The notes beneath the pieces were generated by a model. It ran no database searches. It was given only the letters and a program-made list of their open reading frames with translations, and had not been told where the DNA came from. From contig NZ_JROO01000030.1 in the NCBI RefSeq assembly GCF_000826685.1, forward strand, positions 1 through 64,000: a stretch of DNA of 64,000 nucleotides, read 5' to 3'. The translations under genes were made by a program, and so were the position numbers. The stretch's first letter is position 1; every line of letters begins with the position of its first letter. Positions 1-64,000 of this stretch are shown here, piece after piece. Source of the DNA: Streptomonospora alba (GTDB lineage Bacteria > Actinomycetota > Actinomycetes > Streptosporangiales > Streptosporangiaceae).

Positions 1-67
1 CGGTTCAGTTCACTGCCGCGGAGTCGATCGGGCGTTTTCGGGCAACCCGCAGAGCAGGCGGGCTTCC

Positions 68-1342
68 CTAACGCGACGCGGCGCGGAACGCCTCGGAAGC
101 CTTGACCTTGGTCCCCGTGCCGAGGACGGCCCCGGTGTAGATGCGGCCCGCCAGCCAGACCGCTCCGATCAGCGCGGCGGCCAGCAGCGCCAAGGCGACA
201 AGGTTCTGCCAGTGCGCGGTTTCTCCCATCGCCAGGCGCATCGGCATCATGAACGGGGAGAAGGGCGGCAGCATCGCCAGCACGTCGATGATCACGCTGT
301 TCACTGTGAACGTCGTGAACGTCACGACCAGCGGGATCGCGATGAGGATGATCACCGGCTGGATCGCCGACTGCACGTCCTCTTGGCGGGAGACCAGCGA
401 CGCCGACGCCGCCAGCAAGGAGGCGAAGAACAGGTAGCCCAGGACGAACCAGGCCACGAGACTGATCGCGAGCAGGGTGAAGGAGACGGGCAGTTCGGTG
501 AAGAAGTCCGTCGCCACGGCGGCGCCGACCCCCGCCGCCAGCACGAGGCCCACCTGGATCAGCCCCAGCGCGCCGATTCCCACGATCTTGCCGAAGAGCA
601 GCTGCCAGGGCCGCACGGTGGCCAGCAGCAGCTCCACGACCCGGCTCGCCTTCTCCTCGACCACGCCCTGGGCCACGTAGACGCCGAAGACCAGGATGGA
701 CATGTAGAGCAGGAAGGTCGCCACGAAGCCGATCACCATGCGCCCGAAGAAGACCGCATCCCCGCCGTCGCCGCCGTCGACCGGCTGCACGGACAGGGAC
801 GCGTCCATGGCCTCGTCGACGGCCTGAGTATCGGCACCGGAGCCCTCCAGCGCCTCCAGCACCCTGTGCTCGGAGTAGGACTCGTCCAGCAGGCGGCTGA
901 GGTCGCTCGCGCGGGTGTCCGCGACCAGCATCACGGTCTCGCCGTCCTCGGACACCAGCGCCGCGTCCATGTCGCCGTCGTGCACGGCCTTCTCGGCCTG
1001 GCCGCGCCCCGGCCACGAGACCGTCTCGATGCGTGTTCCGGGGGAGCGGCCGGCGTCGGCTTCGGCCCTTTCCAGGATCTCCTGGTTCTGGGGCGCGGCG
1101 GTCACCCGCGCGGCCCCGTCGTCCGCGAACAGCAGGTTCATCACCACCGGGATCGCTCCCATCAGCGCGATCGCGACGACCAGCCCCAGGGTGCCGAAGA
1201 TGAACGCCTTGTTGCGCACGCGGGCCAGGATCTCCCGACGGGCGACCAGCCACACGGCCTGGCCGGCGCTGAGCGCGGCGCCGGCGCCGGAGCCGTCCCC
1301 GGCGGGGGCGGACGCGGACTCGCGGGCGTCCTCGCTGCTCAT
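68..1342 (-). CDS. ABC-2 type (NatB-like) exporter permease
   Basis: Membrane half of an ABC exporter. The 424-aa protein has one hydrophobic segment near residues 40-62, a hydrophilic extracytoplasmic region of about 150 residues, then a block of about five membrane helices in the C-terminal half. This is the layout of the NatB/YhaP ABC-2 permease family, which exports sodium or other small substrates; the substrate here is unknown. I start it at ATG 1342, preceded by a GAGGAG ribosome site; the longer upstream reading frame is arginine-rich and antisense-like. Its ATG overlaps the stop of the ATPase gene upstream (ATGA), so the two are translationally coupled. Confidence 0.88.
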   Translation of the reverse strand: MSSEDARESASAPAGDGSGAGAALSAGQAVWLVARREILARVRNKAFIFGTLGLVVAIALMGAIPVVMNLLFADDGAARVTAAPQNQEILERAEADAGRSPGTRIETVSWPGRGQAEKAVHDGDMDAALVSEDGETVMLVADTRASDLSRLLDESYSEHRVLEALEGSGADTQAVDEAMDASLSVQPVDGGDGGDAVFFGRMVIGFVATFLLYMSILVFGVYVAQGVVEEKASRVVELLLATVRPWQLLFGKIVGIGALGLIQVGLVLAAGVGAAVATDFFTELPVSFTLLAISLVAWFVLGYLFFASLLAASASLVSRQEDVQSAIQPVIILIAIPLVVTFTTFTVNSVIIDVLAMLPPFSPFMMPMRLAMGETAHWQNLVALALLAAALIGAVWLAGRIYTGAVLGTGTKVKASEAFRAASR

Positions 1343-2304
1343 ACCGTGCTCCTCTCGGGGGTGGGACCTTCGGCCTCGGCGGCGTCGCGGGCCGGTTCGA
1401 CGGTCTCGCGGTAGAGCTCGGCCAGCCGCGGCCGGTGCGGAGCGAACGCGCGCACGGGGCCGGCACTCAGCGCGGCGTGCAGCAGGTCCTGGTCGTCGGC
1501 GTTGTCGGGCAGCTCGACGAGGAGGGCGCCGTCGTCGTCGGTTCCGGCCGTGCGTGCGCCCGTGACACCGGAGAGCCAGTCGCCCTCGGCGGCGCCGTCG
1601 GCGTCGACGCGCACGGCGTAGCGCCGGGGGCCGCGGTCGCGCAGCCCGTCCACGCTGCCCTCGGCGATCAGCGCTCCCTCCTTGATGATCCCGACGCGGT
1701 CGCACAGTCGCTCGACGAGCTCCAGTTGATGGCTGGAGAACAGGACGGGTACTCCTTCGGCGGCGCGTTCCCGCAGCACCCCGCTCATCATGTCGACCGC
1801 CTCCGGGTCCAGTCCGGAGAACGGCTCGTCGAGCACCAGCAGCACCGGGTCGTGCACCAGGGCGGCGGCGAGCTGGACCCGCTGCTGGTTGCCCAGGCTG
1901 AGGTTGCTCACCTCGTCCTTGGCGCGGTCGGCGATGCCGAACCGCTCGATCCAGTGGTCGGAGCGGCGCCGGGCGCCGACGGGGTCGATACCGTGCAGCC
2001 GCGCGAGGTGGATCAGCTGCTCGCGCACGCCCATCTTGGGGTAGAGCCCGCGTTCCTCGGGCATGTAGCCGATCCGGCGGCGCATCGGCAGATCCAGCGG
2101 GCGTCCGTGCCAGGACACGGTCCCGCCGTCGGCGGCGAGCACGCCGAGCACGATGCGCATGGCCGTGGTCTTCCCGGCACCGTTGCCGCCGACGAACCCG
2201 AAGAGCTCGCCGGGACCGACCGACATCGACAGCTGATCCAGTGCCCGGACCCGCTTGTAGTACCGCGTCAAGCGGTCGAGCACAAGACTGCCACCGCCGT
2301 GCAT
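1339..2304 (-). CDS. ABC exporter ATP-binding protein
   Basis: Cytoplasmic ATPase partner of the permease that follows it. Of 321 residues, the Walker A motif GGNGAGKTT lies at about 39-47, the signature is LSLGNQQ (a variant of LSGGQ), and the Walker B is VLLVLDEP. The roughly 100 residues after the ATPase domain form the C-terminal extension common in NatA-type ATPases. Start chosen at ATG 2304, after a good GAGGA ribosome site. Its final codon overlaps the permease start by 4 bp, so the pair forms one leftward operon. Confidence 0.9.
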   Translation of the reverse strand: MHGGGSLVLDRLTRYYKRVRALDQLSMSVGPGELFGFVGGNGAGKTTAMRIVLGVLAADGGTVSWHGRPLDLPMRRRIGYMPEERGLYPKMGVREQLIHLARLHGIDPVGARRRSDHWIERFGIADRAKDEVSNLSLGNQQRVQLAAALVHDPVLLVLDEPFSGLDPEAVDMMSGVLRERAAEGVPVLFSSHQLELVERLCDRVGIIKEGALIAEGSVDGLRDRGPRRYAVRVDADGAAEGDWLSGVTGARTAGTDDDGALLVELPDNADDQDLLHAALSAGPVRAFAPHRPRLAELYRETVEPARDAAEAEGPTPERSTV

Positions 2305-2550
2305 ACGGGGTCCTCCTCGCAGGATTGGGGGACGTGCGGCCGCAGGTTCGAGAAGCCGCTGCGGTGACTCCACTCTGCCCGTGGCAGGACGCGGAGCGAA
2401 ACGGGAGGACCGGTTCCGGTCGGGGAGGTCCGACGTAGCGCTGTGTCGACAGGCCGATTCGACGACGAAGGCCTGCCGCTCGTGGGGGCCGCCGTCCCGC
2501 CGCCGGCGGGCACGTTCGCCGTCACGCCGCTGACCGAGGCCCGGAAACGA

Positions 2551-2586
2551 CGAAGGCCCCGACCGCGCACCCGGTCGGGGCCTTCG
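2551..2586 (-). terminator. Intrinsic terminator of tRNA-Ser
   Basis: A perfect 14-bp inverted repeat (CGAAGGCCCCGACC and its complement, loop of 8) lies 20 bp beyond the 3' end of the leftward tRNA. A short T-rich stretch follows on the minus strand. Confidence 0.75.
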
Positions 2587-2606
2587 TGCTGCCTGCGTAG
2601 AGGCGG

Positions 2607-2691
2607 CGGAGGATACGAGATTCGAACTCGTGAGGGGTTGCCCCCAACGCGCTTTCCAAGCGCGCGCTCTAGGCCTCTGAGCGAATCCTCC
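2607..2691 (-). tRNA. tRNA-Ser(GGA)
   Basis: The minus strand folds as a class II tRNA of 85 nt. The acceptor stem is GGAGGAT/ATCCTCC with discriminator G. The anticodon loop TTGGAAA carries anticodon GGA (complement of 2655-2657). There is a long GC variable arm and a T arm with GTTCGAATC. CCA is not encoded. A strong terminator follows. Confidence 0.96.
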
Positions 2692-2869
2692 GCGGACGAC
2701 TCTACAGGATTCGGCGAAGTGCTGTGACCATGCGCCGGGCGGCCCCCGGGGAGTGCATCCCACGGGGCGCCGGGGTGGGCGCACCACCCCCGGTGTCGGC
2801 TCCGCACTCCAGACGCGCAGGCGGTGCGCGGCGACGATGAGGTTCCGACCAACCGGCCGAAGGACCGTC

Positions 2870-3640
2870 ATGAGCCACCACCCGCTTCCGAGCGCTGCTC
2901 GGTCCCGCGTCCGCTCCCTGCTCGCCCGCCCGTGGCTCGGCCTGCCGGCGTTGGTGACCGTCGTATTCCTGGTGCATGCGTTGCCGCCCTACCTCGGGCT
3001 CGACCCCGCCGAAGCCCGTATTCCCGTCCCGGACCGGGCGCCGCCGTTCTACTACCCCCTGCTGGTCGTCCACATCTTCCTCGGCGCGATCGCGCTGACC
3101 ACCGCGTGCCTGCAGGTCTGGCCCCGACTGCGCGCCCGCCGCCCTGCCGTGCACCGGTGGAGCGGACGGCTCTACGTCATGGCGGTCCTACCGGCGGGAG
3201 CCGCCGTGTTGGCCATCGCCCCGTACTTGGCCATGGGGCCCAACCAGCAGGTCGGCAGCGGCCTGCTGGCCGTGCTGTGGATGGCGGCGACAGTGCTCGG
3301 CTACCGTGCCGCCCGCCGGCGCGACTTCACTCGGCACCGCGAATGGATGGTGCGCAGCTTCGCGCTGGCGTTCGCCATCGTCGTCAACCGGCCCTGGTTG
3401 ACGCTGTGCCTGGCGGTCTTCGCGCCGGAGGTCCTCACGGGCGCCCGACCCGACATGGAGATGCTCAGGCAGGCGGTGGGGGTGTCGCTCTGGCTGAGCT
3501 GGGTGGTGAACCTGATCGCCGCCGAGCTCTGGCTGGACCGGCTGCGTGCCCGGCGCCGCCACGCTGGCGCTGCCGCACCCGCGGCGCGAGCGGAGTCGGT
3601 ACACGCCACCTCCGCACAGCCCGCTGGCGAGCGCGCGTGA
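2870..3640 (+). CDS. DUF2306-like membrane protein
   Basis: Integral membrane protein of 256 residues with about seven hydrophobic segments and a basic, alanine-rich C-terminus. The motifs HRWSGRLYV (about residue 100) and RHREWMVRSF (about 160) are typical of the DUF2306 family, whose function is not known. ATG 2870 follows an AAGGA ribosome site. It stands alone between the tRNA and the SRP RNA. Confidence 0.82.
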   Translation: MSHHPLPSAARSRVRSLLARPWLGLPALVTVVFLVHALPPYLGLDPAEARIPVPDRAPPFYYPLLVVHIFLGAIALTTACLQVWPRLRARRPAVHRWSGRLYVMAVLPAGAAVLAIAPYLAMGPNQQVGSGLLAVLWMAATVLGYRAARRRDFTRHREWMVRSFALAFAIVVNRPWLTLCLAVFAPEVLTGARPDMEMLRQAVGVSLWLSWVVNLIAAELWLDRLRARRRHAGAAAPAARAESVHATSAQPAGERA

Positions 3641-3670
3641 GCACCCTCACCGGACGGCGGGCCGCAGCGG

Positions 3671-3699
3671 TTCGCCAGGGCGCGTGTGTCCGATAGAGT
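3671..3699 (+). promoter_or_regulatory. Promoter of the SRP RNA gene
   Basis: TTCGCC and TAGAGT separated by 17 bp sit immediately before the predicted 5' end of the SRP RNA, as expected for a housekeeping sigma-70-type promoter. Confidence 0.5.
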
Positions 3700-3705
3700 A
3701 GGGGG

Positions 3706-3797
3706 CAGACCCCTCGTGCGGCGTCACCTTATGAACCTCCCCAGGGCCGGAAGGCAGCAAGGATAAGTAAGCTCTGGCGGGTGCGCGGGGGGTCCTT
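3706..3797 (+). ncRNA. ffs: Signal recognition particle RNA, small bacterial (4.5S/scRNA) type
   Basis: RNA component of the signal recognition particle, which binds Ffh and targets nascent membrane proteins. The conserved apical domain is plain (GGCCGGAAGGCAGCAAGG near 3745-3762), flanked by CTCCCCAG and CTCTGGCGGG arms. The ends pair as GACCCC (3708-3713) with GGGGTC (3789-3794). A pyrimidine-rich stretch follows. Position just upstream of dnaX is shared with many Gram-positive genomes. Exact ends are estimated from pairing. Confidence 0.93.
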
Positions 3798-3958
3798 CTC
3801 TTTCTCGGGAGGCCTTTTCCGCCCCCGCCTCTTCGGCGCCGCCCCGTGCGAACTGTCGCAGGTACAGGGTTGAATGGACCCGTGGACAAGGCCGGGGGCG
3901 ATCGGTCGCCCCGGACGACCGCACCGTGCCGGTCCGCGGAGGGAGCAGTGAGCGCGCC

Positions 3959-6202
3959 GTGAGCATCGCGCTGTATCGCAAGTACCGACCTGCGACGTTC
4001 GGCGAGGTTCGCGGGCAGGAGCACGTCACCGAACCGCTGCGCCAGGCGCTGCGCAACGGCCGCGTCAACCACGCCTATCTGTTCAGCGGCCCCCGGGGCT
4101 GCGGCAAGACCTCCAGCGCGCGCATCCTGGCCCGGTCGCTCAACTGCGACCAGGGCCCCACGCCCGATCCCTGCGGCGTGTGCGAAGCCTGCGTGGCGCT
4201 GGCACCCGACGGTCCCGGCAGCATCGACGTCATCGAGATCGACGCCGCGTCCCACGGAGGCGTCGACGACGCCCGCGACCTGCGCGAGCGCGCGTTCTTC
4301 GCGCCCGTGAACTCGCGCTACAAGGTCTACATCATCGACGAGGCGCACATGGTGACCCGCGAGGGCTTCAACGCGCTGCTCAAGCTCGTCGAGGAGCCCC
4401 CGCCGCACCTGAAGTTCGTCTTCGCCACCACCGAGCCGGACAAGGTCATCGGCACCATCCGCTCGCGCACCCACCATTACCCGTTCCGGCTGATCCCGCC
4501 GAACACGCTGCGCGAGCTCATCGAGGAGATCCTCACCGACGAGGGCGTGGCCTTCGAGCCAGCCGCGCTGCCGCTGGTGGTGCGCGCCGGCGCGGGGTCA
4601 GCGCGCGACTCGCTGTCCATCCTGGACCAGCTGAGGGCCGGTTCCGACGAGAACGGCATCACCCGCGACGGCGCAGTGGGGCTGTTGGGCTTCACCGACT
4701 CCGGCCTGCTCGGCGACATGGTCGACGCGCTGGGCGGGGCCGACGGCGCCGCCGCCTTCGGACTGATCGACCGCATGATGGAAGGCGGCCACGACCCCCG
4801 CCGGTTCACCGCCGACCTGCTGGAGCGCGTCCGGGACCTGGTGGTGCTGGCCGCCGTGCCCGACGCCCTGGACAAGGGGCTAATCAACGTCGCGCCCGAC
4901 GCGGTGGAGCGCATGCGCGAGCAGGCCCGGAGCATCGGATCGGCGCGACTCACCAGGGCCGCCGACATCCTCAACCAGGGGTTGACCGACATGCGCGGCG
5001 CCACCTCGCCGCGCCTGCTGCTGGAGCTGACGTGCGCGCGGATCCTGCTGCCGGGTGCCGACGCCGACGGCGGCGGCGACTCGGGCGCGCTGCTGGCCCG
5101 CCTGGAGCAGCTGGAGCAGCGGATGGCCTCCGGGCAGGCCGCCGCACCGGCGGCCCAGCCCGCCGCGCCCGCCGCGCCGGTGCCGTCGCCCGCGCCGCGC
5201 CGGGAGCCCGAACCCCCGAGGCAGGAGGCCCCTGCCCCGGCCGCCGCAGAACGCCCGCGGGCCGAGGCGTCCCGGCCCGCGGCGCCCGCGGACGCGGACT
5301 GGGGCGAGCCCGACGGCTCGGGTCCCGCGTCCGGCGGCCCCGGCGAGGCGACGCCGTCGGAGCCGCAGGCGAGCCCGGCGCCCGCGGCGGACGCAGGCCC
5401 GGCGGCTGCGTCGCGCCAGGGCGACGCCGTCGAGCTCGCGACGGTCCAGGAGTCCTGGGGCCGGATCATGCAGACGGTCTACGGCCTCCGGAAGGCCGTG
5501 TGGATATGGCTCAGCGGCATGGACGTGAAGCCGGTCGCGGCCGAGAACGGCAACGTCCAGCTCGGGTTCTCCCGAGCCAACGACGCCAAGGCACTCACCA
5601 GCAGCGGCAACGACCAGGTGGTCGTCCAGGCGATCCGCCAGGTCCTGGGCGTCGATGTGCGCGTGAGCGGGGTGGCGGCCAACCAGGCGCCGCAGCGCCC
5701 GCCGGCACCGCCGGCACCGCCGGCGCCCCCCGAGCCCGCCGACTGGGACACGTCTCCGACTCCGCAGCGGTCGGAGGCGCCGAGCACACCGGCGCCGGCG
5801 GCCCCCGCGGCGCCCGCAGCGGAGGAACCCGACGCGCACCGGGACGGCGGCGGGCCCCGAGCGTCCGCACCGGGCCCGCCCGCGATGGCGCACCAGCAGG
5901 AGCCGCCGCCCGACCCCTATGAGGACGCAGAGGCTCCGCCGCCCGACCCTTTTGAGAGTCCGGCCCCGGCTCCGCCGCCCGAGTCGGTCCCCGGGCCGGG
6001 GCCGCGGGCCGACGGCGGCCCCGCGCCGGGTCCGGAGCCGGCGGCGCCGGAGCCGGGACCTGAGCCGCCGTCCGGCGGCCGCCCGTCCGCGGGCCCTTCC
6101 AACGGCGGGAACGCCGGCCTTGCCGGGATTTCGGGCTTCGCGCTGATCGAGTCCGAGCTCGGCGGCAAGATCGTCAGCGAGGTCGACCACACCGCCGAGT
6201 GA
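3959..6202 (+). CDS. dnaX: DNA polymerase III subunit gamma/tau
   Basis: Clamp-loader ATPase of the replicative polymerase. The N-terminus (IALYRKYRPATF) is the family hallmark. Walker A GPRGCGKTS lies at about 44-52, zinc-binding cysteines at about 63, 72, 75 and 78, and the Walker B IIDEAH near 130. Residues beyond about 370 form a long Pro/Ala-rich linker with a more ordered tau segment (WGRIMQTVYGLRKAVWIWL) inside it. I prefer GTG 3959, giving 747 aa, because homologues start at this point; GTG 3926 is in frame but adds an unusual tail. The GGAGGG ribosome site is about 13 bp upstream, slightly far. It is followed by ybaB and recR in the conserved order. Confidence 0.95.
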   Translation: MSIALYRKYRPATFGEVRGQEHVTEPLRQALRNGRVNHAYLFSGPRGCGKTSSARILARSLNCDQGPTPDPCGVCEACVALAPDGPGSIDVIEIDAASHGGVDDARDLRERAFFAPVNSRYKVYIIDEAHMVTREGFNALLKLVEEPPPHLKFVFATTEPDKVIGTIRSRTHHYPFRLIPPNTLRELIEEILTDEGVAFEPAALPLVVRAGAGSARDSLSILDQLRAGSDENGITRDGAVGLLGFTDSGLLGDMVDALGGADGAAAFGLIDRMMEGGHDPRRFTADLLERVRDLVVLAAVPDALDKGLINVAPDAVERMREQARSIGSARLTRAADILNQGLTDMRGATSPRLLLELTCARILLPGADADGGGDSGALLARLEQLEQRMASGQAAAPAAQPAAPAAPVPSPAPRREPEPPRQEAPAPAAAERPRAEASRPAAPADADWGEPDGSGPASGGPGEATPSEPQASPAPAADAGPAAASRQGDAVELATVQESWGRIMQTVYGLRKAVWIWLSGMDVKPVAAENGNVQLGFSRANDAKALTSSGNDQVVVQAIRQVLGVDVRVSGVAANQAPQRPPAPPAPPAPPEPADWDTSPTPQRSEAPSTPAPAAPAAPAAEEPDAHRDGGGPRASAPGPPAMAHQQEPPPDPYEDAEAPPPDPFESPAPAPPPESVPGPGPRADGGPAPGPEPAAPEPGPEPPSGGRPSAGPSNGGNAGLAGISGFALIESELGGKIVSEVDHTAE

Positions 6203-6441
6203 GCGCGGGCCGCACGCCGCCGGGCCCGCCGGGGCGGGAGTCGCCGTGTCGACATGGCGCCTGGCCGACCTGACGTTTCGCCCGCATGCCGACCCGTCCC
6301 CGGGGGCAGGCCAGAGGCTGCGCCGCGTGCCGCCGCCGCGGCCGAGCACGGGTCCGACGCCGGGCCAGGCCGAGACGCGGACCGCGGCGCGCATAGCGGA
6401 TACGCTCGCAAGCACGGACAGCGCAGGCAAGGAGAGATGCA

Positions 6442-6819
6442 GTGAACGCTGGCGGCGGAATGGACATGCAGGCCCTCCTGCAGCAGGCCCAGCAGATGCA
6501 GCAGCAGCTCATGGAGGCCCAGCAGCAGCTCGACGAGGCCAAGGTCGAGGGCACCTCGGGCGGAGGGCTGGTCAAGGTCACGGTGAACGGCCGCGGCTCG
6601 GTGGAGGAGATCAAGATCGATCCCCAGACCATCGACGCCGAGGACGCCGATGAGACCGCGCAGACCGTCGCGGACATGGTGCTGGCCGCCATCCGCGACG
6701 CCGAGTCCTCGGTGGAGGAGCTGCAGCAGGAGAAGATGGGCCCCCTCGCCGAAGGCCTCGGCGGCGGTATGCCCGGTGGCATGCCGGGCGGCGGAATGCC
6801 GGGGCTCCCGGGCTTTTAG
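6442..6819 (+). CDS. YbaB/EbfC family nucleoid-associated protein
   Basis: Small DNA-binding protein, 125 aa, that works as a dimer on the nucleoid. It has a glutamine-rich amphipathic N-terminal helix (LLQQAQQMQQQL), the conserved core with GLVKVTVNGRG, and a Gly/Met/Pro-rich tail. GTG 6442 follows AAGGAGAG. Position between dnaX and recR is the standard arrangement and supports the family call. The 239 bp separating it from dnaX holds no other clear gene. Confidence 0.92.
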   Translation: MNAGGGMDMQALLQQAQQMQQQLMEAQQQLDEAKVEGTSGGGLVKVTVNGRGSVEEIKIDPQTIDAEDADETAQTVADMVLAAIRDAESSVEELQQEKMGPLAEGLGGGMPGGMPGGGMPGLPGF

Positions 6820-7038
6820 AATCCGGCTCCGCCCGCGCGAGTTCGCGGGCGGGACCGGGCACCACCCGCCGCGGGCGGCGGGTGTATGCGCACGCGCGGC
6901 CGCCCGCGGCGGTCCCGGCGCAGCGTCGGGAGCCGCGGCGCCGAGCCCTGTCGCATGCGACGTCCGCCGCCGGTGGCGGAAGGCCGTCGCCGACTGGGCT
7001 ACCGTGGTAGGCGCGGCGACGACACACGTGGAAGGGCT

Positions 7039-7638
7039 ATGTACGAAGGCGCGGTTCAGAATCTGATCGACGAGCTCGGGCGGCTTCCCGGCGTCGGTCC
7101 CAAAAGCGCGCAGCGTATCGCCTTCCATTTGCTCGCCTCCGAGACCGCCGATGTCCGGCGCCTCGCCGACGCGCTGATCGAGGTCAAGGACCGCGTGCGG
7201 TTCTGCGAGGTGTGCGGCAACGTCTCCGAGGAGACCCAGTGCGGCATCTGCCGCGACGCCCGCCGCGACTCCGCCGTCATCTGCGTGGTCGAGGAGTCCA
7301 AGGACGTCGTGGCCATCGAGCGCACCCGCGAGTTCCGCGGCCGCTACCACGTCCTCGGCGGCGCCATCAGCCCGATCGAGGGAGTCGGTCCCGACGACCT
7401 GCGCATCAAAGAGCTGATGTCCCGGCTCTCCGACGGCCAGATCACCGAGCTGATCCTGGCCACCGACCCCAACCTCGAAGGGGAGGCCACCGCCACCTAC
7501 CTGGCGCGGATGGTCAAACCCATGGGGCTGAAAGTCACCCGGCTGGCCAGCGGGCTGCCCGTCGGCGGCGATCTCGAATACGCCGACGAGGTGACGCTGG
7601 GCCGGGCCTTCGAGGGCCGGCGGAGCTTGGAGTTTTAG
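7039..7638 (+). CDS. recR: Recombination mediator protein RecR
   Basis: Works with RecF/RecO to load RecA on single-stranded gaps. The length (199 aa) matches the family. It has an N-terminal helix-hairpin-helix ([14 protein letters not shown]), a four-cysteine zinc motif at residues 56, 59, 68 and 71, and a Toprim domain with VVEESKD and [15 protein letters not shown] 7039 follows GGAAGGG. The longer in-frame upstream extension is not family-like. Confidence 0.97.
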
Positions 7639-7888
7639 CTCACAATCCGCGACCGGGTGCTCGGCGGGAAGGTTCCGCAGGGTGCTCGGCGTTTGCCGAG
7701 ATGACGGCACGACTTCGCGGAATCCATGAGTATCCGCCCGCAGACGGGGTATGCCACGGCGCCGGTACCGTGCGGCCCGCCGCCTGCCGGACCCGAGGGC
7801 TTCGCAGGTGAGACGGCGTCCCCCGACATCCCACTAGCTACACTTTCGAGTTGATTACCGTGATCCCGAACTCTCAGGAGCAACGACC

Positions 7889-9160
7889 GTGGCTCTGATC
7901 GTGCAGAAGTACGGTGGGTCTTCCGTCGCAGACGCGGAAGCCATCAAGCGAGTGGCCCAACGGATCGTCGCTCAGAAAAAGGCGGGTTACGACGTCGTCG
8001 TCGTGGTCTCGGCCATGGGCGACACCACCGACGAGCTCCTCGACCTCGCCGAGCAGGTCTCGCCGCTGCCTCCCGGGCGCGAGCTGGACATGCTGATGAC
8101 CTCCGGTGAGCGCATGTCCATGGCCCTGGTGGCCATGGCGATCGGCAACCTCGGCTACGAGGCCCGCTCGTTCACCGGTTCGCAGGCCGGCGTCATAACC
8201 ACGTCCCTGCACGGCAACGCCAAGATCATAGATGTCACCCCCGGACGCATCCAGGAGGCCCTGGACGAGGGCTCCATCTGCATCGTCGCCGGCTTCCAGG
8301 GCGTGTCCGAGGACAGCAAGGACATCACCACGCTGGGCCGCGGCGGCTCCGACACCACCGCCGTCGCTCTCGCGGCGGCGCTGAACGCCGACGCCTGCGA
8401 GATCTACAGCGACGTCGACGGCGTGTTCACCGCCGATCCGCGGATCGCGCCCAACGCCCGGCGCATCCCGCGCATCTCATATGAGGAGATGCTGGAGATG
8501 GCCGCCTGCGGAACCAAGATCCTGCACCTGCGCTGCGTCGAGTACGCCCGCCGGTACCAGATCCCGCTGCATGTCCGCTCGTCGTTCAGTCAGAAGCCCG
8601 GCACCTGGGTCGTCTCAGAAGTTGAGGAATCCGAAGGCATGGAACAACCGATCATCTCCGGTGTCGCACACGACCGGAGCGAGGCCAAGATCACGGTCGT
8701 GGGCGTCCCCGACAGGATCGGCGAGGCGGCCACGCTCTTCTCGGTCCTCGCCGACGCCGAGATCAACATCGACATGATCGTGCAGAACGTGTCGGCCGCC
8801 TCCACGTCGCGCACCGACATCTCCTTCACCGTGCCGATGGACTCCGGCCAGACCGCTTTGGCCGCCCTGAAGAAGGTCCAGGAGAAGGTCGGCTTCGAGT
8901 CGCTGCGCTACGACGACCAGATCGGCAAGGTTTCGCTGATCGGGGCCGGCATGCGCTCCTACCCCGGTGTCACCGCGCGCTTCTTCGACTCCATCGCCAA
9001 GTCGGGCACCAACATCGAGATGATCTCCACCTCGGAGATCCGCATCTCCGTGGTCGTGGAGCAGGACCAGGTCGACACGGCCGTTGCGGCCGCCCACTCC
9101 GAGTTCCAGCTCGACGCCGAGCAGGTCGAAGCCGTTGTGTACGGAGGTACCGGACGATGA
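7889..9160 (+). CDS. lysC: Aspartate kinase
   Basis: First enzyme of the aspartate family pathway (Lys, Met, Thr, Ile and diaminopimelate): phosphorylates L-aspartate. It is 423 aa with the KYGGSS nucleotide-binding start, the kinase core with GRGGSDTTA, and two ACT domains from about residue 260 that normally sense lysine/threonine. Family members often make a beta subunit from an internal start near the ACT region. GTG 7889 follows CAGGAG at 8-bp spacing. It overlaps asd by 4 bp (ATGA), so the first two pathway steps are coupled. Confidence 0.96.
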
Positions 9161-10218
9161 GTGCACGCCGTCCCACCCTGGCCGTCGTCGGCGCCACCGG
9201 CGCCGTCGGCACCGTGATGCTCGACATCCTCTCCACCCGCGAGGACGTCTGGGGCGAGATCCGCCTTGTCGCCTCCCCGCGCTCGGCGGGCAAGCGGCTC
9301 ACCGTCCGCGGCGAGGAGGTCGAGGTCCAGGCGCTGGCGCCGGAGGTCTTCGACGGGGTCGACGTCGCGATGTTCGACGTGCCCGACGAGGTCTCCAAGC
9401 AGTGGGCGCCCGTCGCCGTCGAGCGCGGCGCTGTGGCCGTGGACAACTCCGGCGCCTACCGGATGGACCCGGATGTGCCCCTTGTGGTGCCCGAGGTCAA
9501 CGCCGACCAGACGCGCAACCGCCCGCGCGGCATCATCAGCAACCCCAACTGCACCACCCTGTCGATGATCGTGGCCATGGGTGCGCTGCACCGCGCCTAC
9601 GGCCTGGCCTCCCTCGTGGTGGCCTCCTACCAGGCGGCTTCGGGCTCCGGGCAGGAGGGCATCGACACCCTGCACGACCAGATCGAGAAGGCGGCCACCG
9701 ACCGCACGCTGGGCAGCCGCGCCGGCGACGTGCGCGCCGCGGTGGGCGAGCAGGGCCCCTTCCCGGCGCCGCTGGCGCTGAACGTCGTGCCCTGGGCCGG
9801 CTCGCTGAAGGAGGACGGCTACGCCTCCGAGGAGCTGAAGGTCCGCAACGAGTCCCGCAAGATCCTGGGCATGCCCGATCTGCCGGTTGCCGCCACCTGC
9901 GTGCGGGTCCCCGTCGTCACCACCCACTCGCTGGTGGTGCACGCGTCGTTCGAGACCGAGGTCAGCGCCGACCGCGCCCGCGAGGTGCTCGCGTCGGCAC
10001 CGGGCGTCGTGGTCCAGGACGACCCGGCCCGCGGCGAGTTCCCCACGCCGGCCGACGTCGTGGGCACCGACCCCACCTGGGTGGGCCGCATCCGCCGCTC
10101 TCTGGACGACCCCGCGTCGCTGGAGCTGTTCATGTGCGGCGACAACCTGCGCAAGGGCGCTGCGCTGAACACCGCGCAGATCGCCGAGGTCGTGGCCGAG
10201 GAGTTCGCCGGCTCCTGA
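9157..10218 (+). CDS. asd: Aspartate-semialdehyde dehydrogenase
   Basis: NADPH-dependent second step after LysC: reduces aspartyl phosphate to the semialdehyde. The 353-aa protein has an N-terminal GATGAVG dinucleotide loop, the catalytic cysteine in SNPNCTT (about residue 130) and the C-terminal dimerisation half with VPVVTTHS. The start overlaps the lysC stop. A strong terminator follows. Confidence 0.96.
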
Positions 10219-10249
10219 CCCCGGCCCGCGGCGGAGACGCTTCCGCTCG

Positions 10250-10279
10250 GGGCGGTCGGGCCGTGCGGCCCGACCGCCC
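10250..10279 (+). terminator. Terminator after lysC-asd, probably bidirectional
   Basis: A perfect 13-bp stem GGGCGGTCGGGCC with a GTGC loop lies between asd and the convergent gntR gene. Confidence 0.75.
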
Positions 10280-10335
10280 TTCGCATGTCCGCGGGCCCGT
10301 CGCCGGTCCGGTGCCCATCGTCGGCACGGGCGGTC

Positions 10336-11067
10336 TCAGGCCCGCCGCGTGGGCGAGCGTGCCAGGCTGAGCCGGTAGAGCAGGCGGCAGTGGTCGACCG
10401 AACCGACCAGGTCGGAGGTCTCGACGGGGCGCTGCCCCTGGTAGTGGGTCCGCTCCACGACGAGCACGGGCAGTCCCGGCGCCAGCTTCAGCAGGCTGGA
10501 CTCGGGTTCGCGCAGCGGTCGTACGCCCACCTCTTCGACCACCCTGTCGACGGCCACCCCCGCGGCCCCCAGCCGCTGGAGCACGCCGGTGCCCGGCTCG
10601 GTGTCGGCGGGGGTGCGCAGCGTGCCCTGGGTGAGCGAAGCCGGCTCCCAGGCGGTGTGCAGCGCGACGGGTACGCCGTCGGCAGTGCCCAGGCAGCGCG
10701 TGCGAAAGACCCGCACACCGTCGCGCACGCCCAGCCGCCGGGCGACGAGGCCGCAGGCGGTCTCCGTGCAGGTGCCCAGGTCCTCGTGCCGCAGCGGGTC
10801 GACTCCGGAGCCCGAGGCGCGGTCGGTGCGGGAGAACCGGTGGATCTGCGGTACCGACCGCACGTAGTAGCCCGACCCGGGACGGGCCTCCACGAGCCCT
10901 TCGCTGACCAGCAGCCGCAGCGCGTGGCGGGAAACCTGCTCGCTGACCCCGTGGGAGCGGGCCAGCCGGGAGCGCGAGGGCAGGCGCGAACCGGGTTCGA
11001 GCTCGCCGTTGAGGATGGGTCTGCGCAACACGTCTGCCACCCACAGGTAGCGCGGTCGCCCTTCCAT
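10336..11067 (-). CDS. GntR/HutC-family transcriptional regulator
   Basis: Repressor of 243 residues. The N-terminal winged helix includes LPSRSRLARSHGVS, and a C-terminal UTRA-type effector domain is suggested by VERTHYQGQRPVE near the end. It starts at ATG 11067, two bases after the S9 peptidase stop, so both are probably cotranscribed. The effector is not recognisable. In an alternative reading the gene would start further upstream inside the peptidase gene, which is unlikely. Confidence 0.85.
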   Translation of the reverse strand: MEGRPRYLWVADVLRRPILNGELEPGSRLPSRSRLARSHGVSEQVSRHALRLLVSEGLVEARPGSGYYVRSVPQIHRFSRTDRASGSGVDPLRHEDLGTCTETACGLVARRLGVRDGVRVFRTRCLGTADGVPVALHTAWEPASLTQGTLRTPADTEPGTGVLQRLGAAGVAVDRVVEEVGVRPLREPESSLLKLAPGLPVLVVERTHYQGQRPVETSDLVGSVDHCRLLYRLSLARSPTRRA

Positions 11068-11069
11068 GG

Positions 11070-12911
11070 CTAGGACGCTCCCGGTGCCGCGCCCTCCCGC
11101 CGACCGGTGATTCTCAGCGCGAAGTCGAGCTCGGCCGCCATCTGGCGGATGCCCTCCTCCACGACGAAGGAGCCGTGCCCGGCGTCGAAGCGGTAGACCT
11201 CGTGGGGTTTGCCGAGCTCGGCGAGCCGGGCGAGGTAGTTGTCGATCTGGCGGATGGGGCAGCGCGGGTCGTTCTCTCCGGCCAGCACCAGCACGGGTGC
11301 CCGGACGTCGGCGACGTAGGTGATGGGCGAGGAGGTCCGGTACCGCTCGGGCACGTCCTCGGGCGATCCTCCGAACATCGACCTGTCGAAGGCGCGCAGC
11401 GCCTCCATCTCGTCGGCGTAGGCGGCCTCGAAGTCGGCGACCGGAACCGCCGCGATGCCGGCGCTCCAGTCGTCGGGCCTGCGGCCGAGCGCGAGCAGGG
11501 CCAGGTAGCCGCCCCACGAGCCGCCTTCGACGATCAGCCGGTCGGGGTCGGCCAGGCCGGTCTCGACGGCCCAGTCGCGCACCGCGGTGATGTCCTCCAA
11601 CTCGGTGACGCCCACACGGCCCTCCAGGGCGTCGCGCCAGGCGGTGCCGTAGCCGGTGGATCCCCGGTAGTTGACGCGCACCACCGCGAAGCCGTGGTCG
11701 ACCCATGCGGCCACGTCGGGCCTGAAAGCGTCGTAGTCCTGCGCCTGCGGGCCGCCGTGGACGACGAAGACCGCGGGATGGGGGCGTCGGCCGTCCTCCG
11801 GCAGGGAGACCAGCGCGTGGACCGATCCGCCGGGGCCGTCGACGTGCACGTCGTGGACCGGCACCGACGGAGGCGCCGCCGGTCCCTCGGGTTCGAGCAC
11901 CACGGTGCCGGCGGTGGAGCGCACGGCGGGCGGATGCTGGGAGTCCGACCAGGAGTACTCGACTGTGCCATCGGGCCGCGCTGTAGCGGCCGAGACCACC
12001 CCGGGCGGGACGTCGAGGGAGGTGAGGGTGCCGTCGGCCGGTGCGTAGCGGTGCAGCATGACGCGGCCCTGGCTCTCCTGAGTGATCAGGAGCGCTGCGG
12101 CGTCGGGCGTCCACTCGGCCGAGAGTTCACCGGACAGTCCGGTGTCGAGGTCGTGTTCGGCACCGGTGACCGGGTCCCAGATCAGGGGCGCGCGGCGGCC
12201 GCCGCGCTCGTGCAGCACCAGCAGCCGACGGCCGCCGGGCTCGAAGGCCACAGGGGTCAGGTCCCGGCCGGGACCGTCCCACAGGTCGCCCACGGTATCG
12301 GCGGGACCCGCGGTGCCGTCGCCGGAGTCGGGGCCCGGGGCCTGCGGTCCGTCCGAGGAGCCCTCGTGCAGGCGAAGTACGCGCACCGCCATGTGCCGAC
12401 TGTCGCCGTGCTCGCTGTGGGCCAGCGCCAGCAGCGAGCCGTCGTCGGACAGGTCGGCCACCCAGCCCTCGCAGCGGTGCGCGTACACGGTGCGCGCGGC
12501 CCGGCCGGCCGCACCCGCGTGCGCGCTGAAGCCCGCGTCGGTGGAGCGGCCCACCACGGCGAACCCCTCCGATCCGAGCGCCAGTCCGCCGATGTAGGAG
12601 GGGCCCAGGCCGGGCAGCGGGGTATCGTCGGCGCCCCCGGCGAACGGCTGCCGCCGCCATACGCCGAACTCGTCGCCGTCGGTGTCGTCGAACCACCAGA
12701 CCCAGGCGCCCTCGGGATCGAGCGCCCCGGTCTCGGTGCCGTTAGGGCGCTTGGTCAGCTGCCGCCGCTCGCCCGTAGCGCGGTCCCAGGCGTGCAGCTC
12801 CCACGTGCCGCTGATGTTGCTGCGGAAAAGCGAGCGGTCCGGCGCCTTCCTCGCCCACGAGGGAAGACTGACCCTGCCCGCGCGGAACCGCTCCTGCCAA
12901 CGCTCACCCAT
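11070..12911 (-). CDS. S9 family (prolyl oligopeptidase-like) serine peptidase
   Basis: Probably a cytoplasmic peptidase, since no signal peptide is seen. Its 613 residues comprise an N-terminal beta-propeller region (about 1-350) and a C-terminal alpha/beta hydrolase. The nucleophile is the Ser of GGSWGGY, the Asp is in GENDPRCP and the His in DAGHGSF, giving a complete triad. ATG 12911 has a GGAG only a few bases away. The next gene in the operon encodes a GntR regulator, so its peptide substrates or an ester may be linked to that effector; this is inference. Confidence 0.9.
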   Translation of the reverse strand: MGERWQERFRAGRVSLPSWARKAPDRSLFRSNISGTWELHAWDRATGERRQLTKRPNGTETGALDPEGAWVWWFDDTDGDEFGVWRRQPFAGGADDTPLPGLGPSYIGGLALGSEGFAVVGRSTDAGFSAHAGAAGRAARTVYAHRCEGWVADLSDDGSLLALAHSEHGDSRHMAVRVLRLHEGSSDGPQAPGPDSGDGTAGPADTVGDLWDGPGRDLTPVAFEPGGRRLLVLHERGGRRAPLIWDPVTGAEHDLDTGLSGELSAEWTPDAAALLITQESQGRVMLHRYAPADGTLTSLDVPPGVVSAATARPDGTVEYSWSDSQHPPAVRSTAGTVVLEPEGPAAPPSVPVHDVHVDGPGGSVHALVSLPEDGRRPHPAVFVVHGGPQAQDYDAFRPDVAAWVDHGFAVVRVNYRGSTGYGTAWRDALEGRVGVTELEDITAVRDWAVETGLADPDRLIVEGGSWGGYLALLALGRRPDDWSAGIAAVPVADFEAAYADEMEALRAFDRSMFGGSPEDVPERYRTSSPITYVADVRAPVLVLAGENDPRCPIRQIDNYLARLAELGKPHEVYRFDAGHGSFVVEEGIRQMAAELDFALRITGRREGAAPGAS

Positions 12912-12983
12912 GATCTCCAGTAAAGCAGCCTGGATGCCCCTGATGTGGGCGAATCGATCAGTAGGACGGGCCTGAGGAGGCGA

Positions 12984-13502
12984 TCAGCGCGGCAGTGCCG
13001 TGTCCACCGGCGACATCGCGACACCGTCGGCCGTCAGCAGCCGGTCCACCAGCGCGGGGTCGTAGTCGGCCAGCCCCGCCTCGTTGAGCACGACCATGTC
13101 GGTGGGGTGGGGCAGGACGTCGCGCGGGTGCCCCTGGCAGACGCCGCCGATCTCCGCCGGATCGGGGGCGAAGCCCTCGGGCACCACGCAGGGCCGCAGG
13201 GCCCGGTAGATGTGCATGCGGAACCAGAACGGCCCGGCCTCCTCGGTGCGGCCGCGGATGTCGTAGATCCCCGTGGGCGCCAGCGGTCCCAGGCTCACCC
13301 CCGACTCCTCGGCCGCCTCACGGCGTGCGGCCTGCTCGGCGCTCTCGCCCTCCTGGATGCGCCCGCCCGGAAGCAGCCAGTGGCCCGCGAACACGCCTCG
13401 GTTCTGCAACACGAAGGTGAGGGTCCGCTCGGGTCCGGGGGCGATGGCGGCGGCGGTCATCAACGGGGCGGGGCCGGTCGAAGGGCGAGCGGGGGTCGTC
13501 AT
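12984..13502 (-). CDS. Nudix hydrolase
   Basis: Predicted to hydrolyse a nucleoside diphosphate linked to another group, 172 aa. The full Nudix box is present as GRIQEGE...RREAAEESGV (G-x5-E-x7-REuxEExGu) near residue 53. Start at ATG 13502 after AGGAG. The substrate cannot be told from sequence. It lies 72 bp beyond the S9 peptidase start on the same strand. Confidence 0.88.
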   Translation of the reverse strand: MTTPARPSTGPAPLMTAAAIAPGPERTLTFVLQNRGVFAGHWLLPGGRIQEGESAEQAARREAAEESGVSLGPLAPTGIYDIRGRTEEAGPFWFRMHIYRALRPCVVPEGFAPDPAEIGGVCQGHPRDVLPHPTDMVVLNEAGLADYDPALVDRLLTADGVAMSPVDTALPR

Positions 13503-13856
13503 ACGGGGGTCTCCTGGTCGACGCCGGGGGATGGCTGCCGGTGCGCCCGGCCGCGGGTGCGACGAGGCGGACTCCGGCGCGTCGGGACGCCGGCGGCCGG
13601 AGGGAGGTCGCCGCACCGCCGCCCGGGGGCCTCCGGTCGGGTGCGCAGACCAGCCTTGCGCATGCGCGGCCGTCGGCGCCACCGCGGGGCCGGTCCGAAA
13701 CGGCGGGGACCGCGCCGCGGTCCGCGGCACCGTTGGGCGCGTCCCCGTGTCCGTGCAGGCACGAAGGGTTTCCCGTGAAACCGGCAGGGGGTTCCGCCAG
13801 GCGCGAAGGAACCGGGAACGCCCGGGTCGCAAGTGTGCGCACCGGCTCCGGATACA
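13503..13856. other. Intergenic region with one parS-like site
   Basis: About 350 bp between the Nudix gene and the E2 terminator. No convincing gene is seen on either strand; long frames here are antisense-like Arg/Pro/Ala runs. The only notable content is the parS-like sequence reported separately. Confidence 0.6.
13767..13782. promoter_or_regulatory. parS-like centromere site
   Basis: GGTTTCCCGTGAAACC differs at a single base from the GTTTCACGTGAAAC core of bacterial parS, the ParB-binding site. It lies in an intergenic region near genes (dnaX, recR, lysC) that are often origin-proximal in actinomycetes. Binding by ParB is inferred. Confidence 0.5.
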
Positions 13857-13894
13857 CGGCGGCGCCCGCCCCGCGCACGGGACGGGCGCCGCCG
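13857..13894 (-). terminator. Terminator of the E1/E2 operon
   Basis: A 12-bp inverted repeat CGGCGGCGCCCG with a 14-nt loop (itself able to pair CC with GG) sits 15 bp beyond the E2 stop. Confidence 0.6.
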
Positions 13895-13909
13895 GGATGC
13901 GGGAACCGC

Positions 13910-15226
13910 CTAGACGACGATCCGCATCGGGTTCTCCAGCACCTCGGCGAGGTCTTTCAGGAAGGCCGCGCCGACCGCGCCGTCGACCGCGCGGTGGTCC
14001 ACCGACAGCTCCAGGGCCATGGTGTTGCGGGCCACGACCTCGCCCTCGTGCACCACCGGCTGCTGCTTCATCGCCCCCACGGCCAGGATCGCCGCTTCCG
14101 GCGGGTTGATGACCGCCGAGAAGCTGTCCATCCCGTACATGCCGAGGTTGCTGACGCTGAAGGTGCCGCCGCTCATCTCCTGCGGCTTCAGCTTGCCCTC
14201 GCGGGCGCGCTCGGCGAGCTCGCGGCTGCGCTGGGCGATCTCCGAGAGCGGCATCCTGTCGGCCTCGTGCAGCACCGGCACGATCAACCCGGCCTCCACC
14301 GCCACCGCGACGCCCACGTTGACGCGGCCGTGCTGCAGCAGCTTCTCGTCCACCCACGAGCGGTTGACCTCGGGGTGGGCGCGCAGTGCCGTGGCGCAGG
14401 CCTTGACGATCAGGTCGTTGAAACTGACCTTGGTTCCGGCGCTCTCCAACCGGGCGTTGATCTGGGACCGGAAGCCCTTGAGCGGCTCGGCGTCGATCGT
14501 GCGCCGCAGGTAGAAGTGCGGGGCCTCCTGCTTGCTCTGGGTGAGGCGGCGCGCGATCACCTTGCGCACGTTGCTCACCTGCAGCTCGGAGGAGTCCCGG
14601 CCGTCGTCGTAGCCTTCCTGGCCTGCGGACGCCGCCGGTGCCGCGGCCTGCGGCGCAGTGGCGGTCGCCGGGGTCTCGGGCTGGGGTTGGCCCTGCTTGG
14701 CCGCCGCCTCGATGTCGGCGCGCACGATCCGGCCCTTGGGCCCCGATCCGCTGATGGACTCGATGTCCACCCCGTACTCGCGGGCCAGTCGGCGCGCCAG
14801 CGGGGAACTGCGCGGGCGCGTGCCTTCCTCGCCGTCGGGGCCGGAGGCGGCGGGCTGCTGCGGAGCCTGCTCGGCGGGCTGCTGCTCCTGCTCCTGGGCC
14901 GCCGGCTCCTGCTCGCCCCCGCCCTCGGCGGGCTCCTGCTCGGCGGGTGCCGCCGCGCCGCCGGAGGAGGACTCCTCGGGCACCGCGTCAGGACTGTCGC
15001 CGAGGTGGCCGATCACCTCGCCGATGGGGACCGTGTCGCCCTCCGAGACCGCCTGCTTGACCAGGTAGCCGTCCTCATAGGCCTCGTACTCCATGACGGC
15101 CTTGTCGGTCTCGATCTCGACCAGGACGTCGCCCGAGGTGACCTTGTCGCCGACGTTCTTGACCCAGGAGCTGATGACGCCTTCCTCCATGGTGTCGGAG
15201 AGGCGCGGCATGTAGATCTCTGTCAT
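13910..15226 (-). CDS. Dihydrolipoamide acyltransferase, E2 of a 2-oxoacid dehydrogenase
   Basis: Core of the complex that transfers the acyl group from E1 to CoA. Its 438 residues have one lipoyl domain with the modified lysine in IETDKAV (Lys42), an Ala/Pro/Glu/Gln linker, an E1/E3-binding domain (about 138-175, with SPLARRLAREYG and GSGPKGRI), a second linker and the catalytic domain ending in SVDHRAVDG, with the HxxxDG residues. The start at ATG 15226 follows AAGGGGAA and lies 14 bp after E1-beta. No lipoamide dehydrogenase (E3) is in the cluster, so it is presumably shared. Confidence 0.93.
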   Translation of the reverse strand: MTEIYMPRLSDTMEEGVISSWVKNVGDKVTSGDVLVEIETDKAVMEYEAYEDGYLVKQAVSEGDTVPIGEVIGHLGDSPDAVPEESSSGGAAAPAEQEPAEGGGEQEPAAQEQEQQPAEQAPQQPAASGPDGEEGTRPRSSPLARRLAREYGVDIESISGSGPKGRIVRADIEAAAKQGQPQPETPATATAPQAAAPAASAGQEGYDDGRDSSELQVSNVRKVIARRLTQSKQEAPHFYLRRTIDAEPLKGFRSQINARLESAGTKVSFNDLIVKACATALRAHPEVNRSWVDEKLLQHGRVNVGVAVAVEAGLIVPVLHEADRMPLSEIAQRSRELAERAREGKLKPQEMSGGTFSVSNLGMYGMDSFSAVINPPEAAILAVGAMKQQPVVHEGEVVARNTMALELSVDHRAVDGAVGAAFLKDLAEVLENPMRIVV

Positions 15227-15240
15227 CGTGTGGTTCCCCT

Positions 15241-16239
15241 TCACCCGACTCGCTTGCCCACAGCGCTCAGGGTCTCCTTGACGGCGGTGGTGATCGACTC
15301 GGCCGACGGCAGCGCCGCGTTCTCCAGCGGCTTGGCGTAGGGGAGGGGAACCTCGGCCATGGCCACGCGGCGCACCGGAGCGTCGAGGTAGTCGAAGGCG
15401 CCCTCCTGGATGGATGCGGCGATCTCGGCGCCGATCCCGTAAGTCAGCCAGTCGTCCTCGGCGATCACCGCGCACCCGGTCTTGCGGACCGAGTCGACGA
15501 CGGTCTGCCGGTCGAGGGGCCGCAGGCTGCGCAGGTCCACGACCTCGACGCTGACGTCCTGCTCGGCAAGCTCCTCGGCGACCCGCAGGCTCATGGCGGC
15601 CATGCGCGAGTAGCCGATGAGGGTGATGTCGCTGCCTTCGCGGGTCACGGCGGCCCGGCCGATCTCGGCGACCGTCTCGTCGCCGTCGGGAACCTCGCCC
15701 TTGGAGTTGTACAGGCCCAGGTTCTCCAGCAGCATCACCGGGTCGTCGTCGCGGATGGCGGCGCGCAGCATCGCGGCGGCGTCGGCGGGGGAGCTGGGGG
15801 CGATGACCTTCAGCCCGGGGACGAAGGCGTAGAAGAGCTCGATGTTCTGGGAGTGCGTGGCGCCGAGCTGCTGCCCGCCGCCGCCCGGCGTGCGGATCAC
15901 CATCGGCACACTGGTCTGGCCGCCGAACATGCCGTAGACCTTGGCGGCGTGGTTGATGATCTGGTCGACGGCGATCAGCGAGAAGTTGATCGTCATCAGC
16001 TCGACGACGGGCCGCAGCCCCAGCATCGCCGTGCCTACGGCGGCCCCGACGAAGCCCTCCTCCGAGATCGGGGTGTCGCGCACCCGCTGCTCGCCGAACT
16101 CGTTCAGCAGCCCTTCGGTGATCTTGTAGGAGCCCTCGAAGAGCCCGATCTCCTCGCCGAGAAGCAGCACGTTGTCGTCGCGGAGCATCTCCGCCCGCAG
16201 CGTGTCGCGCAGGGCCTGGCGGTAAGTGATCACAGACAT
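15241..16239 (-). CDS. 2-oxoacid (pyruvate-type) dehydrogenase E1 beta subunit
   Basis: Beta subunit of the thiamine-diphosphate E1, 332 aa. The N-terminus has LLLGEEIG, followed by RVRDTPISEEGFVG and the EL(M)TINF region typical of pyruvate dehydrogenase E1-beta proteins; acetoin or branched-chain substrates remain possible. ATG 16239 follows AAGGAG. It lies 18 bp after E1-alpha and 14 bp before E2, so the three make one operon. Confidence 0.92.
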   Translation of the reverse strand: MSVITYRQALRDTLRAEMLRDDNVLLLGEEIGLFEGSYKITEGLLNEFGEQRVRDTPISEEGFVGAAVGTAMLGLRPVVELMTINFSLIAVDQIINHAAKVYGMFGGQTSVPMVIRTPGGGGQQLGATHSQNIELFYAFVPGLKVIAPSSPADAAAMLRAAIRDDDPVMLLENLGLYNSKGEVPDGDETVAEIGRAAVTREGSDITLIGYSRMAAMSLRVAEELAEQDVSVEVVDLRSLRPLDRQTVVDSVRKTGCAVIAEDDWLTYGIGAEIAASIQEGAFDYLDAPVRRVAMAEVPLPYAKPLENAALPSAESITTAVKETLSAVGKRVG

Positions 16240-16257
16240 GTACCCGCTCCTTGAGGT

Positions 16258-17385
16258 CTATTCGGCGAACACCGGGTCGGCGGGCATGCGGCGCGACTCG
16301 TTCGCCACGGGGGTGGCGTAGGTGTAGTCGAACAACGTGGAGACGTCGGGAGAAGGACTGTTCTCCGCGAAGTCGGCGGCGTCGGCGACCTCCTCCTTGA
16401 CCGCGTCGGCGATCTCCTTCTTCTTCTCCTCGGTCAGCACGCCGGCCTTCTCCAGCTGTTCCTCGAACGCGGCCACGGGGTCGTTGGCCCGGGCCTCGGC
16501 CACCTGATCCTCGGTGCGGTACTTGGCGGGGTCGACCACCGAGTGGCCCTTGAGGCGGTAGCTCGTGCACTCCAGGATGTAGGGCCGCTTCTCGGAGCGG
16601 GCCTTCTCGACGAGGTCGACGGCCGCGTCGCGCACCGCGAGGACGTCGCGGCCGTCGACGCGCACGCCCTCGATACGGAAGGCGGAGCCGCGCTTGTACA
16701 GGTCGGGTTCGGCGGAGGAGCGCTCGACCGAGGTGCCCATGCCGGTGAAGTTGTTCACGATGGCGTAGACGATGGGCAGGTTCCACAGCGACGCGAGGTT
16801 GAGGGACTCGTGCCAGGCGCCGATGTTGGTGGTGCCGTCACCCATCTGGCACATGACGACCTCGTCGCCGCCGCGGTAGGTCACGGCCAGCGCGGCGCCG
16901 GTGGCCAGGGGCAGCTGGCCGCCGACGATGCCGTAGCCCCCGAGCATGCGCGTCTCGGTGTCGTACATGTGCATGGAACCGCCCCAGCCCTTGGCCACGC
17001 CGTCGCTGCGGCCGTAGAGCTCGGCCATGACCCGCCGCGGGCTCATGCCCTTGTGGATGGCGTAGCCGTGGTCGCGGTAGTTGGTGTAGAGGTAGTCGCG
17101 CTCCTTGAGGGAGTCCATGAGACCCACGACCGTGGCCTCCTCGCCCAGGTTCAGGTGGCAGTAGCCGCCGATGCGGGCCTGGGTGTAGGCCTGTCCCGTA
17201 CGCTCCTCGAACCGGCGGACGAGGACCATCCGCCGGTAGTAGTCGAGCAGGACGTCGGGTTTCTCGTCGGCGACACCGGAGGTGGTGCCGCCGGTGGCCG
17301 AGGTGGTGCTGTCTTTCCGGCTCCGCCGGCGGCCCCCCGTGCTCTTGGCGGTGCCGCCGCCCTTCGCCTTGGCCGTGTCAGCCAT
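16258..17385 (-). CDS. 2-oxoacid (pyruvate-type) dehydrogenase E1 alpha subunit
   Basis: Alpha subunit of E1, which decarboxylates the 2-oxoacid on thiamine diphosphate. The 375-aa protein has a low-complexity Lys/Gly/Thr leader of about 45 residues, then the GGSMHM region and the GDGTTNIGAWHE...NN cofactor motif. The phosphorylation-loop-like RLKGHSVVDPAKYR is also present. ATG 17385 follows AAAGG. Its leader region of about 280 bp and the promoter with palindromic operator upstream suggest control by the neighbouring FCD regulator. Confidence 0.92.
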   Translation of the reverse strand: MADTAKAKGGGTAKSTGGRRRSRKDSTTSATGGTTSGVADEKPDVLLDYYRRMVLVRRFEERTGQAYTQARIGGYCHLNLGEEATVVGLMDSLKERDYLYTNYRDHGYAIHKGMSPRRVMAELYGRSDGVAKGWGGSMHMYDTETRMLGGYGIVGGQLPLATGAALAVTYRGGDEVVMCQMGDGTTNIGAWHESLNLASLWNLPIVYAIVNNFTGMGTSVERSSAEPDLYKRGSAFRIEGVRVDGRDVLAVRDAAVDLVEKARSEKRPYILECTSYRLKGHSVVDPAKYRTEDQVAEARANDPVAAFEEQLEKAGVLTEEKKKEIADAVKEEVADAADFAENSPSPDVSTLFDYTYATPVANESRRMPADPVFAE

Positions 17386-17661
17386 GCTGGTGCCTTTCTA
17401 CGTGCGGAGGCGGCCGACCCGGGCCGGTAGGCCCAGGAGGCCACTACCCGGGTTCGCGGTCGGAACCGGGCCCGGGAGAGGGTGCGCCGACGCCGGGCTC
17501 GATCGGCGGGGCGCGCAAGTGGCTGTTAGCTGTTCGTGGCTGGACTCGCGGTCCGCCCGCCTCCCGAGTCACCCTTCCCCGGTTCCGGGCTCGGGTCACC
17601 CGTTTCGGTCGGCTCGCGTAGCTCCGTCGACCCACATACCGTGTGACGTGTGTCGTGGCAC

Positions 17662-17693
17662 ACTCTACGTATTGATCGATGATCGATCAATAC
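17662..17693 (-). promoter_or_regulatory. Promoter and palindromic operator of the E1/E2 operon
   Basis: On the minus strand TTGATC (17690-17685) and TAGAGT (17667-17662) are spaced by exactly 17 bp. A near-perfect palindrome with 12-bp arms (GTATTGATCGAT, one central base, 17669-17693) covers the -35 box and spacer. A bound protein would block polymerase. The FCD-type GntR protein encoded 58 bp away is the natural candidate. Confidence 0.72.
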
Positions 17694-17750
17694 GACTTTA
17701 AGGGACGTACGCGGCGGATCGGGCAGGCGAGGCGGTGTCCGCTCCCGTGG

Positions 17751-18428
17751 TCACTCGGCGCGGCCGAAGGTCTTGACGGCGGCGTCGACGTAGTTCAGGA
17801 CATGTTCGCGCACCATCCGACCCACGTCCGGGTCGCCTCTGCGGAACGCGTCGGTGATCTGGGCGTGGTCGACGGCCTTGGCGTGCAGCTCCATGTTCAG
17901 CCACCGCACCGACAGCCGTGTCCACACGTCCACCCCCAGCGACTCCCAGGTGTGGGACAACACACTGTTGTCCGCCGCACGGACGATCTCGCGGTGGAAC
18001 TCCACGCTGTGCTTGATCTGCTCCTCGACGTCGCCGTCGGCGGTGGCCCGCCGCAGCGCCTCGACCTCGCGCTCCAGCGGACTCGGATCGACCGACAGCC
18101 GCGGCGCCGCCAACTCGGCCGCGACCAGCTCCAGACCGGCGCGTACCGGATATATCTCGGCCATGTCGGCGACACCGAAGTCGCGCACTCGCGCGCCCTT
18201 GTTGGGCACCGACTCGATCAGGCGCAGGTTCTCCAGTTCCCGCAGCGCCTCGCGTACGGGCGCCTGGCTGACGTTGAACTCGGTCGCCACGCGGCGCTCG
18301 ACGATGCGCTCGCCCGGTTGCCAGCGGCCCGAGAGCAGACCCTCCACCAGCATGCGCCGGATCTGCTCCCGCAGCGGGTTCCGGGCCAGGCGGGCGGGGT
18401 CCTCCGGCCACTGGGGGAGGTCGACCAT
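17751..18428 (-). CDS. FadR/FCD-subfamily GntR transcriptional regulator
   Basis: Regulator of 225 residues with an N-terminal GntR winged helix (about 20-85, including VERRVATEFNVSQAPVREALRELE) and an all-helical FCD domain in the C-terminal half with the metal- or ligand-binding pattern ending HAQITDAFRRGD...REHV. Such proteins (PdhR, LldR, FadR) commonly bind organic acids. ATG 18428 follows AAAGG; a TTG directly upstream is also in frame. It is transcribed towards the E1/E2 operon and is likely its pyruvate- or acid-responsive repressor (inference). Confidence 0.87.
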   Translation of the reverse strand: MVDLPQWPEDPARLARNPLREQIRRMLVEGLLSGRWQPGERIVERRVATEFNVSQAPVREALRELENLRLIESVPNKGARVRDFGVADMAEIYPVRAGLELVAAELAAPRLSVDPSPLEREVEALRRATADGDVEEQIKHSVEFHREIVRAADNSVLSHTWESLGVDVWTRLSVRWLNMELHAKAVDHAQITDAFRRGDPDVGRMVREHVLNYVDAAVKTFGRAE

Positions 18429-18897
18429 CAACGGCCTTTCTGCTCAGGGCCCCGGTCAGGGCGTCGCGCGATCGAACGTCGTCGGGGGATTCCCTTACGA
18501 AGCGTGCCATACACGGCGCCCGCGGTACCCCCGCCGGGCTCCCCTCCGCTGCGCGGCCACCGGTGCCCGGCGGCGGGGTGAACAGTGTCGGGGAACACGC
18601 TGACGAGCCGATGAATACGGAGGTCGTCGGCGCGGCGCTGGGGGAATGTCAGTGCCGCCTCAGGTGGCGGGACGCTATGCTCGACTGTCGGAAATGTTCC
18701 TTGAAAGCTGGGTAGCGTGACCGTGTGCACCGTCCCCGCGGTCCAAACGTCCCAGTTACCGGGGAGGCCCTGACCATGGCGACCCCGGCGACTTAGCGCA
18801 TCTGTCCCCAACCGATCCAATCCGAGCGGCGAGCCCGTCCCCCAACGCACAAACGTGCCGCAGGCCAGCCCACGAATCGTGAGACAGCACTGAGCAC
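18429..18897 (+). other. Intergenic leader region upstream of the PAP2 gene
   Basis: About 470 bp without a sizeable gene. It holds a possible -10 TATGCT (18676-18681) and, near its end, a six-codon frame ATG GCG ACC CCG GCG ACT TAG (18776-18796) with an excellent GGGGAGG ribosome site 8 bp upstream. Stretches AGCTGGG and CCCAGTT could pair. It may be a structured 5' leader; no known riboswitch is recognised. Confidence 0.35.
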
Positions 18898-19794
18898 ATG
18901 ATGCATACACTGCGGATCCGGTCGAACCCGCCGCTGAACGCCGGGACATCCAGGCCGCTGGCGCGGACCACCCGACGTCCGCTCGCCACCGGTTCCCGGA
19001 CCTCCAACGACGGCGCCGCATCAAGACGGCGGCCGGACGAGTCCCAGGTCTCCTGGCCGAGCGTGAGCGAGATCGCGTGGGGGCTGGCCTCCGATAAGAC
19101 GGCGATCGTGCTGGCTGTGGCACTGATCATAATGACCGTTCTCTCAGCCGGCCCGCTCCACCCTATCGACAATCTGATCAACAACGCACCTCGGCCGTTC
19201 TGGCAGGAGGCGCGTATGGCGCTCATCCTCGGGCCCGACACCGTCGCCTCGCGTTTCGTCGCCCTGCCGGTGCTGGGCGTGACGTGTGTGCAGCTGGCCT
19301 ACTGGAACCGCTCCTGGCGGCCGATCATTCTCGGCGCCGTCGGCCCCTTCGGCATGGTCTGCCTGGTGGCGTCGATGAAGCTGCTGTTCACCCGCAGCCA
19401 CCCGCGCACCGGTGACCCCGCGTTCTTCAGCGACGCCGGGGTCTCCTTCCCCTCCGGGCACGGCGCCAACGCCATCCTGATCTACGGCCTGGTGCTGTTC
19501 TTGATCATCCGCTACCGGGCGGCGCGGCCGCACATCGTGCGCCGCCTGGCGTACTGCATCGTGGGCATCGCGGTGCTGCAGGCGATGGTGTCGGTGTACC
19601 TGCACTTCCACTGGTTCACCGACCTGATGGCCGGGATGATCGCCGGCGGCCTCGCGCTGGTGCTGACCATCCGGCTGGATCGGATGATCCCCGAAGGGCG
19701 GACCGTCTACTGGTGGCCCTGGTACGGCCGCAATCTGTGGAAGAGCGAGGACCGCAACGGCGAGGACGCCGAGGTGTGGGCCGAGCGCGGCTGA
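18898..19794 (+). CDS. PAP2-superfamily membrane phosphatase
   Basis: Integral membrane lipid phosphatase of 298 aa. A basic 60-residue N-terminal tail precedes about six helices. The three PAP2 signature blocks are visible: KLLFTRSHPRTGDP, the PSGHG motif, and VYLHFHWFTDLMAG. Typical substrates are phosphatidic acid, phosphatidylglycerol phosphate or undecaprenyl pyrophosphate. The start is uncertain: two ATGs in tandem at 18898 and 18901, no strong ribosome site, and the conserved part begins only around residue 55. Confidence 0.85.
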   Translation: MMHTLRIRSNPPLNAGTSRPLARTTRRPLATGSRTSNDGAASRRRPDESQVSWPSVSEIAWGLASDKTAIVLAVALIIMTVLSAGPLHPIDNLINNAPRPFWQEARMALILGPDTVASRFVALPVLGVTCVQLAYWNRSWRPIILGAVGPFGMVCLVASMKLLFTRSHPRTGDPAFFSDAGVSFPSGHGANAILIYGLVLFLIIRYRAARPHIVRRLAYCIVGIAVLQAMVSVYLHFHWFTDLMAGMIAGGLALVLTIRLDRMIPEGRTVYWWPWYGRNLWKSEDRNGEDAEVWAERG

Positions 19795-19873
19795 TTCCCG
19801 CGGCGCGGCAGCCCGGCGGCCTTCCCGCGGACGGCGCGGAACGGCCGCCCGGCCGGGCCGGCCCCCCCGGAGG

Positions 19874-20842
19874 TCAGCCGGCAGGAGCGATCCGGCTCAG
19901 GCGCCGACTGAGCTCCTTGGCGTAGAAGTCGAAGAAGCCGTCGGGATCGGGGCCGGCGTTGACCAGCGTCAGGCGGTCGAAGCCGGCGTCGGTGAACTGC
20001 TGCACGGCGGCGATGTGGCGCTCGGGATCGGGGCCGTAGCCGAAGGACGAGGCCATGTCCTCCTCGCGCACATGCGCGGTCGCCGCCTCGAAGTTGGTCA
20101 CGTTGGGCAGTTCGGCCTGCACCTTCCAGCCGGTGGCGGCGAAGCGGAACATGCGGTGGGCGGATTTCAGGGCCGTATCCTCGTCGGGCGCCCAGGACAG
20201 CGGAACCTCGGCGTAGCGCGGTCCGCTGCCGCCCGCCTGGCGGTAGGTGCGCACCAGCTCCGGCAGGGGTTCGGTGGCGAAGATCGCGTCGCCCAGTTCG
20301 GCGGCGAGTTTGGCCGCCGACGTCCCGCCGCCGGCCACAGCGATCAGCGGCGGAGTCTCGGGCAGGTCGAAGACCTGCGCGTCCACAAGCCTCAGGTGCT
20401 TGCCTTCGTAGGAGTGGTAGCCGCCCCGCCACAGCAGCCGGATCATCTCCAGCGACTCCCGCAGCATTTCGTGGCGTTCGGTGACCGAAGGCCACGGCTT
20501 GCCGACCACGTGCTCGTTGAGTTGCTCTCCGGCGCCCACGCCCAGCACGAAGCGCCCGTCGGACAGCAGCGCCGTGGTGGCCGCGGCCTGGGCGATGAGA
20601 GCGGGATGGTAGCGAATGAACGGGCAGGTCACCCCGGTGGCCAGGCCGATGCGCCGGGTGCGTGCGGCGATGGCTCCCAGGATCGACCAGACGAAGCCGG
20701 AGTGGCCCTGGTCCTTCAGCCACGGGTGGTAGTGGTCGCTGATCTCCACGAAGTCGAATCCCGCCGCCTCGGCGCGTTCCGCCTGGCGCACCATCTCCTG
20801 GGGCGAGTAGCCCTCGGCGAAGAGCTTGTAGCCGATCTGCAT
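19874..20842 (-). CDS. F420-dependent LLM-class oxidoreductase (Fgd-like)
   Basis: Luciferase-like monooxygenase-fold enzyme using coenzyme F420, 322 aa. The block ISDHYHPW (about residue 35) matches the active-site region of F420-dependent glucose-6-phosphate dehydrogenase and its paralogues, including the catalytic histidine. GVGAGEQLNEHVVG and the late FGYGPDPE also fit the family. ATG 20842 follows GGAGGA. The substrate is unclear: Fgd proper or a TIGR03557-type relative. Confidence 0.87.
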   Translation of the reverse strand: MQIGYKLFAEGYSPQEMVRQAERAEAAGFDFVEISDHYHPWLKDQGHSGFVWSILGAIAARTRRIGLATGVTCPFIRYHPALIAQAAATTALLSDGRFVLGVGAGEQLNEHVVGKPWPSVTERHEMLRESLEMIRLLWRGGYHSYEGKHLRLVDAQVFDLPETPPLIAVAGGGTSAAKLAAELGDAIFATEPLPELVRTYRQAGGSGPRYAEVPLSWAPDEDTALKSAHRMFRFAATGWKVQAELPNVTNFEAATAHVREEDMASSFGYGPDPERHIAAVQQFTDAGFDRLTLVNAGPDPDGFFDFYAKELSRRLSRIAPAG

Positions 20843-20957
20843 GATTCCTCCACCGACTGACACGGATGTCCGGCGCTCCGCTACCCGCGGTGTTCACCGG
20901 GCATGCGCCCCGGGGAGGCGAGCCGGAGCGGCGAGGGACCGGTCGGCGCGTCCGGCC

Positions 20958-21563
20958 TCAGGTGCCGTCGCGCACGTCGGCGAGGCGCTCGGCGGAGTAG
21001 GTGATCTGCTCGAAGCGGGCGGTGGCGCCCTCGCCGGTGGGGCTCTGGGCGCAGAAGCCGACCTCCGCCGTCTCACGCAGCGCGAAGTAGCGGATCAGCT
21101 CCCAGGGACTCTCGCCCACCCGCGCATGGAAGGCGTATGCCGAGCCGAGCCGGCTGACGCGCAGCCGCACGTCCTCGGTCCGGGGGTCCGCCGCGAAGGA
21201 GTTGCAGTCGTCGCTGACCCCGCGGTTGACCACCGAGACGATGGTGGGCCTGCCCTGCGGGGAGGACTCCAGGCACAGCTTCGCCCAGGCGTCGGGGGAG
21301 GCGTAGACCAGCAGCACGGCGGCGTCGAAGGCGGCGGACAGGCCGACACTCACGAGCGCGCTGACGCGGAAGTCCCCCTCCAGGCCGCCCACGAGCGCGG
21401 GAGCGCTGTCGCGGCGCGCACCGTCGGCGGGGTCGACGAACAGGTCGGTCCCTCCGCGCGCGCCCAGAACCAGCCTGTCGTAGCCCTCGACCTCGCACGG
21501 GTCGGGCGCGTTGAGTCGGCGCAGCGGGACCGGGAAGGCGGGGATCGACACGGAATCGGACAT
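20958..21563 (-). CDS. DUF1349 domain protein
   Basis: Cytoplasmic protein of 201 aa without signal peptide. The sequence (GGTDLFVDP, LVYASPDAWAKLCLE, SPQGRPTIVSVVN) fits the DUF1349 family, which has a concanavalin-like jelly-roll fold; the role is unknown, though some members are called regulators of enolase-like genes. ATG 21563 follows GGAG. It lies 115 bp beyond the LLM oxidoreductase start on the same strand. Confidence 0.8.
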   Translation of the reverse strand: MSDSVSIPAFPVPLRRLNAPDPCEVEGYDRLVLGARGGTDLFVDPADGARRDSAPALVGGLEGDFRVSALVSVGLSAAFDAAVLLVYASPDAWAKLCLESSPQGRPTIVSVVNRGVSDDCNSFAADPRTEDVRLRVSRLGSAYAFHARVGESPWELIRYFALRETAEVGFCAQSPTGEGATARFEQITYSAERLADVRDGT

Positions 21564-21946
21564 CAGGACTCCAAGGGGACACGGGCCGCGGATGCATCAC
21601 GCGGCGGCCGGAAGGGCGGGGCGGGCCGCTTCGCGTCGGCGAATTCGCGGGAACTTCGAGGAACGTACTGCCCGCCCGTCAAATGCGGCAAGGGACCATA
21701 GACAGTTGTGCACAGCGGTCCCGACAATTTACGGGAGCGGTCCCGAGCTTTCCGAGGGTGTTCCCGGATGCGTGCGTTTCCCCAGTACAGCGGGCATTTC
21801 GGTGACCGTTCCGCCGCGGTCGCCCGTCTGCGGACCACTCGGCGAATCGCCGAGGGATTCGGTCGGCGCCTATGCTGATGCGCGGGTTCGCCGGTTTCGG
21901 CGGGCGGGATTCAGCGGCCGGTGGCCGACGAAGAAGGGGAGTTCAG

Positions 21947-22654
21947 GTGGAACCCATTCCCAGCGGCGGGGAATCGGCGCAGGCGGACGGCTCCGTCGGC
22001 GGTCCCATGCGCGAGAGGCTGCGGACGATCCCGGTGTTCGCCGGCGAGATCCCCTCCTTCGACCCCGCTTCGGCGCCCGAGGACCCGGTCGAGCTGTTCG
22101 CGCAGTGGCTCGACCATGCTGTGGAGAACGGGGTCCCCGAGCCGCACGTGATGAACCTGGCGACCTCCGACGGGGCCAACCGGGTCGCCTCGCGCTTCCT
22201 CATCCTCAAGGACATCGGCCCGCGGGGCTGGTCGTTCGCCACCAGTGCGGCCAGTCCCAAGGGGCGCGACCTCCAGGCGAACGCCCATGCCGCCCTGGCG
22301 TGCTACTGGCCGGGTGTGGGCCGCCAGATCCGCGTCAGCGGCGTCGCGGCGCCGGAGAGCCCGCGCACCAGCGCCGCCGACTTCCTGGCCCGCTCCGCCG
22401 AAGCGCGCGCCGAGGCGCTGGTGGGCGGGCAGAGCGCTCCTATGGGGTCGGTCGACCAGCACGAGGGCGAGCTGGCCGAGGCCCGCGAGCGCATCGCCGC
22501 CGACCCCTCGCTCGTGGCGCCCGAGTGGACGCTCTATACGCTGTGCCCCGACTACGTGGAGTTCTGGCAGGGCGCCAAGGACCGCAACCACGTCCGGCTC
22601 CGCTACGCGGTGACCTCCGCCGGCACCTGGGAGCGCACGCTGCTGCGCCCGTGA
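21947..22654 (+). CDS. Pyridoxamine 5'-phosphate oxidase family protein
   Basis: FMN-dependent split-barrel enzyme, 235 aa. RFLILKDIGPRGWSFATS is the FMN-binding part, and the C-terminal EFWQGAKDRNHVRLRY is the characteristic PdxH dimerisation/substrate block, so it may oxidise pyridoxamine phosphate or a phenazine-like substrate (PhzG). GTG 21947 was chosen because GAAGGGGAG lies just upstream; upstream residues in the longer frame are unrelated. The first 25 residues are a disordered Gly/Ser/Ala tail. Confidence 0.85.
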   Translation: MEPIPSGGESAQADGSVGGPMRERLRTIPVFAGEIPSFDPASAPEDPVELFAQWLDHAVENGVPEPHVMNLATSDGANRVASRFLILKDIGPRGWSFATSAASPKGRDLQANAHAALACYWPGVGRQIRVSGVAAPESPRTSAADFLARSAEARAEALVGGQSAPMGSVDQHEGELAEARERIAADPSLVAPEWTLYTLCPDYVEFWQGAKDRNHVRLRYAVTSAGTWERTLLRP

Positions 22655-22836
22655 CGCCGCCGTCCGGTGAGCGGGGGCGGTGCTCCCGTGGTTCCGGCGT
22701 GGCACCCACCGCTTCGTCCCGCGGCGTGTTCGGCTGGAGGAGGACGAGCAGGTCGGCCGCTCGATCCCGGGGCACCGGTCGCACCCGACCGGCTCGGGCA
22801 GGCGGGAGGGCGGCTCCCACGCCAGGGAGGCAGCAC

Positions 22837-23154
22837 GTGCCGATGACCGACACCCTGTTCGACGATTTCATCCACGTCCGGCCGCGCCTGGCGATCCTGG
22901 TCCGGCTGGCGCGTTCGGGCTGGGTGGAGTTCATCCAGGTACGCCAGAGCGTCGGATGCAGCGACTCGGCGCTGTCCAAGCAGGTCAGTGCGCTGCAGGC
23001 GGCCGGCTATACCGAGGTGTGCAAAATGACCGAGCGCCATCGGCGCCGCACCTGGATCCGGTTGACCGAGGAGGGCAGCGCCGCGCTGATGCGCCATCTG
23101 GACGCTCTGGAGCGCCTCGCCGCCCAGGTCCGCGGTCCGACGCCGCCCCGCTGA
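22837..23154 (+). CDS. Small winged-helix (MarR/ArsR-like, HTH_34) regulator
   Basis: DNA-binding protein of 105 aa composed almost only of one winged helix: a helix-turn-helix around GCSDSALSKQVSALQAAGY and a wing with RRRTWIRLTEEG. It fits single-domain regulators of the PF13601 type. GTG 22837 follows GGGAGG at 6-bp spacing; ATG 22843 is the alternative. Target and effector are unknown. Confidence 0.83.
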   Translation: MPMTDTLFDDFIHVRPRLAILVRLARSGWVEFIQVRQSVGCSDSALSKQVSALQAAGYTEVCKMTERHRRRTWIRLTEEGSAALMRHLDALERLAAQVRGPTPPR

Positions 23155-23556
23155 ACCGGAGTGGCGCGCAGCGACTTCCCGGGTCGTTCGATGAGGTCGC
23201 GATTGGGTTCGCCTCTATTGCGATTACCAATCCGAAACTATCGAAATGCAGTCGGGGTGACGGCCCGTGCAGGAGCCGTCTCGATGGGATGTGCTTGCGC
23301 GTTCACAAGTAAGGGTCCGGACTTTCGTGCTGTTTCGGTTAGACCTTATTGGGGTGCGACGGGCCGATAGTTTCGAATTTTCAACCGAGACCAAATGAGT
23401 TTCCTGGTGTGCGACTCGCGTTCGTCAGGGCGTCAGATTGGTCCGCAACCTCTTCTTTTCGAGCCGTCAGAACCGGTGTTACGTTCATCACGCTCATGAG
23501 CGGGAGCGCTCCCACCTTCAGTTTCCATCGGACTCGCGCACCTGGAGGTGCCTGAC
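23155..23556 (+). other. AT-richer regulatory region upstream of the xylanase gene
   Basis: About 400 bp without a supported gene, visibly less GC-rich than the flanks. It contains an 11-bp sequence CGAAACTATCG at 23233-23243 repeated in inverted orientation at 23365-23375, and the CelR-type box at 23501-23514. Confidence 0.6.
23501..23514 (+). promoter_or_regulatory. CelR/CebR-type operator of the xylanase gene
   Basis: CGGGAGCGCTCCCA differs at one base from the established 14-bp palindrome TGGGAGCGCTCCCA recognised by the LacI-family cellobiose regulators CelR (Thermobifida) and CebR (Streptomyces). It lies about 40 bp before the GH10 start codon. Confidence 0.85.
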
Positions 23557-25017
23557 GTGAGACTCGTAAGACACGGGGGTCACGAGACCCCGCGCCGTAC
23601 CCGAGCGGGCAGTGCCCGGCGGGTCGCCGGCGCGGCGCTCGCGACGTTCCTGGGCGCGGCGGTCCTGGCGCCGGCGGGACCGGCGGCTGCCGACTCCCCG
23701 CTCCGTGACCACGCCGCCCAGCAAGGCTTCGAGATCGGCGCCGCGCTCGGCGTCGACCATCTGCAGAACGACAGTCAGTTCGCCGACCTGGCGGCCACCG
23801 AGTTCAACGCCGCCACGGCCGAGAACTCGATGAAGTGGGAGTCCACCGAGCCCTCCCGCGGCCAGTTCGACTTCTCCGGCGCCGACGCCTTCATGGACTT
23901 CGCCCAGCAGAACAACCAGAAGGTGCGCGGGCACACGCTGGTGTGGCACAGCCAGCTCCCGTCCTGGGTGGAGAACGGCAACTTCAGCCAGAGCGAGCTG
24001 CGCTCGGTGATGGAGGACCACATCGACGAGGTGGCCGGCCGCTACGCCGGCGAGGTCGCCTACTGGGATGTCGCCAACGAGATCTTCGAGGGCGACGGCT
24101 CCTGGCGGAACTCGGTCTTCTACGACACGCTCGGCCCGGACTTCGTGGCCGACGCACTGCGCATGACCGCCGAGGCCGACCCCAACGCGGAGCTGTGGCT
24201 GAACGACTACAGCATCGACGGGATCAACGCCAAGAGCGACGCCTACTACAACCTGATCCAGGATCTGCAGGCCCAGGGTGTCCCGATCGACGGCATCGGC
24301 CTCCAGGCGCACCTGATCAACGGCCAGGTGCCCGGCGACCTGCAGCAGAACATCCAGCGCTTCGCCGACCTCGGCATCAAGGTGGCCATCACCGAACTGG
24401 ATGTCCGCATCGACATGCCGGCCAGCCAGAGCGAACTGCAGCAGCAGGCGCAGGACTACCGCGCGGTGATGGACGCCTGCCTGGCCGTGAACGGCTGCGT
24501 CGGCGTGACCGTGTGGGGAATCGTCGACAAGTACTCCTGGGTGCCCGACACCTTCGAGGGCGAGGGCGCCCCGCTGCTGTTCAACGACGACTATCAGCCA
24601 AAGCCCGCCTATGACGCCGTCCACGAGGCGCTGGGCGGAAGCAGCGACGATGATGACGACGACGACAACGGAGGAGGCGAGGATCCACCGCCCACGGGAC
24701 CGTGTGAGGTCTCCTACTCCGTCGCCAACGAGTGGAACTCCGGATTCACCGGCCAGGTCACCGTCACCAACGGCGGAAGCTCCGCGCTGAACGGCTGGGA
24801 CCTGCAGTTCGACTTCTCCGGCGGCCAGCAGATCACCAACGGCTGGAACGCCGACTGGTCCCAGTCGGGCTCCACCGTGACGGCCTCCAACACGGAGTGG
24901 AACGGCAGCGTGCCGGCCGGCGGCTCGGTGGACATCGGCTTCAACGCCTCCCACAGCGGCAGCAACCCCGAACCCGGCTCCTTCGCCCTCAACGGGGAAT
25001 CCTGCTCGGTCTCCTAG
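23557..25017 (+). CDS. Secreted GH10 endo-beta-1,4-xylanase with CBM2
   Basis: Cleaves xylan outside the cell. In the 486-aa precursor, residues 1 to about 46 form a signal peptide with an arginine-rich n-region, a long hydrophobic core and a cut near PAAA-D. The GH10 domain follows (about 50-365), with acid/base Glu175 in WDVANE and nucleophile Glu280 in ITELDV. A short linker contains a run of aspartates. The last 95 residues form a family 2 carbohydrate-binding module with paired terminal cysteines. GTG 23557 follows GGAGGT at 7 bp. The CelR-type box upstream implies induction by cellobiose. Confidence 0.95.
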   Translation: MRLVRHGGHETPRRTRAGSARRVAGAALATFLGAAVLAPAGPAAADSPLRDHAAQQGFEIGAALGVDHLQNDSQFADLAATEFNAATAENSMKWESTEPSRGQFDFSGADAFMDFAQQNNQKVRGHTLVWHSQLPSWVENGNFSQSELRSVMEDHIDEVAGRYAGEVAYWDVANEIFEGDGSWRNSVFYDTLGPDFVADALRMTAEADPNAELWLNDYSIDGINAKSDAYYNLIQDLQAQGVPIDGIGLQAHLINGQVPGDLQQNIQRFADLGIKVAITELDVRIDMPASQSELQQQAQDYRAVMDACLAVNGCVGVTVWGIVDKYSWVPDTFEGEGAPLLFNDDYQPKPAYDAVHEALGGSSDDDDDDDNGGGEDPPPTGPCEVSYSVANEWNSGFTGQVTVTNGGSSALNGWDLQFDFSGGQQITNGWNADWSQSGSTVTASNTEWNGSVPAGGSVDIGFNASHSGSNPEPGSFALNGESCSVS

Positions 25018-25128
25018 CCTCGACCCCTTCCAGGCCACACGGGCACCGGTGGTGACCGGCGCCCGGGCCGGGCACGGAGACCGCCGGGCCGGCCGGTCCG
25101 CATCCCCCATTCCGGCCGTCCCGGCCCC

Positions 25129-25155
25129 GGCCCCCGCCGCCCCGCGGCGGGGGCC
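25129..25155 (+). terminator. Terminator between xylanase and AEC transporter genes
   Basis: A perfect 11-bp stem GGCCCCCGCCG with a 5-nt loop lies 110 bp after the xylanase stop and 67 bp before the convergent gene end. Confidence 0.6.
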
Positions 25156-25221
25156 GACTCGCGTCCGCCGCGTCGCCGCGGTCAGGGAGTCGGGCGAGCA
25201 CGTCGCCGCCGGACCTGCCGG

Positions 25222-26148
25222 TCAGCCCAGCAGGAAGGCGATCGCCACCAGCACCGGCAGGGTCACCAACGTGGTCAGCAGCACCGTCTCGCGCGTCATC
25301 TCCGTCGCCGCGCGGTACTGCACGGCGTAGGTGAACATGTTCTGCGCGGTCGGGAGCGCGGCGATCACCACGACAGTGAACAGGTCGGCGCCGTCCAGAC
25401 CGAACCAGTAGGCGCCCATCGCCCACGCTGCCGCGGGGTGGACCAGGCACTTCAACAGCACAGCCAGCGCCACGGCGCCCCGCTGCGGGCCGCGCCCGGG
25501 CATCGGGCTGCCGTGCAGCGAGATCCCGAACGCCAGCAGTACCGAGGGCACCGACATCGAGCCCACCAGCTCGAACGGCTGCATGAGGGCCTCGGGCACC
25601 GTCCAGCCGCTCGCGGCGACCGCGACGCCCGCCAGGCACCCGATCACCACGGGGTTGCGCAGCGGCGCGGCCAGGATGCCCAGCGGTCGGGCCCGGGTAC
25701 CCGGCGCGCGTCCCCGCAGGTCGAGCACTGTCACCCCGATCGGCCCGAGCACCACCAGCTGGAACAGCAGCACGGGCGCGATCAGCGAGGCGTCGCCCAG
25801 CACGTAGGCCGAGATCGGGATCCCCAGGTTGCCGGAGTTGACGTAGGTCGCACACAGCGCGCCCATCGTGGTCGTGCCCGCGTCCCAGCGCCGCAGTGCC
25901 GCCACGGTGACGAACACCGCGGCGACGGCCGCCATGCTCAGCGCGCTCACCAGCAGCGGGGCGTTCACCAGCACCGACAGGTCGGCGTCGGACAGGATCT
26001 CGAACAGCAGAGCGGGGGTGGCGACGTAGAAGGCGAGGCTGGTCAGGACGTGGCGGCCGTTGTCGCCGAGCACGTCCAACCTGCCGAGGATGTAGCCGAG
26101 GGCGACGATGCTGGCGATGACGCCGAACCCGATCACGACCCCGGTCAC
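25222..26148 (-). CDS. AEC (auxin efflux carrier) family transporter
   Basis: Inner-membrane permease of 308 aa with ten hydrophobic segments, as in the AEC/MleP family, which exports or imports organic acids such as malate. The motifs NSGNLGIPISAYVLG and TAQNMFTYAVQY are typical of the two halves. GTG 26148 follows GGGAGGAA. The substrate is not predictable. Confidence 0.87.
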   Translation of the reverse strand: MTGVVIGFGVIASIVALGYILGRLDVLGDNGRHVLTSLAFYVATPALLFEILSDADLSVLVNAPLLVSALSMAAVAAVFVTVAALRRWDAGTTTMGALCATYVNSGNLGIPISAYVLGDASLIAPVLLFQLVVLGPIGVTVLDLRGRAPGTRARPLGILAAPLRNPVVIGCLAGVAVAASGWTVPEALMQPFELVGSMSVPSVLLAFGISLHGSPMPGRGPQRGAVALAVLLKCLVHPAAAWAMGAYWFGLDGADLFTVVVIAALPTAQNMFTYAVQYRAATEMTRETVLLTTLVTLPVLVAIAFLLG

Positions 26149-26417
26149 GGCGTTCCTCCCGGTTGCCCCTCGCCTGGCGCCCGAGTGCTCCGACCGCCCT
26201 CAGGCCGCGAGGAACCCTAGCCTCGCCCCCCGCGCGGCGCCACGGCGTGGCTCACACCCGCCGTCGTGATCGCCGCGGCCGCCCGCCGTGCCCGCGCACA
26301 GCGAGCGTCGGCCGACCGGTCCGCGTTCGGCGCCCGAGGAGTCGGCATGTTCGCGGGGTCTTCGGGCAGCGGGCCGGTTGGGCACAAGGACGCCGTTTCG
26401 ACGGGAGGAGAGACATC

Positions 26418-26651
26418 ATGGCGGAGAGCACGCCGAACGCACCGATGAAGGACAAGAACTACAACCTGGTGTGGGCCGTGCAGCAGTCTCTGGAGAACGT
26501 CTTCCGGCTGCAGACCTACATCGAGGACGCTGAGCGCGACGGCGACGAGGAGGTCGCCGCCTGGCTGCGCCGCATCCAGGAGAACAACCAGAAGGCCGGC
26601 GACCAGGGCAAGCGCATGCTCCTCCAGCGCCTTCAGGCCGAAGGAAGCTGA
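26418..26651 (+). CDS. Small helical protein of unknown function
   Basis: Soluble 77-aa protein, mostly charged helix (SLENVFRLQTYIEDAERDGD, then AAWLRRIQENNQKAGDQ). No function recognised; similar small actinobacterial proteins exist. ATG 26418 is preceded by a strong GGGAGGAG site, the codons are GC3-rich and a good terminator follows, so I regard the gene as real. Confidence 0.78.
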   Translation: MAESTPNAPMKDKNYNLVWAVQQSLENVFRLQTYIEDAERDGDEEVAAWLRRIQENNQKAGDQGKRMLLQRLQAEGS

Positions 26652-26695
26652 GCCCGGCGCTCGCCGCGGAAAGCGTGAACGAGGTCTCGTGTCCG

Positions 26696-26733
26696 GCCGC
26701 CGTCCGCGCCTGCACTGCAGCGGACGGCGGCCG
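26696..26733 (+). terminator. Terminator after the 77-aa gene
   Basis: A 13-bp perfect stem GGCCGCCGTCCGC with a 12-nt loop lies 45 bp after the stop codon. The remaining 270 bp up to the next gene hold nothing I can identify. Confidence 0.65.
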
Positions 26734-27002
26734 CTTCATGTGCCTCGCATGCTGTGGGGGACGAACCCGGAAACCCGGCACGGAGTCCACCGGAGCGAAT
26801 CCGCTTCATCCGACGCGGTGGTGCCCTGCTCCGAGCCCGATCGCCGACCCGAGGACGACGCTGCGCGGCGCTCGGAACTCGACACATACGGGCCGCGGGG
26901 GCGGTTAGTCGAGGGACGAGTCCGATGCCGCCACGGAGCGGGACGGGGACTGCCGCGCGGAACAGGCCGCGAGGCGGGGGCGCAGCGGAAGGGGAGTCGC
27001 GC

Positions 27003-28223
27003 ATGGCAGCTGACGGGCCCGAACGGACCGGCGCGAAGACGGCGGCCACCGTCGGCGTCGTGGCCGATCCTGTGGCCGCCCCCGCCCAGGTGGCCGGGCA
27101 TGTGGCGCGCACGCTTCCGGATTTGCTGTCCGAGCAGGTCGATCCGGACCGCGACTGGCAGGTCGACGTGCGGCGCGAGCAGCTGCCGCCCAGCGACGAG
27201 TCCCACACCGCGATGATGGAGGTGGCCTCTGAGCGGATACAGGAGCACGGTTGGGACATCGCCGTGTGCATCACCGACGTGGTACTGCGTTCGGAAGGCC
27301 ATCCGATCGTGGCCGACGCGAGCCACGACCGCTGCGTCATCGTGGTCTCGCTCCCGGCCCTCGGCGGCATGTCGCTGCGCCGCAACGTGCGCGGTGTGAT
27401 CGCCCAGCTCATCGCCGACATGATCAACGCGGACACCCGCGTCAAGCTCCACCGGCGGTATCCGCCCAAGGAGCACCGGCTGTCCGCGCTGTCGCGCCGG
27501 TTCAGCCGCGTCGTACCCGAGCAGCCCGGCATCGATACGCGCATCCTGGCCTCCCGGGGCGATGCGCGGCTGCTGGTGGGCATGGTGCGTACCAACCGCC
27601 CCTGGCAGTTGGTGTTCGGCCTGACGGGGCCGCTGGTCGGCGCCTTCGCCTTCAGCGCGTTCTACACGATCAACGCCACGGTGTGGGAACTGGCGACCGC
27701 CATGGGCCTGCCGCGGCTGATCGCCGCCGCGGTCGGGTCCGTGGTGGTCATGGTCGCGTGGCTGATCATCTACCACAGATTGTGGGAGCCGACCCGCAAC
27801 CGCCGGTCGGGCGAACGCGAACAGGCGGTGCTGTTCAACGCCTCGACCGTGCTGACCCTGGGAATCGGGGTCGGCTGCATGTTCGTCGGACTCTACGCCG
27901 TCAACCTGGTCGCGGGCGCTGTCGTGCTCGCTCCCCAAGTCCTGTCCAACTACGTCGGAGGGTCCCTCGACCCCACCGACTACCTGATGGTGCCGCTGCT
28001 GGTGACCGCGGCGGGCACGGTCGCCGGAGCCATCGGGTCCGGGTTCGAGACCGAGGACACCGTCCGCGAAGCCGCCTTCAGCTACCGCGAACGCATCCGC
28101 CGCGACGCCTTGCGCGAGTCCTTTGAGCGCCAGGAGCGCGAAGGCACCCGGGACGGCCGGGACAGCGAGGATGTCGAGGACGGCGAGGTCGGCGAGGTCG
28201 GCGACGGCTCCGAGGACCTGTAG
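27003..28223 (+). CDS. Conserved actinobacterial membrane protein of unknown function
   Basis: Protein of 406 aa with two parts. The N-terminal soluble part (about 1-200) contains a predicted alpha/beta region with WDIAVCITDVVLRS and DRCVIVVSLPALGG; the second part has about five membrane helices (about 205-355), with an acidic charged tail rich in Glu/Asp/Gly. I do not recognise a function. ATG 27003 follows GGGGAG; the long in-frame upstream extension has poor composition. It is convergent with the DMT transporter that ends 10 bp away. Confidence 0.8.
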   Translation: MAADGPERTGAKTAATVGVVADPVAAPAQVAGHVARTLPDLLSEQVDPDRDWQVDVRREQLPPSDESHTAMMEVASERIQEHGWDIAVCITDVVLRSEGHPIVADASHDRCVIVVSLPALGGMSLRRNVRGVIAQLIADMINADTRVKLHRRYPPKEHRLSALSRRFSRVVPEQPGIDTRILASRGDARLLVGMVRTNRPWQLVFGLTGPLVGAFAFSAFYTINATVWELATAMGLPRLIAAAVGSVVVMVAWLIIYHRLWEPTRNRRSGEREQAVLFNASTVLTLGIGVGCMFVGLYAVNLVAGAVVLAPQVLSNYVGGSLDPTDYLMVPLLVTAAGTVAGAIGSGFETEDTVREAAFSYRERIRRDALRESFERQEREGTRDGRDSEDVEDGEVGEVGDGSEDL

Positions 28224-28233
28224 GCGCGGTGCG

Positions 28234-29280
28234 TCAGCGTCCCGGCGCCCGGGAGCCGAGCGCCGCCTCTCCCGACGCGGCCGGCCGCCGTGCGGCGGTG
28301 CGGCGGTGGTGCTGGGCGAGCGCGGCGCCGGCGATGATGAGCAGGACGCCGACCGGCTCGTTCCAGGTCAGCATCTCGTCGAGGAACAGCACACCCGCGC
28401 CGATGGCCACGATCGGGGCCACGTAGGTGACGGTGGAGGCCACCGTCGCCCCAGCCTCGCGGATGACTCCGTACTGCAGCAGGAACGCGAGGCCGGTGCC
28501 CAGCACGCCCAGGGCCACGAGTGCGGCGAAGGCGTGCGGCGGCAGCTCTTGCGGCGCCTCGGTGAACAGCAGAGCGGCGATCGCGATCTGCACGGTCCCC
28601 GTCAGCAGTTGGGCGGTGACCAGTTCCAGCGACGAGTACCCGCTGCCCGCTACGAAGCGCCGCAGGTAGGGGGTGCCGATCCCGTATCCGACGGTGGCGC
28701 CCAGCGCCATGAGCATGCCGACGGCGCTCGCGCCGGCGAATCCGGTCCACACCCCGAAGACCACGAGCACGCCGAGGAATCCGACGAGGAGTCCGGCCAT
28801 ACGGGTGCGCGTCGGGCGCTCGTCGGGCAGCAGCAGGAGCGAGAAGAGCACGACGAACAGCGGCGTGGCCGCGTTCACGATCCCGCTGACCGCCGAGGGG
28901 ATCAGCTGCCCGGCGTAGCCGTAGAAGGTGAACGGCACCAGGTTGACGATGAAGGCGGTGACGGAGAGGTGGAACCACATCCGCCCGCCGCGCGGCAGGC
29001 GCCCGCCGCTGAGCAGCAGGAGGCCGACGAGCGGGATGAGGCCGGTGAGCATCCGGCCCAGGGTGATCTGGACGGGCGCCAGGTACTGCCCGGAGATGCC
29101 GATGAACATGAAGCTGGTGCCCCAGACCAGCGCGAGCAGCAGGAACTTCAGCCGCCAGTCGATCGCGGGACGCGTCGCGGCCTCCTCGACCGGAGATTGC
29201 GGAGCGGGCGCGGCGGAGGAGGGCGAGTCGGGGGCGGGGGCGGTTCCGGCGGCGTCGCGCTGGGACGGGTCGAGGCTCAT
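28234..29280 (-). CDS. EamA/DMT-family transporter
   Basis: Ten-helix drug/metabolite transporter-type permease of 348 aa with two EamA repeats (first ending near residue 175). The N-terminal 40 residues are an Ala/Pro/Ser-rich tail. The motif LVWGTSFMFI opens the first repeat and the second contains EMLTWNEPVG before the last helix, where family members carry a conserved glutamate. The exported or imported compound is unknown. Confidence 0.87.
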   Translation of the reverse strand: MSLDPSQRDAAGTAPAPDSPSSAAPAPQSPVEEAATRPAIDWRLKFLLLALVWGTSFMFIGISGQYLAPVQITLGRMLTGLIPLVGLLLLSGGRLPRGGRMWFHLSVTAFIVNLVPFTFYGYAGQLIPSAVSGIVNAATPLFVVLFSLLLLPDERPTRTRMAGLLVGFLGVLVVFGVWTGFAGASAVGMLMALGATVGYGIGTPYLRRFVAGSGYSSLELVTAQLLTGTVQIAIAALLFTEAPQELPPHAFAALVALGVLGTGLAFLLQYGVIREAGATVASTVTYVAPIVAIGAGVLFLDEMLTWNEPVGVLLIIAGAALAQHHRRTAARRPAASGEAALGSRAPGR

Positions 29281-29456
29281 GCCTCAAGGGGTATCGCCGC
29301 GCCCGCCGTTAGGTCTACTTGGTTCTGCTTAACCGTTGGATTAGTGCCTCTTACTCGGCGGGTGCAGGGGCGCGGGCGGACGGCGCCGGAGCGCACGCCG
29401 CGGGGAGCGCGGTGGCACGCAGCCCCGGCGCTGACCGGGACCGGCCGGATCGATCC

Positions 29457-31067
29457 TCAGCCCTCGTAAGCGGTCTGCACCAGCCGCGGATGTCCGTCCT
29501 CGCCTTCCTCTACGCGGTAGCCGTTGTCCGAGGCGGTGGCGAGGATCTCGTTCCGGTACTTTCGCACCGTCCGCGTGCCCACGCCCAGGTAACCCGCGAT
29601 CTCCTCCTCGCTGATGTCGGGGACCGTCTCCATGAGGTTGCGCACCTGCTGCTTGCGCTCCTGAGCGGTGGGACGCGACAGCGGGCGGGAGGTGCGCCGC
29701 GGTACGGGCTGGGCCGGGTCCTCGGGCTCGGTGGCCGGTTCGGCACCGGCCGCGCGGGCCGGTTCGGCGGCCTGCTCCGCCGCGTCCGCGGGTCCCTCCG
29801 GCTGCGGTCCTCCGCGGTGCTGAACCGACTCCCCACCGCGCTGTGCCTCGCCGCGCCCGGGCTGCTCGGCCTGCTCCTCGGGACCGGCGCTTGCCGCGCG
29901 TCCGGACTCGTCGGGCGCCTCGTCCGCGGGCGTCGTGGCCGCCGTGTCCCCGCCCTCCGGCCGCTCGGACCGCACCGGTCCCGGCTCTTGGAACACCGGG
30001 GTGTGGGCGCGCTCGCCGCGTGCCTCACCGGCTGCGGCGCCGTCCTCGACGCCGCTGTCCTGTTCTCGGTCGGCGGGGGCGTCGCCCTCCGCGGAGCGGT
30101 CACCGCCAGGGCGGCTGTCGGCGATCGAGTGTTCGTGCTCGGAAACGGCCACGGCCCGCCACCGCCCGCCGTCGGCCGGCGGCGCGGCCGGAACGGGTGC
30201 GGGCGCATCGCCCTGCAGGGCGCGGGCCTCCTCGGCGGTCATGGCCACGCTGGAGGCCGTCATCGCGCGGATGATCCGGAATGCGGTGGGCAGGTCGTAG
30301 CCGTTGTCCAGCATCCACTTCAAATGGCGCGGGGTGGCACGCCGCCAGCGGCGCGCGTGCTGCTCGCGCAGCATCGCGTAGGCCAGTTGCCGCTGCTGCT
30401 CGCGTTCCAGCGCATCCGGGTAGGAGGTGATGCCCGAGCCGAGCATGAGCCGGGCGACCTTGAGCGTGGACACCGGGTGGGCGATCCAGCGCCCGGCGGG
30501 GATGCGGTCGGCGGTCTTGCCGTGGGCGAGCCCGGCCAAGTGGCGGACCCAGGCGGCCACCCCTTCGGCGATGAGGATGATGACCACCGGCGGCCCTGCG
30601 TGGCCGAGGTAGGAGGACGTGGTCCCCTCTCCCTGGGAGACGTTGAGCACGATGGTGATCGCCGAGAGCCCGTAGGCCGACCAGCGGTTCAGCGGGTGGC
30701 GGCGCCCCTGCCACTCCATGACCAGGTCCATCGCCAGGAAGTAGACGATGACGGCGTCGATGCCCAGCGGGAAGAGGAAGCGCAGGTCGCCGCCGTTGAT
30801 CGCGGTGAGCTGGGTGTCGGCCAGCCAGGTCGCCGACTCGTACAGGGCGGCGTAGCTCATCGTGAAGGCGACGGTGATGAGCAGCAGCGCTGAGGTGGCG
30901 ATGAGGACGGTGGCCACGACGTAGCCGCTGTGCAGGCCCGAGCCGGTGGCGGTCCCGGGGGGCCGCCGGGAGAGCAGGGTGCGAAGGCCGGAGATCGCGA
31001 GGATCACCAGCAGCAGCGCGGCCGCGGCGATCACCCACCACGGCACTTGGGAGGTCCACGCAGGCAT
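29457..31067 (-). CDS. DUF2637 membrane protein with C-terminal helix-turn-helix
   Basis: Protein of 536 aa with three parts: four or five membrane helices in the first 190 residues (DUF2637, a family common on actinomycete plasmids and conjugative elements), a long acidic Glu/Ala/Pro/Gly-rich linker (about 290-455), and a C-terminal helix-turn-helix with EEEIAGYLGVGTRTVRKYRNEIL. It may couple a membrane signal to DNA binding or replication, but no function is proven. ATG 31067 has only a weak ribosome site. No transfer genes adjoin it here, so it may be a remnant or a domesticated gene. Confidence 0.8.
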   Translation of the reverse strand: MPAWTSQVPWWVIAAAALLLVILAISGLRTLLSRRPPGTATGSGLHSGYVVATVLIATSALLLITVAFTMSYAALYESATWLADTQLTAINGGDLRFLFPLGIDAVIVYFLAMDLVMEWQGRRHPLNRWSAYGLSAITIVLNVSQGEGTTSSYLGHAGPPVVIILIAEGVAAWVRHLAGLAHGKTADRIPAGRWIAHPVSTLKVARLMLGSGITSYPDALEREQQRQLAYAMLREQHARRWRRATPRHLKWMLDNGYDLPTAFRIIRAMTASSVAMTAEEARALQGDAPAPVPAAPPADGGRWRAVAVSEHEHSIADSRPGGDRSAEGDAPADREQDSGVEDGAAAGEARGERAHTPVFQEPGPVRSERPEGGDTAATTPADEAPDESGRAASAGPEEQAEQPGRGEAQRGGESVQHRGGPQPEGPADAAEQAAEPARAAGAEPATEPEDPAQPVPRRTSRPLSRPTAQERKQQVRNLMETVPDISEEEIAGYLGVGTRTVRKYRNEILATASDNGYRVEEGEDGHPRLVQTAYEG

Positions 31068-31178
31068 CAGGTCTCAACTCCCGAATCAGGGCACACAGCA
31101 CTGAACCCACGCGAGTCTGGCAGAGTCGGATCTCGTTCACGTGATCGTGCGGCCGGGGAGGGCCGCCGCGCTGTGCGC

Positions 31179-31214
31179 GCGAGTGTGCGTCAGGGCGGCC
31201 GGTTCCGGCGCCGT
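31179..31214 (+). repeat. 36-bp direct repeat, copy 1
   Basis: Begins GCGAGTGTGCGTCAGGGC and matches 31396-31431 in all but a few positions, 217 bp apart. Confidence 0.7.
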
Positions 31215-31395
31215 CCGGCCGGCGGCAGAGGGCTCCCGCGACCGCCGCGCGGATCCTTCCGGGGCGCCGCGGAGGGGGAGGGGAGGGGCGCACGGTCCGG
31301 ACGGGCGAGCGATCGGCACCGGGCGGCCGGTGCACCGGCTTTCGCGACAGCATAGCCAGCGCCGCCCGATGCCCGTGTCGGCGGGTTCCGCTGGG

Positions 31396-31431
31396 GCGAG
31401 TGTGCGTCAGGGCTGCCGGTTCCAGCACCGT
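31396..31431 (+). repeat. 36-bp direct repeat, copy 2
   Basis: Second copy of the segment at 31179-31214, same orientation. Confidence 0.7.
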
Positions 31432-31574
31432 GGTGGCGGGCAAAAGACCCACCGCACACCGTTGCGCGCGGTCCCGGGTCGGAGTCGCGGATCGGCACCG
31501 CACCACTGCGCCACAGCGGTGGCGGCCCCGCGCCAGGTCAGGCACGGGGCCGGAGTTCAGGCGGTTGTCGCGGG

Positions 31575-31775
31575 TCAGGCCCCGAGCGCGGAGTGCTTCA
31601 CGGCGGTGAGGAAGGCGGCCCACTCCGTCCGAGTGAACGAGAGGTGCCCGTCGTGGGGGTGCTTGGAGTCACGGAGGGCTGCGGACTCGTCGAGCACGGC
31701 GCATTCGACGCATTCACCACCGTTGGTGCTGTAGCTGCTCGTGCGCCAACCGGCGCGGGCTCTGGGCTCGCTCAT
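31575..31775 (-). CDS. DUF397 domain protein
   Basis: Small 66-aa protein with the DUF397 pattern: WRTSSYSTNGGECVECA, DSKHP and FTRTEWAAFL. Such proteins are encoded beside XRE/DUF5753 regulators in actinomycetes, where pairs of the WhiJ/BldB neighbourhood type control development or antibiotic production. I choose ATG 31775, after GAGAGGAAG. ATG 31814, which overlaps the regulator stop (ATGA), is the alternative and would add 13 residues. Confidence 0.88.
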   Translation of the reverse strand: MSEPRARAGWRTSSYSTNGGECVECAVLDESAALRDSKHPHDGHLSFTRTEWAAFLTAVKHSALGA

Positions 31776-31810
31776 CCCGCGCTTCCTCTCTTGAGGGGAT
31801 ACGTCGACAT

Positions 31811-32659
31811 TCATTCTGCCATCGAGGACAGCAGCGCGGTCGACTCCGCTGTCGGAAGCGCCTTGGCGAGCAGGTTGCCGAACATGAGCGTATAGCGGCG
31901 AACCTCTTCGGGAGCCTCCGGGACAAGTCCGCTGGTCGCTTGCTCCAGGTAGACGACGTCGGGATCTTCCTGATCGGGAAACTCCAGGAGGTAGAACGCG
32001 CCATCGAGCCCGGCGTGCGCCCCCGCGGAAAACGGCAGGACGCGTATCGTCACATGGCTGAGCTCGCTCAACCTGACCAAGTACCGGAGCTGCTCCGCCA
32101 TGACCGATGCGCCGCCCACCCGGCGGTGGAGGACCGCTTCGTCCAGGACCGCCACCACGCTGAGGGGGTCGGTCTCACGAGTGAGTAGCGCCTGCCGCGA
32201 TAGCCGTACTGCAACCTTTTCGTCCACACCAGCGGACTCACTGTCGACTGCGGTCTCTTCGATCACAGCACGTGTGTACTCAGCCGTCTGGAGCAGTCCG
32301 GGCACCACCTGTGCCTGATATGTGCGCACAACCGATGCTTCGGCCTCCAGGCCGATGTAGGAGTCGAATCCGGGCTTGAGCGTCTGGCGGTAGCGGTGCC
32401 ACCAGCCGCGCTTGCGCGCGTCCTTGGCGACCTCCAGTAACTCGTCGCGCGCCGCGCCCGTCACGCCGTAGACCTCCAGCAGCGTGTTGACGTCGGAGAC
32501 CTTGGGGCGCGTCAGACCGGTCTCATAGCGCCAGATGGTCGTATCGGTAGTGCCGACACGCTTGGCGACCTCTGCGCGGGACAGCCCGCTGCCTTCGCGT
32601 AGGCGGTTGAGTTCGCTGATGAGCCTGCGGTGGCGGGCCGTCGGGCTGCGTCGGTTCAC
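31811..32659 (-). CDS. XRE-family regulator with DUF5753
   Basis: Protein of 282 aa. The N-terminal Cro/C1 helix-turn-helix (about 15-65) contains GLSRAEVAKRVGTTDTTIWRYE; the remainder is the DUF5753 domain, with GLEAEASVVRTYQAQVVPGLLQTAEY. This is a standard partner of DUF397 proteins, and the pair is probably one operon (overlapping or 35-bp spacing). GTG 32659 follows AGGGAC. The divergent promoter region contains a 12-bp palindrome that may be its operator. Confidence 0.9.
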   Translation of the reverse strand: MNRRSPTARHRRLISELNRLREGSGLSRAEVAKRVGTTDTTIWRYETGLTRPKVSDVNTLLEVYGVTGAARDELLEVAKDARKRGWWHRYRQTLKPGFDSYIGLEAEASVVRTYQAQVVPGLLQTAEYTRAVIEETAVDSESAGVDEKVAVRLSRQALLTRETDPLSVVAVLDEAVLHRRVGGASVMAEQLRYLVRLSELSHVTIRVLPFSAGAHAGLDGAFYLLEFPDQEDPDVVYLEQATSGLVPEAPEEVRRYTLMFGNLLAKALPTAESTALLSSMAE

Positions 32660-32712
32660 GTCCCTGCCCCCTATCTGTCCTTACTGAAGAGCTGCATGGA
32701 CCTTACTTTGCA

Positions 32713-32749
32713 ATAATGCATTATGAAATAGTTCAAGTTTAGGTATAAC
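32713..32749 (+). promoter_or_regulatory. Rightward promoter with overlapping palindrome
   Basis: TTATGA (32721-32726) and TATAAC (32744-32749) are separated by 17 bp in an unusually AT-rich intergenic stretch. The palindrome ATAATGCATTAT (32713-32724) overlaps the -35 box, a good place for repression by the divergently encoded XRE protein. Confidence 0.55.
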
Positions 32750-32817
32750 TGTGTGTGACTGGAGTCTGGCACGCCGAGACGACGGTGTGCTCGGGAATCC
32801 GACCGGAGGTCTCCACC

Positions 32818-33171
32818 ATGCCTTTCAGTACACACACAGGGGCGACGCGCCGCTCCCTCCTCGCCTCCCTCGCTGCCGAGCTGCGCAAGCTCGGTGCTCC
32901 GGCTCTCATCGCGCTCGCCGAGTCCGACCACCCCGTTCTCTACACCGTCCGCGGCGGGCGCCGCGTCGCCGTGGTCGCCGTGCAGGTCGGCGAGCGCTGG
33001 TGCCTGCTGTGGGGCGGGCACGAGCACGCCCCGGCTGAGCGCCCCGACCTCGCCGCGCGGTTTCTGTGCGGGGCCCGCGCGACGGTGACCGCCCTGCTCG
33101 ACCGTCGCCCGCGCGCCCGTGGGCCCCGGGCCGAACCCGGTGCCGGCGCCCGCCTCTCGGCGGTGGCCTGA
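32818..33171 (+). CDS. Small protein upstream of the ATPase regulator
   Basis: Protein of 117 aa with no family I recognise. The middle part (LIALAESDHPVLYTVRGGRRVAVV, WCLLWGG) looks like a small beta-rich domain; the tail is Arg/Ala/Pro-rich. ATG 32818 follows GGAGGT. Its stop overlaps the next start (TGATG), so it is coupled to the ATPase gene. Similar small genes accompany DUF397/HATPase cassettes in actinomycetes. Confidence 0.75.
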   Translation: MPFSTHTGATRRSLLASLAAELRKLGAPALIALAESDHPVLYTVRGGRRVAVVAVQVGERWCLLWGGHEHAPAERPDLAARFLCGARATVTALLDRRPRARGPRAEPGAGARLSAVA

Positions 33172-33728
33172 TGGGGCGGGGCGAGACGAACCTGTACACG
33201 CTCACCGCCGGACACACCTTTCCCGGCCGGGCCGACCAGTGCCGCGAGGCCCGGATCTGGGCGCGCGTGCTGCTGCGGTCGTTCCCCGACGCGGCCGACG
33301 CGGTCGAGCTCGTGCTGAGCGAGTTCTTCAGCAACGCGATCCGGCACTCGGCTTCGGGGCGCCCCGGCGGTTCGGTGTTCGTCAGCCTGGTCGGGCTCGT
33401 CTACGGCACGATCCACCTGGAAGTGGTCGACGACGGCCCTCTCGCAGCCCGGCCCGAGACCGTCGCGCGTGTGATGGCGCCCGGAGCGGACTGCCGGTGG
33501 GACCGCGGCCGCGGCCTCTTCCTGGCCGCGGCACTGAGCAAGGAGTGGGGCCGCCTGCCTGCCGAAGCCCCCTCATCGTCCCTGCGCGATGACATGAGTC
33601 CCCCCGTTAGCGCCGGCTTCGATTCCCCGAGGCCCGGTGATGCGTCGTTCGGACCGATGGTCACCTGGGCCGCCTTTCCCACAGCCTTCACCCGGGCGGG
33701 ACCGACGCCTCCGGCGGACCGCCGCTGA
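33171..33728 (+). CDS. Anti-sigma-factor-like ATP-binding protein (HATPase_c)
   Basis: GHKL-fold ATPase resembling SpoIIAB/RsbW, 185 aa. The N box is ELVLSEFFSNAIRHSA, followed by VDDGPL and the glycine motif GRGLFL. These proteins bind sigma or anti-anti-sigma factors, or act as stand-alone regulators. No sigma factor is adjacent. The last 50 residues are Pro/Ala-rich. It is coupled to the preceding small gene and divergent from the XRE/DUF397 pair, forming a four-gene regulatory cassette. Confidence 0.85.
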   Translation: MGRGETNLYTLTAGHTFPGRADQCREARIWARVLLRSFPDAADAVELVLSEFFSNAIRHSASGRPGGSVFVSLVGLVYGTIHLEVVDDGPLAARPETVARVMAPGADCRWDRGRGLFLAAALSKEWGRLPAEAPSSSLRDDMSPPVSAGFDSPRPGDASFGPMVTWAAFPTAFTRAGPTPPADRR

Positions 33729-33835
33729 GCTTCCCGGTACGGCGGACGCTTCGGCGCGTTTCCGGCTCGTTTTCAGCCTCCAGACGGGGGTAGGCGCGGC
33801 CTCGACAGCCTCTGCATCGCTCCGAGGAGCACCTC

Positions 33836-35320
33836 ATGCCCGCAGGTCAGCTGCCGGATCCCTATACCGTGTCGGACCGGATGCCGCTCGGCGGCGCATG
33901 GCGCCCCGGGAGCTCCGGCACCACGGCCACCGATGTGAATCCCTACGACGACCGGCCCGTGGCCGAGTTCGGGCTCGCCGACGCCGGCGACGTCGAACGC
34001 TCCTTCGGCGCCGCGCAGGAGGCGCAGCGCTCCTGGGCCGACACCCCGGCGCCCGAGCGCGCGGAGCTGTTCCTGCGCGCGATGGCGGTCATGGACGCGC
34101 GCAAGGACGAGATCGTCGACTGGCTGGTGGCCGAGACCGGCGGCATCCGCGAGCGTGCCGAGTTCGAATGGGGGCTGGTGCGCGCGGGCATGGCCGAGGT
34201 GGTCTCCTACCCCGCGCGGGTGTCCGGGCGCATCCTGCCCGGCACGGTGCCCGGCAAGGAGAACCGGGTGTACCGCCAACCGCTGGGCGTCGTATCGGTC
34301 ATCAGCCCGTGGAACTTTCCGATGCAGCTCTCGCACCGCTCGCTGGCGCCCGCGCTCGCACTGGGCAACGCTGTAGTGCTCAAGCCCGCCGGCGACACGC
34401 CGGTGACGGGCGGGACCCTGCTCGCCCGGATCTATGAGGAGGCGGGTCTGCCGCCCGGCCTGCTCAGCGTCGTCATCGGCAAGAGCAGCGAGATCGGCGA
34501 CCCCCTCGTGACCCACGAGACATCCCGGCTCATCTCGTTCACCGGGTCGACTCCCGTGGGCGAGAGCATCGCCGCCAAGGCGCCGCTGAAGCGGCGGGCG
34601 CTGGAACTGGGCGGCAACGGGCCGCTGGTGGTCCTCGACGACGCCGATGTGGAGCGCGCCGTCGAGGCCGCCCTGTTCGGGTCCTACTATCACCAGGGCC
34701 AGATCTGCATGGCAACCAACAGGGTGATCGTCGACGACGCGGTCCACGACGATTTCGTGGACAGGCTGACCGAGCGCGTCCGCGGTCTGCGCGTCGGCGA
34801 TCCCTCCGACCCGCAGACGCAGATCGGTCCGGTCGTCAACGACAGCCAGCGCGACGACATCCTCGACAAGATCTCCCGGGCCGTGGACGACGGCGCCGAA
34901 CTGGTGCTGTCGGGGGAGCCGACAGGGCCGGCCGGGCGGGTGATCCCTCCGCACCTGGTGCTGGGCGGCAACGACGTCGCCACGGCCGCGGAGGAGGTGT
35001 TCGGTCCGGTGTCCACGGTGGTGCGGGCACGCGGCGAGGAGCACGCGCTCCAGTTGGCCGACGCGACCGAGTACGGCCTCTCCAGCGCCGTCTACACCGG
35101 TGATGCCGAACGGGGCGTCCGCTTCGCGCAGCGTGTGGAGGCGGGCATGACCCACGTCAACGACACGACGGTCAACGACGAGCCCAACACCGCGTTCGGC
35201 GGTGAGAAGGCGTCGGGCATCGGCCGGTTCGGCGGGGAGTGGGCCATCGAGGAGTTCACCCGCGACCATTGGGTCAGCGTCCAGCACACCTACCGGAACC
35301 TGCCGTTCAGCTCCGGATAG
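33836..35320 (+). CDS. Aldehyde dehydrogenase (benzaldehyde/vanillin type)
   Basis: NAD(P)-dependent oxidation of an aldehyde to its acid, 494 aa. The glutamate in LELGGNGP and the catalytic cysteine in GQICMATNR are present, as are SPWNFPM and FTGST in the cofactor site. The Met/Ala context after the cysteine and overall sequence are closest to benzaldehyde or salicylaldehyde dehydrogenases. ATG 33836 follows GAGGAG. The gene is followed by a LysR regulator, but on the same strand. Confidence 0.9.
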   Translation: MPAGQLPDPYTVSDRMPLGGAWRPGSSGTTATDVNPYDDRPVAEFGLADAGDVERSFGAAQEAQRSWADTPAPERAELFLRAMAVMDARKDEIVDWLVAETGGIRERAEFEWGLVRAGMAEVVSYPARVSGRILPGTVPGKENRVYRQPLGVVSVISPWNFPMQLSHRSLAPALALGNAVVLKPAGDTPVTGGTLLARIYEEAGLPPGLLSVVIGKSSEIGDPLVTHETSRLISFTGSTPVGESIAAKAPLKRRALELGGNGPLVVLDDADVERAVEAALFGSYYHQGQICMATNRVIVDDAVHDDFVDRLTERVRGLRVGDPSDPQTQIGPVVNDSQRDDILDKISRAVDDGAELVLSGEPTGPAGRVIPPHLVLGGNDVATAAEEVFGPVSTVVRARGEEHALQLADATEYGLSSAVYTGDAERGVRFAQRVEAGMTHVNDTTVNDEPNTAFGGEKASGIGRFGGEWAIEEFTRDHWVSVQHTYRNLPFSSG

Positions 35321-35436
35321 GGGCCGGGCGCGCCGGTCGGCGCCCGCCATCGCCGCCCGCCTCCCGGCGTGCGGTCGCGGACCCGGGTGTTAGCGCGGCT
35401 TCATAGAGGATTCGGGCGCCTATTAGGCTTCCTTAC

Positions 35437-36339
35437 ATGCTGAGCGTCGACCGGATGCGGATCCTGCACGCGATCGCGGCCAACGGGTCCCTCAACGGGG
35501 CCGCCGAAGCGCTGCACGTCACCAGCTCGGCCGTCTCCCAGCAGCTGTCGAAGCTGGAGCGCGAGGTCGGTCAGGCGCTGGTGGAGCGCAACGGCCGCGG
35601 CGTGCGGCTGACCGAGGCGGCGCAGATCCTCGTCGAGCACACCGGGCAGATCCTCTCCCTGGTGCAGCAGGCCGAGGCGGCGCTGGAGTCCCACCGCGGC
35701 GAGATCAGCGGGACGCTGGAGCTCGCGTCGTTCGCCTCGGGTGCGCGCGGCCTGGTCACCCCTGCGCTGGGCCTCCTGGCGCAGCAGCACCCGAAGCTGC
35801 GGGTGCAGCTGAGCGAGCTGGAGCCCGACGACAGCATCCCGGCCGTGGCCCGCGGCGACGCGGACATGGCGCTGGCCGTCGACTGGGAGGGCGCTCCCAT
35901 CGAACTGCCCAAGTCCATGGTCAAAGCCCCGATCATGCAGGACGTCGCCGACGTCGCGCTGCCGGTGAACCACCCGCTGGCCCACCGGGAGCTGCTGGAG
36001 CTCGACGAGGTCGTCGGCGAACCGTGGATCAGCTGGGGCAAGGGGTCCATCTGCCACGACTGGCTGCACGGGGTGCTGCGTGCCCGCGGCGTCGAGCCGA
36101 CGATCGCCCACAGCGTCGAGGAGCACCAGACCAAGCTGGCCATGATCACCGTGGGGCTGGGCGCGGCGGTGATACCGCGGCTCGGGTTGGGCCCGGTGCC
36201 CGAGGGGGTGCGGCTGGTGCCGGTGCAGCCGGCGCTGGCCCGCCAGGTGTTCGCGTTCTGGCGCACGGACGCCGCACGCCGCCCTGCCATCACGGCAGCG
36301 CTCTCCACGCTGCGCGAGGCGGCCGCCGAGATCGGCTGA
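35437..36339 (+). CDS. LysR-family transcriptional regulator
   Basis: Protein of 300 aa. N-terminal winged helix (about 1-60, with GAAEALHVTSSAVSQQLSKLE) and a two-lobed periplasmic-binding-like effector domain from about residue 85. ATG 35437 has a weak ribosome site. Candidates for control are the aldehyde dehydrogenase upstream and the BASS transporter downstream (inference from position). Confidence 0.88.
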   Translation: MLSVDRMRILHAIAANGSLNGAAEALHVTSSAVSQQLSKLEREVGQALVERNGRGVRLTEAAQILVEHTGQILSLVQQAEAALESHRGEISGTLELASFASGARGLVTPALGLLAQQHPKLRVQLSELEPDDSIPAVARGDADMALAVDWEGAPIELPKSMVKAPIMQDVADVALPVNHPLAHRELLELDEVVGEPWISWGKGSICHDWLHGVLRARGVEPTIAHSVEEHQTKLAMITVGLGAAVIPRLGLGPVPEGVRLVPVQPALARQVFAFWRTDAARRPAITAALSTLREAAAEIG

Positions 36340-36449
36340 ACCGGGACCGACCGGCTGCGGTTTCGCAGCCGCGTGCGGTACCGACCGCGTTCTCGCCGCC
36401 ACCCGCTGCGGCGGCCCCGGTGTTGGCGTTCGGGGCCCGGGGTGCTGGA

Positions 36450-37433
36450 ATGTCGGCCATGAGAACTCTGGCCACGGCCGCGGCGTTCGCGGGACGCTGG
36501 TTCGGCCTGTTCATTCTCGCGAGTGCGCTGCTGGGCCTGCTCGTCCCCGACCAGGCGGCCCAGCTCACCCCCTGGATCAGCGCGCTGCTCGGGGTCATCA
36601 TGTTCGGCATGGGCCTCACCCTGCGGCCCGCCGACTTCAAGCTCGTCCTGGTCCGGCCGCAGGCGGTCCTGCTCGGACTGGTCGCCCAGTTCACGATCAT
36701 GCCGGTGGCCGGCTGGGCGCTGGCGGAGCTGCTGCAACTGCCCCCGCTGCTGCTGGTCGGCATGGTGCTGGTCGGCGCCGCGCCCGGAGGCACGGCCTCC
36801 AACGTCATCGTCTATCTGGCCCGCGGCGATGTCGCGCTGTCGGTGGCCATGACGTCGGTCTCCACCCTGCTGGCCCCCTTCCTCACCCCGCTGCTGGTGC
36901 TGTGGCTGGCCGGTCCCACGCTGCCGGTCGACGCCGGCGACCTGCTGGTGTCGATCCTGCAGGTGGTGCTGGTGCCGGTCGTGCTGGGCATCGTGGTGCG
37001 GGCCCTGCTGTCCCGTGCCGTGGAGAAGGTGCTTCCGCTGCTGCCGCTCATCTCGGTCGCGGGGATCATGATCGTGGTGTTCGCCGTGGTGGGCGCCAAC
37101 GCCGACGCGCTGATGTCCACCGGCGCCCTGGTGGTGCTCGCCGTGATCCTGCACAACCTCTTCGGTCTGACCCTGGGGTACACGGCGGGCAAGGTGCTGC
37201 GGCTGCCGGAGTCGTCGCGGCGCGCGGCCTCCATCGAGGTCGGCATGCAGAATTCGGGGCTGTCCGCCGCGCTGGCCACCGCGCACTTCGCGCCGCTGGC
37301 CGCACTGCCTGCGGCGCTGTTCTCCGTCTGGCACAACATCTCCGGTGCCGCGGTCGCCTCCTTCTGGTCCCGCCGCCCCGCGGACGCGGGGCCGAAGGGT
37401 GCCGGGTCCGCCTCCGGCAGGGGGAGGAGATAA
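36450..37433 (+). CDS. Bile acid:sodium symporter (BASS) family transporter
   Basis: Integral membrane protein of 327 aa with ten hydrophobic segments. GAAPGGTASNVIVYLARGD and EVGMQNSGLS are the paired discontinuous-helix motifs that bind sodium in BASS proteins. Bacterial members move pantoate, pyruvate or other organic anions. The start may be ATG 36450 or ATG 36459. The tail after the last helix is Arg/Gly-rich. Confidence 0.88.
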   Translation: MSAMRTLATAAAFAGRWFGLFILASALLGLLVPDQAAQLTPWISALLGVIMFGMGLTLRPADFKLVLVRPQAVLLGLVAQFTIMPVAGWALAELLQLPPLLLVGMVLVGAAPGGTASNVIVYLARGDVALSVAMTSVSTLLAPFLTPLLVLWLAGPTLPVDAGDLLVSILQVVLVPVVLGIVVRALLSRAVEKVLPLLPLISVAGIMIVVFAVVGANADALMSTGALVVLAVILHNLFGLTLGYTAGKVLRLPESSRRAASIEVGMQNSGLSAALATAHFAPLAALPAALFSVWHNISGAAVASFWSRRPADAGPKGAGSASGRGRR

Positions 37434-37630
37434 CCGAGTCGAGCCCCGGACGCCGGGCGCTCGGGAGGAGATTCGGTCGTGCATCGGCCGTCGGCGGCGG
37501 GGTCCGGATTCGGATCGAGTAGTCGAATACCTGCGCGGAGATCCGGACGCGGTGAATCAGGCCGGACCCGGCCACCCCGCGTCGGCGGCGACGCCCCCCA
37601 ACTCGGGGCCGCATCGCTACGGTGCGGGAT

Positions 37631-38212
37631 ATGGCTTATCCCCCCAGGGCGATACGTATTCCGCTCGTCGCTGTCGTCGGCGTGCTCCTCCTCACGGGCT
37701 GCGGGCTGTTCGGCGGTGGGGAGAACGGCGCGGACGGCGGCGGAAACGCGGGCGGGGCCCAGGATCCGGTGAACGCCGGCCAAGTCGAGCCCGGCGAGAG
37801 CGAGTCCCGCGAGACCCTCGCCAGCCAGGACATCAGCGCCAGCGGCGCGGACATGCACATCGCGATTCACGAACTGGCCCGCCGCGGGGAGACCGTCGAA
37901 CTCACCCTCTCCGTCACCCGCACCAACGACAGCGGCAGCGACCCCAACCTGGCGTTTCTGACTCCGCCCTCCGTGCTCGACGACGAGTTGTCGACCGTGG
38001 AACTGATCGACCCGGGCAACGCGAAGGTGCACACCGTCGCCCGCGACGGGGACGACCGCTGCGTATGCTCCTCGGGTCTCAAGGGCATCACGCTGTACCC
38101 GGACGACTCCGCGCTGCTGAGTGCGACCTTCGCGGCCCCTCCGGAGGGCGTCGAGACGATGGGCGTGCGCATCCCCCGCGCCGGGACCTTCAACGATGTC
38201 CCGCTCAGCTAG
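37631..38212 (+). CDS. Predicted lipoprotein
   Basis: Exported 193-aa protein. A short basic n-region and hydrophobic stretch end in the lipobox LLTGC (cysteine near residue 23), followed by a Gly/Asn-rich tether and a beta-rich domain with VELTLSVTRTN and one further cysteine pair (RCVCSS). No family is recognised. ATG 37631 or GTG 37622 can start it. It overlaps the OmpA-like gene by 17 bp, suggesting one operon. Confidence 0.8.
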   Translation: MAYPPRAIRIPLVAVVGVLLLTGCGLFGGGENGADGGGNAGGAQDPVNAGQVEPGESESRETLASQDISASGADMHIAIHELARRGETVELTLSVTRTNDSGSDPNLAFLTPPSVLDDELSTVELIDPGNAKVHTVARDGDDRCVCSSGLKGITLYPDDSALLSATFAAPPEGVETMGVRIPRAGTFNDVPLS

Positions 38213-38798
38213 CGCCGCGGCCGCGGCCGGCGCTCTCGCTGCGGCGCTCGCCGCCGTCCCGGCTTCGGCCGCCGCGGAGGAGTACGTACCCGAGCAGGCG
38301 GGCACCGAGGTCGACTCCGCCCCGGTCCGCGACCTCACCCTCCCCGCTCAGGACCTCGCGGCGGGCGTGGACGAGCTCACCTTGAGCACGTCCACCGAGG
38401 ACGGCTCCATGACCGACTCCGAGAACGCCGAGGAGCGGATCGTCACTCTGGACGCCGACGTCCTCTTCGCGTTCGACGAGGCCGAACTCAGCGGCGACGC
38501 CCAGCAGACGCTGGAGGACACCGCCGAGATCCTTCAGGACGATGCGCCGGGCAGGACGGTCAGCGTCGACGGCTACACCGATTCCAAGGGCGAGGAGTCC
38601 TACAACCGCTCCCTGTCCGAGGACCGGGCCGAGGCGGTCGAGCAAGAGCTCGCCTCGCTGATCGAGGGCGCCGACATCACCTTCGAGACGGCCGGGCACG
38701 GTTCGGCGGACACGGTGGCGCCCAACGAGGTCGACGGCGAGGACAACCCGGACGGGCGCGCCGAGAACCGCCGTGTGGAGATCTCCTTCGCCCGCTGA
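38196..38798 (+). CDS. OmpA-family (peptidoglycan-binding) exported protein
   Basis: Exported 200-aa protein with an Ala-rich signal peptide ending near SAAAEE. The C-terminal OmpA-like domain (about 85-200) contains FAFDEAELSGDAQ, VDGYTDSKG, SLSEDRAEAV and NRRVEISF, the block that binds diaminopimelate in peptidoglycan. The start at ATG 38196 lies inside the end of the lipoprotein gene, so the two are coupled; together they may form a cell-envelope pair. Confidence 0.9.
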   Translation: MSRSASAAAAAGALAAALAAVPASAAAEEYVPEQAGTEVDSAPVRDLTLPAQDLAAGVDELTLSTSTEDGSMTDSENAEERIVTLDADVLFAFDEAELSGDAQQTLEDTAEILQDDAPGRTVSVDGYTDSKGEESYNRSLSEDRAEAVEQELASLIEGADITFETAGHGSADTVAPNEVDGEDNPDGRAENRRVEISFAR

Positions 38799-38927
38799 CC
38801 TGGCCCCCGGAACCCGCCGGGTTTTCCACAGGGTGTGGATGTCCGGCACCGCGTGCGGGATGAGTAGCATGCGCTCCGGGCCGCCGGGCACGGCGGCCCG
38901 GGGTCGTCGGGCACCGGAGGCAGCAGC

Positions 38928-39338
38928 GTGGTCCAACAGCAATCCGCGTCGCCCTACCTGTGGGCGCTGCGCATCACCGCCCTGATTCAGGCGGCGCTGA
39001 TCGCGGTGGAGTTCCTCACTGCGGGCCACCTGCTGATGCAGGAGCTACTGGGGGAGGAACTCTCGGCACTGCCGCTGCATGCGGGTACGGCCCTCGCGGT
39101 GCACGTCGCAGGCGGTGCGCAGGTGCTGGCCGCGGTCCTGCTCATGCGCCCGGGCAACGGCCCCGCCTGGCCCGCCGTCGTCAGCGCCGCGGCCTTCGGC
39201 ACCGGCTTCGCCCAGGCCTACTTCGGCAGCCACGTCATGCTCGCCCTGCATGTGCCCGCAGCGCTGCTGCTGGTGGTCCTCGTCATGATCGTCCTCGTCG
39301 GCTCCTGGCTCCGCCCGCTGCGGGATTCCCGGGTGTGA
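38928..39338 (+). CDS. Small four-helix membrane protein
   Basis: Membrane protein of 136 aa with four hydrophobic segments, conserved-looking histidines in LPLHAGTALAVHVAGG and MLALHVPA, and a short basic C-terminus. Function unknown. GTG 38928 follows GGAGGCAGCAGC. Confidence 0.78.
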   Translation: MVQQQSASPYLWALRITALIQAALIAVEFLTAGHLLMQELLGEELSALPLHAGTALAVHVAGGAQVLAAVLLMRPGNGPAWPAVVSAAAFGTGFAQAYFGSHVMLALHVPAALLLVVLVMIVLVGSWLRPLRDSRV

Positions 39339-39469
39339 TTCCCTTCGGTGCACCCGTCGGCGCAGGTCAGCCGCCGCCGCGGCGGCTCGGGGGAGCGCGC
39401 GGCGCCCGTGTGATCCCGTAGGGGCGCGGGTAGCGGCTCACCCGCCGCACGACACCCAAGGAGAGTCCT

Positions 39470-39640
39470 ATGACGATGCCCGAGGAGTCCGGAAAGAAGA
39501 CTCAGGACACCGACCAGCTCCTTCCGGACGAGAAAGACGAGAGCGAGCGGGGGCCCGACACTCGGCGGGAGATCGAGGCCGAGCTGGAGGACGCGATGGA
39601 GCAGACCGGCACCGAGCGCGACGACTTCGAGGAGAGCTGA
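39470..39640 (+). CDS. Small acidic protein
   Basis: Highly charged 56-aa protein rich in Glu and Asp, without cysteines or hydrophobic segment; probably disordered. It is supported by a strong AAGGAGAG site 5 bp before ATG 39470, GC3-rich codons and the terminator directly after it. Function unknown; such acidic small proteins are common in halotolerant actinomycetes. Confidence 0.72.
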   Translation: MTMPEESGKKTQDTDQLLPDEKDESERGPDTRREIEAELEDAMEQTGTERDDFEES

Positions 39641-39676
39641 CCGGGGCCTGTCCCGCTCGGTTGTACCGCACACGCG

Positions 39677-39713
39677 GATGTGGGGAGGGCGCGGACCGCG
39701 CCCTCCCCACATC
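39677..39713. terminator. Strong bidirectional terminator
   Basis: A perfect 18-bp inverted repeat beginning GATGTGGGGAGGGCGCGG around a single central base separates the rightward 56-aa gene from the leftward cellulase gene. Confidence 0.8.
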
Positions 39714-39748
39714 TCTGCGGAACCTGTGCCCCCGCGGGCGGGTATCGG

Positions 39749-41668
<1,920 letters not shown>

Positions 41669-42319
41669 TCACCGCAGCTGCGGGCTCTCCTGCAGCCGCA
41701 CGATGCGGGAGCAGTTCTCGCGGGTGGGTTTGACGATCTCCCCGTTGGCGCGGTCGCTGCGCCGCACCCATTCCCGTGCGTCCTCGGGGGTGCGGCCGCC
41801 GTCGAGCTGGCGCTGGATCAGCCGGGCTTCCCTGATCTCGTCGTCGGCCTCGACGTACCAGATGTCGGTCATCAGCGCGCGGACCTCGCGCCACAGCGGG
41901 GAGTCCTCGGCGAGGTAGTTGCCCTCGGTCACCACCAGGCGGACGCCGGGAGCGATCGCCAGCCGGGCCGCGATGGGCTCGTCGAGGGTGCGGTCGAAGT
42001 CCGGCGCGTACACAGAGCTGGCGCCCACGGAGTGCAGGCGGCGCAGCAGCGCCAGGTAGCCGCGCACGTCGAAGGTGTCGGGTGCCCCTTTGCGATCGCG
42101 GCGGCCGAGCCGGTCGAGCTGCGCGTTGGACAGGTGGAACCCGTCCATCGGCAGATACGCCGCAGCGCCCCGCCCCAGCCCTTCGCAGACCTCGTGCACC
42201 AGGTACCGCGCCAGTGCCGACTTGCCGGCCCCCGGCGGGCCGGCGAGTCCCAGAAACTCCCGCGACGCGGCCCGTGTCGCCATCCCCTGCGCCTCGGCGG
42301 CCAGTTCCTCCAGCAGCAT
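41669..42319 (-). CDS. P-loop nucleoside/pantothenate kinase-like protein
   Basis: Protein of 216 aa. It has Walker A GPPGAGKSA near residue 27, the phosphoribulokinase/CoaA-type PMDGFHLSN segment, TFDVRGYLALLRRL and EGNYLAED, all typical of the uridine kinase/pantothenate kinase superfamily (often annotated as nucleoside/nucleotide kinase). It phosphorylates an unidentified small molecule or sugar (fructose-type YggC relatives). ATG 42319 has only a weak ribosome site. Confidence 0.85.
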   Translation of the reverse strand: MLLEELAAEAQGMATRAASREFLGLAGPPGAGKSALARYLVHEVCEGLGRGAAAYLPMDGFHLSNAQLDRLGRRDRKGAPDTFDVRGYLALLRRLHSVGASSVYAPDFDRTLDEPIAARLAIAPGVRLVVTEGNYLAEDSPLWREVRALMTDIWYVEADDEIREARLIQRQLDGGRTPEDAREWVRRSDRANGEIVKPTRENCSRIVRLQESPQLR

Positions 42320-42443
42320 GCCACCCACTCTAAGCACAGCCGCCCGGAGCGGCGGGCCGACCGGCGCGGCGGTCGCCTGGGCGGCAGCGCTGCGGCCGCG
42401 ATCCTTTTCGCCCCCTGACGCATGACCGCGGGCGGCGGTGTCA

Positions 42444-42602
42444 ATGGAAGGAGCGTCGTGCCGGGCCGTGCCGAAGGTGGACCGCGGCCGCGGGCGGCGC
42501 TACGACGCGTTCGTCCATGACGACCGCACCAACGGGCCGACACCGCTGCGCCGAACCGATGCGGCTCCGCGCGAGCCCGATACCCACTCCAGCGGCGTGT
42601 GA
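42444..42602 (+). CDS. Possible 52-aa protein
   Basis: Open frame of 52 codons, basic then acidic (RGRGRRYDAFVHDDRTNGPT), with moderately GC-rich third positions but only a weak ribosome site. No family. It could be noncoding; it fills part of the 340-bp gap before the next gene. Confidence 0.3.
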   Translation: MEGASCRAVPKVDRGRGRRYDAFVHDDRTNGPTPLRRTDAAPREPDTHSSGV

Positions 42603-42680
42603 GGTGAACCGCTCGCCGAAGGGGGCGCGCACCCGTATCGCGGCCGTCGCAGCGGGTAGCGGCGCGTGCAGGAGGAACCG

Positions 42681-42935
42681 ATGATACGTCGCCGACAGAA
42701 CAAGCCCCCCAAAGGCAGCCTCGAACGCCCCTACAGCGCGTTGAACCTGCGTCTGGTCCTGGCCGCACTGGGCATCGCCCTCTGCGTCGGCCTGGGCGCG
42801 ACCGCGTGGGCGATCGACTTCACCGTCCTGGCGATCGTCCTGTGGGCGCTCGCGGTCGTGGGCGTGATCGACATCGTCGTCGTCCTGCGGCGGCGCCGGC
42901 AGCGGGGACCGGGCCACGACTCGCTGTTCGAGTGA
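42681..42935 (+). CDS. Small two-helix membrane protein, DUF6343-like
   Basis: Protein of 84 aa: a basic N-terminus, SALNLRLVLAALG opening the first membrane helix, a second helix, and a basic C-terminal tail. The layout resembles small actinobacterial DUF6343 proteins of unknown role, by memory only. ATG 42681 follows a strong GGAGGA. Confidence 0.72.
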   Translation: MIRRRQNKPPKGSLERPYSALNLRLVLAALGIALCVGLGATAWAIDFTVLAIVLWALAVVGVIDIVVVLRRRRQRGPGHDSLFE

Positions 42936-43347
42936 CTCGCTCCGGCCCGTCGTCCGTGCGTGCCGATGAGCGCACGTCATACTCGCAGGACCGGAGCGCC
43001 ACGACGGGCGGTGGCGCGGGTACGAATCGGGTAATTCGGCCCCGGTTGGTCGGTGCGCCTACGGAAGTGCGCCCGTGTACCCGGTATGGCCCGCCGGGGC
43101 TGTCTATCGCGCGGATTCTGCCGGATCCGGCCCGGGATCGTGGCGAAACCCGCGCGATGGACGTGCCGGTCCGCCCGCGGGACCGCGAGCGGACCGGTCC
43201 TCCCACGCGCTCCCGCCGGGCACCCGCGGAACGGCTGTGTTTCCCGCCGCCCGGTCGGCCCGCACCGCACCGCCCCCGGCGGCACGGTGGGGGTCGGCGG
43301 GGACGGAGCGGCGCTGTCGATCCGCGGGCGCCTCAGCGCGGTGGGAA
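42936..43347. other. Intergenic region without recognised content
   Basis: About 410 bp between a rightward small gene and the convergent amidase gene. Frames on both strands are Arg/Pro/Gly-rich and lack ribosome sites. No RNA gene or repeat is seen. Confidence 0.5.
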
Positions 43348-44097
43348 TCAGTCCTGGTGGCGGGCCACAGCCTGCATCAGCTGGGCGTAGGCCCACCCGC
43401 TGACGCGGTCGCCCCACCCCTGTTTGGCCTCGCTACCCACACCGGCGCGGACCCGGCGCAGCGCCTCGGCGGTCTCGTCTCCGTACTCGCCGTCGGCCCC
43501 GTACCCGGGCAGGTCGCCGCCCGCCTTGAGGACCAGGGCCTGCAGTGCGACCACGTGCTCCTTCTTGCCCGTGGACTCGCCGTCGCCCTTGCGCAGGTTG
43601 ATCAGGGACATGTCGTCGTCTCCTCCGAGCCCGTCCGCGGGCATGCCGTTGTGGACCCAGGTGTGCAGGTTGTCGCCCGGGCAGCTGGTTTCGTTGACGT
43701 CGCGGTGGCCCTTGGGCTCCAGCCGCCGACCGGCGCGGGCGCCGGCTTCGTCGTAGAGCGCGCGGATGGCGGCCTTCGCGGCGGAGGTCGGACTGTCCTG
43801 GCCGATGTAGCAGACACCGATCCCCGAGGTGTTGTGGCTGATCGCGTGCGCGCCGACCATCTCCCACCCGCGCCCCTCATAGGCGTTTCCGGCGTCGTCG
43901 ACGAGCAGGTTGTAGCCGATGTCGGACCAGCCGCGGCCGTCCATGTGGAAGTCCTGGATTGAGCGGACCGTCTGCGTGGTGGGCCCGGCGGAGTGGTGGA
44001 CGACGAACTCCGTGCGGGCGTCCCACGAGACGTGGTCCCGGCCGCGCGGAGCGCGTGCCCCCCACTCCGACCGTTCGATGATGTGGACCTGTGACAT
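43348..44097 (-). CDS. N-acetylmuramoyl-L-alanine amidase (PGRP/T7 lysozyme type) with peptidoglycan-binding domain
   Basis: Peptidoglycan-cleaving zinc amidase of 249 aa. Zinc ligands are visible in VVHHSAG, KGHRDVNE and SCPGDN. WSDIGYNLLVDDAG and GVCYIGQD are further Amidase_2/PGRP blocks. The C-terminal 80 residues contain a peptidoglycan-binding-like repeat (VVALQALVLKAGGDLPGY...). No signal peptide is present, so export must use another route or the protein is an endolysin-like enzyme. ATG 44097 follows AAGG. Confidence 0.9.
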   Translation of the reverse strand: MSQVHIIERSEWGARAPRGRDHVSWDARTEFVVHHSAGPTTQTVRSIQDFHMDGRGWSDIGYNLLVDDAGNAYEGRGWEMVGAHAISHNTSGIGVCYIGQDSPTSAAKAAIRALYDEAGARAGRRLEPKGHRDVNETSCPGDNLHTWVHNGMPADGLGGDDDMSLINLRKGDGESTGKKEHVVALQALVLKAGGDLPGYGADGEYGDETAEALRRVRAGVGSEAKQGWGDRVSGWAYAQLMQAVARHQD

Positions 44098-44324
44098 GCG
44101 AAAACCTTGGCATTCCGCCGGGGGGCCGCGCACATGTTCCGGTGAAACCGCAGATGACGGGCGTCTGGACCGGGCCACCCGGTCGCGTGCGGGCCGCGGC
44201 GCCGCCGGGGCGCGCGGCGGCGCCGCCCTTCGTCTTCCACGCGGGCCGCGGGGATGCGAGCGGGGGGCCGGGCCCGGTGTGTGTAACCTTGCCCGCATCC
44301 CCCCACTTCATGAGGAGCCACACC

Positions 44325-44885
44325 ATGGACGACGAGGAACTGCGCCCGGACATCCATGCGGCGCGGGAGCGGATGAGTTACCGGCCGAGCTGGGAGATCC
44401 GCGCGCTTGCCGACCACCTCGGGGAAGGCGAGCAGGTCGCCCTCCTCGCGGGAGGGCGGTATGCCGAGGTCACAGGGCTGCTCGCCCTGACGAACCTGCG
44501 GCTGCTGTTCATCAGCGAGGCGTGGGGGCCCGGGGCCGCGGAGACGTTCCGCCTGCAGGAGATCTCGTCGGTGCAGTGGCAGAGCGGCATCATGTCGGGT
44601 GAGATCACCGTCCGCGCCTCCGGCGCCGAGGCCGGGATCGACAAGGTGATCAAGGAGGACGGCAAGGCGATGGCGGACGCGGTCGACAGCGCCATCGCGG
44701 GCGGGCCGCCGCCGTCGGGGCAGGCCGGCGCGCCCCCGCCGGCGAGTTTCGAGCAGTACCCGCCGCAACCGCAGGCGCCCGCCGATCCGCTGCCGCAGGT
44801 GCCCTCGTCCGAACTCGTGCGCACCCTGCGCGACCGCGGAGTCCTCACCCCCGACGAGTTCACGCACGTCATGGAGCGGCTGTAA
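44325..44885 (+). CDS. PH-like domain protein with C-terminal SHOCT motif
   Basis: Protein of 186 aa. The first 120 residues (LLAGGRYAEVTGLLALTNLRLLFI, ISSVQWQSGIMSGEITVRAS) fit bacterial pleckstrin-homology-like domains; a Pro/Gly/Ala linker follows; the end (SSELVRTLRDRGVLTPDEFTHVMERL region) is a SHOCT short helical motif. Likely a membrane- or protein-interaction module, no enzymatic residues. ATG 44325 follows GAGGAG. Confidence 0.8.
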   Translation: MDDEELRPDIHAARERMSYRPSWEIRALADHLGEGEQVALLAGGRYAEVTGLLALTNLRLLFISEAWGPGAAETFRLQEISSVQWQSGIMSGEITVRASGAEAGIDKVIKEDGKAMADAVDSAIAGGPPPSGQAGAPPPASFEQYPPQPQAPADPLPQVPSSELVRTLRDRGVLTPDEFTHVMERL

Positions 44886-44996
44886 GCGCGGCAGTTCCGC
44901 CCGGCACACCCGCTGCGTCCGCGCGCTGCGCGCCCTGGCCGCCAGATTCCGGGAGTGACAGCAGGAGACGACGTGCGCCGCCGGACCCTCCCGGAA

Positions 44997-45857
44997 TCAG
45001 GTGTAGGCGACTCCGGCGTGCTCCCAGATGAGGACCTGCGGGTCGGCCGGGCGGCGCTGGGGCTCCGTCCCGGGCGCCCGCCACGTCGAGCAGTCGACGG
45101 CGACCGCGGGAAAACCGTCGTTCTCCGCCGGTGAGACCAGGCGCATGCCCTCGAACGCCTGCGCCGCCTCCTCGGGAGCGCGCACCCGGCCCCACTCGGC
45201 ACCGGATGAGTGCACGCGGTCGGTGAAGGAGCGCGCCGCCTCCTCGTCGTCGGAGACGATGTGGCTGAAGACCAGGCAGGACCCGGGCGGCAACCGTTCG
45301 AAGTAGGCGCGGACGACGCCGAAGGGGTCCTTGGCGTCGGGGATGCAGTGCAGCAGTGACACCAGCATCACGCACACGGGTTCGTCGAAGTCGACGATGC
45401 GCCGTGTGGCCTCGTCGTCCAGCACCCGGTCGACGTCGCACAGGTCGGAGGTGATCACCGTCGTCGACTCGTTCTCGGCGAGCAGCGCCCGGCCGTGGGC
45501 GAGGACGATGGGATCGTTGTCGACGTAGACCACACCGGCATCGGGATGGTGGCGCTGTGCGATCTCATGGGTGTTCTCCATGGTCGGCAGGCCGGATCCG
45601 AGGTCGATGTACTGGCGCACCCCGGAGCGGGCGACATAGTCGACGGCACGCGACAGGTAGGCGCGGTTGGCGCGGGCCATCGCGAAGGTCCCCGGTACCA
45701 GTTCCTCCAGCGCGATGGCGGCTTCGCGGTCCACTTCGAAGTTGTCCTTGCCGCCGATCCCGGCGTCGTACATCCGCGCGATGGAAGGGCGGGTCAGATC
45801 GATCTCGGGAGGAAAGGGCGCGGCCGAATCGGCGGCGGCGGAGTCGCTGTCGTGCAT
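44997..45857 (-). CDS. SAM-dependent methyltransferase (Methyltransf_19/DUF574 type)
   Basis: Actinobacterial methyltransferase of 286 aa. IDLTRPSIARMYDAGIGGKDNF is the family N-terminal signature; QYIDLGSGLPTMENTHEIAQ is the SAM-binding loop and VVYVDNDPIV follows. Members are numerous in Streptomyces-like genomes and often lie near regulators, but substrates are unknown. ATG 45857 follows GGGAGA. Confidence 0.88.
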   Translation of the reverse strand: MHDSDSAAADSAAPFPPEIDLTRPSIARMYDAGIGGKDNFEVDREAAIALEELVPGTFAMARANRAYLSRAVDYVARSGVRQYIDLGSGLPTMENTHEIAQRHHPDAGVVYVDNDPIVLAHGRALLAENESTTVITSDLCDVDRVLDDEATRRIVDFDEPVCVMLVSLLHCIPDAKDPFGVVRAYFERLPPGSCLVFSHIVSDDEEAARSFTDRVHSSGAEWGRVRAPEEAAQAFEGMRLVSPAENDGFPAVAVDCSTWRAPGTEPQRRPADPQVLIWEHAGVAYT

Positions 45858-46278
45858 GCGGTGGTCTCCCTGTGCAGAGGGGCGAGGGCGGACGGTTCGT
45901 GCTTGATCCGCAGGCAGGCATCCGGCGCCGCGGTGAGAGGGGCGACGCCGCCGGAGCAGCCAGTGTATCGGCGCGATCGTCCGCACACAGGGCGAAGCGG
46001 CGCTCCGAGCGGGGATGCCGGATGCGGCTGCAGTCGTCGCCGGGAAATACCCGTCGTCGGCCTTCGAGGCCAGGCGACGCCGCCCGCTCCACCCCGGTGC
46101 TCCCGATCCGCCAGGACCTCGCGGGCACGGGCATGGGAGTCGAGGAAGCGGAAACGGCGACGAAGCCGTTCCGCTGACGCGTGCGCCCCGAAACGGCGGC
46201 CATGGCCCGGCGGATGTTTGCCGCCGTCCGGGACCGGTAGTGATCGGGGAACGGGACGCAGTGCCGAGAGGGGTTTCC
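45858..46278. other. Intergenic region without recognised content
   Basis: About 420 bp between two divergent genes. Frames are antisense-like and unsupported. It must contain promoters for both genes, but I cannot place them with confidence. Confidence 0.45.
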
Positions 46279-46725
46279 ATGCTGATCCGACCGGCCTTGC
46301 AGGGCGCAGTGGCGGGAGCACTCGCGACCGGGGCGATGACGACGGTTTTCGAGGCGGGGAGCCGCCAGGCGTCGCACCGGCACCCGCCCAAGCACATGGT
46401 TCGAGCCCACCTGCCCGGCCGGGGCCGCTCCGAGAAGCCCCGCACCGGTGAGAACGCGGCTACGGGGGCGGCTCACCTGGGCTTCGGAATCGCAACGGGA
46501 GCCCTTTTCGGAACCGTTACCGGGCGCCGCAGGCCGGCCCGGAGCCTGGGGGTCGCCTACGCGCTCGCCGTCATGTTCGTCGGCTACCAGGGCTGGGCTC
46601 CCAAGGTCGGCGCCCTTCCGCCACTGACGCAGGACAGCCCCGGCCGCACGACCACCCTCGCGGCAGCACACGTCGTCTACGGCTGGACACTGGCATCCAC
46701 GCTTCGCCGCATGCGCCGCCCGTAG
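46279..46725 (+). CDS. Small membrane protein of unknown function
   Basis: Protein of 148 aa with three or four weakly hydrophobic helices (AGALATGAMTTVFEAG, GFGIATGALFGTVTG, AYALAVMFVGYQGWAP) and an exposed basic region. No known family; it resembles YagU-like small membrane proteins. ATG 46279 follows GAGAGGGG. Confidence 0.72.
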   Translation: MLIRPALQGAVAGALATGAMTTVFEAGSRQASHRHPPKHMVRAHLPGRGRSEKPRTGENAATGAAHLGFGIATGALFGTVTGRRRPARSLGVAYALAVMFVGYQGWAPKVGALPPLTQDSPGRTTTLAAAHVVYGWTLASTLRRMRRP

Positions 46726-46771
46726 GCTCCGCGGGAACGCAGCCCGGAACCCGTGTACCGGGATGCAGCGG

Positions 46772-47047
46772 TCAGCGCTCGCGCGGAGCCCATATGGCGG
46801 GTGAGGCCTCTTCCTCCGGCAGGTCCGGAGAGGCCCGGTGGTACCGCAGCACGTGGGCGATGCCCCAGACGGCGAACAGGGACATGCTGACAATGGGCCC
46901 CCAGTGGAGGATCTCCACCTTCGAGCCGTCGAGCCACAGGCGCACGGTGACGCTCGCGTGCCACAGGGCGACGGTCGTGGTGAGGACCACCATGGCCCAG
47001 ACACCGGCGTACTCGCCTCTGGTGGTGATCCGCCGTTTCGGCGCCAC
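46772..47047 (-). CDS. Small two-helix membrane protein
   Basis: Membrane protein of 91 aa with two helices (WAMVVLTTTVALWH and GPIVSMSLFAVWGIAHVL) and an acidic C-terminal tail. GTG 47047 follows AAGGAGG. Function unknown. A paralogous but amber-interrupted gene lies at 48351-48596. Confidence 0.8.
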   Translation of the reverse strand: MAPKRRITTRGEYAGVWAMVVLTTTVALWHASVTVRLWLDGSKVEILHWGPIVSMSLFAVWGIAHVLRYHRASPDLPEEEASPAIWAPRER

Positions 47048-47215
47048 GGGGCCTCCTTACCGCCGGGGGCGTCGAGTGCCTACCCGACCACACCGGAGCG
47101 ACGCCCGGTGCGGCCGGCACCCCTCCCGCGAACCGGCAGAGGCGGACCCGTCGAGCGGGGTCCGCCGGTGTGGCTGGGCGTTGATCCGCTGAACTGCGAT
47201 TGAGGAGCTGTGCGG

Positions 47216-47689
47216 TCACCGCGGGGTGAGTCGGATCACCGGGTATCGGCGGTCGGACTTGGCTTGGTACTTCTCGTATCGGGGCTGGGCGGCGGTGATG
47301 CGCTGCCACGCCTGCTCGCGGTCCGCGCCGTCGAGCCGGTGCGGCGTCACCGGGACGGCGCCGCGGCCGGGCATTTCGATCGACGCCCGGTCGGGGTGCG
47401 CCATCAGGTTGGCGTGCCAGTCCGGGTGCCGACTCCCGCCGCCCGACGCGACGATCAACCAGGCGTCGTCGCTGTCGGCGAACCACGCCAGGGGCGTCTG
47501 GCGCGGCTGTTCGCTGCGGCGGCCCACCGTGTTCAGGATCAGCACGTCCATGCCCATGAAGTGGCCGCGGCCGCTCTGGACCTTGCGGGCCATCCTGGCG
47601 TTCATCTTCCGCTGTATCCACCGAGAGACCGGTCCCGGCGTACCGGGCTTGCGTCCTCCGCGGCCGCTTTCCTGCTGCTCGTGTGTCAT
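47216..47689 (-). CDS. F420-dependent nitroreductase-family (Ddn-like) protein
   Basis: Split-barrel deazaflavin-dependent reductase of 157 aa. RKVQSGRGHFMGMDVLILNTVGRRS, PLAWFADSDDAWLIVASGGG and HPDWHANLMAHPD are typical blocks of the family, whose Mycobacterium member Ddn activates nitroimidazoles. It probably reduces quinones or other electrophiles. ATG 47689 follows GGAGG. Confidence 0.88.
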   Translation of the reverse strand: MTHEQQESGRGGRKPGTPGPVSRWIQRKMNARMARKVQSGRGHFMGMDVLILNTVGRRSEQPRQTPLAWFADSDDAWLIVASGGGSRHPDWHANLMAHPDRASIEMPGRGAVPVTPHRLDGADREQAWQRITAAQPRYEKYQAKSDRRYPVIRLTPR

Positions 47690-47760
47690 GCCTTGCCTCC
47701 AGTCGGTCCATCCCTCTCGCGGCACCGGGCGGCGCCGCGCAGCGCTCGAACGGCCGAGCG

Positions 47761-48171
47761 CTATGCTCCGGTCGTCTGCTGGATCCGCACCGTTTTGCCC
47801 GAGGGATCGCGGAATGCGGAGTCGCGGACGCCCCACGGGCGGTCGACGGGCTCCTGCAGCACCTCGGCTCCGGAGGACTTCACCCGCTCGAAGGCCGCGC
47901 CGACATCGTCGGTGCTGAAGACGACCTGCGGCAGGAGACCCTGGGTGAGCAGTTCCTGCAGGGCGTCGCCGTCGGCCTCGGAACGGCCGGCGCGCGGTAC
48001 GGAGAGCACGTATTCCAGGCCCGGCCGGGTCGCGCTGCCGGGAGTCGCCCAGCGGTTCACGCCTGCCCCGACGTCCGAGCGTTGCTCGAGTCCGAGCGTG
48101 TCGGGGTAGAAGGCGAGCGATTCGTCCACGTCGGTGACGGTGATGTTGCAGTACCTGAGCTCCAGTTTCAT
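47761..48171 (-). CDS. VOC-family (glyoxalase-like) protein
   Basis: Vicinal-oxygen-chelate fold protein of 136 aa made of two beta-alpha-beta-beta-beta repeats: LELRYCNITVTDVDESLAFY opens the first, VVFSTDDVGAAFERVKSSG the second, and DPSGKTVRIQQ ends it. Possible role in detoxification or antibiotic resistance; metal ligands cannot be assigned firmly. The ribosome site is weak. Confidence 0.85.
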   Translation of the reverse strand: MKLELRYCNITVTDVDESLAFYPDTLGLEQRSDVGAGVNRWATPGSATRPGLEYVLSVPRAGRSEADGDALQELLTQGLLPQVVFSTDDVGAAFERVKSSGAEVLQEPVDRPWGVRDSAFRDPSGKTVRIQQTTGA

Positions 48172-48350
48172 GCCACTGACGCTAGGCGGCGGCGGTGCGC
48201 GGCCGCTTCTCGATTCCTGACCGGTCCGGAGCGTGTCCCCTCATACCCCGCTCACCGGCCGGGGCCGCAGCGGTCGACGACCTCGCGATCACCACGCCGT
48301 GCCGTCCTCCGGCGGACGCATGCCGACCTGGCCGACCGGCTCCGGGGCGC

Positions 48351-48596
48351 TCAGCGATCCGCGGACTTCCCGCGCGCGGAAGCCCGGTGATGGTTCCGCA
48401 CGCCGGCGATGCCCCAGCTCGCGAACATGACCCCGTTGAAGACCCACAGCCAGGTGAAGAAGTCGGCGTCGGAATCGCCGGGCGCGAGGCCGAGGATGAT
48501 CGACCCGTGCAGCGATGCGGTGATCGACCCGGTGACGGCCGGCCCCCACTACGACGCGTACCGGACCCTCCCGCGTGGCCGCGGGTGCGATGCCAT
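48351..48596 (-). pseudogene. Amber-interrupted paralogue of the 46772-47047 membrane protein
   Basis: An ATG at 48596 with an excellent GAGGAGAA site opens a frame that hits TAG at codon 16 (48549-48551) and then continues open to a TGA at 48351. The translated frame on both sides of the TAG aligns almost without gaps to the protein at 46772-47047: RYAS then stop then WGP matches EYAG-V-WAM, and the end VMFASWGIAGVRNHHRAS matches SLFAVWGIAHVLRYHRAS. So a single nonsense mutation seems to have killed a duplicate gene, unless the amber codon is read through. Confidence 0.75.
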
Positions 48597-48633
48597 GCAG
48601 GTTCTCCTCGGGTCGGCCCGCGGGAGCGGGATG

Positions 48634-49386
48634 TCACCGGGTCGCGATCGCCAGCACCCGCCGCAGCGTGTCAGGGGTGTCCGCATCGCCCTGCGGAACC
48701 GGTGCGTCGGGACGCCGGTCCCACAGCCACAGCAGCACGTCCGACGGCGCACCCGCAACCGTCGCGGTCGGCTCGCCCGGACCGGACTCCCGCACCCGTA
48801 CGTTCTCCCGCGTCATCAGGACGTCCCAGGAGCGCTGCGGGGTGCTGAGACGCACCGTGCGGCGGTCGGCGCCGGCGAGGGCATCCGAGAAGTAGTCCGG
48901 CCAGTAGACCGTGGAGAATTCGGCGATGACGACCAGGATCTCGTCGACGCCGTCGTTCGCGAGATCGTCGGGAATCGAGGTGAGCGGAACTCCGGCCGCG
49001 AGTTCGGCGTCGACCCGGTGGACGACGGTCTCGTGCGCCATGCGGCGGTACCAGAAGCCGACGCTCTGGTCCGGGTCGTACCAGGTATAGGACCGCTCCG
49101 TCGGCGAGTGGGTGTCCAGCTCGCCGGCCAGCGCGGCGTAGGCCCGGTCGAGCAGCGCGATCGGCATCTCGTCCTCGATGCCCTCCGGCGGCCACGGGTC
49201 GGGCTCGCGGGCGAAGCGGATGCACTGCGCCTTGTGCAGGTAGACCTCGGCCACGTGGCGAACCAGATCCGCCAGCGTCCAGTCGGGGCAGCTCGGAACG
49301 TCCGCTGCGAGGTCGGCGCCGCTCGCCACCTCGCGCAGGCGGTGGAACTCGACGTCGAGATCTCCGCGCAGCTCTGAGTACTCCAT
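48634..49386 (-). CDS. Mycothiol-dependent maleylpyruvate isomerase-family protein
   Basis: DinB/MDMPI superfamily protein of 250 aa. CPDWTLADLVRHVAEVYLHKAQ near residue 33 and MAHETVVHRVDAE near 130 supply the three histidine ligands of the metal site of this fold. The C-terminal part (EPTATVAGAPSDVLLWLW) is the sterol-carrier-like domain. It probably performs a mycothiol-dependent transfer or isomerisation. The ribosome site is weak. Confidence 0.86.
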   Translation of the reverse strand: MEYSELRGDLDVEFHRLREVASGADLAADVPSCPDWTLADLVRHVAEVYLHKAQCIRFAREPDPWPPEGIEDEMPIALLDRAYAALAGELDTHSPTERSYTWYDPDQSVGFWYRRMAHETVVHRVDAELAAGVPLTSIPDDLANDGVDEILVVIAEFSTVYWPDYFSDALAGADRRTVRLSTPQRSWDVLMTRENVRVRESGPGEPTATVAGAPSDVLLWLWDRRPDAPVPQGDADTPDTLRRVLAIATR

Positions 49387-49516
49387 CGCACGATCGTTTC
49401 ACATTACGCACGCCCGCACCGGTTCGCTCGGCCGCGTATGCGCGGATGCCCCGTTCCGGCCGGTGGGGCTCGAGCACGTGGGCCGAGACGGAGCCGCCGG
49501 CTTCGGCCGCAGCCGT

Positions 49517-49542
49517 GCGGCGTGCCCGCGCGGGCACGCCGC
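49517..49542. terminator. 26-bp perfect palindrome, probable terminator
   Basis: Two 13-bp arms (GCGGCGTGCCCGC and its complement) meet without spacer, in the 303-bp gap after the SDR gene. The remainder of the gap holds nothing recognisable. Confidence 0.5.
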
Positions 49543-49689
49543 TGGCGGTGCGATCGGGTGGCCGGCGTGCGGAGGACGGCCATTCGGGGAGCGGTACTTC
49601 CTCCCCGCCCTCCCCGCCGCCGGCTTCGGTCTCCGCGGTCGCGTCGAGCCGCGGCCGGGCCTCGCAGCATGCTCTCGACGGGTCCCCGG

Positions 49690-50427
49690 TCACCAGGGGA
49701 TGGCGCCGGCGTCCTCGACGAACGAACCGGTCGGGCCCTCGTCGGGCAGCGTGGCGAGCCGGATCGCTGTCGCTGCGCCCTGCTCAGGAGTGCGGGGCCC
49801 GCGGAAGCCGGTGAAGTCGGTCGCGACCAGACCCGGGCAGGCGGCGTTGATCAGGATGTTCGTATCGGCGAACTGCCGGGCGTACTGCACGGTGACCGCG
49901 TTGAGGTAGGACTTCGACGGCGCGTAGGCCGCCATGACGGGACCGACGTCGACGGCCGGGTCCGCCTGCCGGGTGAGGGAGGCGACGGAACTGGAGACGT
50001 TGACGATGCGGGGCGATGTCGCGCGCCGCAGCAGCGGCAGCATCGCGTTGGTCACCCGGATGACACCGATGACGTTGGTCTCCACGACCGTGCGGACCAC
50101 GTCGAGGTCGAGCGTGGTCGGGTCCTGCCCCCACCCCGATCCCGTCTCTCCTGAGATACCGGCGTTGTTGACCAGCACGTCCAGGCGCCCGGCCTGCCGT
50201 TCGACCAGTTCCACGGCATCGGCGACACTCTGGTCGCCGGTCACGTCCAGCGGCACCCCGAACGCCTCCGCCCCGGCGGCGCGCAGCTTCCCGACGGCGG
50301 CTTCGAGCCGGGCCTCGTCGCGCGCTCCCACAGCCACGCGGTACCCGAGGGCGCCCAGCCCGGCCGCGATCTCGTACCCGATTCCCTTGTTCGCGCCGGT
50401 CACCAGTGCGGTCTTCGTTTCGCTCAT
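49690..50427 (-). CDS. Short-chain dehydrogenase/reductase
   Basis: NAD(P)-dependent oxidoreductase of 245 aa. TGANKGIG is the cofactor loop, LVNNAG the NNAG motif, NVSSS the catalytic serine block and YAPSKSYLN the YxxxK pair. The GxxxGIG spacing and Arg after the first strand suggest NADPH. It is divergently arranged with a LysR regulator that likely controls it. ATG 50427 follows GAGG. Confidence 0.92.
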   Translation of the reverse strand: MSETKTALVTGANKGIGYEIAAGLGALGYRVAVGARDEARLEAAVGKLRAAGAEAFGVPLDVTGDQSVADAVELVERQAGRLDVLVNNAGISGETGSGWGQDPTTLDLDVVRTVVETNVIGVIRVTNAMLPLLRRATSPRIVNVSSSVASLTRQADPAVDVGPVMAAYAPSKSYLNAVTVQYARQFADTNILINAACPGLVATDFTGFRGPRTPEQGAATAIRLATLPDEGPTGSFVEDAGAIPW

Positions 50428-50485
50428 GCCCTCGATCCTCGCTCGCGGACGAGCGGCGCATCCAACACCGATGCGGTGCACTGCA

Positions 50486-50500
50486 ATACCCGGCAGGTAT
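50486..50500 (+). promoter_or_regulatory. LysR-type operator between SDR and lysR genes
   Basis: ATACCCGGCAGGTAT is an inverted repeat (ATACC, 5 bp, GGTAT) with the T-N11-A form bound by LysR proteins, located in the 93-bp divergent intergenic region. Confidence 0.6.
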
Positions 50501-50520
50501 CACGGAGGTATGCTGTCGCT

Positions 50521-51384
50521 GTGGACGCCTTGGAAACCCGCGAGTTGAGGTACTTCACGGCCGTCGCCGAGGAACTGCACTTCGGTCGCGCCGCCGAGCG
50601 CCTCGGTATGGCCCAACCTCCGTTGTCCCGGGCCATCCAGCAGCTTGAGCGGCGCCTCGGCGTCTCCTTGCTGGAACGCGACCGCCGCGGCATCTCCCTG
50701 ACCGGCGCCGGAGAGGTGCTGCTGGACGAAGGCCGCGCAGCCCTCGACGCGGCCACCGCTGCCGCGCGCCGCACCCGTCGCGCCGGCGGCGCCGACGGTC
50801 CGGGCGGCTCCCGAAACCGCCTGGTACTGGCGGTGAAAGCCGCCGCGTCGCACGAACTGCTGCAGAAGCTCCTCGACGCCTACGCGGCCGAGCCCGACGC
50901 CGCCGAAATCGAGGTGCTCCCGAGCGGCACGTGTGAGCAGGAGGAGATGCTGCGCGACGGCCGCGCCGATGTGGCGCTCATGCACGCGCCGTTCAACTCC
51001 CTCGCCGGGTTCGACAGCGAGGAACTGCTGACCGAGGGGCAGATCGCCATCCTGCCCGCCGATCACCCCCTCGCCGCGCGCACGACTCTGTCTCTGGCCG
51101 ACGTCAGCGACATTCCCGATCTTCCGCTCGCCCGCTGGTCCCGCCACGGCACATCCGCACCCGGCCCGGGCCCCGAGATCCACGACCAGACGCAGCTGGC
51201 CCAGTTGATCGCCCTCGGACGCACCGTGGCCGTCTTCCCCGAGTCCGCCCGCGCATGGCTATGGGCCGAGCACGCCGCCGTCCCCTTGGCCGACGCGCCC
51301 CCCGTCGTCACCCACATCGCCTGGCCCGCGCACAGCCGCTCCCTCGCCCTGGCCGGGCTGATCCGCACGGCCACACGACTATGA
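50521..51384 (+). CDS. LysR-family transcriptional regulator
   Basis: Regulator of 287 aa: winged helix (about 1-62, with HFGRAAERLGMAQPPLSRAI) and an effector-binding domain with two lobes. GTG 50521 is chosen because family members begin with the ELRYF segment here; GGAGGT lies somewhat upstream. It is divergent from the SDR gene and likely regulates it through the ATACC-N5-GGTAT site. Confidence 0.88.
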   Translation: MDALETRELRYFTAVAEELHFGRAAERLGMAQPPLSRAIQQLERRLGVSLLERDRRGISLTGAGEVLLDEGRAALDAATAAARRTRRAGGADGPGGSRNRLVLAVKAAASHELLQKLLDAYAAEPDAAEIEVLPSGTCEQEEMLRDGRADVALMHAPFNSLAGFDSEELLTEGQIAILPADHPLAARTTLSLADVSDIPDLPLARWSRHGTSAPGPGPEIHDQTQLAQLIALGRTVAVFPESARAWLWAEHAAVPLADAPPVVTHIAWPAHSRSLALAGLIRTATRL

Positions 51385-51726
51385 CCCGCTCTTGCCTCTC
51401 AGCCTGGGAGGCGCCTCTCTTCAGCGAGGTCCGCTAGCTAGGTCACCGAGACGGTTCACGGGTCTCCGGCCCCCGCAGGTACTCCGGTTCATCGTCGGCG
51501 AGTACCTGCGAGGCGGCCGTGGGCGGTTCCCTTGGGGAGCGGTGTGCGCCGCGACATGGACAAGGTGCACGTGGTCCCGGTCGAGGGCGGAGCCGAGGAC
51601 GCGGTCACCTGCGAATGGGGCCGTGCCGAGGATGGTCGGAAGGCCGAGGGCGGCCAGGGCCGCCCGAGCCGTCCGGGGGTGTCCGGTGGCGGGTGGCGCC
51701 CGGCGGGTCCCTTCGACGAACAGGGA
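51385..51726. other. Intergenic region without recognised content
   Basis: About 340 bp between the convergent lysR and CPBP genes; frames are Gly/Arg/Pro-rich and lack support. No clear terminator is visible. Confidence 0.4.
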
Positions 51727-52626
51727 CTACCGGCGGTCGGCTCCGGTCCCCCGGGGCAGCCCCAGCCGCCCGCGGGTGAGGAGGACGAGGATCACCGCGA
51801 CCAGCGCGACCAGCACCGCCTCGCCCATTCCGCTCGCCTCGCCCAACGCCGCGACCTTGAGTCCCGCGACCGCGTTGACGGCGGTGTGGGCGACCACCAC
51901 GGCGATCAGGCCGCCGCGGGAGGAGTTGAAGACGCAGCCGAAGACGACCGTGAGGCCGACGACGAGCATGGTGTAGACGTGGAAGTCGATCTGGGACTGG
52001 ACGGTTCCCGGCATCGTCCACAGAGGAGCGTGCCACACCGCCCAGACCGCGCCGAGGATCACGTTCGCGGCCAGCGGGGGCATGGCCCCCTGCAGCCGGG
52101 GCAGCATGAATCCGCGCCAGCCCAGTTCTTCGTTGCCGCCTCCGGCGAAGGCGATGAGCAGGACGTTGGCGGGCAGTAGCGCCGCCGCGGCCCCCAGTTC
52201 TGCGCTGTTCACCGACGCCTCCGCCAGCAGCACCGGAATCGCCGCGGAAGCCGCGATGGCCAGAACGACGGCCGCGGTGATCACGTAGGGCGCTGCTCCG
52301 CCCCGTCGGCGCGGCGAGTACCGCCGGAAGAGGGCGCCGACGCCGGACCATCCCTGGAGGGCCCAGGTGACGGCCACCGCCGCGACGGCCGGCCCGAAAC
52401 TGCCGATGATCACGAGCGCCATCGGATTGCCGCCCTCGGTGAGGGCGGTACCGCCTCCCCAGACCGACCAGGAGAAGGCGAACGCGACTAGGAGGTAGGC
52501 GGCGAGGCCGCGCGGCGGGAGCGTCGTCGCACGCGCCGGGTCGGCGGCGGCAGAGGCGGATTCGGGTGCGGATGCGCTCGCGGAGTCTGGAGAGGGGGGC
52601 CGCGTAGCGGACGAAGGGTTGCTCAT
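51727..52626 (-). CDS. CPBP-family intramembrane metalloprotease
   Basis: Membrane protease of the CAAX/bacteriocin-processing family, 299 aa with about eight helices. The catalytic motifs are present: NEELGWRGFMLPRL (EExxxR), VWHAPLW and VVAHTAVN. It may process a peptide or protect from bacteriocins. The N-terminal 45 residues are a Ser/Ala-rich tail. ATG 52626 is preferred over ATG 52641; both have weak ribosome sites. Divergent from a TetR regulator. Confidence 0.87.
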   Translation of the reverse strand: MSNPSSATRPPSPDSASASAPESASAAADPARATTLPPRGLAAYLLVAFAFSWSVWGGGTALTEGGNPMALVIIGSFGPAVAAVAVTWALQGWSGVGALFRRYSPRRRGGAAPYVITAAVVLAIAASAAIPVLLAEASVNSAELGAAAALLPANVLLIAFAGGGNEELGWRGFMLPRLQGAMPPLAANVILGAVWAVWHAPLWTMPGTVQSQIDFHVYTMLVVGLTVVFGCVFNSSRGGLIAVVVAHTAVNAVAGLKVAALGEASGMGEAVLVALVAVILVLLTRGRLGLPRGTGADRR

Positions 52627-52641
52627 ACTCGAAACATACAC

Positions 52642-52660
52642 TGTTGGATAGAAACCAACA
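52642..52660. promoter_or_regulatory. Probable TetR operator
   Basis: TGTTGGATAGAAACCAACA, a perfect 6-bp inverted repeat with 7-bp spacer, sits midway in the 62-bp divergent region between the CPBP and tetR starts. Confidence 0.6.
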
Positions 52661-52688
52661 ACGTAGGTCCCCTTGTATGCTGTCGGGC

Positions 52689-53363
52689 ATGGCTGAAGAG
52701 GGATCCGACCGGCAGTTCGGCAGCGTGTTCCACCGGCCGGAGCGCCGGCGCAGGGCCCAGCCCGCGCTGAGCCGCGAGCGCATCGTCGCCGCGACGATCG
52801 CGCTGCTCGACCGTGAAGGCTCGACCGCGCTGACGATGCGCAAGGTCGCCGCCGAGATCGGCGTCCACGCGACGAGCCTCTACTGGTACGTGGAGCGCCG
52901 CGAGGACCTCGTCGACCTGGCCGTCGACGCGATCCTGGCCGAGGCCGCCGCGGACCTGCCCGGCCCTGAGGCCCCCTGGGACACCGCGGTGAGGGAGACC
53001 GCGCGGCGGTACTATGCGGCGTTGACCGCGCACACGTGGGCGGCGGAGTTCGCCGGCGCGCGGCCGCTGGTCGGGCCGAACGCGGTCGTCCTCGCGAGAC
53101 GGATCATCACCGCGCTAGGGGAGCTCGGCGGCGACGAGGAGAGTCAGGCCGTCGCGGTCCGGGCGGTGTCCAACCAGATCCTCGGCGCGGCCACATCGGC
53201 TGTCGCGATGCGGACGAGCGAGGCGGAGTTCCGAGGCGGGCAGGCCGAAGAGGCCGTGGTCGCGTCCACGGCGGCGCCCAACGCCCTCACCCTGCCCGAC
53301 TCCTACTTCGACCAGGTGCTGGATCTGCTCGTGGAAGGCATCCGGGCCCACCGCGCCGCGTGA
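52689..53363 (+). CDS. TetR-family transcriptional regulator
   Basis: Repressor of 224 aa with an N-terminal helix-turn-helix (LTMRKVAAEIGVHATSLYWYVERREDLVD) and a C-terminal ligand domain of the TetR_C tetracycline-repressor type (WAAEFAGARPLVGPNA). ATG 52689 is the likeliest start, and ATG 52677 is in frame. Divergent gene arrangement and operator suggest it controls itself and the CPBP protease. Confidence 0.88.
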   Translation: MAEEGSDRQFGSVFHRPERRRRAQPALSRERIVAATIALLDREGSTALTMRKVAAEIGVHATSLYWYVERREDLVDLAVDAILAEAAADLPGPEAPWDTAVRETARRYYAALTAHTWAAEFAGARPLVGPNAVVLARRIITALGELGGDEESQAVAVRAVSNQILGAATSAVAMRTSEAEFRGGQAEEAVVASTAAPNALTLPDSYFDQVLDLLVEGIRAHRAA

Positions 53364-53615
53364 GGGCCGCGGTGTTGCGCGGAAGTCCAGAGGTCCGTTC
53401 CGGTGTCGCGCACCCGGTGTCCGCCGGAATGCCCACCCCGGCTCCTTGCCGGCGAATCCCTGCGCAGCAGAGGGCGGTGTTCTCCTTCGGCATCGCTGCT
53501 GACTGAGCCCGTCGGAACCCCGCCGCTCGTCGGCGGCGTAGCCGCCCACCTCGGTACCGGAGGCATGTGCGACGCGGCCTCTCAGGAGCCTCCCGCACGT
53601 CCCCGCACAACGAAG

Positions 53616-53647
53616 AAGGCCCGGCCTGTCTGTGCAGGTCGGGCCTT
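53616..53647 (-). terminator. Terminator of the original tRNA-Arg gene
   Basis: A 13-bp stem AAGGCCCGGCCTG/CAGGTCGGGCCTT (one wobble pair, 6-nt loop) is placed 22 bp beyond the tRNA 3' end in the leftward direction. It marks the chromosomal side of the integration point. Confidence 0.7.
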
Positions 53648-53668
53648 TTCTCAGCTGTCTCAGCTCTG

Positions 53669-53711
53669 CGCGCTCGGGAGGATTCGAACCCCCAACCTTC
53701 TGATCCGTAGT
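53669..53711 (-). other. Attachment site: 3' half of tRNA-Arg(ACG)
   Basis: On the minus strand the sequence runs from anticodon loop CTACGGA through GGTTGGGGGTTCGAATC to the 3' acceptor strand CGAGCGC with discriminator G. This is the anticodon-to-3'-end half of tRNA-Arg(ACG). No 5' half follows: similarity stops abruptly at about 53711. Such a fragment is what site-specific integration into a tRNA gene leaves at one end of an element. The intact tRNA should stand at the other end, outside the window. Confidence 0.85.
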
Positions 53712-54263
53712 AGGCGTGGGGGTGTCCAGCTCCGTCCGGGGTGGCTTGTCGACCCGCTGCCGGGCGCGGTTCCGGCCTCCGCAATTCCCTCGGCGTCCCG
53801 GCCCGTCCACAGTCGTTGTTAGCACCCGCGTTAGCAAGAATCGGGGCACCTACCTGCACCGGGCCTCAGCCACGCGCAAGGGATGGCTGAAAGCCAACGC
53901 GACGTGGGGCCAGCAACCACGGTAGCGCTCAGCCACGGTCCCGGGCCGAGGTGCTTGGTCGCGCTGGGGCCGGTAACCCAAGACAGACAGGGTCGCGCGA
54001 CCGAGTGGCTCGGGAGACTAGGACGTCGGGTGCCCGAATTACTCCAATAGGCAGCGGATCGCCGGTTCGGCGCGTCACCATAGGAACGAGCACACGACAT
54101 GCGCTCAACGGCGGCTGGGGCGTGCTCGGGACCGGGCGCCAGCCCGCAGCCCGAGCACGCCCCAGCAAGCCGCAGTGACGGCGCTCCGCGCCGTCGCCTT
54201 GATCTCACATAGCCAAATTCGGCAACGCTAGAGACGATCGTCCAGTCGAATCGAGTTCTTACA
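53712..54263. other. Noncoding left end of the element
   Basis: About 550 bp with no supported gene. It contains GTTAGCA direct repeats near 53820-53836, the perfect palindrome GGTCGCGCGACC near 53992, and a hairpin with 17-bp arms at 54114-54166. Some of these may serve recombination or insulate the cargo from chromosomal transcription. Confidence 0.5.
54114..54166. repeat. Long hairpin with perfect 17-bp arms
   Basis: GCTGGGGCGTGCTCGGG (54114-54130) and its exact complement (54150-54166) enclose a 19-nt GC-rich loop. It may be a strong terminator or a structural site of the element; no T-tract follows on either strand. Confidence 0.65.
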
Positions 54264-55202
54264 ATGGCTCAAAAGAACACTTACAGAGAGCGTACAGTGT
54301 CGTTTTATGAGATTGTGTTTCGCAAAAATGGAGAGGAGGTTCGTGGTGAGCAAGTGAATTGGAAGGAGTTTCTTTCCGAAGCTACGCGAGCAAAAGTTGC
54401 CGAGCTCACTTTGGATGCAGACGAAACTTTTGTGGGAAGTATCGTTCCAGTCGACGAAGAGGACCACTTGCTTTTGCATCGAGTAAAGGGCCAAACTGAA
54501 TGGCTTTCGGTTATGAATTGGGAAACAGGAGAATGGAAGGAGTTGGAATCAAAAGCCAGCGAGGGATATCTCGACACTTCTGTAATTTCTTTTCTATCCT
54601 ATGGGAACATCGTTGGGATAATGCAAGGGGCAACATCCTCGCCTACACACAAGTCGCTCGAAAAATGGATAAATGGAATCAAAGTATTCGAAAGGACAAA
54701 TGTCGTTGTTCGGCCGCTAGTATCTCAGGCTCAAGTTGATAGTCTTCGGCAAGCAAGCGGCGCAAATCGAATAGAGATTCGTATTGGTGCAAGCAAAAGC
54801 GAAGCTTTGAGTAAAAAGAACGGCCGCCTCGCGAATATGCTAAAGAAGGCCAGGGAAGACTATGGGGATATATCGGTAACTCTAATAATCAGCGTTCCTC
54901 GCGGCAAGTCGAGAACCGAAGATCGACAGCGGCTGCTTAACGACCTCCAAGACCTCGAAGAAGTTATGCCGAAGGCGGCAGAGAAGGCAAAAGCTACCTT
55001 GGTATACGCTGAGGAGGGGAGTCCTGAACAAAGACGTCTTGTTGAACTAGTGGAGCACCACATCACAGCGAAGCGTCGTGTTCCTGCTGTGGATGAGGAC
55101 GGCAACTCCGTGCGGATTTTGTCAGCGGTGGGCGCCATACTGGAGGTAGCAGATCAGCATGAAGCAGAGCTTAGGCGCGCAGCTGACGTTGAGGCTGGGT
55201 GA
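54264..55202 (+). CDS. RexA-like soluble protein, candidate abortive-infection sensor
   Basis: Soluble 312-aa protein with no signal peptide or membrane helix. By eye it resembles lambda RexA along much of its length: an opening SFYE strand, a short helix WKEFL, a strand with LLLHRV, then a block (about 107-175) with SFLSYGNIVGIMQG, a PTHKSLEKWI helix and VVVRPLV followed by a strand RIEIRIG. RexA is the DNA- and phage-sensing half of the RexAB exclusion system. Codon use is strikingly AT-rich for this genome. ATG 54264 lacks a clear ribosome site. A downstream start is possible but would remove the conserved strand. The next gene encodes a four-helix membrane protein 31 bp later. Confidence 0.7.
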   Translation: MAQKNTYRERTVSFYEIVFRKNGEEVRGEQVNWKEFLSEATRAKVAELTLDADETFVGSIVPVDEEDHLLLHRVKGQTEWLSVMNWETGEWKELESKASEGYLDTSVISFLSYGNIVGIMQGATSSPTHKSLEKWINGIKVFERTNVVVRPLVSQAQVDSLRQASGANRIEIRIGASKSEALSKKNGRLANMLKKAREDYGDISVTLIISVPRGKSRTEDRQRLLNDLQDLEEVMPKAAEKAKATLVYAEEGSPEQRRLVELVEHHITAKRRVPAVDEDGNSVRILSAVGAILEVADQHEAELRRAADVEAG

Positions 55203-55233
55203 CCTGGGGCTGCGTGACTGAGGCGGTGAGCGC

Positions 55234-55788
55234 ATGGCCAGGTGGTTCGATGCTGTGAGGACGCTTAGAGGGCTCTGGTCAGAAAAAACTTGGTTTGACT
55301 ACCTGCTCGCTGGATTCCTGGTAATTATTTACGGCCTAATTTCGCAACATTGTTCCAGCGTGGATTTCCTTTCTTTCAAGGATTTGAATCAAAGGCTAGC
55401 TATATACAGTACCACCGCGTCGGTAATCTCAATATTTGGCGGCTTGGGGGCAATTTCTATTACTGTTTATATTTCCGCTAGCGGCGAACGTTGGGAGATG
55501 ATCAAAAGAAACTATCACGTAGAGCTACACCGAAACTGGGTGGCTCTTACCGCTGGCTTGGGTCTTGCTGCCTTATTTTGCGTCACCGCACAATTGGTTG
55601 ACTACAACAAAGAGGCTGGACTTTCTCAATATGTATTTTGGTTTGGTGCAAGTTTGGCTGTCCTGAGATTTGCTCGATTGATTTGGATTTTTGATCATAC
55701 GCTTGAAATTTGGAGCAAAGACACCTCGGAGAGTGGCCGTATTTCCGCGCCAAGGTTTCACCCTAAATGGACAGAAAATTCTGAGTGA
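55234..55788 (+). CDS. RexB-like four-helix membrane protein, candidate effector
   Basis: Membrane protein of 184 aa with helices at about 21-40, 58-82, 101-122 and 132-153 and short charged loops (SGERWEMIKRNYHVELHRN between helices 2 and 3). This order, loop pattern and a second-to-third helix arrangement resemble lambda RexB, the membrane protein that depolarises the cell when activated by RexA. It is AT-rich like its partner and cotranscribed with it (31-bp gap). Start at ATG 55234, weak GAGGCGG site. Channel activity is inferred. Confidence 0.68.
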   Translation: MARWFDAVRTLRGLWSEKTWFDYLLAGFLVIIYGLISQHCSSVDFLSFKDLNQRLAIYSTTASVISIFGGLGAISITVYISASGERWEMIKRNYHVELHRNWVALTAGLGLAALFCVTAQLVDYNKEAGLSQYVFWFGASLAVLRFARLIWIFDHTLEIWSKDTSESGRISAPRFHPKWTENSE

Positions 55789-55855
55789 AGTGACATTGTG
55801 TTTTCAGTGTTGGGTAAATAATCATTCCTGCCTTGTAGGTGTACACTAGGTGCCC

Positions 55856-56515
55856 ATGATCCGTGCTGTGGCGTTCGATGTCGGTGAGTGCCTGGTGGAC
55901 GAGTCGACCGAGTATGGGACGTGGGCTGACTGGCTTGGGGTGCCGCGTCATACGTTCTCGGCGATGTTCGGGGCGATAATCGCTCGGGGGCTCGACTACC
56001 GGGAGACGTTCCAGGTCTTCCAACCCGGTTTCGACTTGGCCGAGCAGCGGCAGAAGCGGGCTGAGGCCGGTCAACCCGAAACCTTCGGCGAAGCTGACCT
56101 CTACTCCGACGTGCGGCCGTCGCTGGCGAAGCTGCGGGAGCAAGGGCTGTGGGTCGGCATCGCGGGCAATCAGACCGTGCGGGCTGGGGGCATCCTGCGT
56201 TCGCTCGACCTGCCCAACGACATGATCGCCACGTCCGACGACTGGGGCGTGTCCAAGCCCGACGTGGGGTTCTTCCGGCGCCTGGTGCAGGAAGCGCCGT
56301 GTGCGGCCGACGAGATTCTGTATGTGGGCGACCGTTTGGACAACGACGTCATGCCGGCGGCTGCGGTCGGGCTTCATACCGCGCTCATCCAGCGAGGGCC
56401 GTGGGGCACCATTCAGCAGGGCGACCCGGACGCCGATCGCATCCCCACGATGCGGATCGATGCCCTCTCCGAGCTGCCGGGCCGCGTCTCCGAATTCAAC
56501 GCCGGAGTGCGCTGA
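55856..56515 (+). CDS. HAD-superfamily hydrolase
   Basis: Phosphatase or dehalogenase-type enzyme, 219 aa. Motif I is FDVGECLVDES, where the first Asp is present but the second acidic position of DxD is Gly-Glu, so activity may be altered. Motif II is AGNQ, motif III lysine lies in SKPDVGFF, and motif IV is VGDRLDNDV. The second copy of the classical DxD residue is missing, a point against a plain phosphatase. ATG 55856 (or GTG 55850) has no good ribosome site; TACACT 9 bp upstream could be a -10, giving leaderless mRNA. The end overlaps the convergent XRE gene by 20 bp. Confidence 0.8.
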   Translation: MIRAVAFDVGECLVDESTEYGTWADWLGVPRHTFSAMFGAIIARGLDYRETFQVFQPGFDLAEQRQKRAEAGQPETFGEADLYSDVRPSLAKLREQGLWVGIAGNQTVRAGGILRSLDLPNDMIATSDDWGVSKPDVGFFRRLVQEAPCAADEILYVGDRLDNDVMPAAAVGLHTALIQRGPWGTIQQGDPDADRIPTMRIDALSELPGRVSEFNAGVR

Positions 56516-57776
56516 GCGTCGCCTCCCAGCCGTACAAACGGTCGTCGAGGCGGCGGACGCAATCGGTGTCCGCCCACGGCTGCAACGACCGGCGGACCTC
56601 GCTGACGCGGTCCATGCCGGTCGCGTACCACGCCGTTGCGAGCTGGTTCAACGCCTGCTCTGCGTACGCGCACGCCTCCTCGGGGGCCTTCTGCGCGACT
56701 GCGGCCGCCGCCAGGTCGCCGAGAACGACCGAGCGCTGTTTGCCGCTCTCCGCGCCGATCACATCCAGCACACCCAACAGCGTTTCCTTCGCCTGGGCGG
56801 GCTGTCCGGCCTTGAGCTGAGTGTTGCCCTTGAACGCCGCCAAGCGCACTGGCGAGAACCAGTTGAACCACTCGGGCGACGCCTCGTCGCCCGCCTCGGC
56901 CAACACCGCCTCGGCGTGGTTGATCAGGCGCAACGCTTCGCGCGGGTAGCCGCACAGGGTTTCGCACTCGGCCTCGACGGCGTCCAGCCACGCCAGGAAC
57001 TCGGCCGAGGGCTGACCGCGCCGCGCGTAGGTGCGTGCTGCACGCATGCGCTCGGCTGCCTTCTCGCGGTCGCCGTCCCAACCGGGGATGAACGCCGCGT
57101 GAGCCAGGATCGCCGAACCCATGAGCGGGTCGTCGGCCTCTCCCGCCGCCTGGAGGGCGCGGACATAGGTCGCGTCGGCGTCGGCCTCCTGGCGCAAGTC
57201 GAAGAACTCGATGCGCCCCACCAGCAGCAGCGACTCGGCCAGAGCTGCCGCCAGGATGCGGCGCGGCACGCCGGTGGTTTCGGCGAGAAGCTGCGTGCCC
57301 AACCGCGTGTGTTCGGAGACGGCCGGGTGGAGCTGGGCGGGCTGAACTGTGAAGTACAAGCGCCGGTATGCCGCGTTGATCGCGGCGAAGTCGGATCCCG
57401 CTGTCGCCGGTTGGACGGCGACGTTGGCATGCGGGAGAGGCAAGGCCGATCCGCCTGAGTTAGCGGGCATGTAGGGCACCGAAGCAGTAGCTCGCGCCGG
57501 CGACCCTTCGGCCTTCGCTTCACTCCACGGGGACGTGAATCCCAATTCCTCGATCGGGAGCTGGAGCAGGTGAACCAAGAGGCGCTGATGGTCGTTACGG
57601 GGCCACGGTGGATTCGCCGACTCCCAACGCCGGATCTGACGGGCGCTGACCTGCATGTTGCGGATGCCGAGCATGGGTGCGGCTGCGGTCATCGCATCGG
57701 CGAGTGCCTGTTGAGACGCGTAACCGGCGTGCTGCCGGGCTGCTTTCAGTCGAGTGTTGCCAGCCGAGCGGGCCAT
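56496..57776 (-). CDS. XRE-type regulator with TPR-like repeats
   Basis: Protein of 426 aa. The N-terminal helix-turn-helix (SQQALADAMTAAAP, VSARQIRRWES) is divergent from standard Cro/C1. The region after residue 130 is all helical with alanine-rich repeats (AALAESLLLVGRIEFFDL, ALQAAGEADDPLMGSAILAH, AQAKETLLGVLDVIG), as in TPR-containing signal regulators of actinomycetes. It may control element genes or cargo. It is convergent with the HAD gene and divergent from the small zinc-finger gene. Confidence 0.82.
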   Translation of the reverse strand: MARSAGNTRLKAARQHAGYASQQALADAMTAAAPMLGIRNMQVSARQIRRWESANPPWPRNDHQRLLVHLLQLPIEELGFTSPWSEAKAEGSPARATASVPYMPANSGGSALPLPHANVAVQPATAGSDFAAINAAYRRLYFTVQPAQLHPAVSEHTRLGTQLLAETTGVPRRILAAALAESLLLVGRIEFFDLRQEADADATYVRALQAAGEADDPLMGSAILAHAAFIPGWDGDREKAAERMRAARTYARRGQPSAEFLAWLDAVEAECETLCGYPREALRLINHAEAVLAEAGDEASPEWFNWFSPVRLAAFKGNTQLKAGQPAQAKETLLGVLDVIGAESGKQRSVVLGDLAAAAVAQKAPEEACAYAEQALNQLATAWYATGMDRVSEVRRSLQPWADTDCVRRLDDRLYGWEATLSALRR

Positions 57777-57943
57777 GTCCTCTTACCTCCGGTTGGGCTC
57801 GTCCCGTCCTTCGACCATAGCGCTAAATAGGGCACCGAACGGACTCTTGGGCCAAGAAGGGTAAGAGAAAGTCCTACGAGAGTCCTCAATGAGACCTATG
57901 GAGGACCTTTGATCGTCCCTTGCTGCTCGGGATGCTGGGTCCT

Positions 57944-58111
57944 ATGGGAGACACGCGAGCAACCCCCAGGTGCCGCTCCTGCCGCGGGCGGGGCCGCAAG
58001 ACGGTGCGACCGCGGAAGCTGGTCGTCGTCGGGTCCAGCGTCACCGGTATCCCCGTGCGGATCGTCGTGTGCGTGGCCTGTCGGGGCACGGGCGTCTCGT
58101 CTGCCGCGTGA
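57944..58111 (+). CDS. Small DnaJ-type zinc-finger protein
   Basis: Protein of 55 aa with two CxxC motifs in the DnaJ zinc-finger style: CRSCRGRG near the start and CVACRGTG near the end, so probably one zinc-binding knuckle pair. Function unknown; such small proteins are found on actinomycete elements. ATG 57944 is chosen; ATG 57932 is in frame. Confidence 0.6.
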   Translation: MGDTRATPRCRSCRGRGRKTVRPRKLVVVGSSVTGIPVRIVVCVACRGTGVSSAA

Positions 58112-58281
58112 CTCCAGCGCAAAAGCCTCCGGCGGAACAACCGATCGGCGCGCTGAACAGCCGCTGTTCTGTCCTTCGCCTGCGGCTTCGCATCCGTCCG
58201 GCTGCTCCGGCAGCAAAGACCCCCGCGACGGTGGGCGCCGTCCGGGGGCGTGGTCCCGACCTGACTGAGACAGGTGGAACG

Positions 58282-58470
58282 ATGACAAGGCTAACGCCGC
58301 ACCCCCAGTCCTATTACCCGCCCCGGCACGCGCGGGCGTCCTACGTCCGCCCCTACGTGCTCGCCCACGAGCGGCGCATGCGCAAGCGCGAAGCGGCCGA
58401 ACGGGCTCGGCGAGAGGAACGCCGCCGCGCTACCGCCGTCGCGCTGGCCGGGGCGGGGGTGCTGGTGTGA
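58282..58470 (+). CDS. Small basic protein of the element
   Basis: Protein of 62 aa: Pro/Tyr-rich start (HPQSYYPPRHARASYVRPYV), then a strongly basic helix of Arg and Ala with a short hydrophobic end. Possibly DNA- or membrane-associated. ATG 58282 follows AGGTGG; the stop overlaps the next start (GTGA). Confidence 0.6.
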   Translation: MTRLTPHPQSYYPPRHARASYVRPYVLAHERRMRKREAAERARREERRRATAVALAGAGVLV

Positions 58471-58757
58471 GTACTTCGAGTGATCCGCTGCTGGCGCTGC
58501 TGCGGTCGCGTTACGGCGAGCGCTGGAACATCCGGCGCACCGAGCACCTGTGGCTCGCCACGGCTGTTGACCGCGACGCCGAGCACGCCCCGACGCTGAT
58601 CGAGCCCGACGTTGAGCGGTTCGTGCAGCAGTTGGAGGAGCCGCCGGCGCGTGCCGGTCGCCCGGCACGGTCGCTGCTGTCCTCCCCGTGGGTCGCCGAT
58701 CAGCTCTTCGAGGTGGGCGACGGCGTGTATTGGCAGGACGTCCCGCCCCACACGTAG
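58467..58757 (+). CDS. Small protein of the element
   Basis: Protein of 96 aa without recognised family. YGERWNIRRTEHLWLATAV suggests a small alpha/beta fold. GTG 58467 overlaps the preceding stop codon (GTGA), so both are translated together. Genes of this kind often occur between regulatory and transfer modules in AICEs. Confidence 0.65.
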   Translation: MSTSSDPLLALLRSRYGERWNIRRTEHLWLATAVDRDAEHAPTLIEPDVERFVQQLEEPPARAGRPARSLLSSPWVADQLFEVGDGVYWQDVPPHT

Positions 58758-58944
58758 GTGAAGCCCGCGCGGTCGGTCGCCCTGGTAACGGCCTTCCCGC
58801 CGGCCGCGCGTTCGCGGGTGTGCGGACACTGCTCTCTACCCCCGGCGGGTCCGCACGCCCGCACTCGCCTTGTGAGGGGGCTCGGTTCGGGCGTGCCGCA
58901 TCCCTTGCTGTGCCGTTGTCGTGGGCGTTTGTGGTGCCCCAGCG

Positions 58945-58989
58945 GTGACAGTCCTCCCCCTCACCCGTATGCTGCTTGACCAGACGAGT
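58945..58989 (+). promoter_or_regulatory. Autoregulated promoter of the korSA-like gene
   Basis: GTGACA (58945-58950) and TATGCT (58968-58973) are spaced by 17 bp. Operator copy 1, GCTTGACCAGACGAGT (58974-58989), follows immediately and would cover the transcription start. It matches the two operators at 59772 and 59813 in 13 of 16 positions. Confidence 0.7.
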
Positions 58990-59012
58990 ACTAGAGTCAC
59001 CGGACGGTTGTG

Positions 59013-59744
59013 ATGTCGAACTTGGAGTTCGCTCCGCCCAAGTACGCCCAGATCGTGCAGGCGATCCAAGCCCGCATCGAGGACGGCACCTATCCCGTAG
59101 GGCAAATGTTGCCCTCCGAGTCGCGCTTGGTGCGTGAGTTCGGGTCCGGCCGCAGCACGGTCGTGCGTGCGTTGCAGATCCTGAGTATGCACGGGTGGAT
59201 CGAGCGGGAGCACGGGCGCGGGTCCTTCGTTAAGGGGATCCCCGCCCAGTCGAACGAACGCTCGCGTGCCGGTGCGAGCGCCTTCGACGCTCCCGAGAGC
59301 GCCGCCGATACGGCGATCGTGCACGCTGGCCGTGCGAACGCTCCGGCTGCGGTGGCCGAGGTGCTGGGCGTGCCGCAGGGCTCGCCGGCCATCGTGCGCC
59401 AGCGGGTCATCTCGGAGGAGGGGGCGCCGAGCGAGCTGGTGACGCTGTGGTTCCCGCTCGATGTTGCCTCGGGTACCGACTTGGGTCAGACCGAGGTGAT
59501 CGCCATCGGCGCGCGTGAGCACCTTCAGGCCGTCAAACAGGTCCGGCCCGCGCGGATCGTGGAACGTCTCTCGGCGCGCTTGGCCACCCCGGATGAACAA
59601 GAGGCCTTGCATCTTGAGGCGGGGACTCCCGTGCTCGGCGTGCTGGCGACTGTGTTCGACGCGTCCGGGGATGCGGTCGCGGTGGCCGACATCGCTCTCC
59701 CCGGTGACCTGCACGAACTTGAGGACAGCTATCCCGCGACCTGA
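59013..59744 (+). CDS. GntR/HutC-family repressor, KorSA-like
   Basis: Repressor of 243 aa with N-terminal GntR winged helix (PSESRLVREFGSGRSTVVRALQILS) and a C-terminal UTRA domain (VRQRVISEEGAPSELVTLWFPLD). In pSAM2-type elements KorSA silences pra and thereby replication and transfer. The position just upstream of the pra-like gene, and operators in its own promoter and in the pra promoter, fit this role. ATG 59013 is preceded by GTG 59010 in frame; the ribosome site is weak. Confidence 0.87.
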   Translation: MSNLEFAPPKYAQIVQAIQARIEDGTYPVGQMLPSESRLVREFGSGRSTVVRALQILSMHGWIEREHGRGSFVKGIPAQSNERSRAGASAFDAPESAADTAIVHAGRANAPAAVAEVLGVPQGSPAIVRQRVISEEGAPSELVTLWFPLDVASGTDLGQTEVIAIGAREHLQAVKQVRPARIVERLSARLATPDEQEALHLEAGTPVLGVLATVFDASGDAVAVADIALPGDLHELEDSYPAT

Positions 59745-59771
59745 CGCGACGCACCCGCACCCGGCTTAACC

Positions 59772-59828
59772 ACTTGATCGGACGAGTTGGGTAGGCTACA
59801 TTTCAGGCATCCACTTGATCGGACGAGT
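59772..59828 (+). promoter_or_regulatory. Promoter of pra-like gene with two KorSA-type operators
   Basis: TTGATC (59774-59779) and TACATT (59797-59802) have the ideal 17-bp spacing. Two identical operators, ACTTGATCGGACGAGT, lie at 59772-59787 (covering the -35) and 59813-59828 (just after the start). They are imperfect dyads, ACTTG and CGAGT, 41 bp apart, four helical turns. Confidence 0.85.
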
Positions 59829-59861
59829 GGTTGACTGTTTGTAATGTTGAGGAGAAACGTC

Positions 59862-60293
59862 ATGGCGATTCAGGGTGCGCTGCCGATCGAGTTCGGGACG
59901 GTGTTCCCGCACGGCGCCTACGCGCTCGGGGTGGAAGCGATCACCGATTTCGAGACCAAGCGTCCGCAGATGGACAAGAACACGGGTCTTCCGCTGTGGG
60001 CGGTGGATGTGATCGACGCCGATCCGGAAGCCCGGGGTAAGGCCAAGTCGGTGAAGGTGAAGGTGGCCGCCGAGCACTGCCCGACCCTGCCCGACGAGGT
60101 GCCCGGCCTGCCCTTCCGGCCGATCGAGTTCGAGCAGATGTCGGTCGTACCCTACGTCGACGACTCCGGCAGGCGCCCCCGCGTGGCGTACTCGCTGCGG
60201 GCGCGCGGGGTGAAGACGCCCGGCGGCGGTAGTTCCCGCAAGGCTCCCGCCACCGCTGGTGCCGGTGGCTCCGGCGGTAAGGACGTGGGCTGA
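59862..60293 (+). CDS. Pra-like activator of element replication and excision
   Basis: Protein of 143 aa resembling the pSAM2 Pra protein (plasmid replication, integration and excision activator): the MAIQGALPIEFGTVFPHGAY opening, VDVIDADPEARGK and GLPFRPIEFEQM are family features as I recall them. It carries a Gly/Ser/Ala tail. ATG 59862 follows GAGGAGA. Tight control by two operators upstream explains the quiescent integrated state. Confidence 0.85.
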   Translation: MAIQGALPIEFGTVFPHGAYALGVEAITDFETKRPQMDKNTGLPLWAVDVIDADPEARGKAKSVKVKVAAEHCPTLPDEVPGLPFRPIEFEQMSVVPYVDDSGRRPRVAYSLRARGVKTPGGGSSRKAPATAGAGGSGGKDVG

Positions 60294-60312
60294 GCCTCCC
60301 GCGTATGCAAGC

Positions 60313-60348
60313 GGGGCGGCCTGTGGTGTTGGCGCACCCGGCCGCCCC
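60313..60348 (+). terminator. Hairpin after the pra-like gene
   Basis: GGGGCGGCC and GGCCGCCCC enclose 18 nt and are followed by TTCC. It may attenuate transcription into the tra and rep genes. Confidence 0.45.
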
Positions 60349-60400
60349 TTCCAACCCCTCGTGTCCTCGCTCAAGACCACGGAAGAGGTGTGTCCCCAGT

Positions 60401-60649
60401 ATGTCCCAACAGCCTGCGCGGGTGAGCATCCGCGAGATCACCGCGTTCATGGACGCCGTACGCGCCCACCGCACCGCCATCTTCAACGGCTCCGACCCGC
60501 GCCCGGATGCGGCGCTGCTGGCCTGGAAGTCCAGCATCCTCGACCGCATCGCCGCCCAGACCACCGACGCCGAAACCCAAGCGGTCGCCGACGAAGCACG
60601 CGCCGAGTTGGCCGCCGTCCGCGCCGACGAGGTCGGGGGTGGTCGGTGA
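60401..60649 (+). CDS. Small helical protein of the element
   Basis: Protein of 82 aa, helical and charged (REITAFMDAVRAHRTAIF, DAETQAVADEARAELAAV). No function recognised. ATG 60401 has a weak ribosome site, but its stop overlaps the tra start (TGATG), so it is likely translated in the same operon. Confidence 0.68.
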   Translation: MSQQPARVSIREITAFMDAVRAHRTAIFNGSDPRPDAALLAWKSSILDRIAAQTTDAETQAVADEARAELAAVRADEVGGGR

Positions 60650-62085
60650 TGCTGGGCAACTCCAAAGCGGGCGCCTCCCAGGTCCAGCGGCCGACGGCGC
60701 CCGTGCCCGCGCAGGCGGTGCGCTTCACGACCCCGGTCGTGGAGACGCCGGGCGTCTTCATCCTGACCGGGTGGCTGTGGCGCTTCCTGCGCATGCTCGT
60801 CCTGCTGCCGTTCCAGTTCCCCGTCTCCGTCGCCACGGTGGCCGCCTCCGTGGCCGTCTACGCGGTGTTCGGCTGGCTCGGACTGGCGGTGCTGTGGACA
60901 GTGGTCGACCTCGGCCTGTTCGTGTGGTGGCGACGCTGGCCGGACTCCTTCAAGGCCCGTGTGGCGCTTCGGGCGTTGGCGACCTGGCGCCGGTTCTGGG
61001 TCTACCGCCGCCACTGGCAACCCGTGCTCGTCGTCTCCGGCCTGGCCGAGTCCTACCTGGAGCGCCAGTACCTGCCTCAGATCCGGGGCGTGACCTGCTC
61101 GGCGTGGGCGGATCGGGTGCGGGTGAAGCTGGTGGCCGGCACCGCCCCGGCCGAGTTCGAGCAGCGTGTGGCCGAGCTGGCGCATGGCTTCGGCGCCCCC
61201 TCCTGCCGCGTCGAAGTTCGCGGGCCGCGGGATCTGGTGTTGGAGTTCCCCCGCCGCGACATGCTCGCCGCTCCCATCGACGCGCTACCGGTGCTCGACG
61301 ATCCCCCGGGTGTGGACCTGGCCGCGCTGCCGGTCGGCCGGTGCGAGGACGGGCAACCGTGGAACCTGCGGCTGCACGGAACCCACGTGCTCACCGTCGG
61401 CGTCACGGGTGCGGGCAAGGGGTCGGTGCTGTGGTCGGCGATCCGCGCCATGGTCCCGGCGATCCGGGCGGGGTCGGCGCAGGTGTGGGCGATCGATCCC
61501 AAACGGATGGAACTCTCCTACGGCCGCCGCCTATTCGCCCGCTACGCCGACGCCGCCGACGAGGCGGTCGGCCTCCTCGAATCCGCGGTTGCGGCGATGC
61601 AGGAACGGGCCGAGCGCTACGCGGGCCGCAAACGCGTCCACGTGCCCAGCACGCGGGACCCGTTCGTGGTGGTGGTCCTGGACGAGGTGGCGTTTCTGAC
61701 CGCCTACCACCCCGAGCGCGAGATCCGGCGCCGCGCGGAGAACGCGATTGCCACCCTGACCAGTCAGGGACGGTCGGTGGGCTTCTGCGTGCTGGCCGCG
61801 CTGCAGGATCCGCGCAAGGAGGTGCTGAACCTCCGGAACCTGTTCCCCGACAAGATCGCGCTCCGTCTCGACGAGGCAAGCCAGGTGGACATGGTGCTCG
61901 GGGACGGCGCACGCGACCGTGGCGGCAACGCCCACCTCATCGACCCCGACCTTCCCGGCGTGGCCTTCGTGAAGCTGGAAGGCTCCCCGGCCCCGGTGCG
62001 AGTCCGCGCTGCCTTCGTCACCGATACCGACATCGACGCCATGGCCGCTGATCACGGATCGCCGTGCGAGGGAGCGGCGTCATGA
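60649..62085 (+). CDS. FtsK/SpoIIIE-type DNA translocase, TraSA/TraB-like
   Basis: Conjugative transfer ATPase that pumps double-stranded element DNA between mycelial cells. It is 478 aa. Two to three membrane helices lie between about 36 and 95; the motor domain has Walker A GVTGAGKGS at 251-259 and Walker B VVVVLDEVAF at 340-349, followed by a conserved TSQGRS block (sensor region) and DPRKEVLNLRN. ATG 60649 overlaps the previous stop; GTG 60646 is also possible. It ends 34 bp inside the convergent small membrane gene. Confidence 0.92.
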   Translation: MLGNSKAGASQVQRPTAPVPAQAVRFTTPVVETPGVFILTGWLWRFLRMLVLLPFQFPVSVATVAASVAVYAVFGWLGLAVLWTVVDLGLFVWWRRWPDSFKARVALRALATWRRFWVYRRHWQPVLVVSGLAESYLERQYLPQIRGVTCSAWADRVRVKLVAGTAPAEFEQRVAELAHGFGAPSCRVEVRGPRDLVLEFPRRDMLAAPIDALPVLDDPPGVDLAALPVGRCEDGQPWNLRLHGTHVLTVGVTGAGKGSVLWSAIRAMVPAIRAGSAQVWAIDPKRMELSYGRRLFARYADAADEAVGLLESAVAAMQERAERYAGRKRVHVPSTRDPFVVVVLDEVAFLTAYHPEREIRRRAENAIATLTSQGRSVGFCVLAALQDPRKEVLNLRNLFPDKIALRLDEASQVDMVLGDGARDRGGNAHLIDPDLPGVAFVKLEGSPAPVRVRAAFVTDTDIDAMAADHGSPCEGAAS

Positions 62086-62246
62086 TTCCGGTCTTTGCGC
62101 TTCACATTCCGCACCCACACGAAGACTCCAGCGCCATAGACCGCGAGGACGGCAAGCACCGTCCAGATACCGAAGTACTGGTTCACCGTGAGGCCGACGA
62201 TCACGACAAGCCCACTGGCCAGGAAGATGCGGTTGTGGCGCTGCAT
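62052..62246 (-). CDS. Small two-helix membrane protein antisense to the tra end
   Basis: Protein of 64 aa with two hydrophobic segments (IFLASGLVVIVGLTV, VLAVLAVYGAGVFVWV) and a basic tail. It lies on the strand opposite to the transfer operon and overlaps the tra gene by 34 bp. Coding is supported by GC-rich third positions and sensible hydrophobic layout; the opposite strand frame reads as an unlikely hydrophilic string. Spread-type function is possible but unproven. The ribosome site is weak. Confidence 0.5.
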   Translation of the reverse strand: MQRHNRIFLASGLVVIVGLTVNQYFGIWTVLAVLAVYGAGVFVWVRNVKRKDRNHDAAPSHGDP

Positions 62247-62299
62247 GGGGCGAACCTAGCTTTCCGGCCCGCCTGGGCGGTAGGGGAGGTGGCTTAGGC

Positions 62300-63991
62300 A
62301 TGCCGACTCCGACCGGAAAGTCCACGCGGGCCGAGCGCCAGGCGCAACCGCTGGCGCGTGAGGTGGCCGAGCAGATCGCCGCCGACAAGGGCGTGTGCAT
62401 CCGGCCCGTCTCCCTGCGCCGCACGAACATCGCGACCGGACGGACCGAGATCGTGGATGTGCCGTGCAACTCCACGTCGGAGTCCCGGTGCCCCTCGTGT
62501 GCCAGGCGCAAGCGCTCCATCCGCCGCAGCCAGTGCGAGGAGGGCTGGCACCTGACCGAAGAACCGACCGTCGTCCCGGACGACCCCTCTGAGGTTCAGC
62601 GGGCGTGGGTGGAACGGCGGGCGATGGTGACGGCTGAACGTGACCGCCTGGTGGAAAGCGGTGAAGCGTCATCCGACGAGGTGGCCGCGCTCGATCAGGC
62701 CATCGCCGACCTCGACGCCGAGATCGCGGACTCGGGCATGCGTGGCTCGGTCTCGCGCGGCGCCTCCTCGTCGGCAACGTCGCGGCGGGTGCGCTCGACC
62801 AAGCGGCGCCAGGACGCGCCCGACCTGCCCAAGCGCCAGATGGCCAAGACCACCGTGGGGCGCACCTACGAGGATCCGGCGACCGGTAGGAGCTTCCGGC
62901 CCTCGCTGTTCCTCACGCTGACCTGCGACACCTACGGCCGCGTGCGCTCCGACGGCACACCGGTCGACCCGTCGACCTACGCCTACCGGCGGGCGGCTCG
63001 GGATGCGCTGCACTTCTCCAAGCTCGTCGACCGGTTCGTACAGAACCTGCGCCGCGTGGCGGGCTTCGATGTGCAGTACTTCGCCACGGTCGAACCGCAG
63101 CGCAGGCTGGCGCCGCACCTGCACATGGCCACACGCGGCACCATCCCGCGTGCGGAGCTGCGCCAGATCGCTGCCGCCACGTATCACCAGGTGTGGTGGC
63201 CTGCGGCCGACGAGGCGGTCTATGCGGGCGAGAACCTGCCCGCCTGGGATGAGTCGATCGGCGGCTATGTCGACATGGCAACCGGGGAAGTCCTGCCCAC
63301 CTGGGAACAGGCGCTCGATGACCTCGACGCCGACCCTTCGGCGGAACCGATGCACGTGGTCCGGTTCGGGCCGCAGGTCGACGCTAAGGGCGTGGTGGCC
63401 GGCACCGATGACGCCGACCGGTGCGTCCGGTACCTGGCGAAGTACCTCACTAAGGACATCGCCGAATGCCACGCCGTCGAGACCGACGCCCAACAGCGTC
63501 ACGTTGACCGGCTCGTGGAAGCCCTGCGGTTCGAACCGTGCTCGCCCCGGTGTGCGAACTGGCTCCGGTACGGCGTGCAACCGGACGGCGCAAAAGCCGG
63601 GTTGACTCCGGGGTTCTGCCGCTCCAAAGCCCATCGGCGCGAACACCTCGGCTACGCCGGGCGGCGCGTGCTGGTGTCTCGGAAGTGGTCCGGGAAGACC
63701 GTCGCCGACCACAAGGCGGACCGACTGCGGTGGGTCCTCGACGCGCTCGGCGTGGATCCCGACACCGACCCCGACGAGGGCCAGGGCGACAACGCCGCTC
63801 CCGCGCTCGCGTCGGTGTCCTCCGGCGATCACGCCTGGGAGTTGGCACGGCCGACCGATCCAGACGTCCCGCCGCGCGAACACCGCCTACTGCGGGCGGT
63901 CGGCGAAGCGCTCAAACGCCGCGCCCAGCTCGACGCCGCTCGGCAACAGCGATCCGACGATCTTGCGGCAACTCCAGAAAGGGCAGCATGA
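62300..63991 (+). CDS. RepSA-type rolling-circle replication initiator
   Basis: Nicks the double-strand origin and starts rolling-circle replication of the excised element. It is 563 aa. Cysteine pairs near residues 56-79 may bind zinc. Motif I FLTLT lies at 204-208, the metal-binding HLHM at 273-276 and the YLAKYLTKD motif with the nicking tyrosine at 378-386. Start ATG 62300 follows GGGAGGT. It overlaps the next gene by 4 bp (ATGA). The origin is probably inside or next to this gene but was not identified. Confidence 0.93.
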   Translation: MPTPTGKSTRAERQAQPLAREVAEQIAADKGVCIRPVSLRRTNIATGRTEIVDVPCNSTSESRCPSCARRKRSIRRSQCEEGWHLTEEPTVVPDDPSEVQRAWVERRAMVTAERDRLVESGEASSDEVAALDQAIADLDAEIADSGMRGSVSRGASSSATSRRVRSTKRRQDAPDLPKRQMAKTTVGRTYEDPATGRSFRPSLFLTLTCDTYGRVRSDGTPVDPSTYAYRRAARDALHFSKLVDRFVQNLRRVAGFDVQYFATVEPQRRLAPHLHMATRGTIPRAELRQIAAATYHQVWWPAADEAVYAGENLPAWDESIGGYVDMATGEVLPTWEQALDDLDADPSAEPMHVVRFGPQVDAKGVVAGTDDADRCVRYLAKYLTKDIAECHAVETDAQQRHVDRLVEALRFEPCSPRCANWLRYGVQPDGAKAGLTPGFCRSKAHRREHLGYAGRRVLVSRKWSGKTVADHKADRLRWVLDALGVDPDTDPDEGQGDNAAPALASVSSGDHAWELARPTDPDVPPREHRLLRAVGEALKRRAQLDAARQQRSDDLAATPERAA

Positions 63992-64000
63992 CCGCCACTC
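63988..64000 (+). CDS. Start of the next gene, probably excisionase (xis), cut by the window
   Basis: ATG 63988 overlaps the rep stop and follows AGAAAGGG. Only MTAT can be read. In pSAM2-type elements the order rep-xis-int is standard, so xis is expected; this rests on gene order alone. Confidence 0.5.

Follow-up and report, generated by a model that had tools for sequence, protein, structure and literature searches.

The question raised by this locus is how a pyruvate dehydrogenase operon is controlled when a perfect inverted repeat lies over its promoter and a GntR-type gene adjoins the repeat. In the window, that is, the whole stretch of 64 kb analysed here, the order on the minus strand is the FCD GntR gene, 56 bp, the repeat, about 280 bp, and then the genes for E1alpha, E1beta and E2. 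The features are the following:

13910–15226, minus strand: dihydrolipoyl acetyltransferase E2 (Pfam 2-oxoacid_dh, Biotin_lipoyl, E3_binding; ATG start by reading)
15241–16239, minus strand: pyruvate dehydrogenase E1 beta (PRK09212, 424 bits against a cut-off of 321)
16258–17385, minus strand: pyruvate dehydrogenase E1 alpha (TIGR03182, 438 bits against a cut-off of 393.85)
17386–17655, minus strand: predicted untranslated leader, about 270 nt (transcription start placed from the −10 element)
17662–17667, minus strand: −10 element TAGAGT (from the sequence; TANNNT kept in 60/60 head-to-tail loci)
17668–17694, no strand: predicted operator, an inverted repeat with perfect arms, CGTATTGATCGAT-G-ATCGATCAATACG (from the sequence; kept in 36/36 close relatives)
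17673–17682, no strand: second overlapping unit TGATCGATGA, 9/10 match, 7-bp offset (read from the sequence)
17680–17689, no strand: core operator unit TGATCGATCA, exact (with ATGATCGATC, the sole 10-mer common to essentially all loci)
17685–17690, minus strand: −35 element TTGATC, inside the operator (from the sequence; invariant in 60/60 head-to-tail loci)
17751–18428, minus strand: FCD-domain GntR regulator, 225 aa (Pfam FCD and GntR; ATG start picked by reading, ribosome-binding-like AGAAAGG upstream)

A previous sequence-only reading had assigned the operon to a 2-oxoacid dehydrogenase. The enzyme can now be named as pyruvate dehydrogenase, with E1alpha passing TIGR03182 and E1beta passing PRK09212; the best model for E2 is TIGR01349, at a score slightly below its cut-off (430.5 vs 445). 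The FCD-type GntR gene that the same reading had placed beside the palindrome is indeed there, and its Pfam matches to FCD (74.4 bits, cut-off 24.3, 1.4e-20) and GntR (55.5 bits, cut-off 27, 4.3e-15) are both above the gathering scores. The closest record to the regulator protein is from Streptomonospora sp. PA3, with 94% identity. AceE was found at E≤1e-200 in 0/7 genomes tested in the window's group, and the window's own genome has a single E1alpha, the next best matches being 29–30% identical, so the regulator in the window would control the sole pyruvate dehydrogenase that was detected. Downstream of the operon, frame 10336–12114 (minus strand) encodes another GntR regulator, this one of the UTRA type.

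The inverted repeat is real and does overlap the promoter, but its arms are 13 bp long around one base and not 12 bp as had been claimed. Allowing up to 3 mismatches, the 27-bp repeat occurs once in the 64-kb window and 0 times in 100 shuffles, and its 23-bp core occurs once in the 5.9-Mb genome. The repeat structure taken alone is of no more than moderate rarity: two of 60 random sequences (first-order Markov, 64 kb) contained a comparable perfect repeat, defined by arms of at least 13 and a loop of at most 8, and longer perfect repeats also occur within the window. What excludes chance for the palindrome is its conservation in close relatives, all 36 of which have the repeat in the same place with at most 2 mismatches from TTGATCGATNATCGATCAA. 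The predicted recognition unit is an even palindrome of 10 bp, and the window site, TATTGATCGATGATCGATCAATA, consists of two overlapping units. Other hairpins in the window include a perfect G+C-rich one at 39677–39713 whose 18-bp arms flank a single base, terminator-like and without a T run, and one with 16-bp arms beside tRNA-Ser(GGA) (2550–2587 and 2605–2691).

A search of the order at E≤1e-40 recovered orthologs of the FCD protein from 186 of 345 genomes, and a sample of 394 genomes taken from the class yielded them in 72 at E≤1e-45. From the close-relative set 36 of the 38 returned loci were used, L053 and L054 being dropped at 29–30% identity. A further 36 loci from the order set and 20 from the class set were picked by regulator similarity with the site ignored, and three more (L055–L057) came from a search with the site. 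Counting the window, the ortholog set comprises 93 loci, many of them close relatives of one another, 60 in head-to-tail and 33 in divergent arrangement; three homologs with 44% identity served as a negative set. In the protein set of 96, L055, L056, L099, L109 and L112 were retained in the count although their frames are either short or run through a stop where the gene ends.

We found ATGATCGATC beside the FCD ortholog at all 93 loci, and the full TGATCGATCA at 92 of them. A pyruvate dehydrogenase E1, either E1alpha or the single-chain AceE, is a neighbour at 89/93 loci (58/60 head-to-tail and 31/33 divergent). Beside the three 44%-identical homologs both the site and the pyruvate dehydrogenase neighbours are absent (0/3 each). 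This comparison supports the circuit of operator, FCD gene and pyruvate dehydrogenase operon that had been suggested. The divergent loci with such a neighbour comprise 20 with E1alpha and 11 with AceE; regulator and site are common to both types of E1. The raw head-to-tail count was 59, including an AceE neighbour at L174; this weak match is spurious and the actual neighbour is a WYL regulator.

At the four loci where the regulator has another neighbour (flavodoxin-like at L090, AsnC/Lrp at L102, WYL at L174 and L177) the site is still present, which indicates that the site follows the regulator. At L102 the site and the 5' end of the regulator's reading frame overlap. In the head-to-tail loci, positions 1–9 and 11–17 of TTGATCGATCATCGATC are invariant and position 10 is C in 59 of the 60, where it should be noted that the TTGATCGATCATCGATC positions are fixed by the search pattern itself, which found all 60 loci. 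A second unit 7 bp away, with at least 7/10 letters, is present in the window, at 20/20 divergent E1alpha loci and at 1/11 divergent aceE loci.

At nine divergent aceE loci (L093, L095, L099, L101, L103–L105, L112 and L114) a single unit lies a few bases from an TTAAACACCC-type sequence and the aceE start. Their layout suggests a leaderless aceE transcript with the promoter under the operator. In the window, and in head-to-tail loci like it, the regulator's own gene has no copy of the site before it, the best 10-bp match in the 572 bases there in the window having 3 mismatches, so self-control via this site is not expected in such loci. Where the two genes diverge, the site between them may act on the regulator as well.

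We now consider the promoter. The predicted elements, TTGATC and TAGAGT separated by 17 bp on the minus strand, are present as described earlier and overlap or abut the repeat. The term textbook promoter is too strong by the rules of E. coli, with 8/12 consensus positions, and a generic promoter scan that needed 9/12 of these positions reported none. What does hold is the pattern among relatives: TANNNT follows TTGATC after 16–18 bp at all 60 head-to-tail loci (TAGAGT at 17 in 37 and TACAGT at 18 in 12), a count that takes the best of four spacings (16–19) over loci that are not independent.

On this basis, we propose that the FCD GntR protein would bind the palindrome and repress the pyruvate dehydrogenase operon. 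Its recognition unit would be the 10-bp palindrome TGATCGATCA, and two overlapping units with a 7-bp offset, presumably both occupied, would between them take up the −35 element and the spacer. Since the units fill this region, the bound protein should exclude RNA polymerase. Release would follow when a small carboxylic acid, most likely pyruvate or a close relative, enters the FCD pocket. We regard a local repressor with the operator as described as quite probable; comparison of the loci shows the site, promoter and linkage to be conserved, and binding, repression and effector are what we infer.

The arrangement invites comparison with PdhR of E. coli, the repressor of pdhR-aceEF-lpd, where likewise, according to passages of PMC7660256, an FCD GntR protein is encoded beside pyruvate dehydrogenase genes, a palindrome lies at the promoter and an acid presumably causes release. 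PdhR is encoded inside its own operon and has many targets, as stated in the same passages, whereas in the present case the regulator gene is located upstream of the promoter and its product has one apparent target. The PdhR box given there is (A)ATTGGTnnnACCAAT(T), and the earlier statement that the present site differs from this consensus is borne out by the unit TGATCGATCA at 92/93 loci.

The protein is also different. The PdhR model (NCBIfam PRK09464) gives only 44.9 bits against a cut-off of 330, and the phnR_burk model scores higher, 98.3 bits, but fails its own cut-off of 271.5. The effector domain after the winged helix has about 143 residues; the part of PMC2018728 available to us puts the VanR group near 150 residues and the FadR group near 170. 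An AlphaFold model, made with a shallow alignment of 16 and having a mean pLDDT of 79.8, shows seven helical segments in this domain, two of them short and adjacent. In a Foldseek search with this model, PmiR, TM0439, AlkR, McbR, Atu1419 and others occupy ranks 1–26 with TMq 0.56–0.78, while DhdR, CGL2915 and FadR give 0.30–0.52; for several of these structures the VanR or FadR label is one that we assume. The family score, the fold search and the operator all point to the VanR group. With VanR-group folds matching best and the PdhR score failing, the protein is a PdhR analogue and not PdhR, and the previous term PdhR-like can be kept as an analogy only.

The effector domain alone matches PDB chains named 'Pyruvate dehydrogenase complex repressor' (9vkn and 9jpj). 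Closeness to PdhR in the PDB was dropped as support, the title of entry 9jpj being DhdR; this disagreement between chain name and title could mislead annotation.

A further parallel is Atu1419 of Agrobacterium fabrum, a VanR-group FCD repressor (fold match E 1.7e-7, TMq about 0.6). As described in the text available from PMC7797058, it binds a 10-bp even palindrome, ATGTATACAT, placed on the −10 element or between −35 and −10, and the unit here is likewise even and 10 bp long. The palindrome sequence is another one, however, and the Atu1419 targets in that text are hydroxycinnamic acid genes, controlled from distant sites with looping, whereas the units here overlap. Three histidines (H145, H188, H209), kept at 93/93 ortholog loci, have the spacing of the Atu1419 zinc site Asn137/His141/His192/His214 reported there. 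Instead of the Asn that is the fourth metal ligand in Atu1419 (PMC7797058, same passages), position 141 is Ser in 59, Thr in 22, Gly in 8 and another residue in 4 of the orthologs, and Asp in the three 44%-identical homologs. Since known metal sites have Asp or Asn at this point, the effector pocket may be unusual.

FCD proteins sense many acids, and it is possible, at somewhat under even chances, that repression takes place as proposed with an effector other than pyruvate, e.g. acetyl-CoA, lactate, an acyl-CoA or a citrate-type acid. The effector domain shows no particular closeness to PdhR, and the 'PdhR' chain of 9jpj is DhdR, which is consistent with this. On the other hand, the targets, be they of one enzyme type or the other, come down to pyruvate dehydrogenase, and for this reason we favour a signal close to pyruvate. 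Pyruvate itself is a guess from the gene context, to which we give a nearly even chance.

Turning to the direction of control, a comparison is offered by SCO2182 of Streptomyces coelicolor, a putative GntR gene between sco2181 (E2) and sco2183 (aceE1) according to excerpts of PMC12727718 and PMC9739823. The same gene order is found in the sampled Streptomyces-like genomes, and from it SCO2182 appears to be the Streptomyces ortholog. There are 39 such genomes in the class set, taken as Streptomyces-like partly from the E2-FCD-aceE order that matches sco2181-sco2182-sco2183; in the 18 examined (17 and G057) the site is present in 18/18 and aceE adjoins in 16/18. The excerpts of the two papers give neither an operator nor binding for SCO2182, and the portions of the literature found name no operator for Streptomyces pyruvate dehydrogenase; literature matches to TGATCGATCA, among those listed, are mostly Aeromonas and other primer papers.

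In its available text PMC9739823 proposes, from protein abundances, that SCO2182 is an activator of aceE1. One can therefore envisage an FCD protein that, once on the site, activates the operon, or one whose effect is positive or negative according to its ligand. We consider this unlikely, since the site covers the −35 element and spacer at 60/60 head-to-tail loci, a place typical of repressors, and the Streptomyces proposal, as far as that text goes, is a correlation.

A further option is that some other regulator, acting genome-wide, recognizes the palindrome and that the FCD gene is a bystander. Adjacency alone is no proof of binding, and further exact 12-bp units are found in many genomes: WTGATCGATCAW occurs at 2 places in the window's own genome and has matches in 30 of 60 genomes. 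However, among 20 secondary places, taken from the window's family and G057 (with the more distant G043, G047, G049, G051, G053 and G058 left out), there is no recurring target, and 8 fall inside a reading frame when frames are assigned crudely. Several of the in-frame ones read ATG ATC GAT CAA, an ordinary gene start.

In 28 genomes without the FCD ortholog and 27 with it, we also surveyed 59 aceE loci for TGATCGATCA within 600 bases. Where aceE has an adjacent FCD gene, the exact site is present at 8/9 loci and the ninth (L254) has CGATCGATCA, with one mismatch, while 49 of the 50 loci without an FCD gene in the examined stretch also lack the site. Together with the four FCD loci that keep the site without pyruvate dehydrogenase, this makes another regulator very improbable. 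The proposed FCD repressor appears, from these comparisons, to have essentially one target. At L159, around 2030 (G026), an intergenic TTGATCGATCAT unit lies near another GntR-like gene; it is possibly the site of a related regulator.

The single exception in the survey, L231, belongs to genome G665, where the FCD gene (L174) is followed by the WYL regulator and the regulated-type aceE is on another contig. This aceE shows 76% identity, compared to 63% for the other aceE of the same genome, and upstream of it is ATGATCGATGATCGATCAT, a perfect two-unit site without a linked FCD gene. E1alpha was found at E≤1e-90 in 2/28 FCD-negative genomes, and neither of these has the site or an FCD gene. Of the FCD-positive genomes, the 20 outside the window's group have at least one AceE each and 13 of them have two, which means that in those genomes the enzyme under the regulator is, for the most part, an additional one.

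Taken together, we lean towards the interpretation that a VanR-group FCD clade became, independently of the PdhR lineage, a dedicated pyruvate dehydrogenase repressor in Streptosporangiales and Streptomyces-like actinobacteria. The operator TGATCGATCA would have been kept through exchange of the target between E1alpha/beta and AceE, turnaround of the gene order and relocation of the target; in the window's group the repressor would control the only pyruvate dehydrogenase found, and elsewhere an extra one beside an unregulated AceE. The kind of system is known; the clade, the operator and the target exchange look new in the literature searched.

Regulator gene and site travel with the enzyme that leads sugar carbon into respiration in many soil actinobacteria, a clear case in which they persist while the controlled enzyme is swapped for another type. 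How much acetyl-CoA these bacteria have available for growth and for many of their antibiotics is also set by pyruvate dehydrogenase. With a defined site, regulator and promoter the proposal is directly testable, and it predicts repression where the passages of PMC9739823 suggest activation.

Finally, the predicted leader of about 270 nt is long for an ordinary operon, and its length differs among relatives. An Rfam search of the leader at E≤1 gave no family. A role of the perfect inverted repeat at the RNA level, by termination or attenuation, is hardly credible, since the repeat overlaps the conserved −35 element upstream of the inferred start, and no T run or terminator-like site was found at it. 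Elsewhere in the window, positions 52001–56000 have a G+C content of 0.613 compared to about 0.71, with a weak DUF6731 match in the gene at 54264–55202 and further frames that have no assignment, and this part is perhaps acquired DNA.
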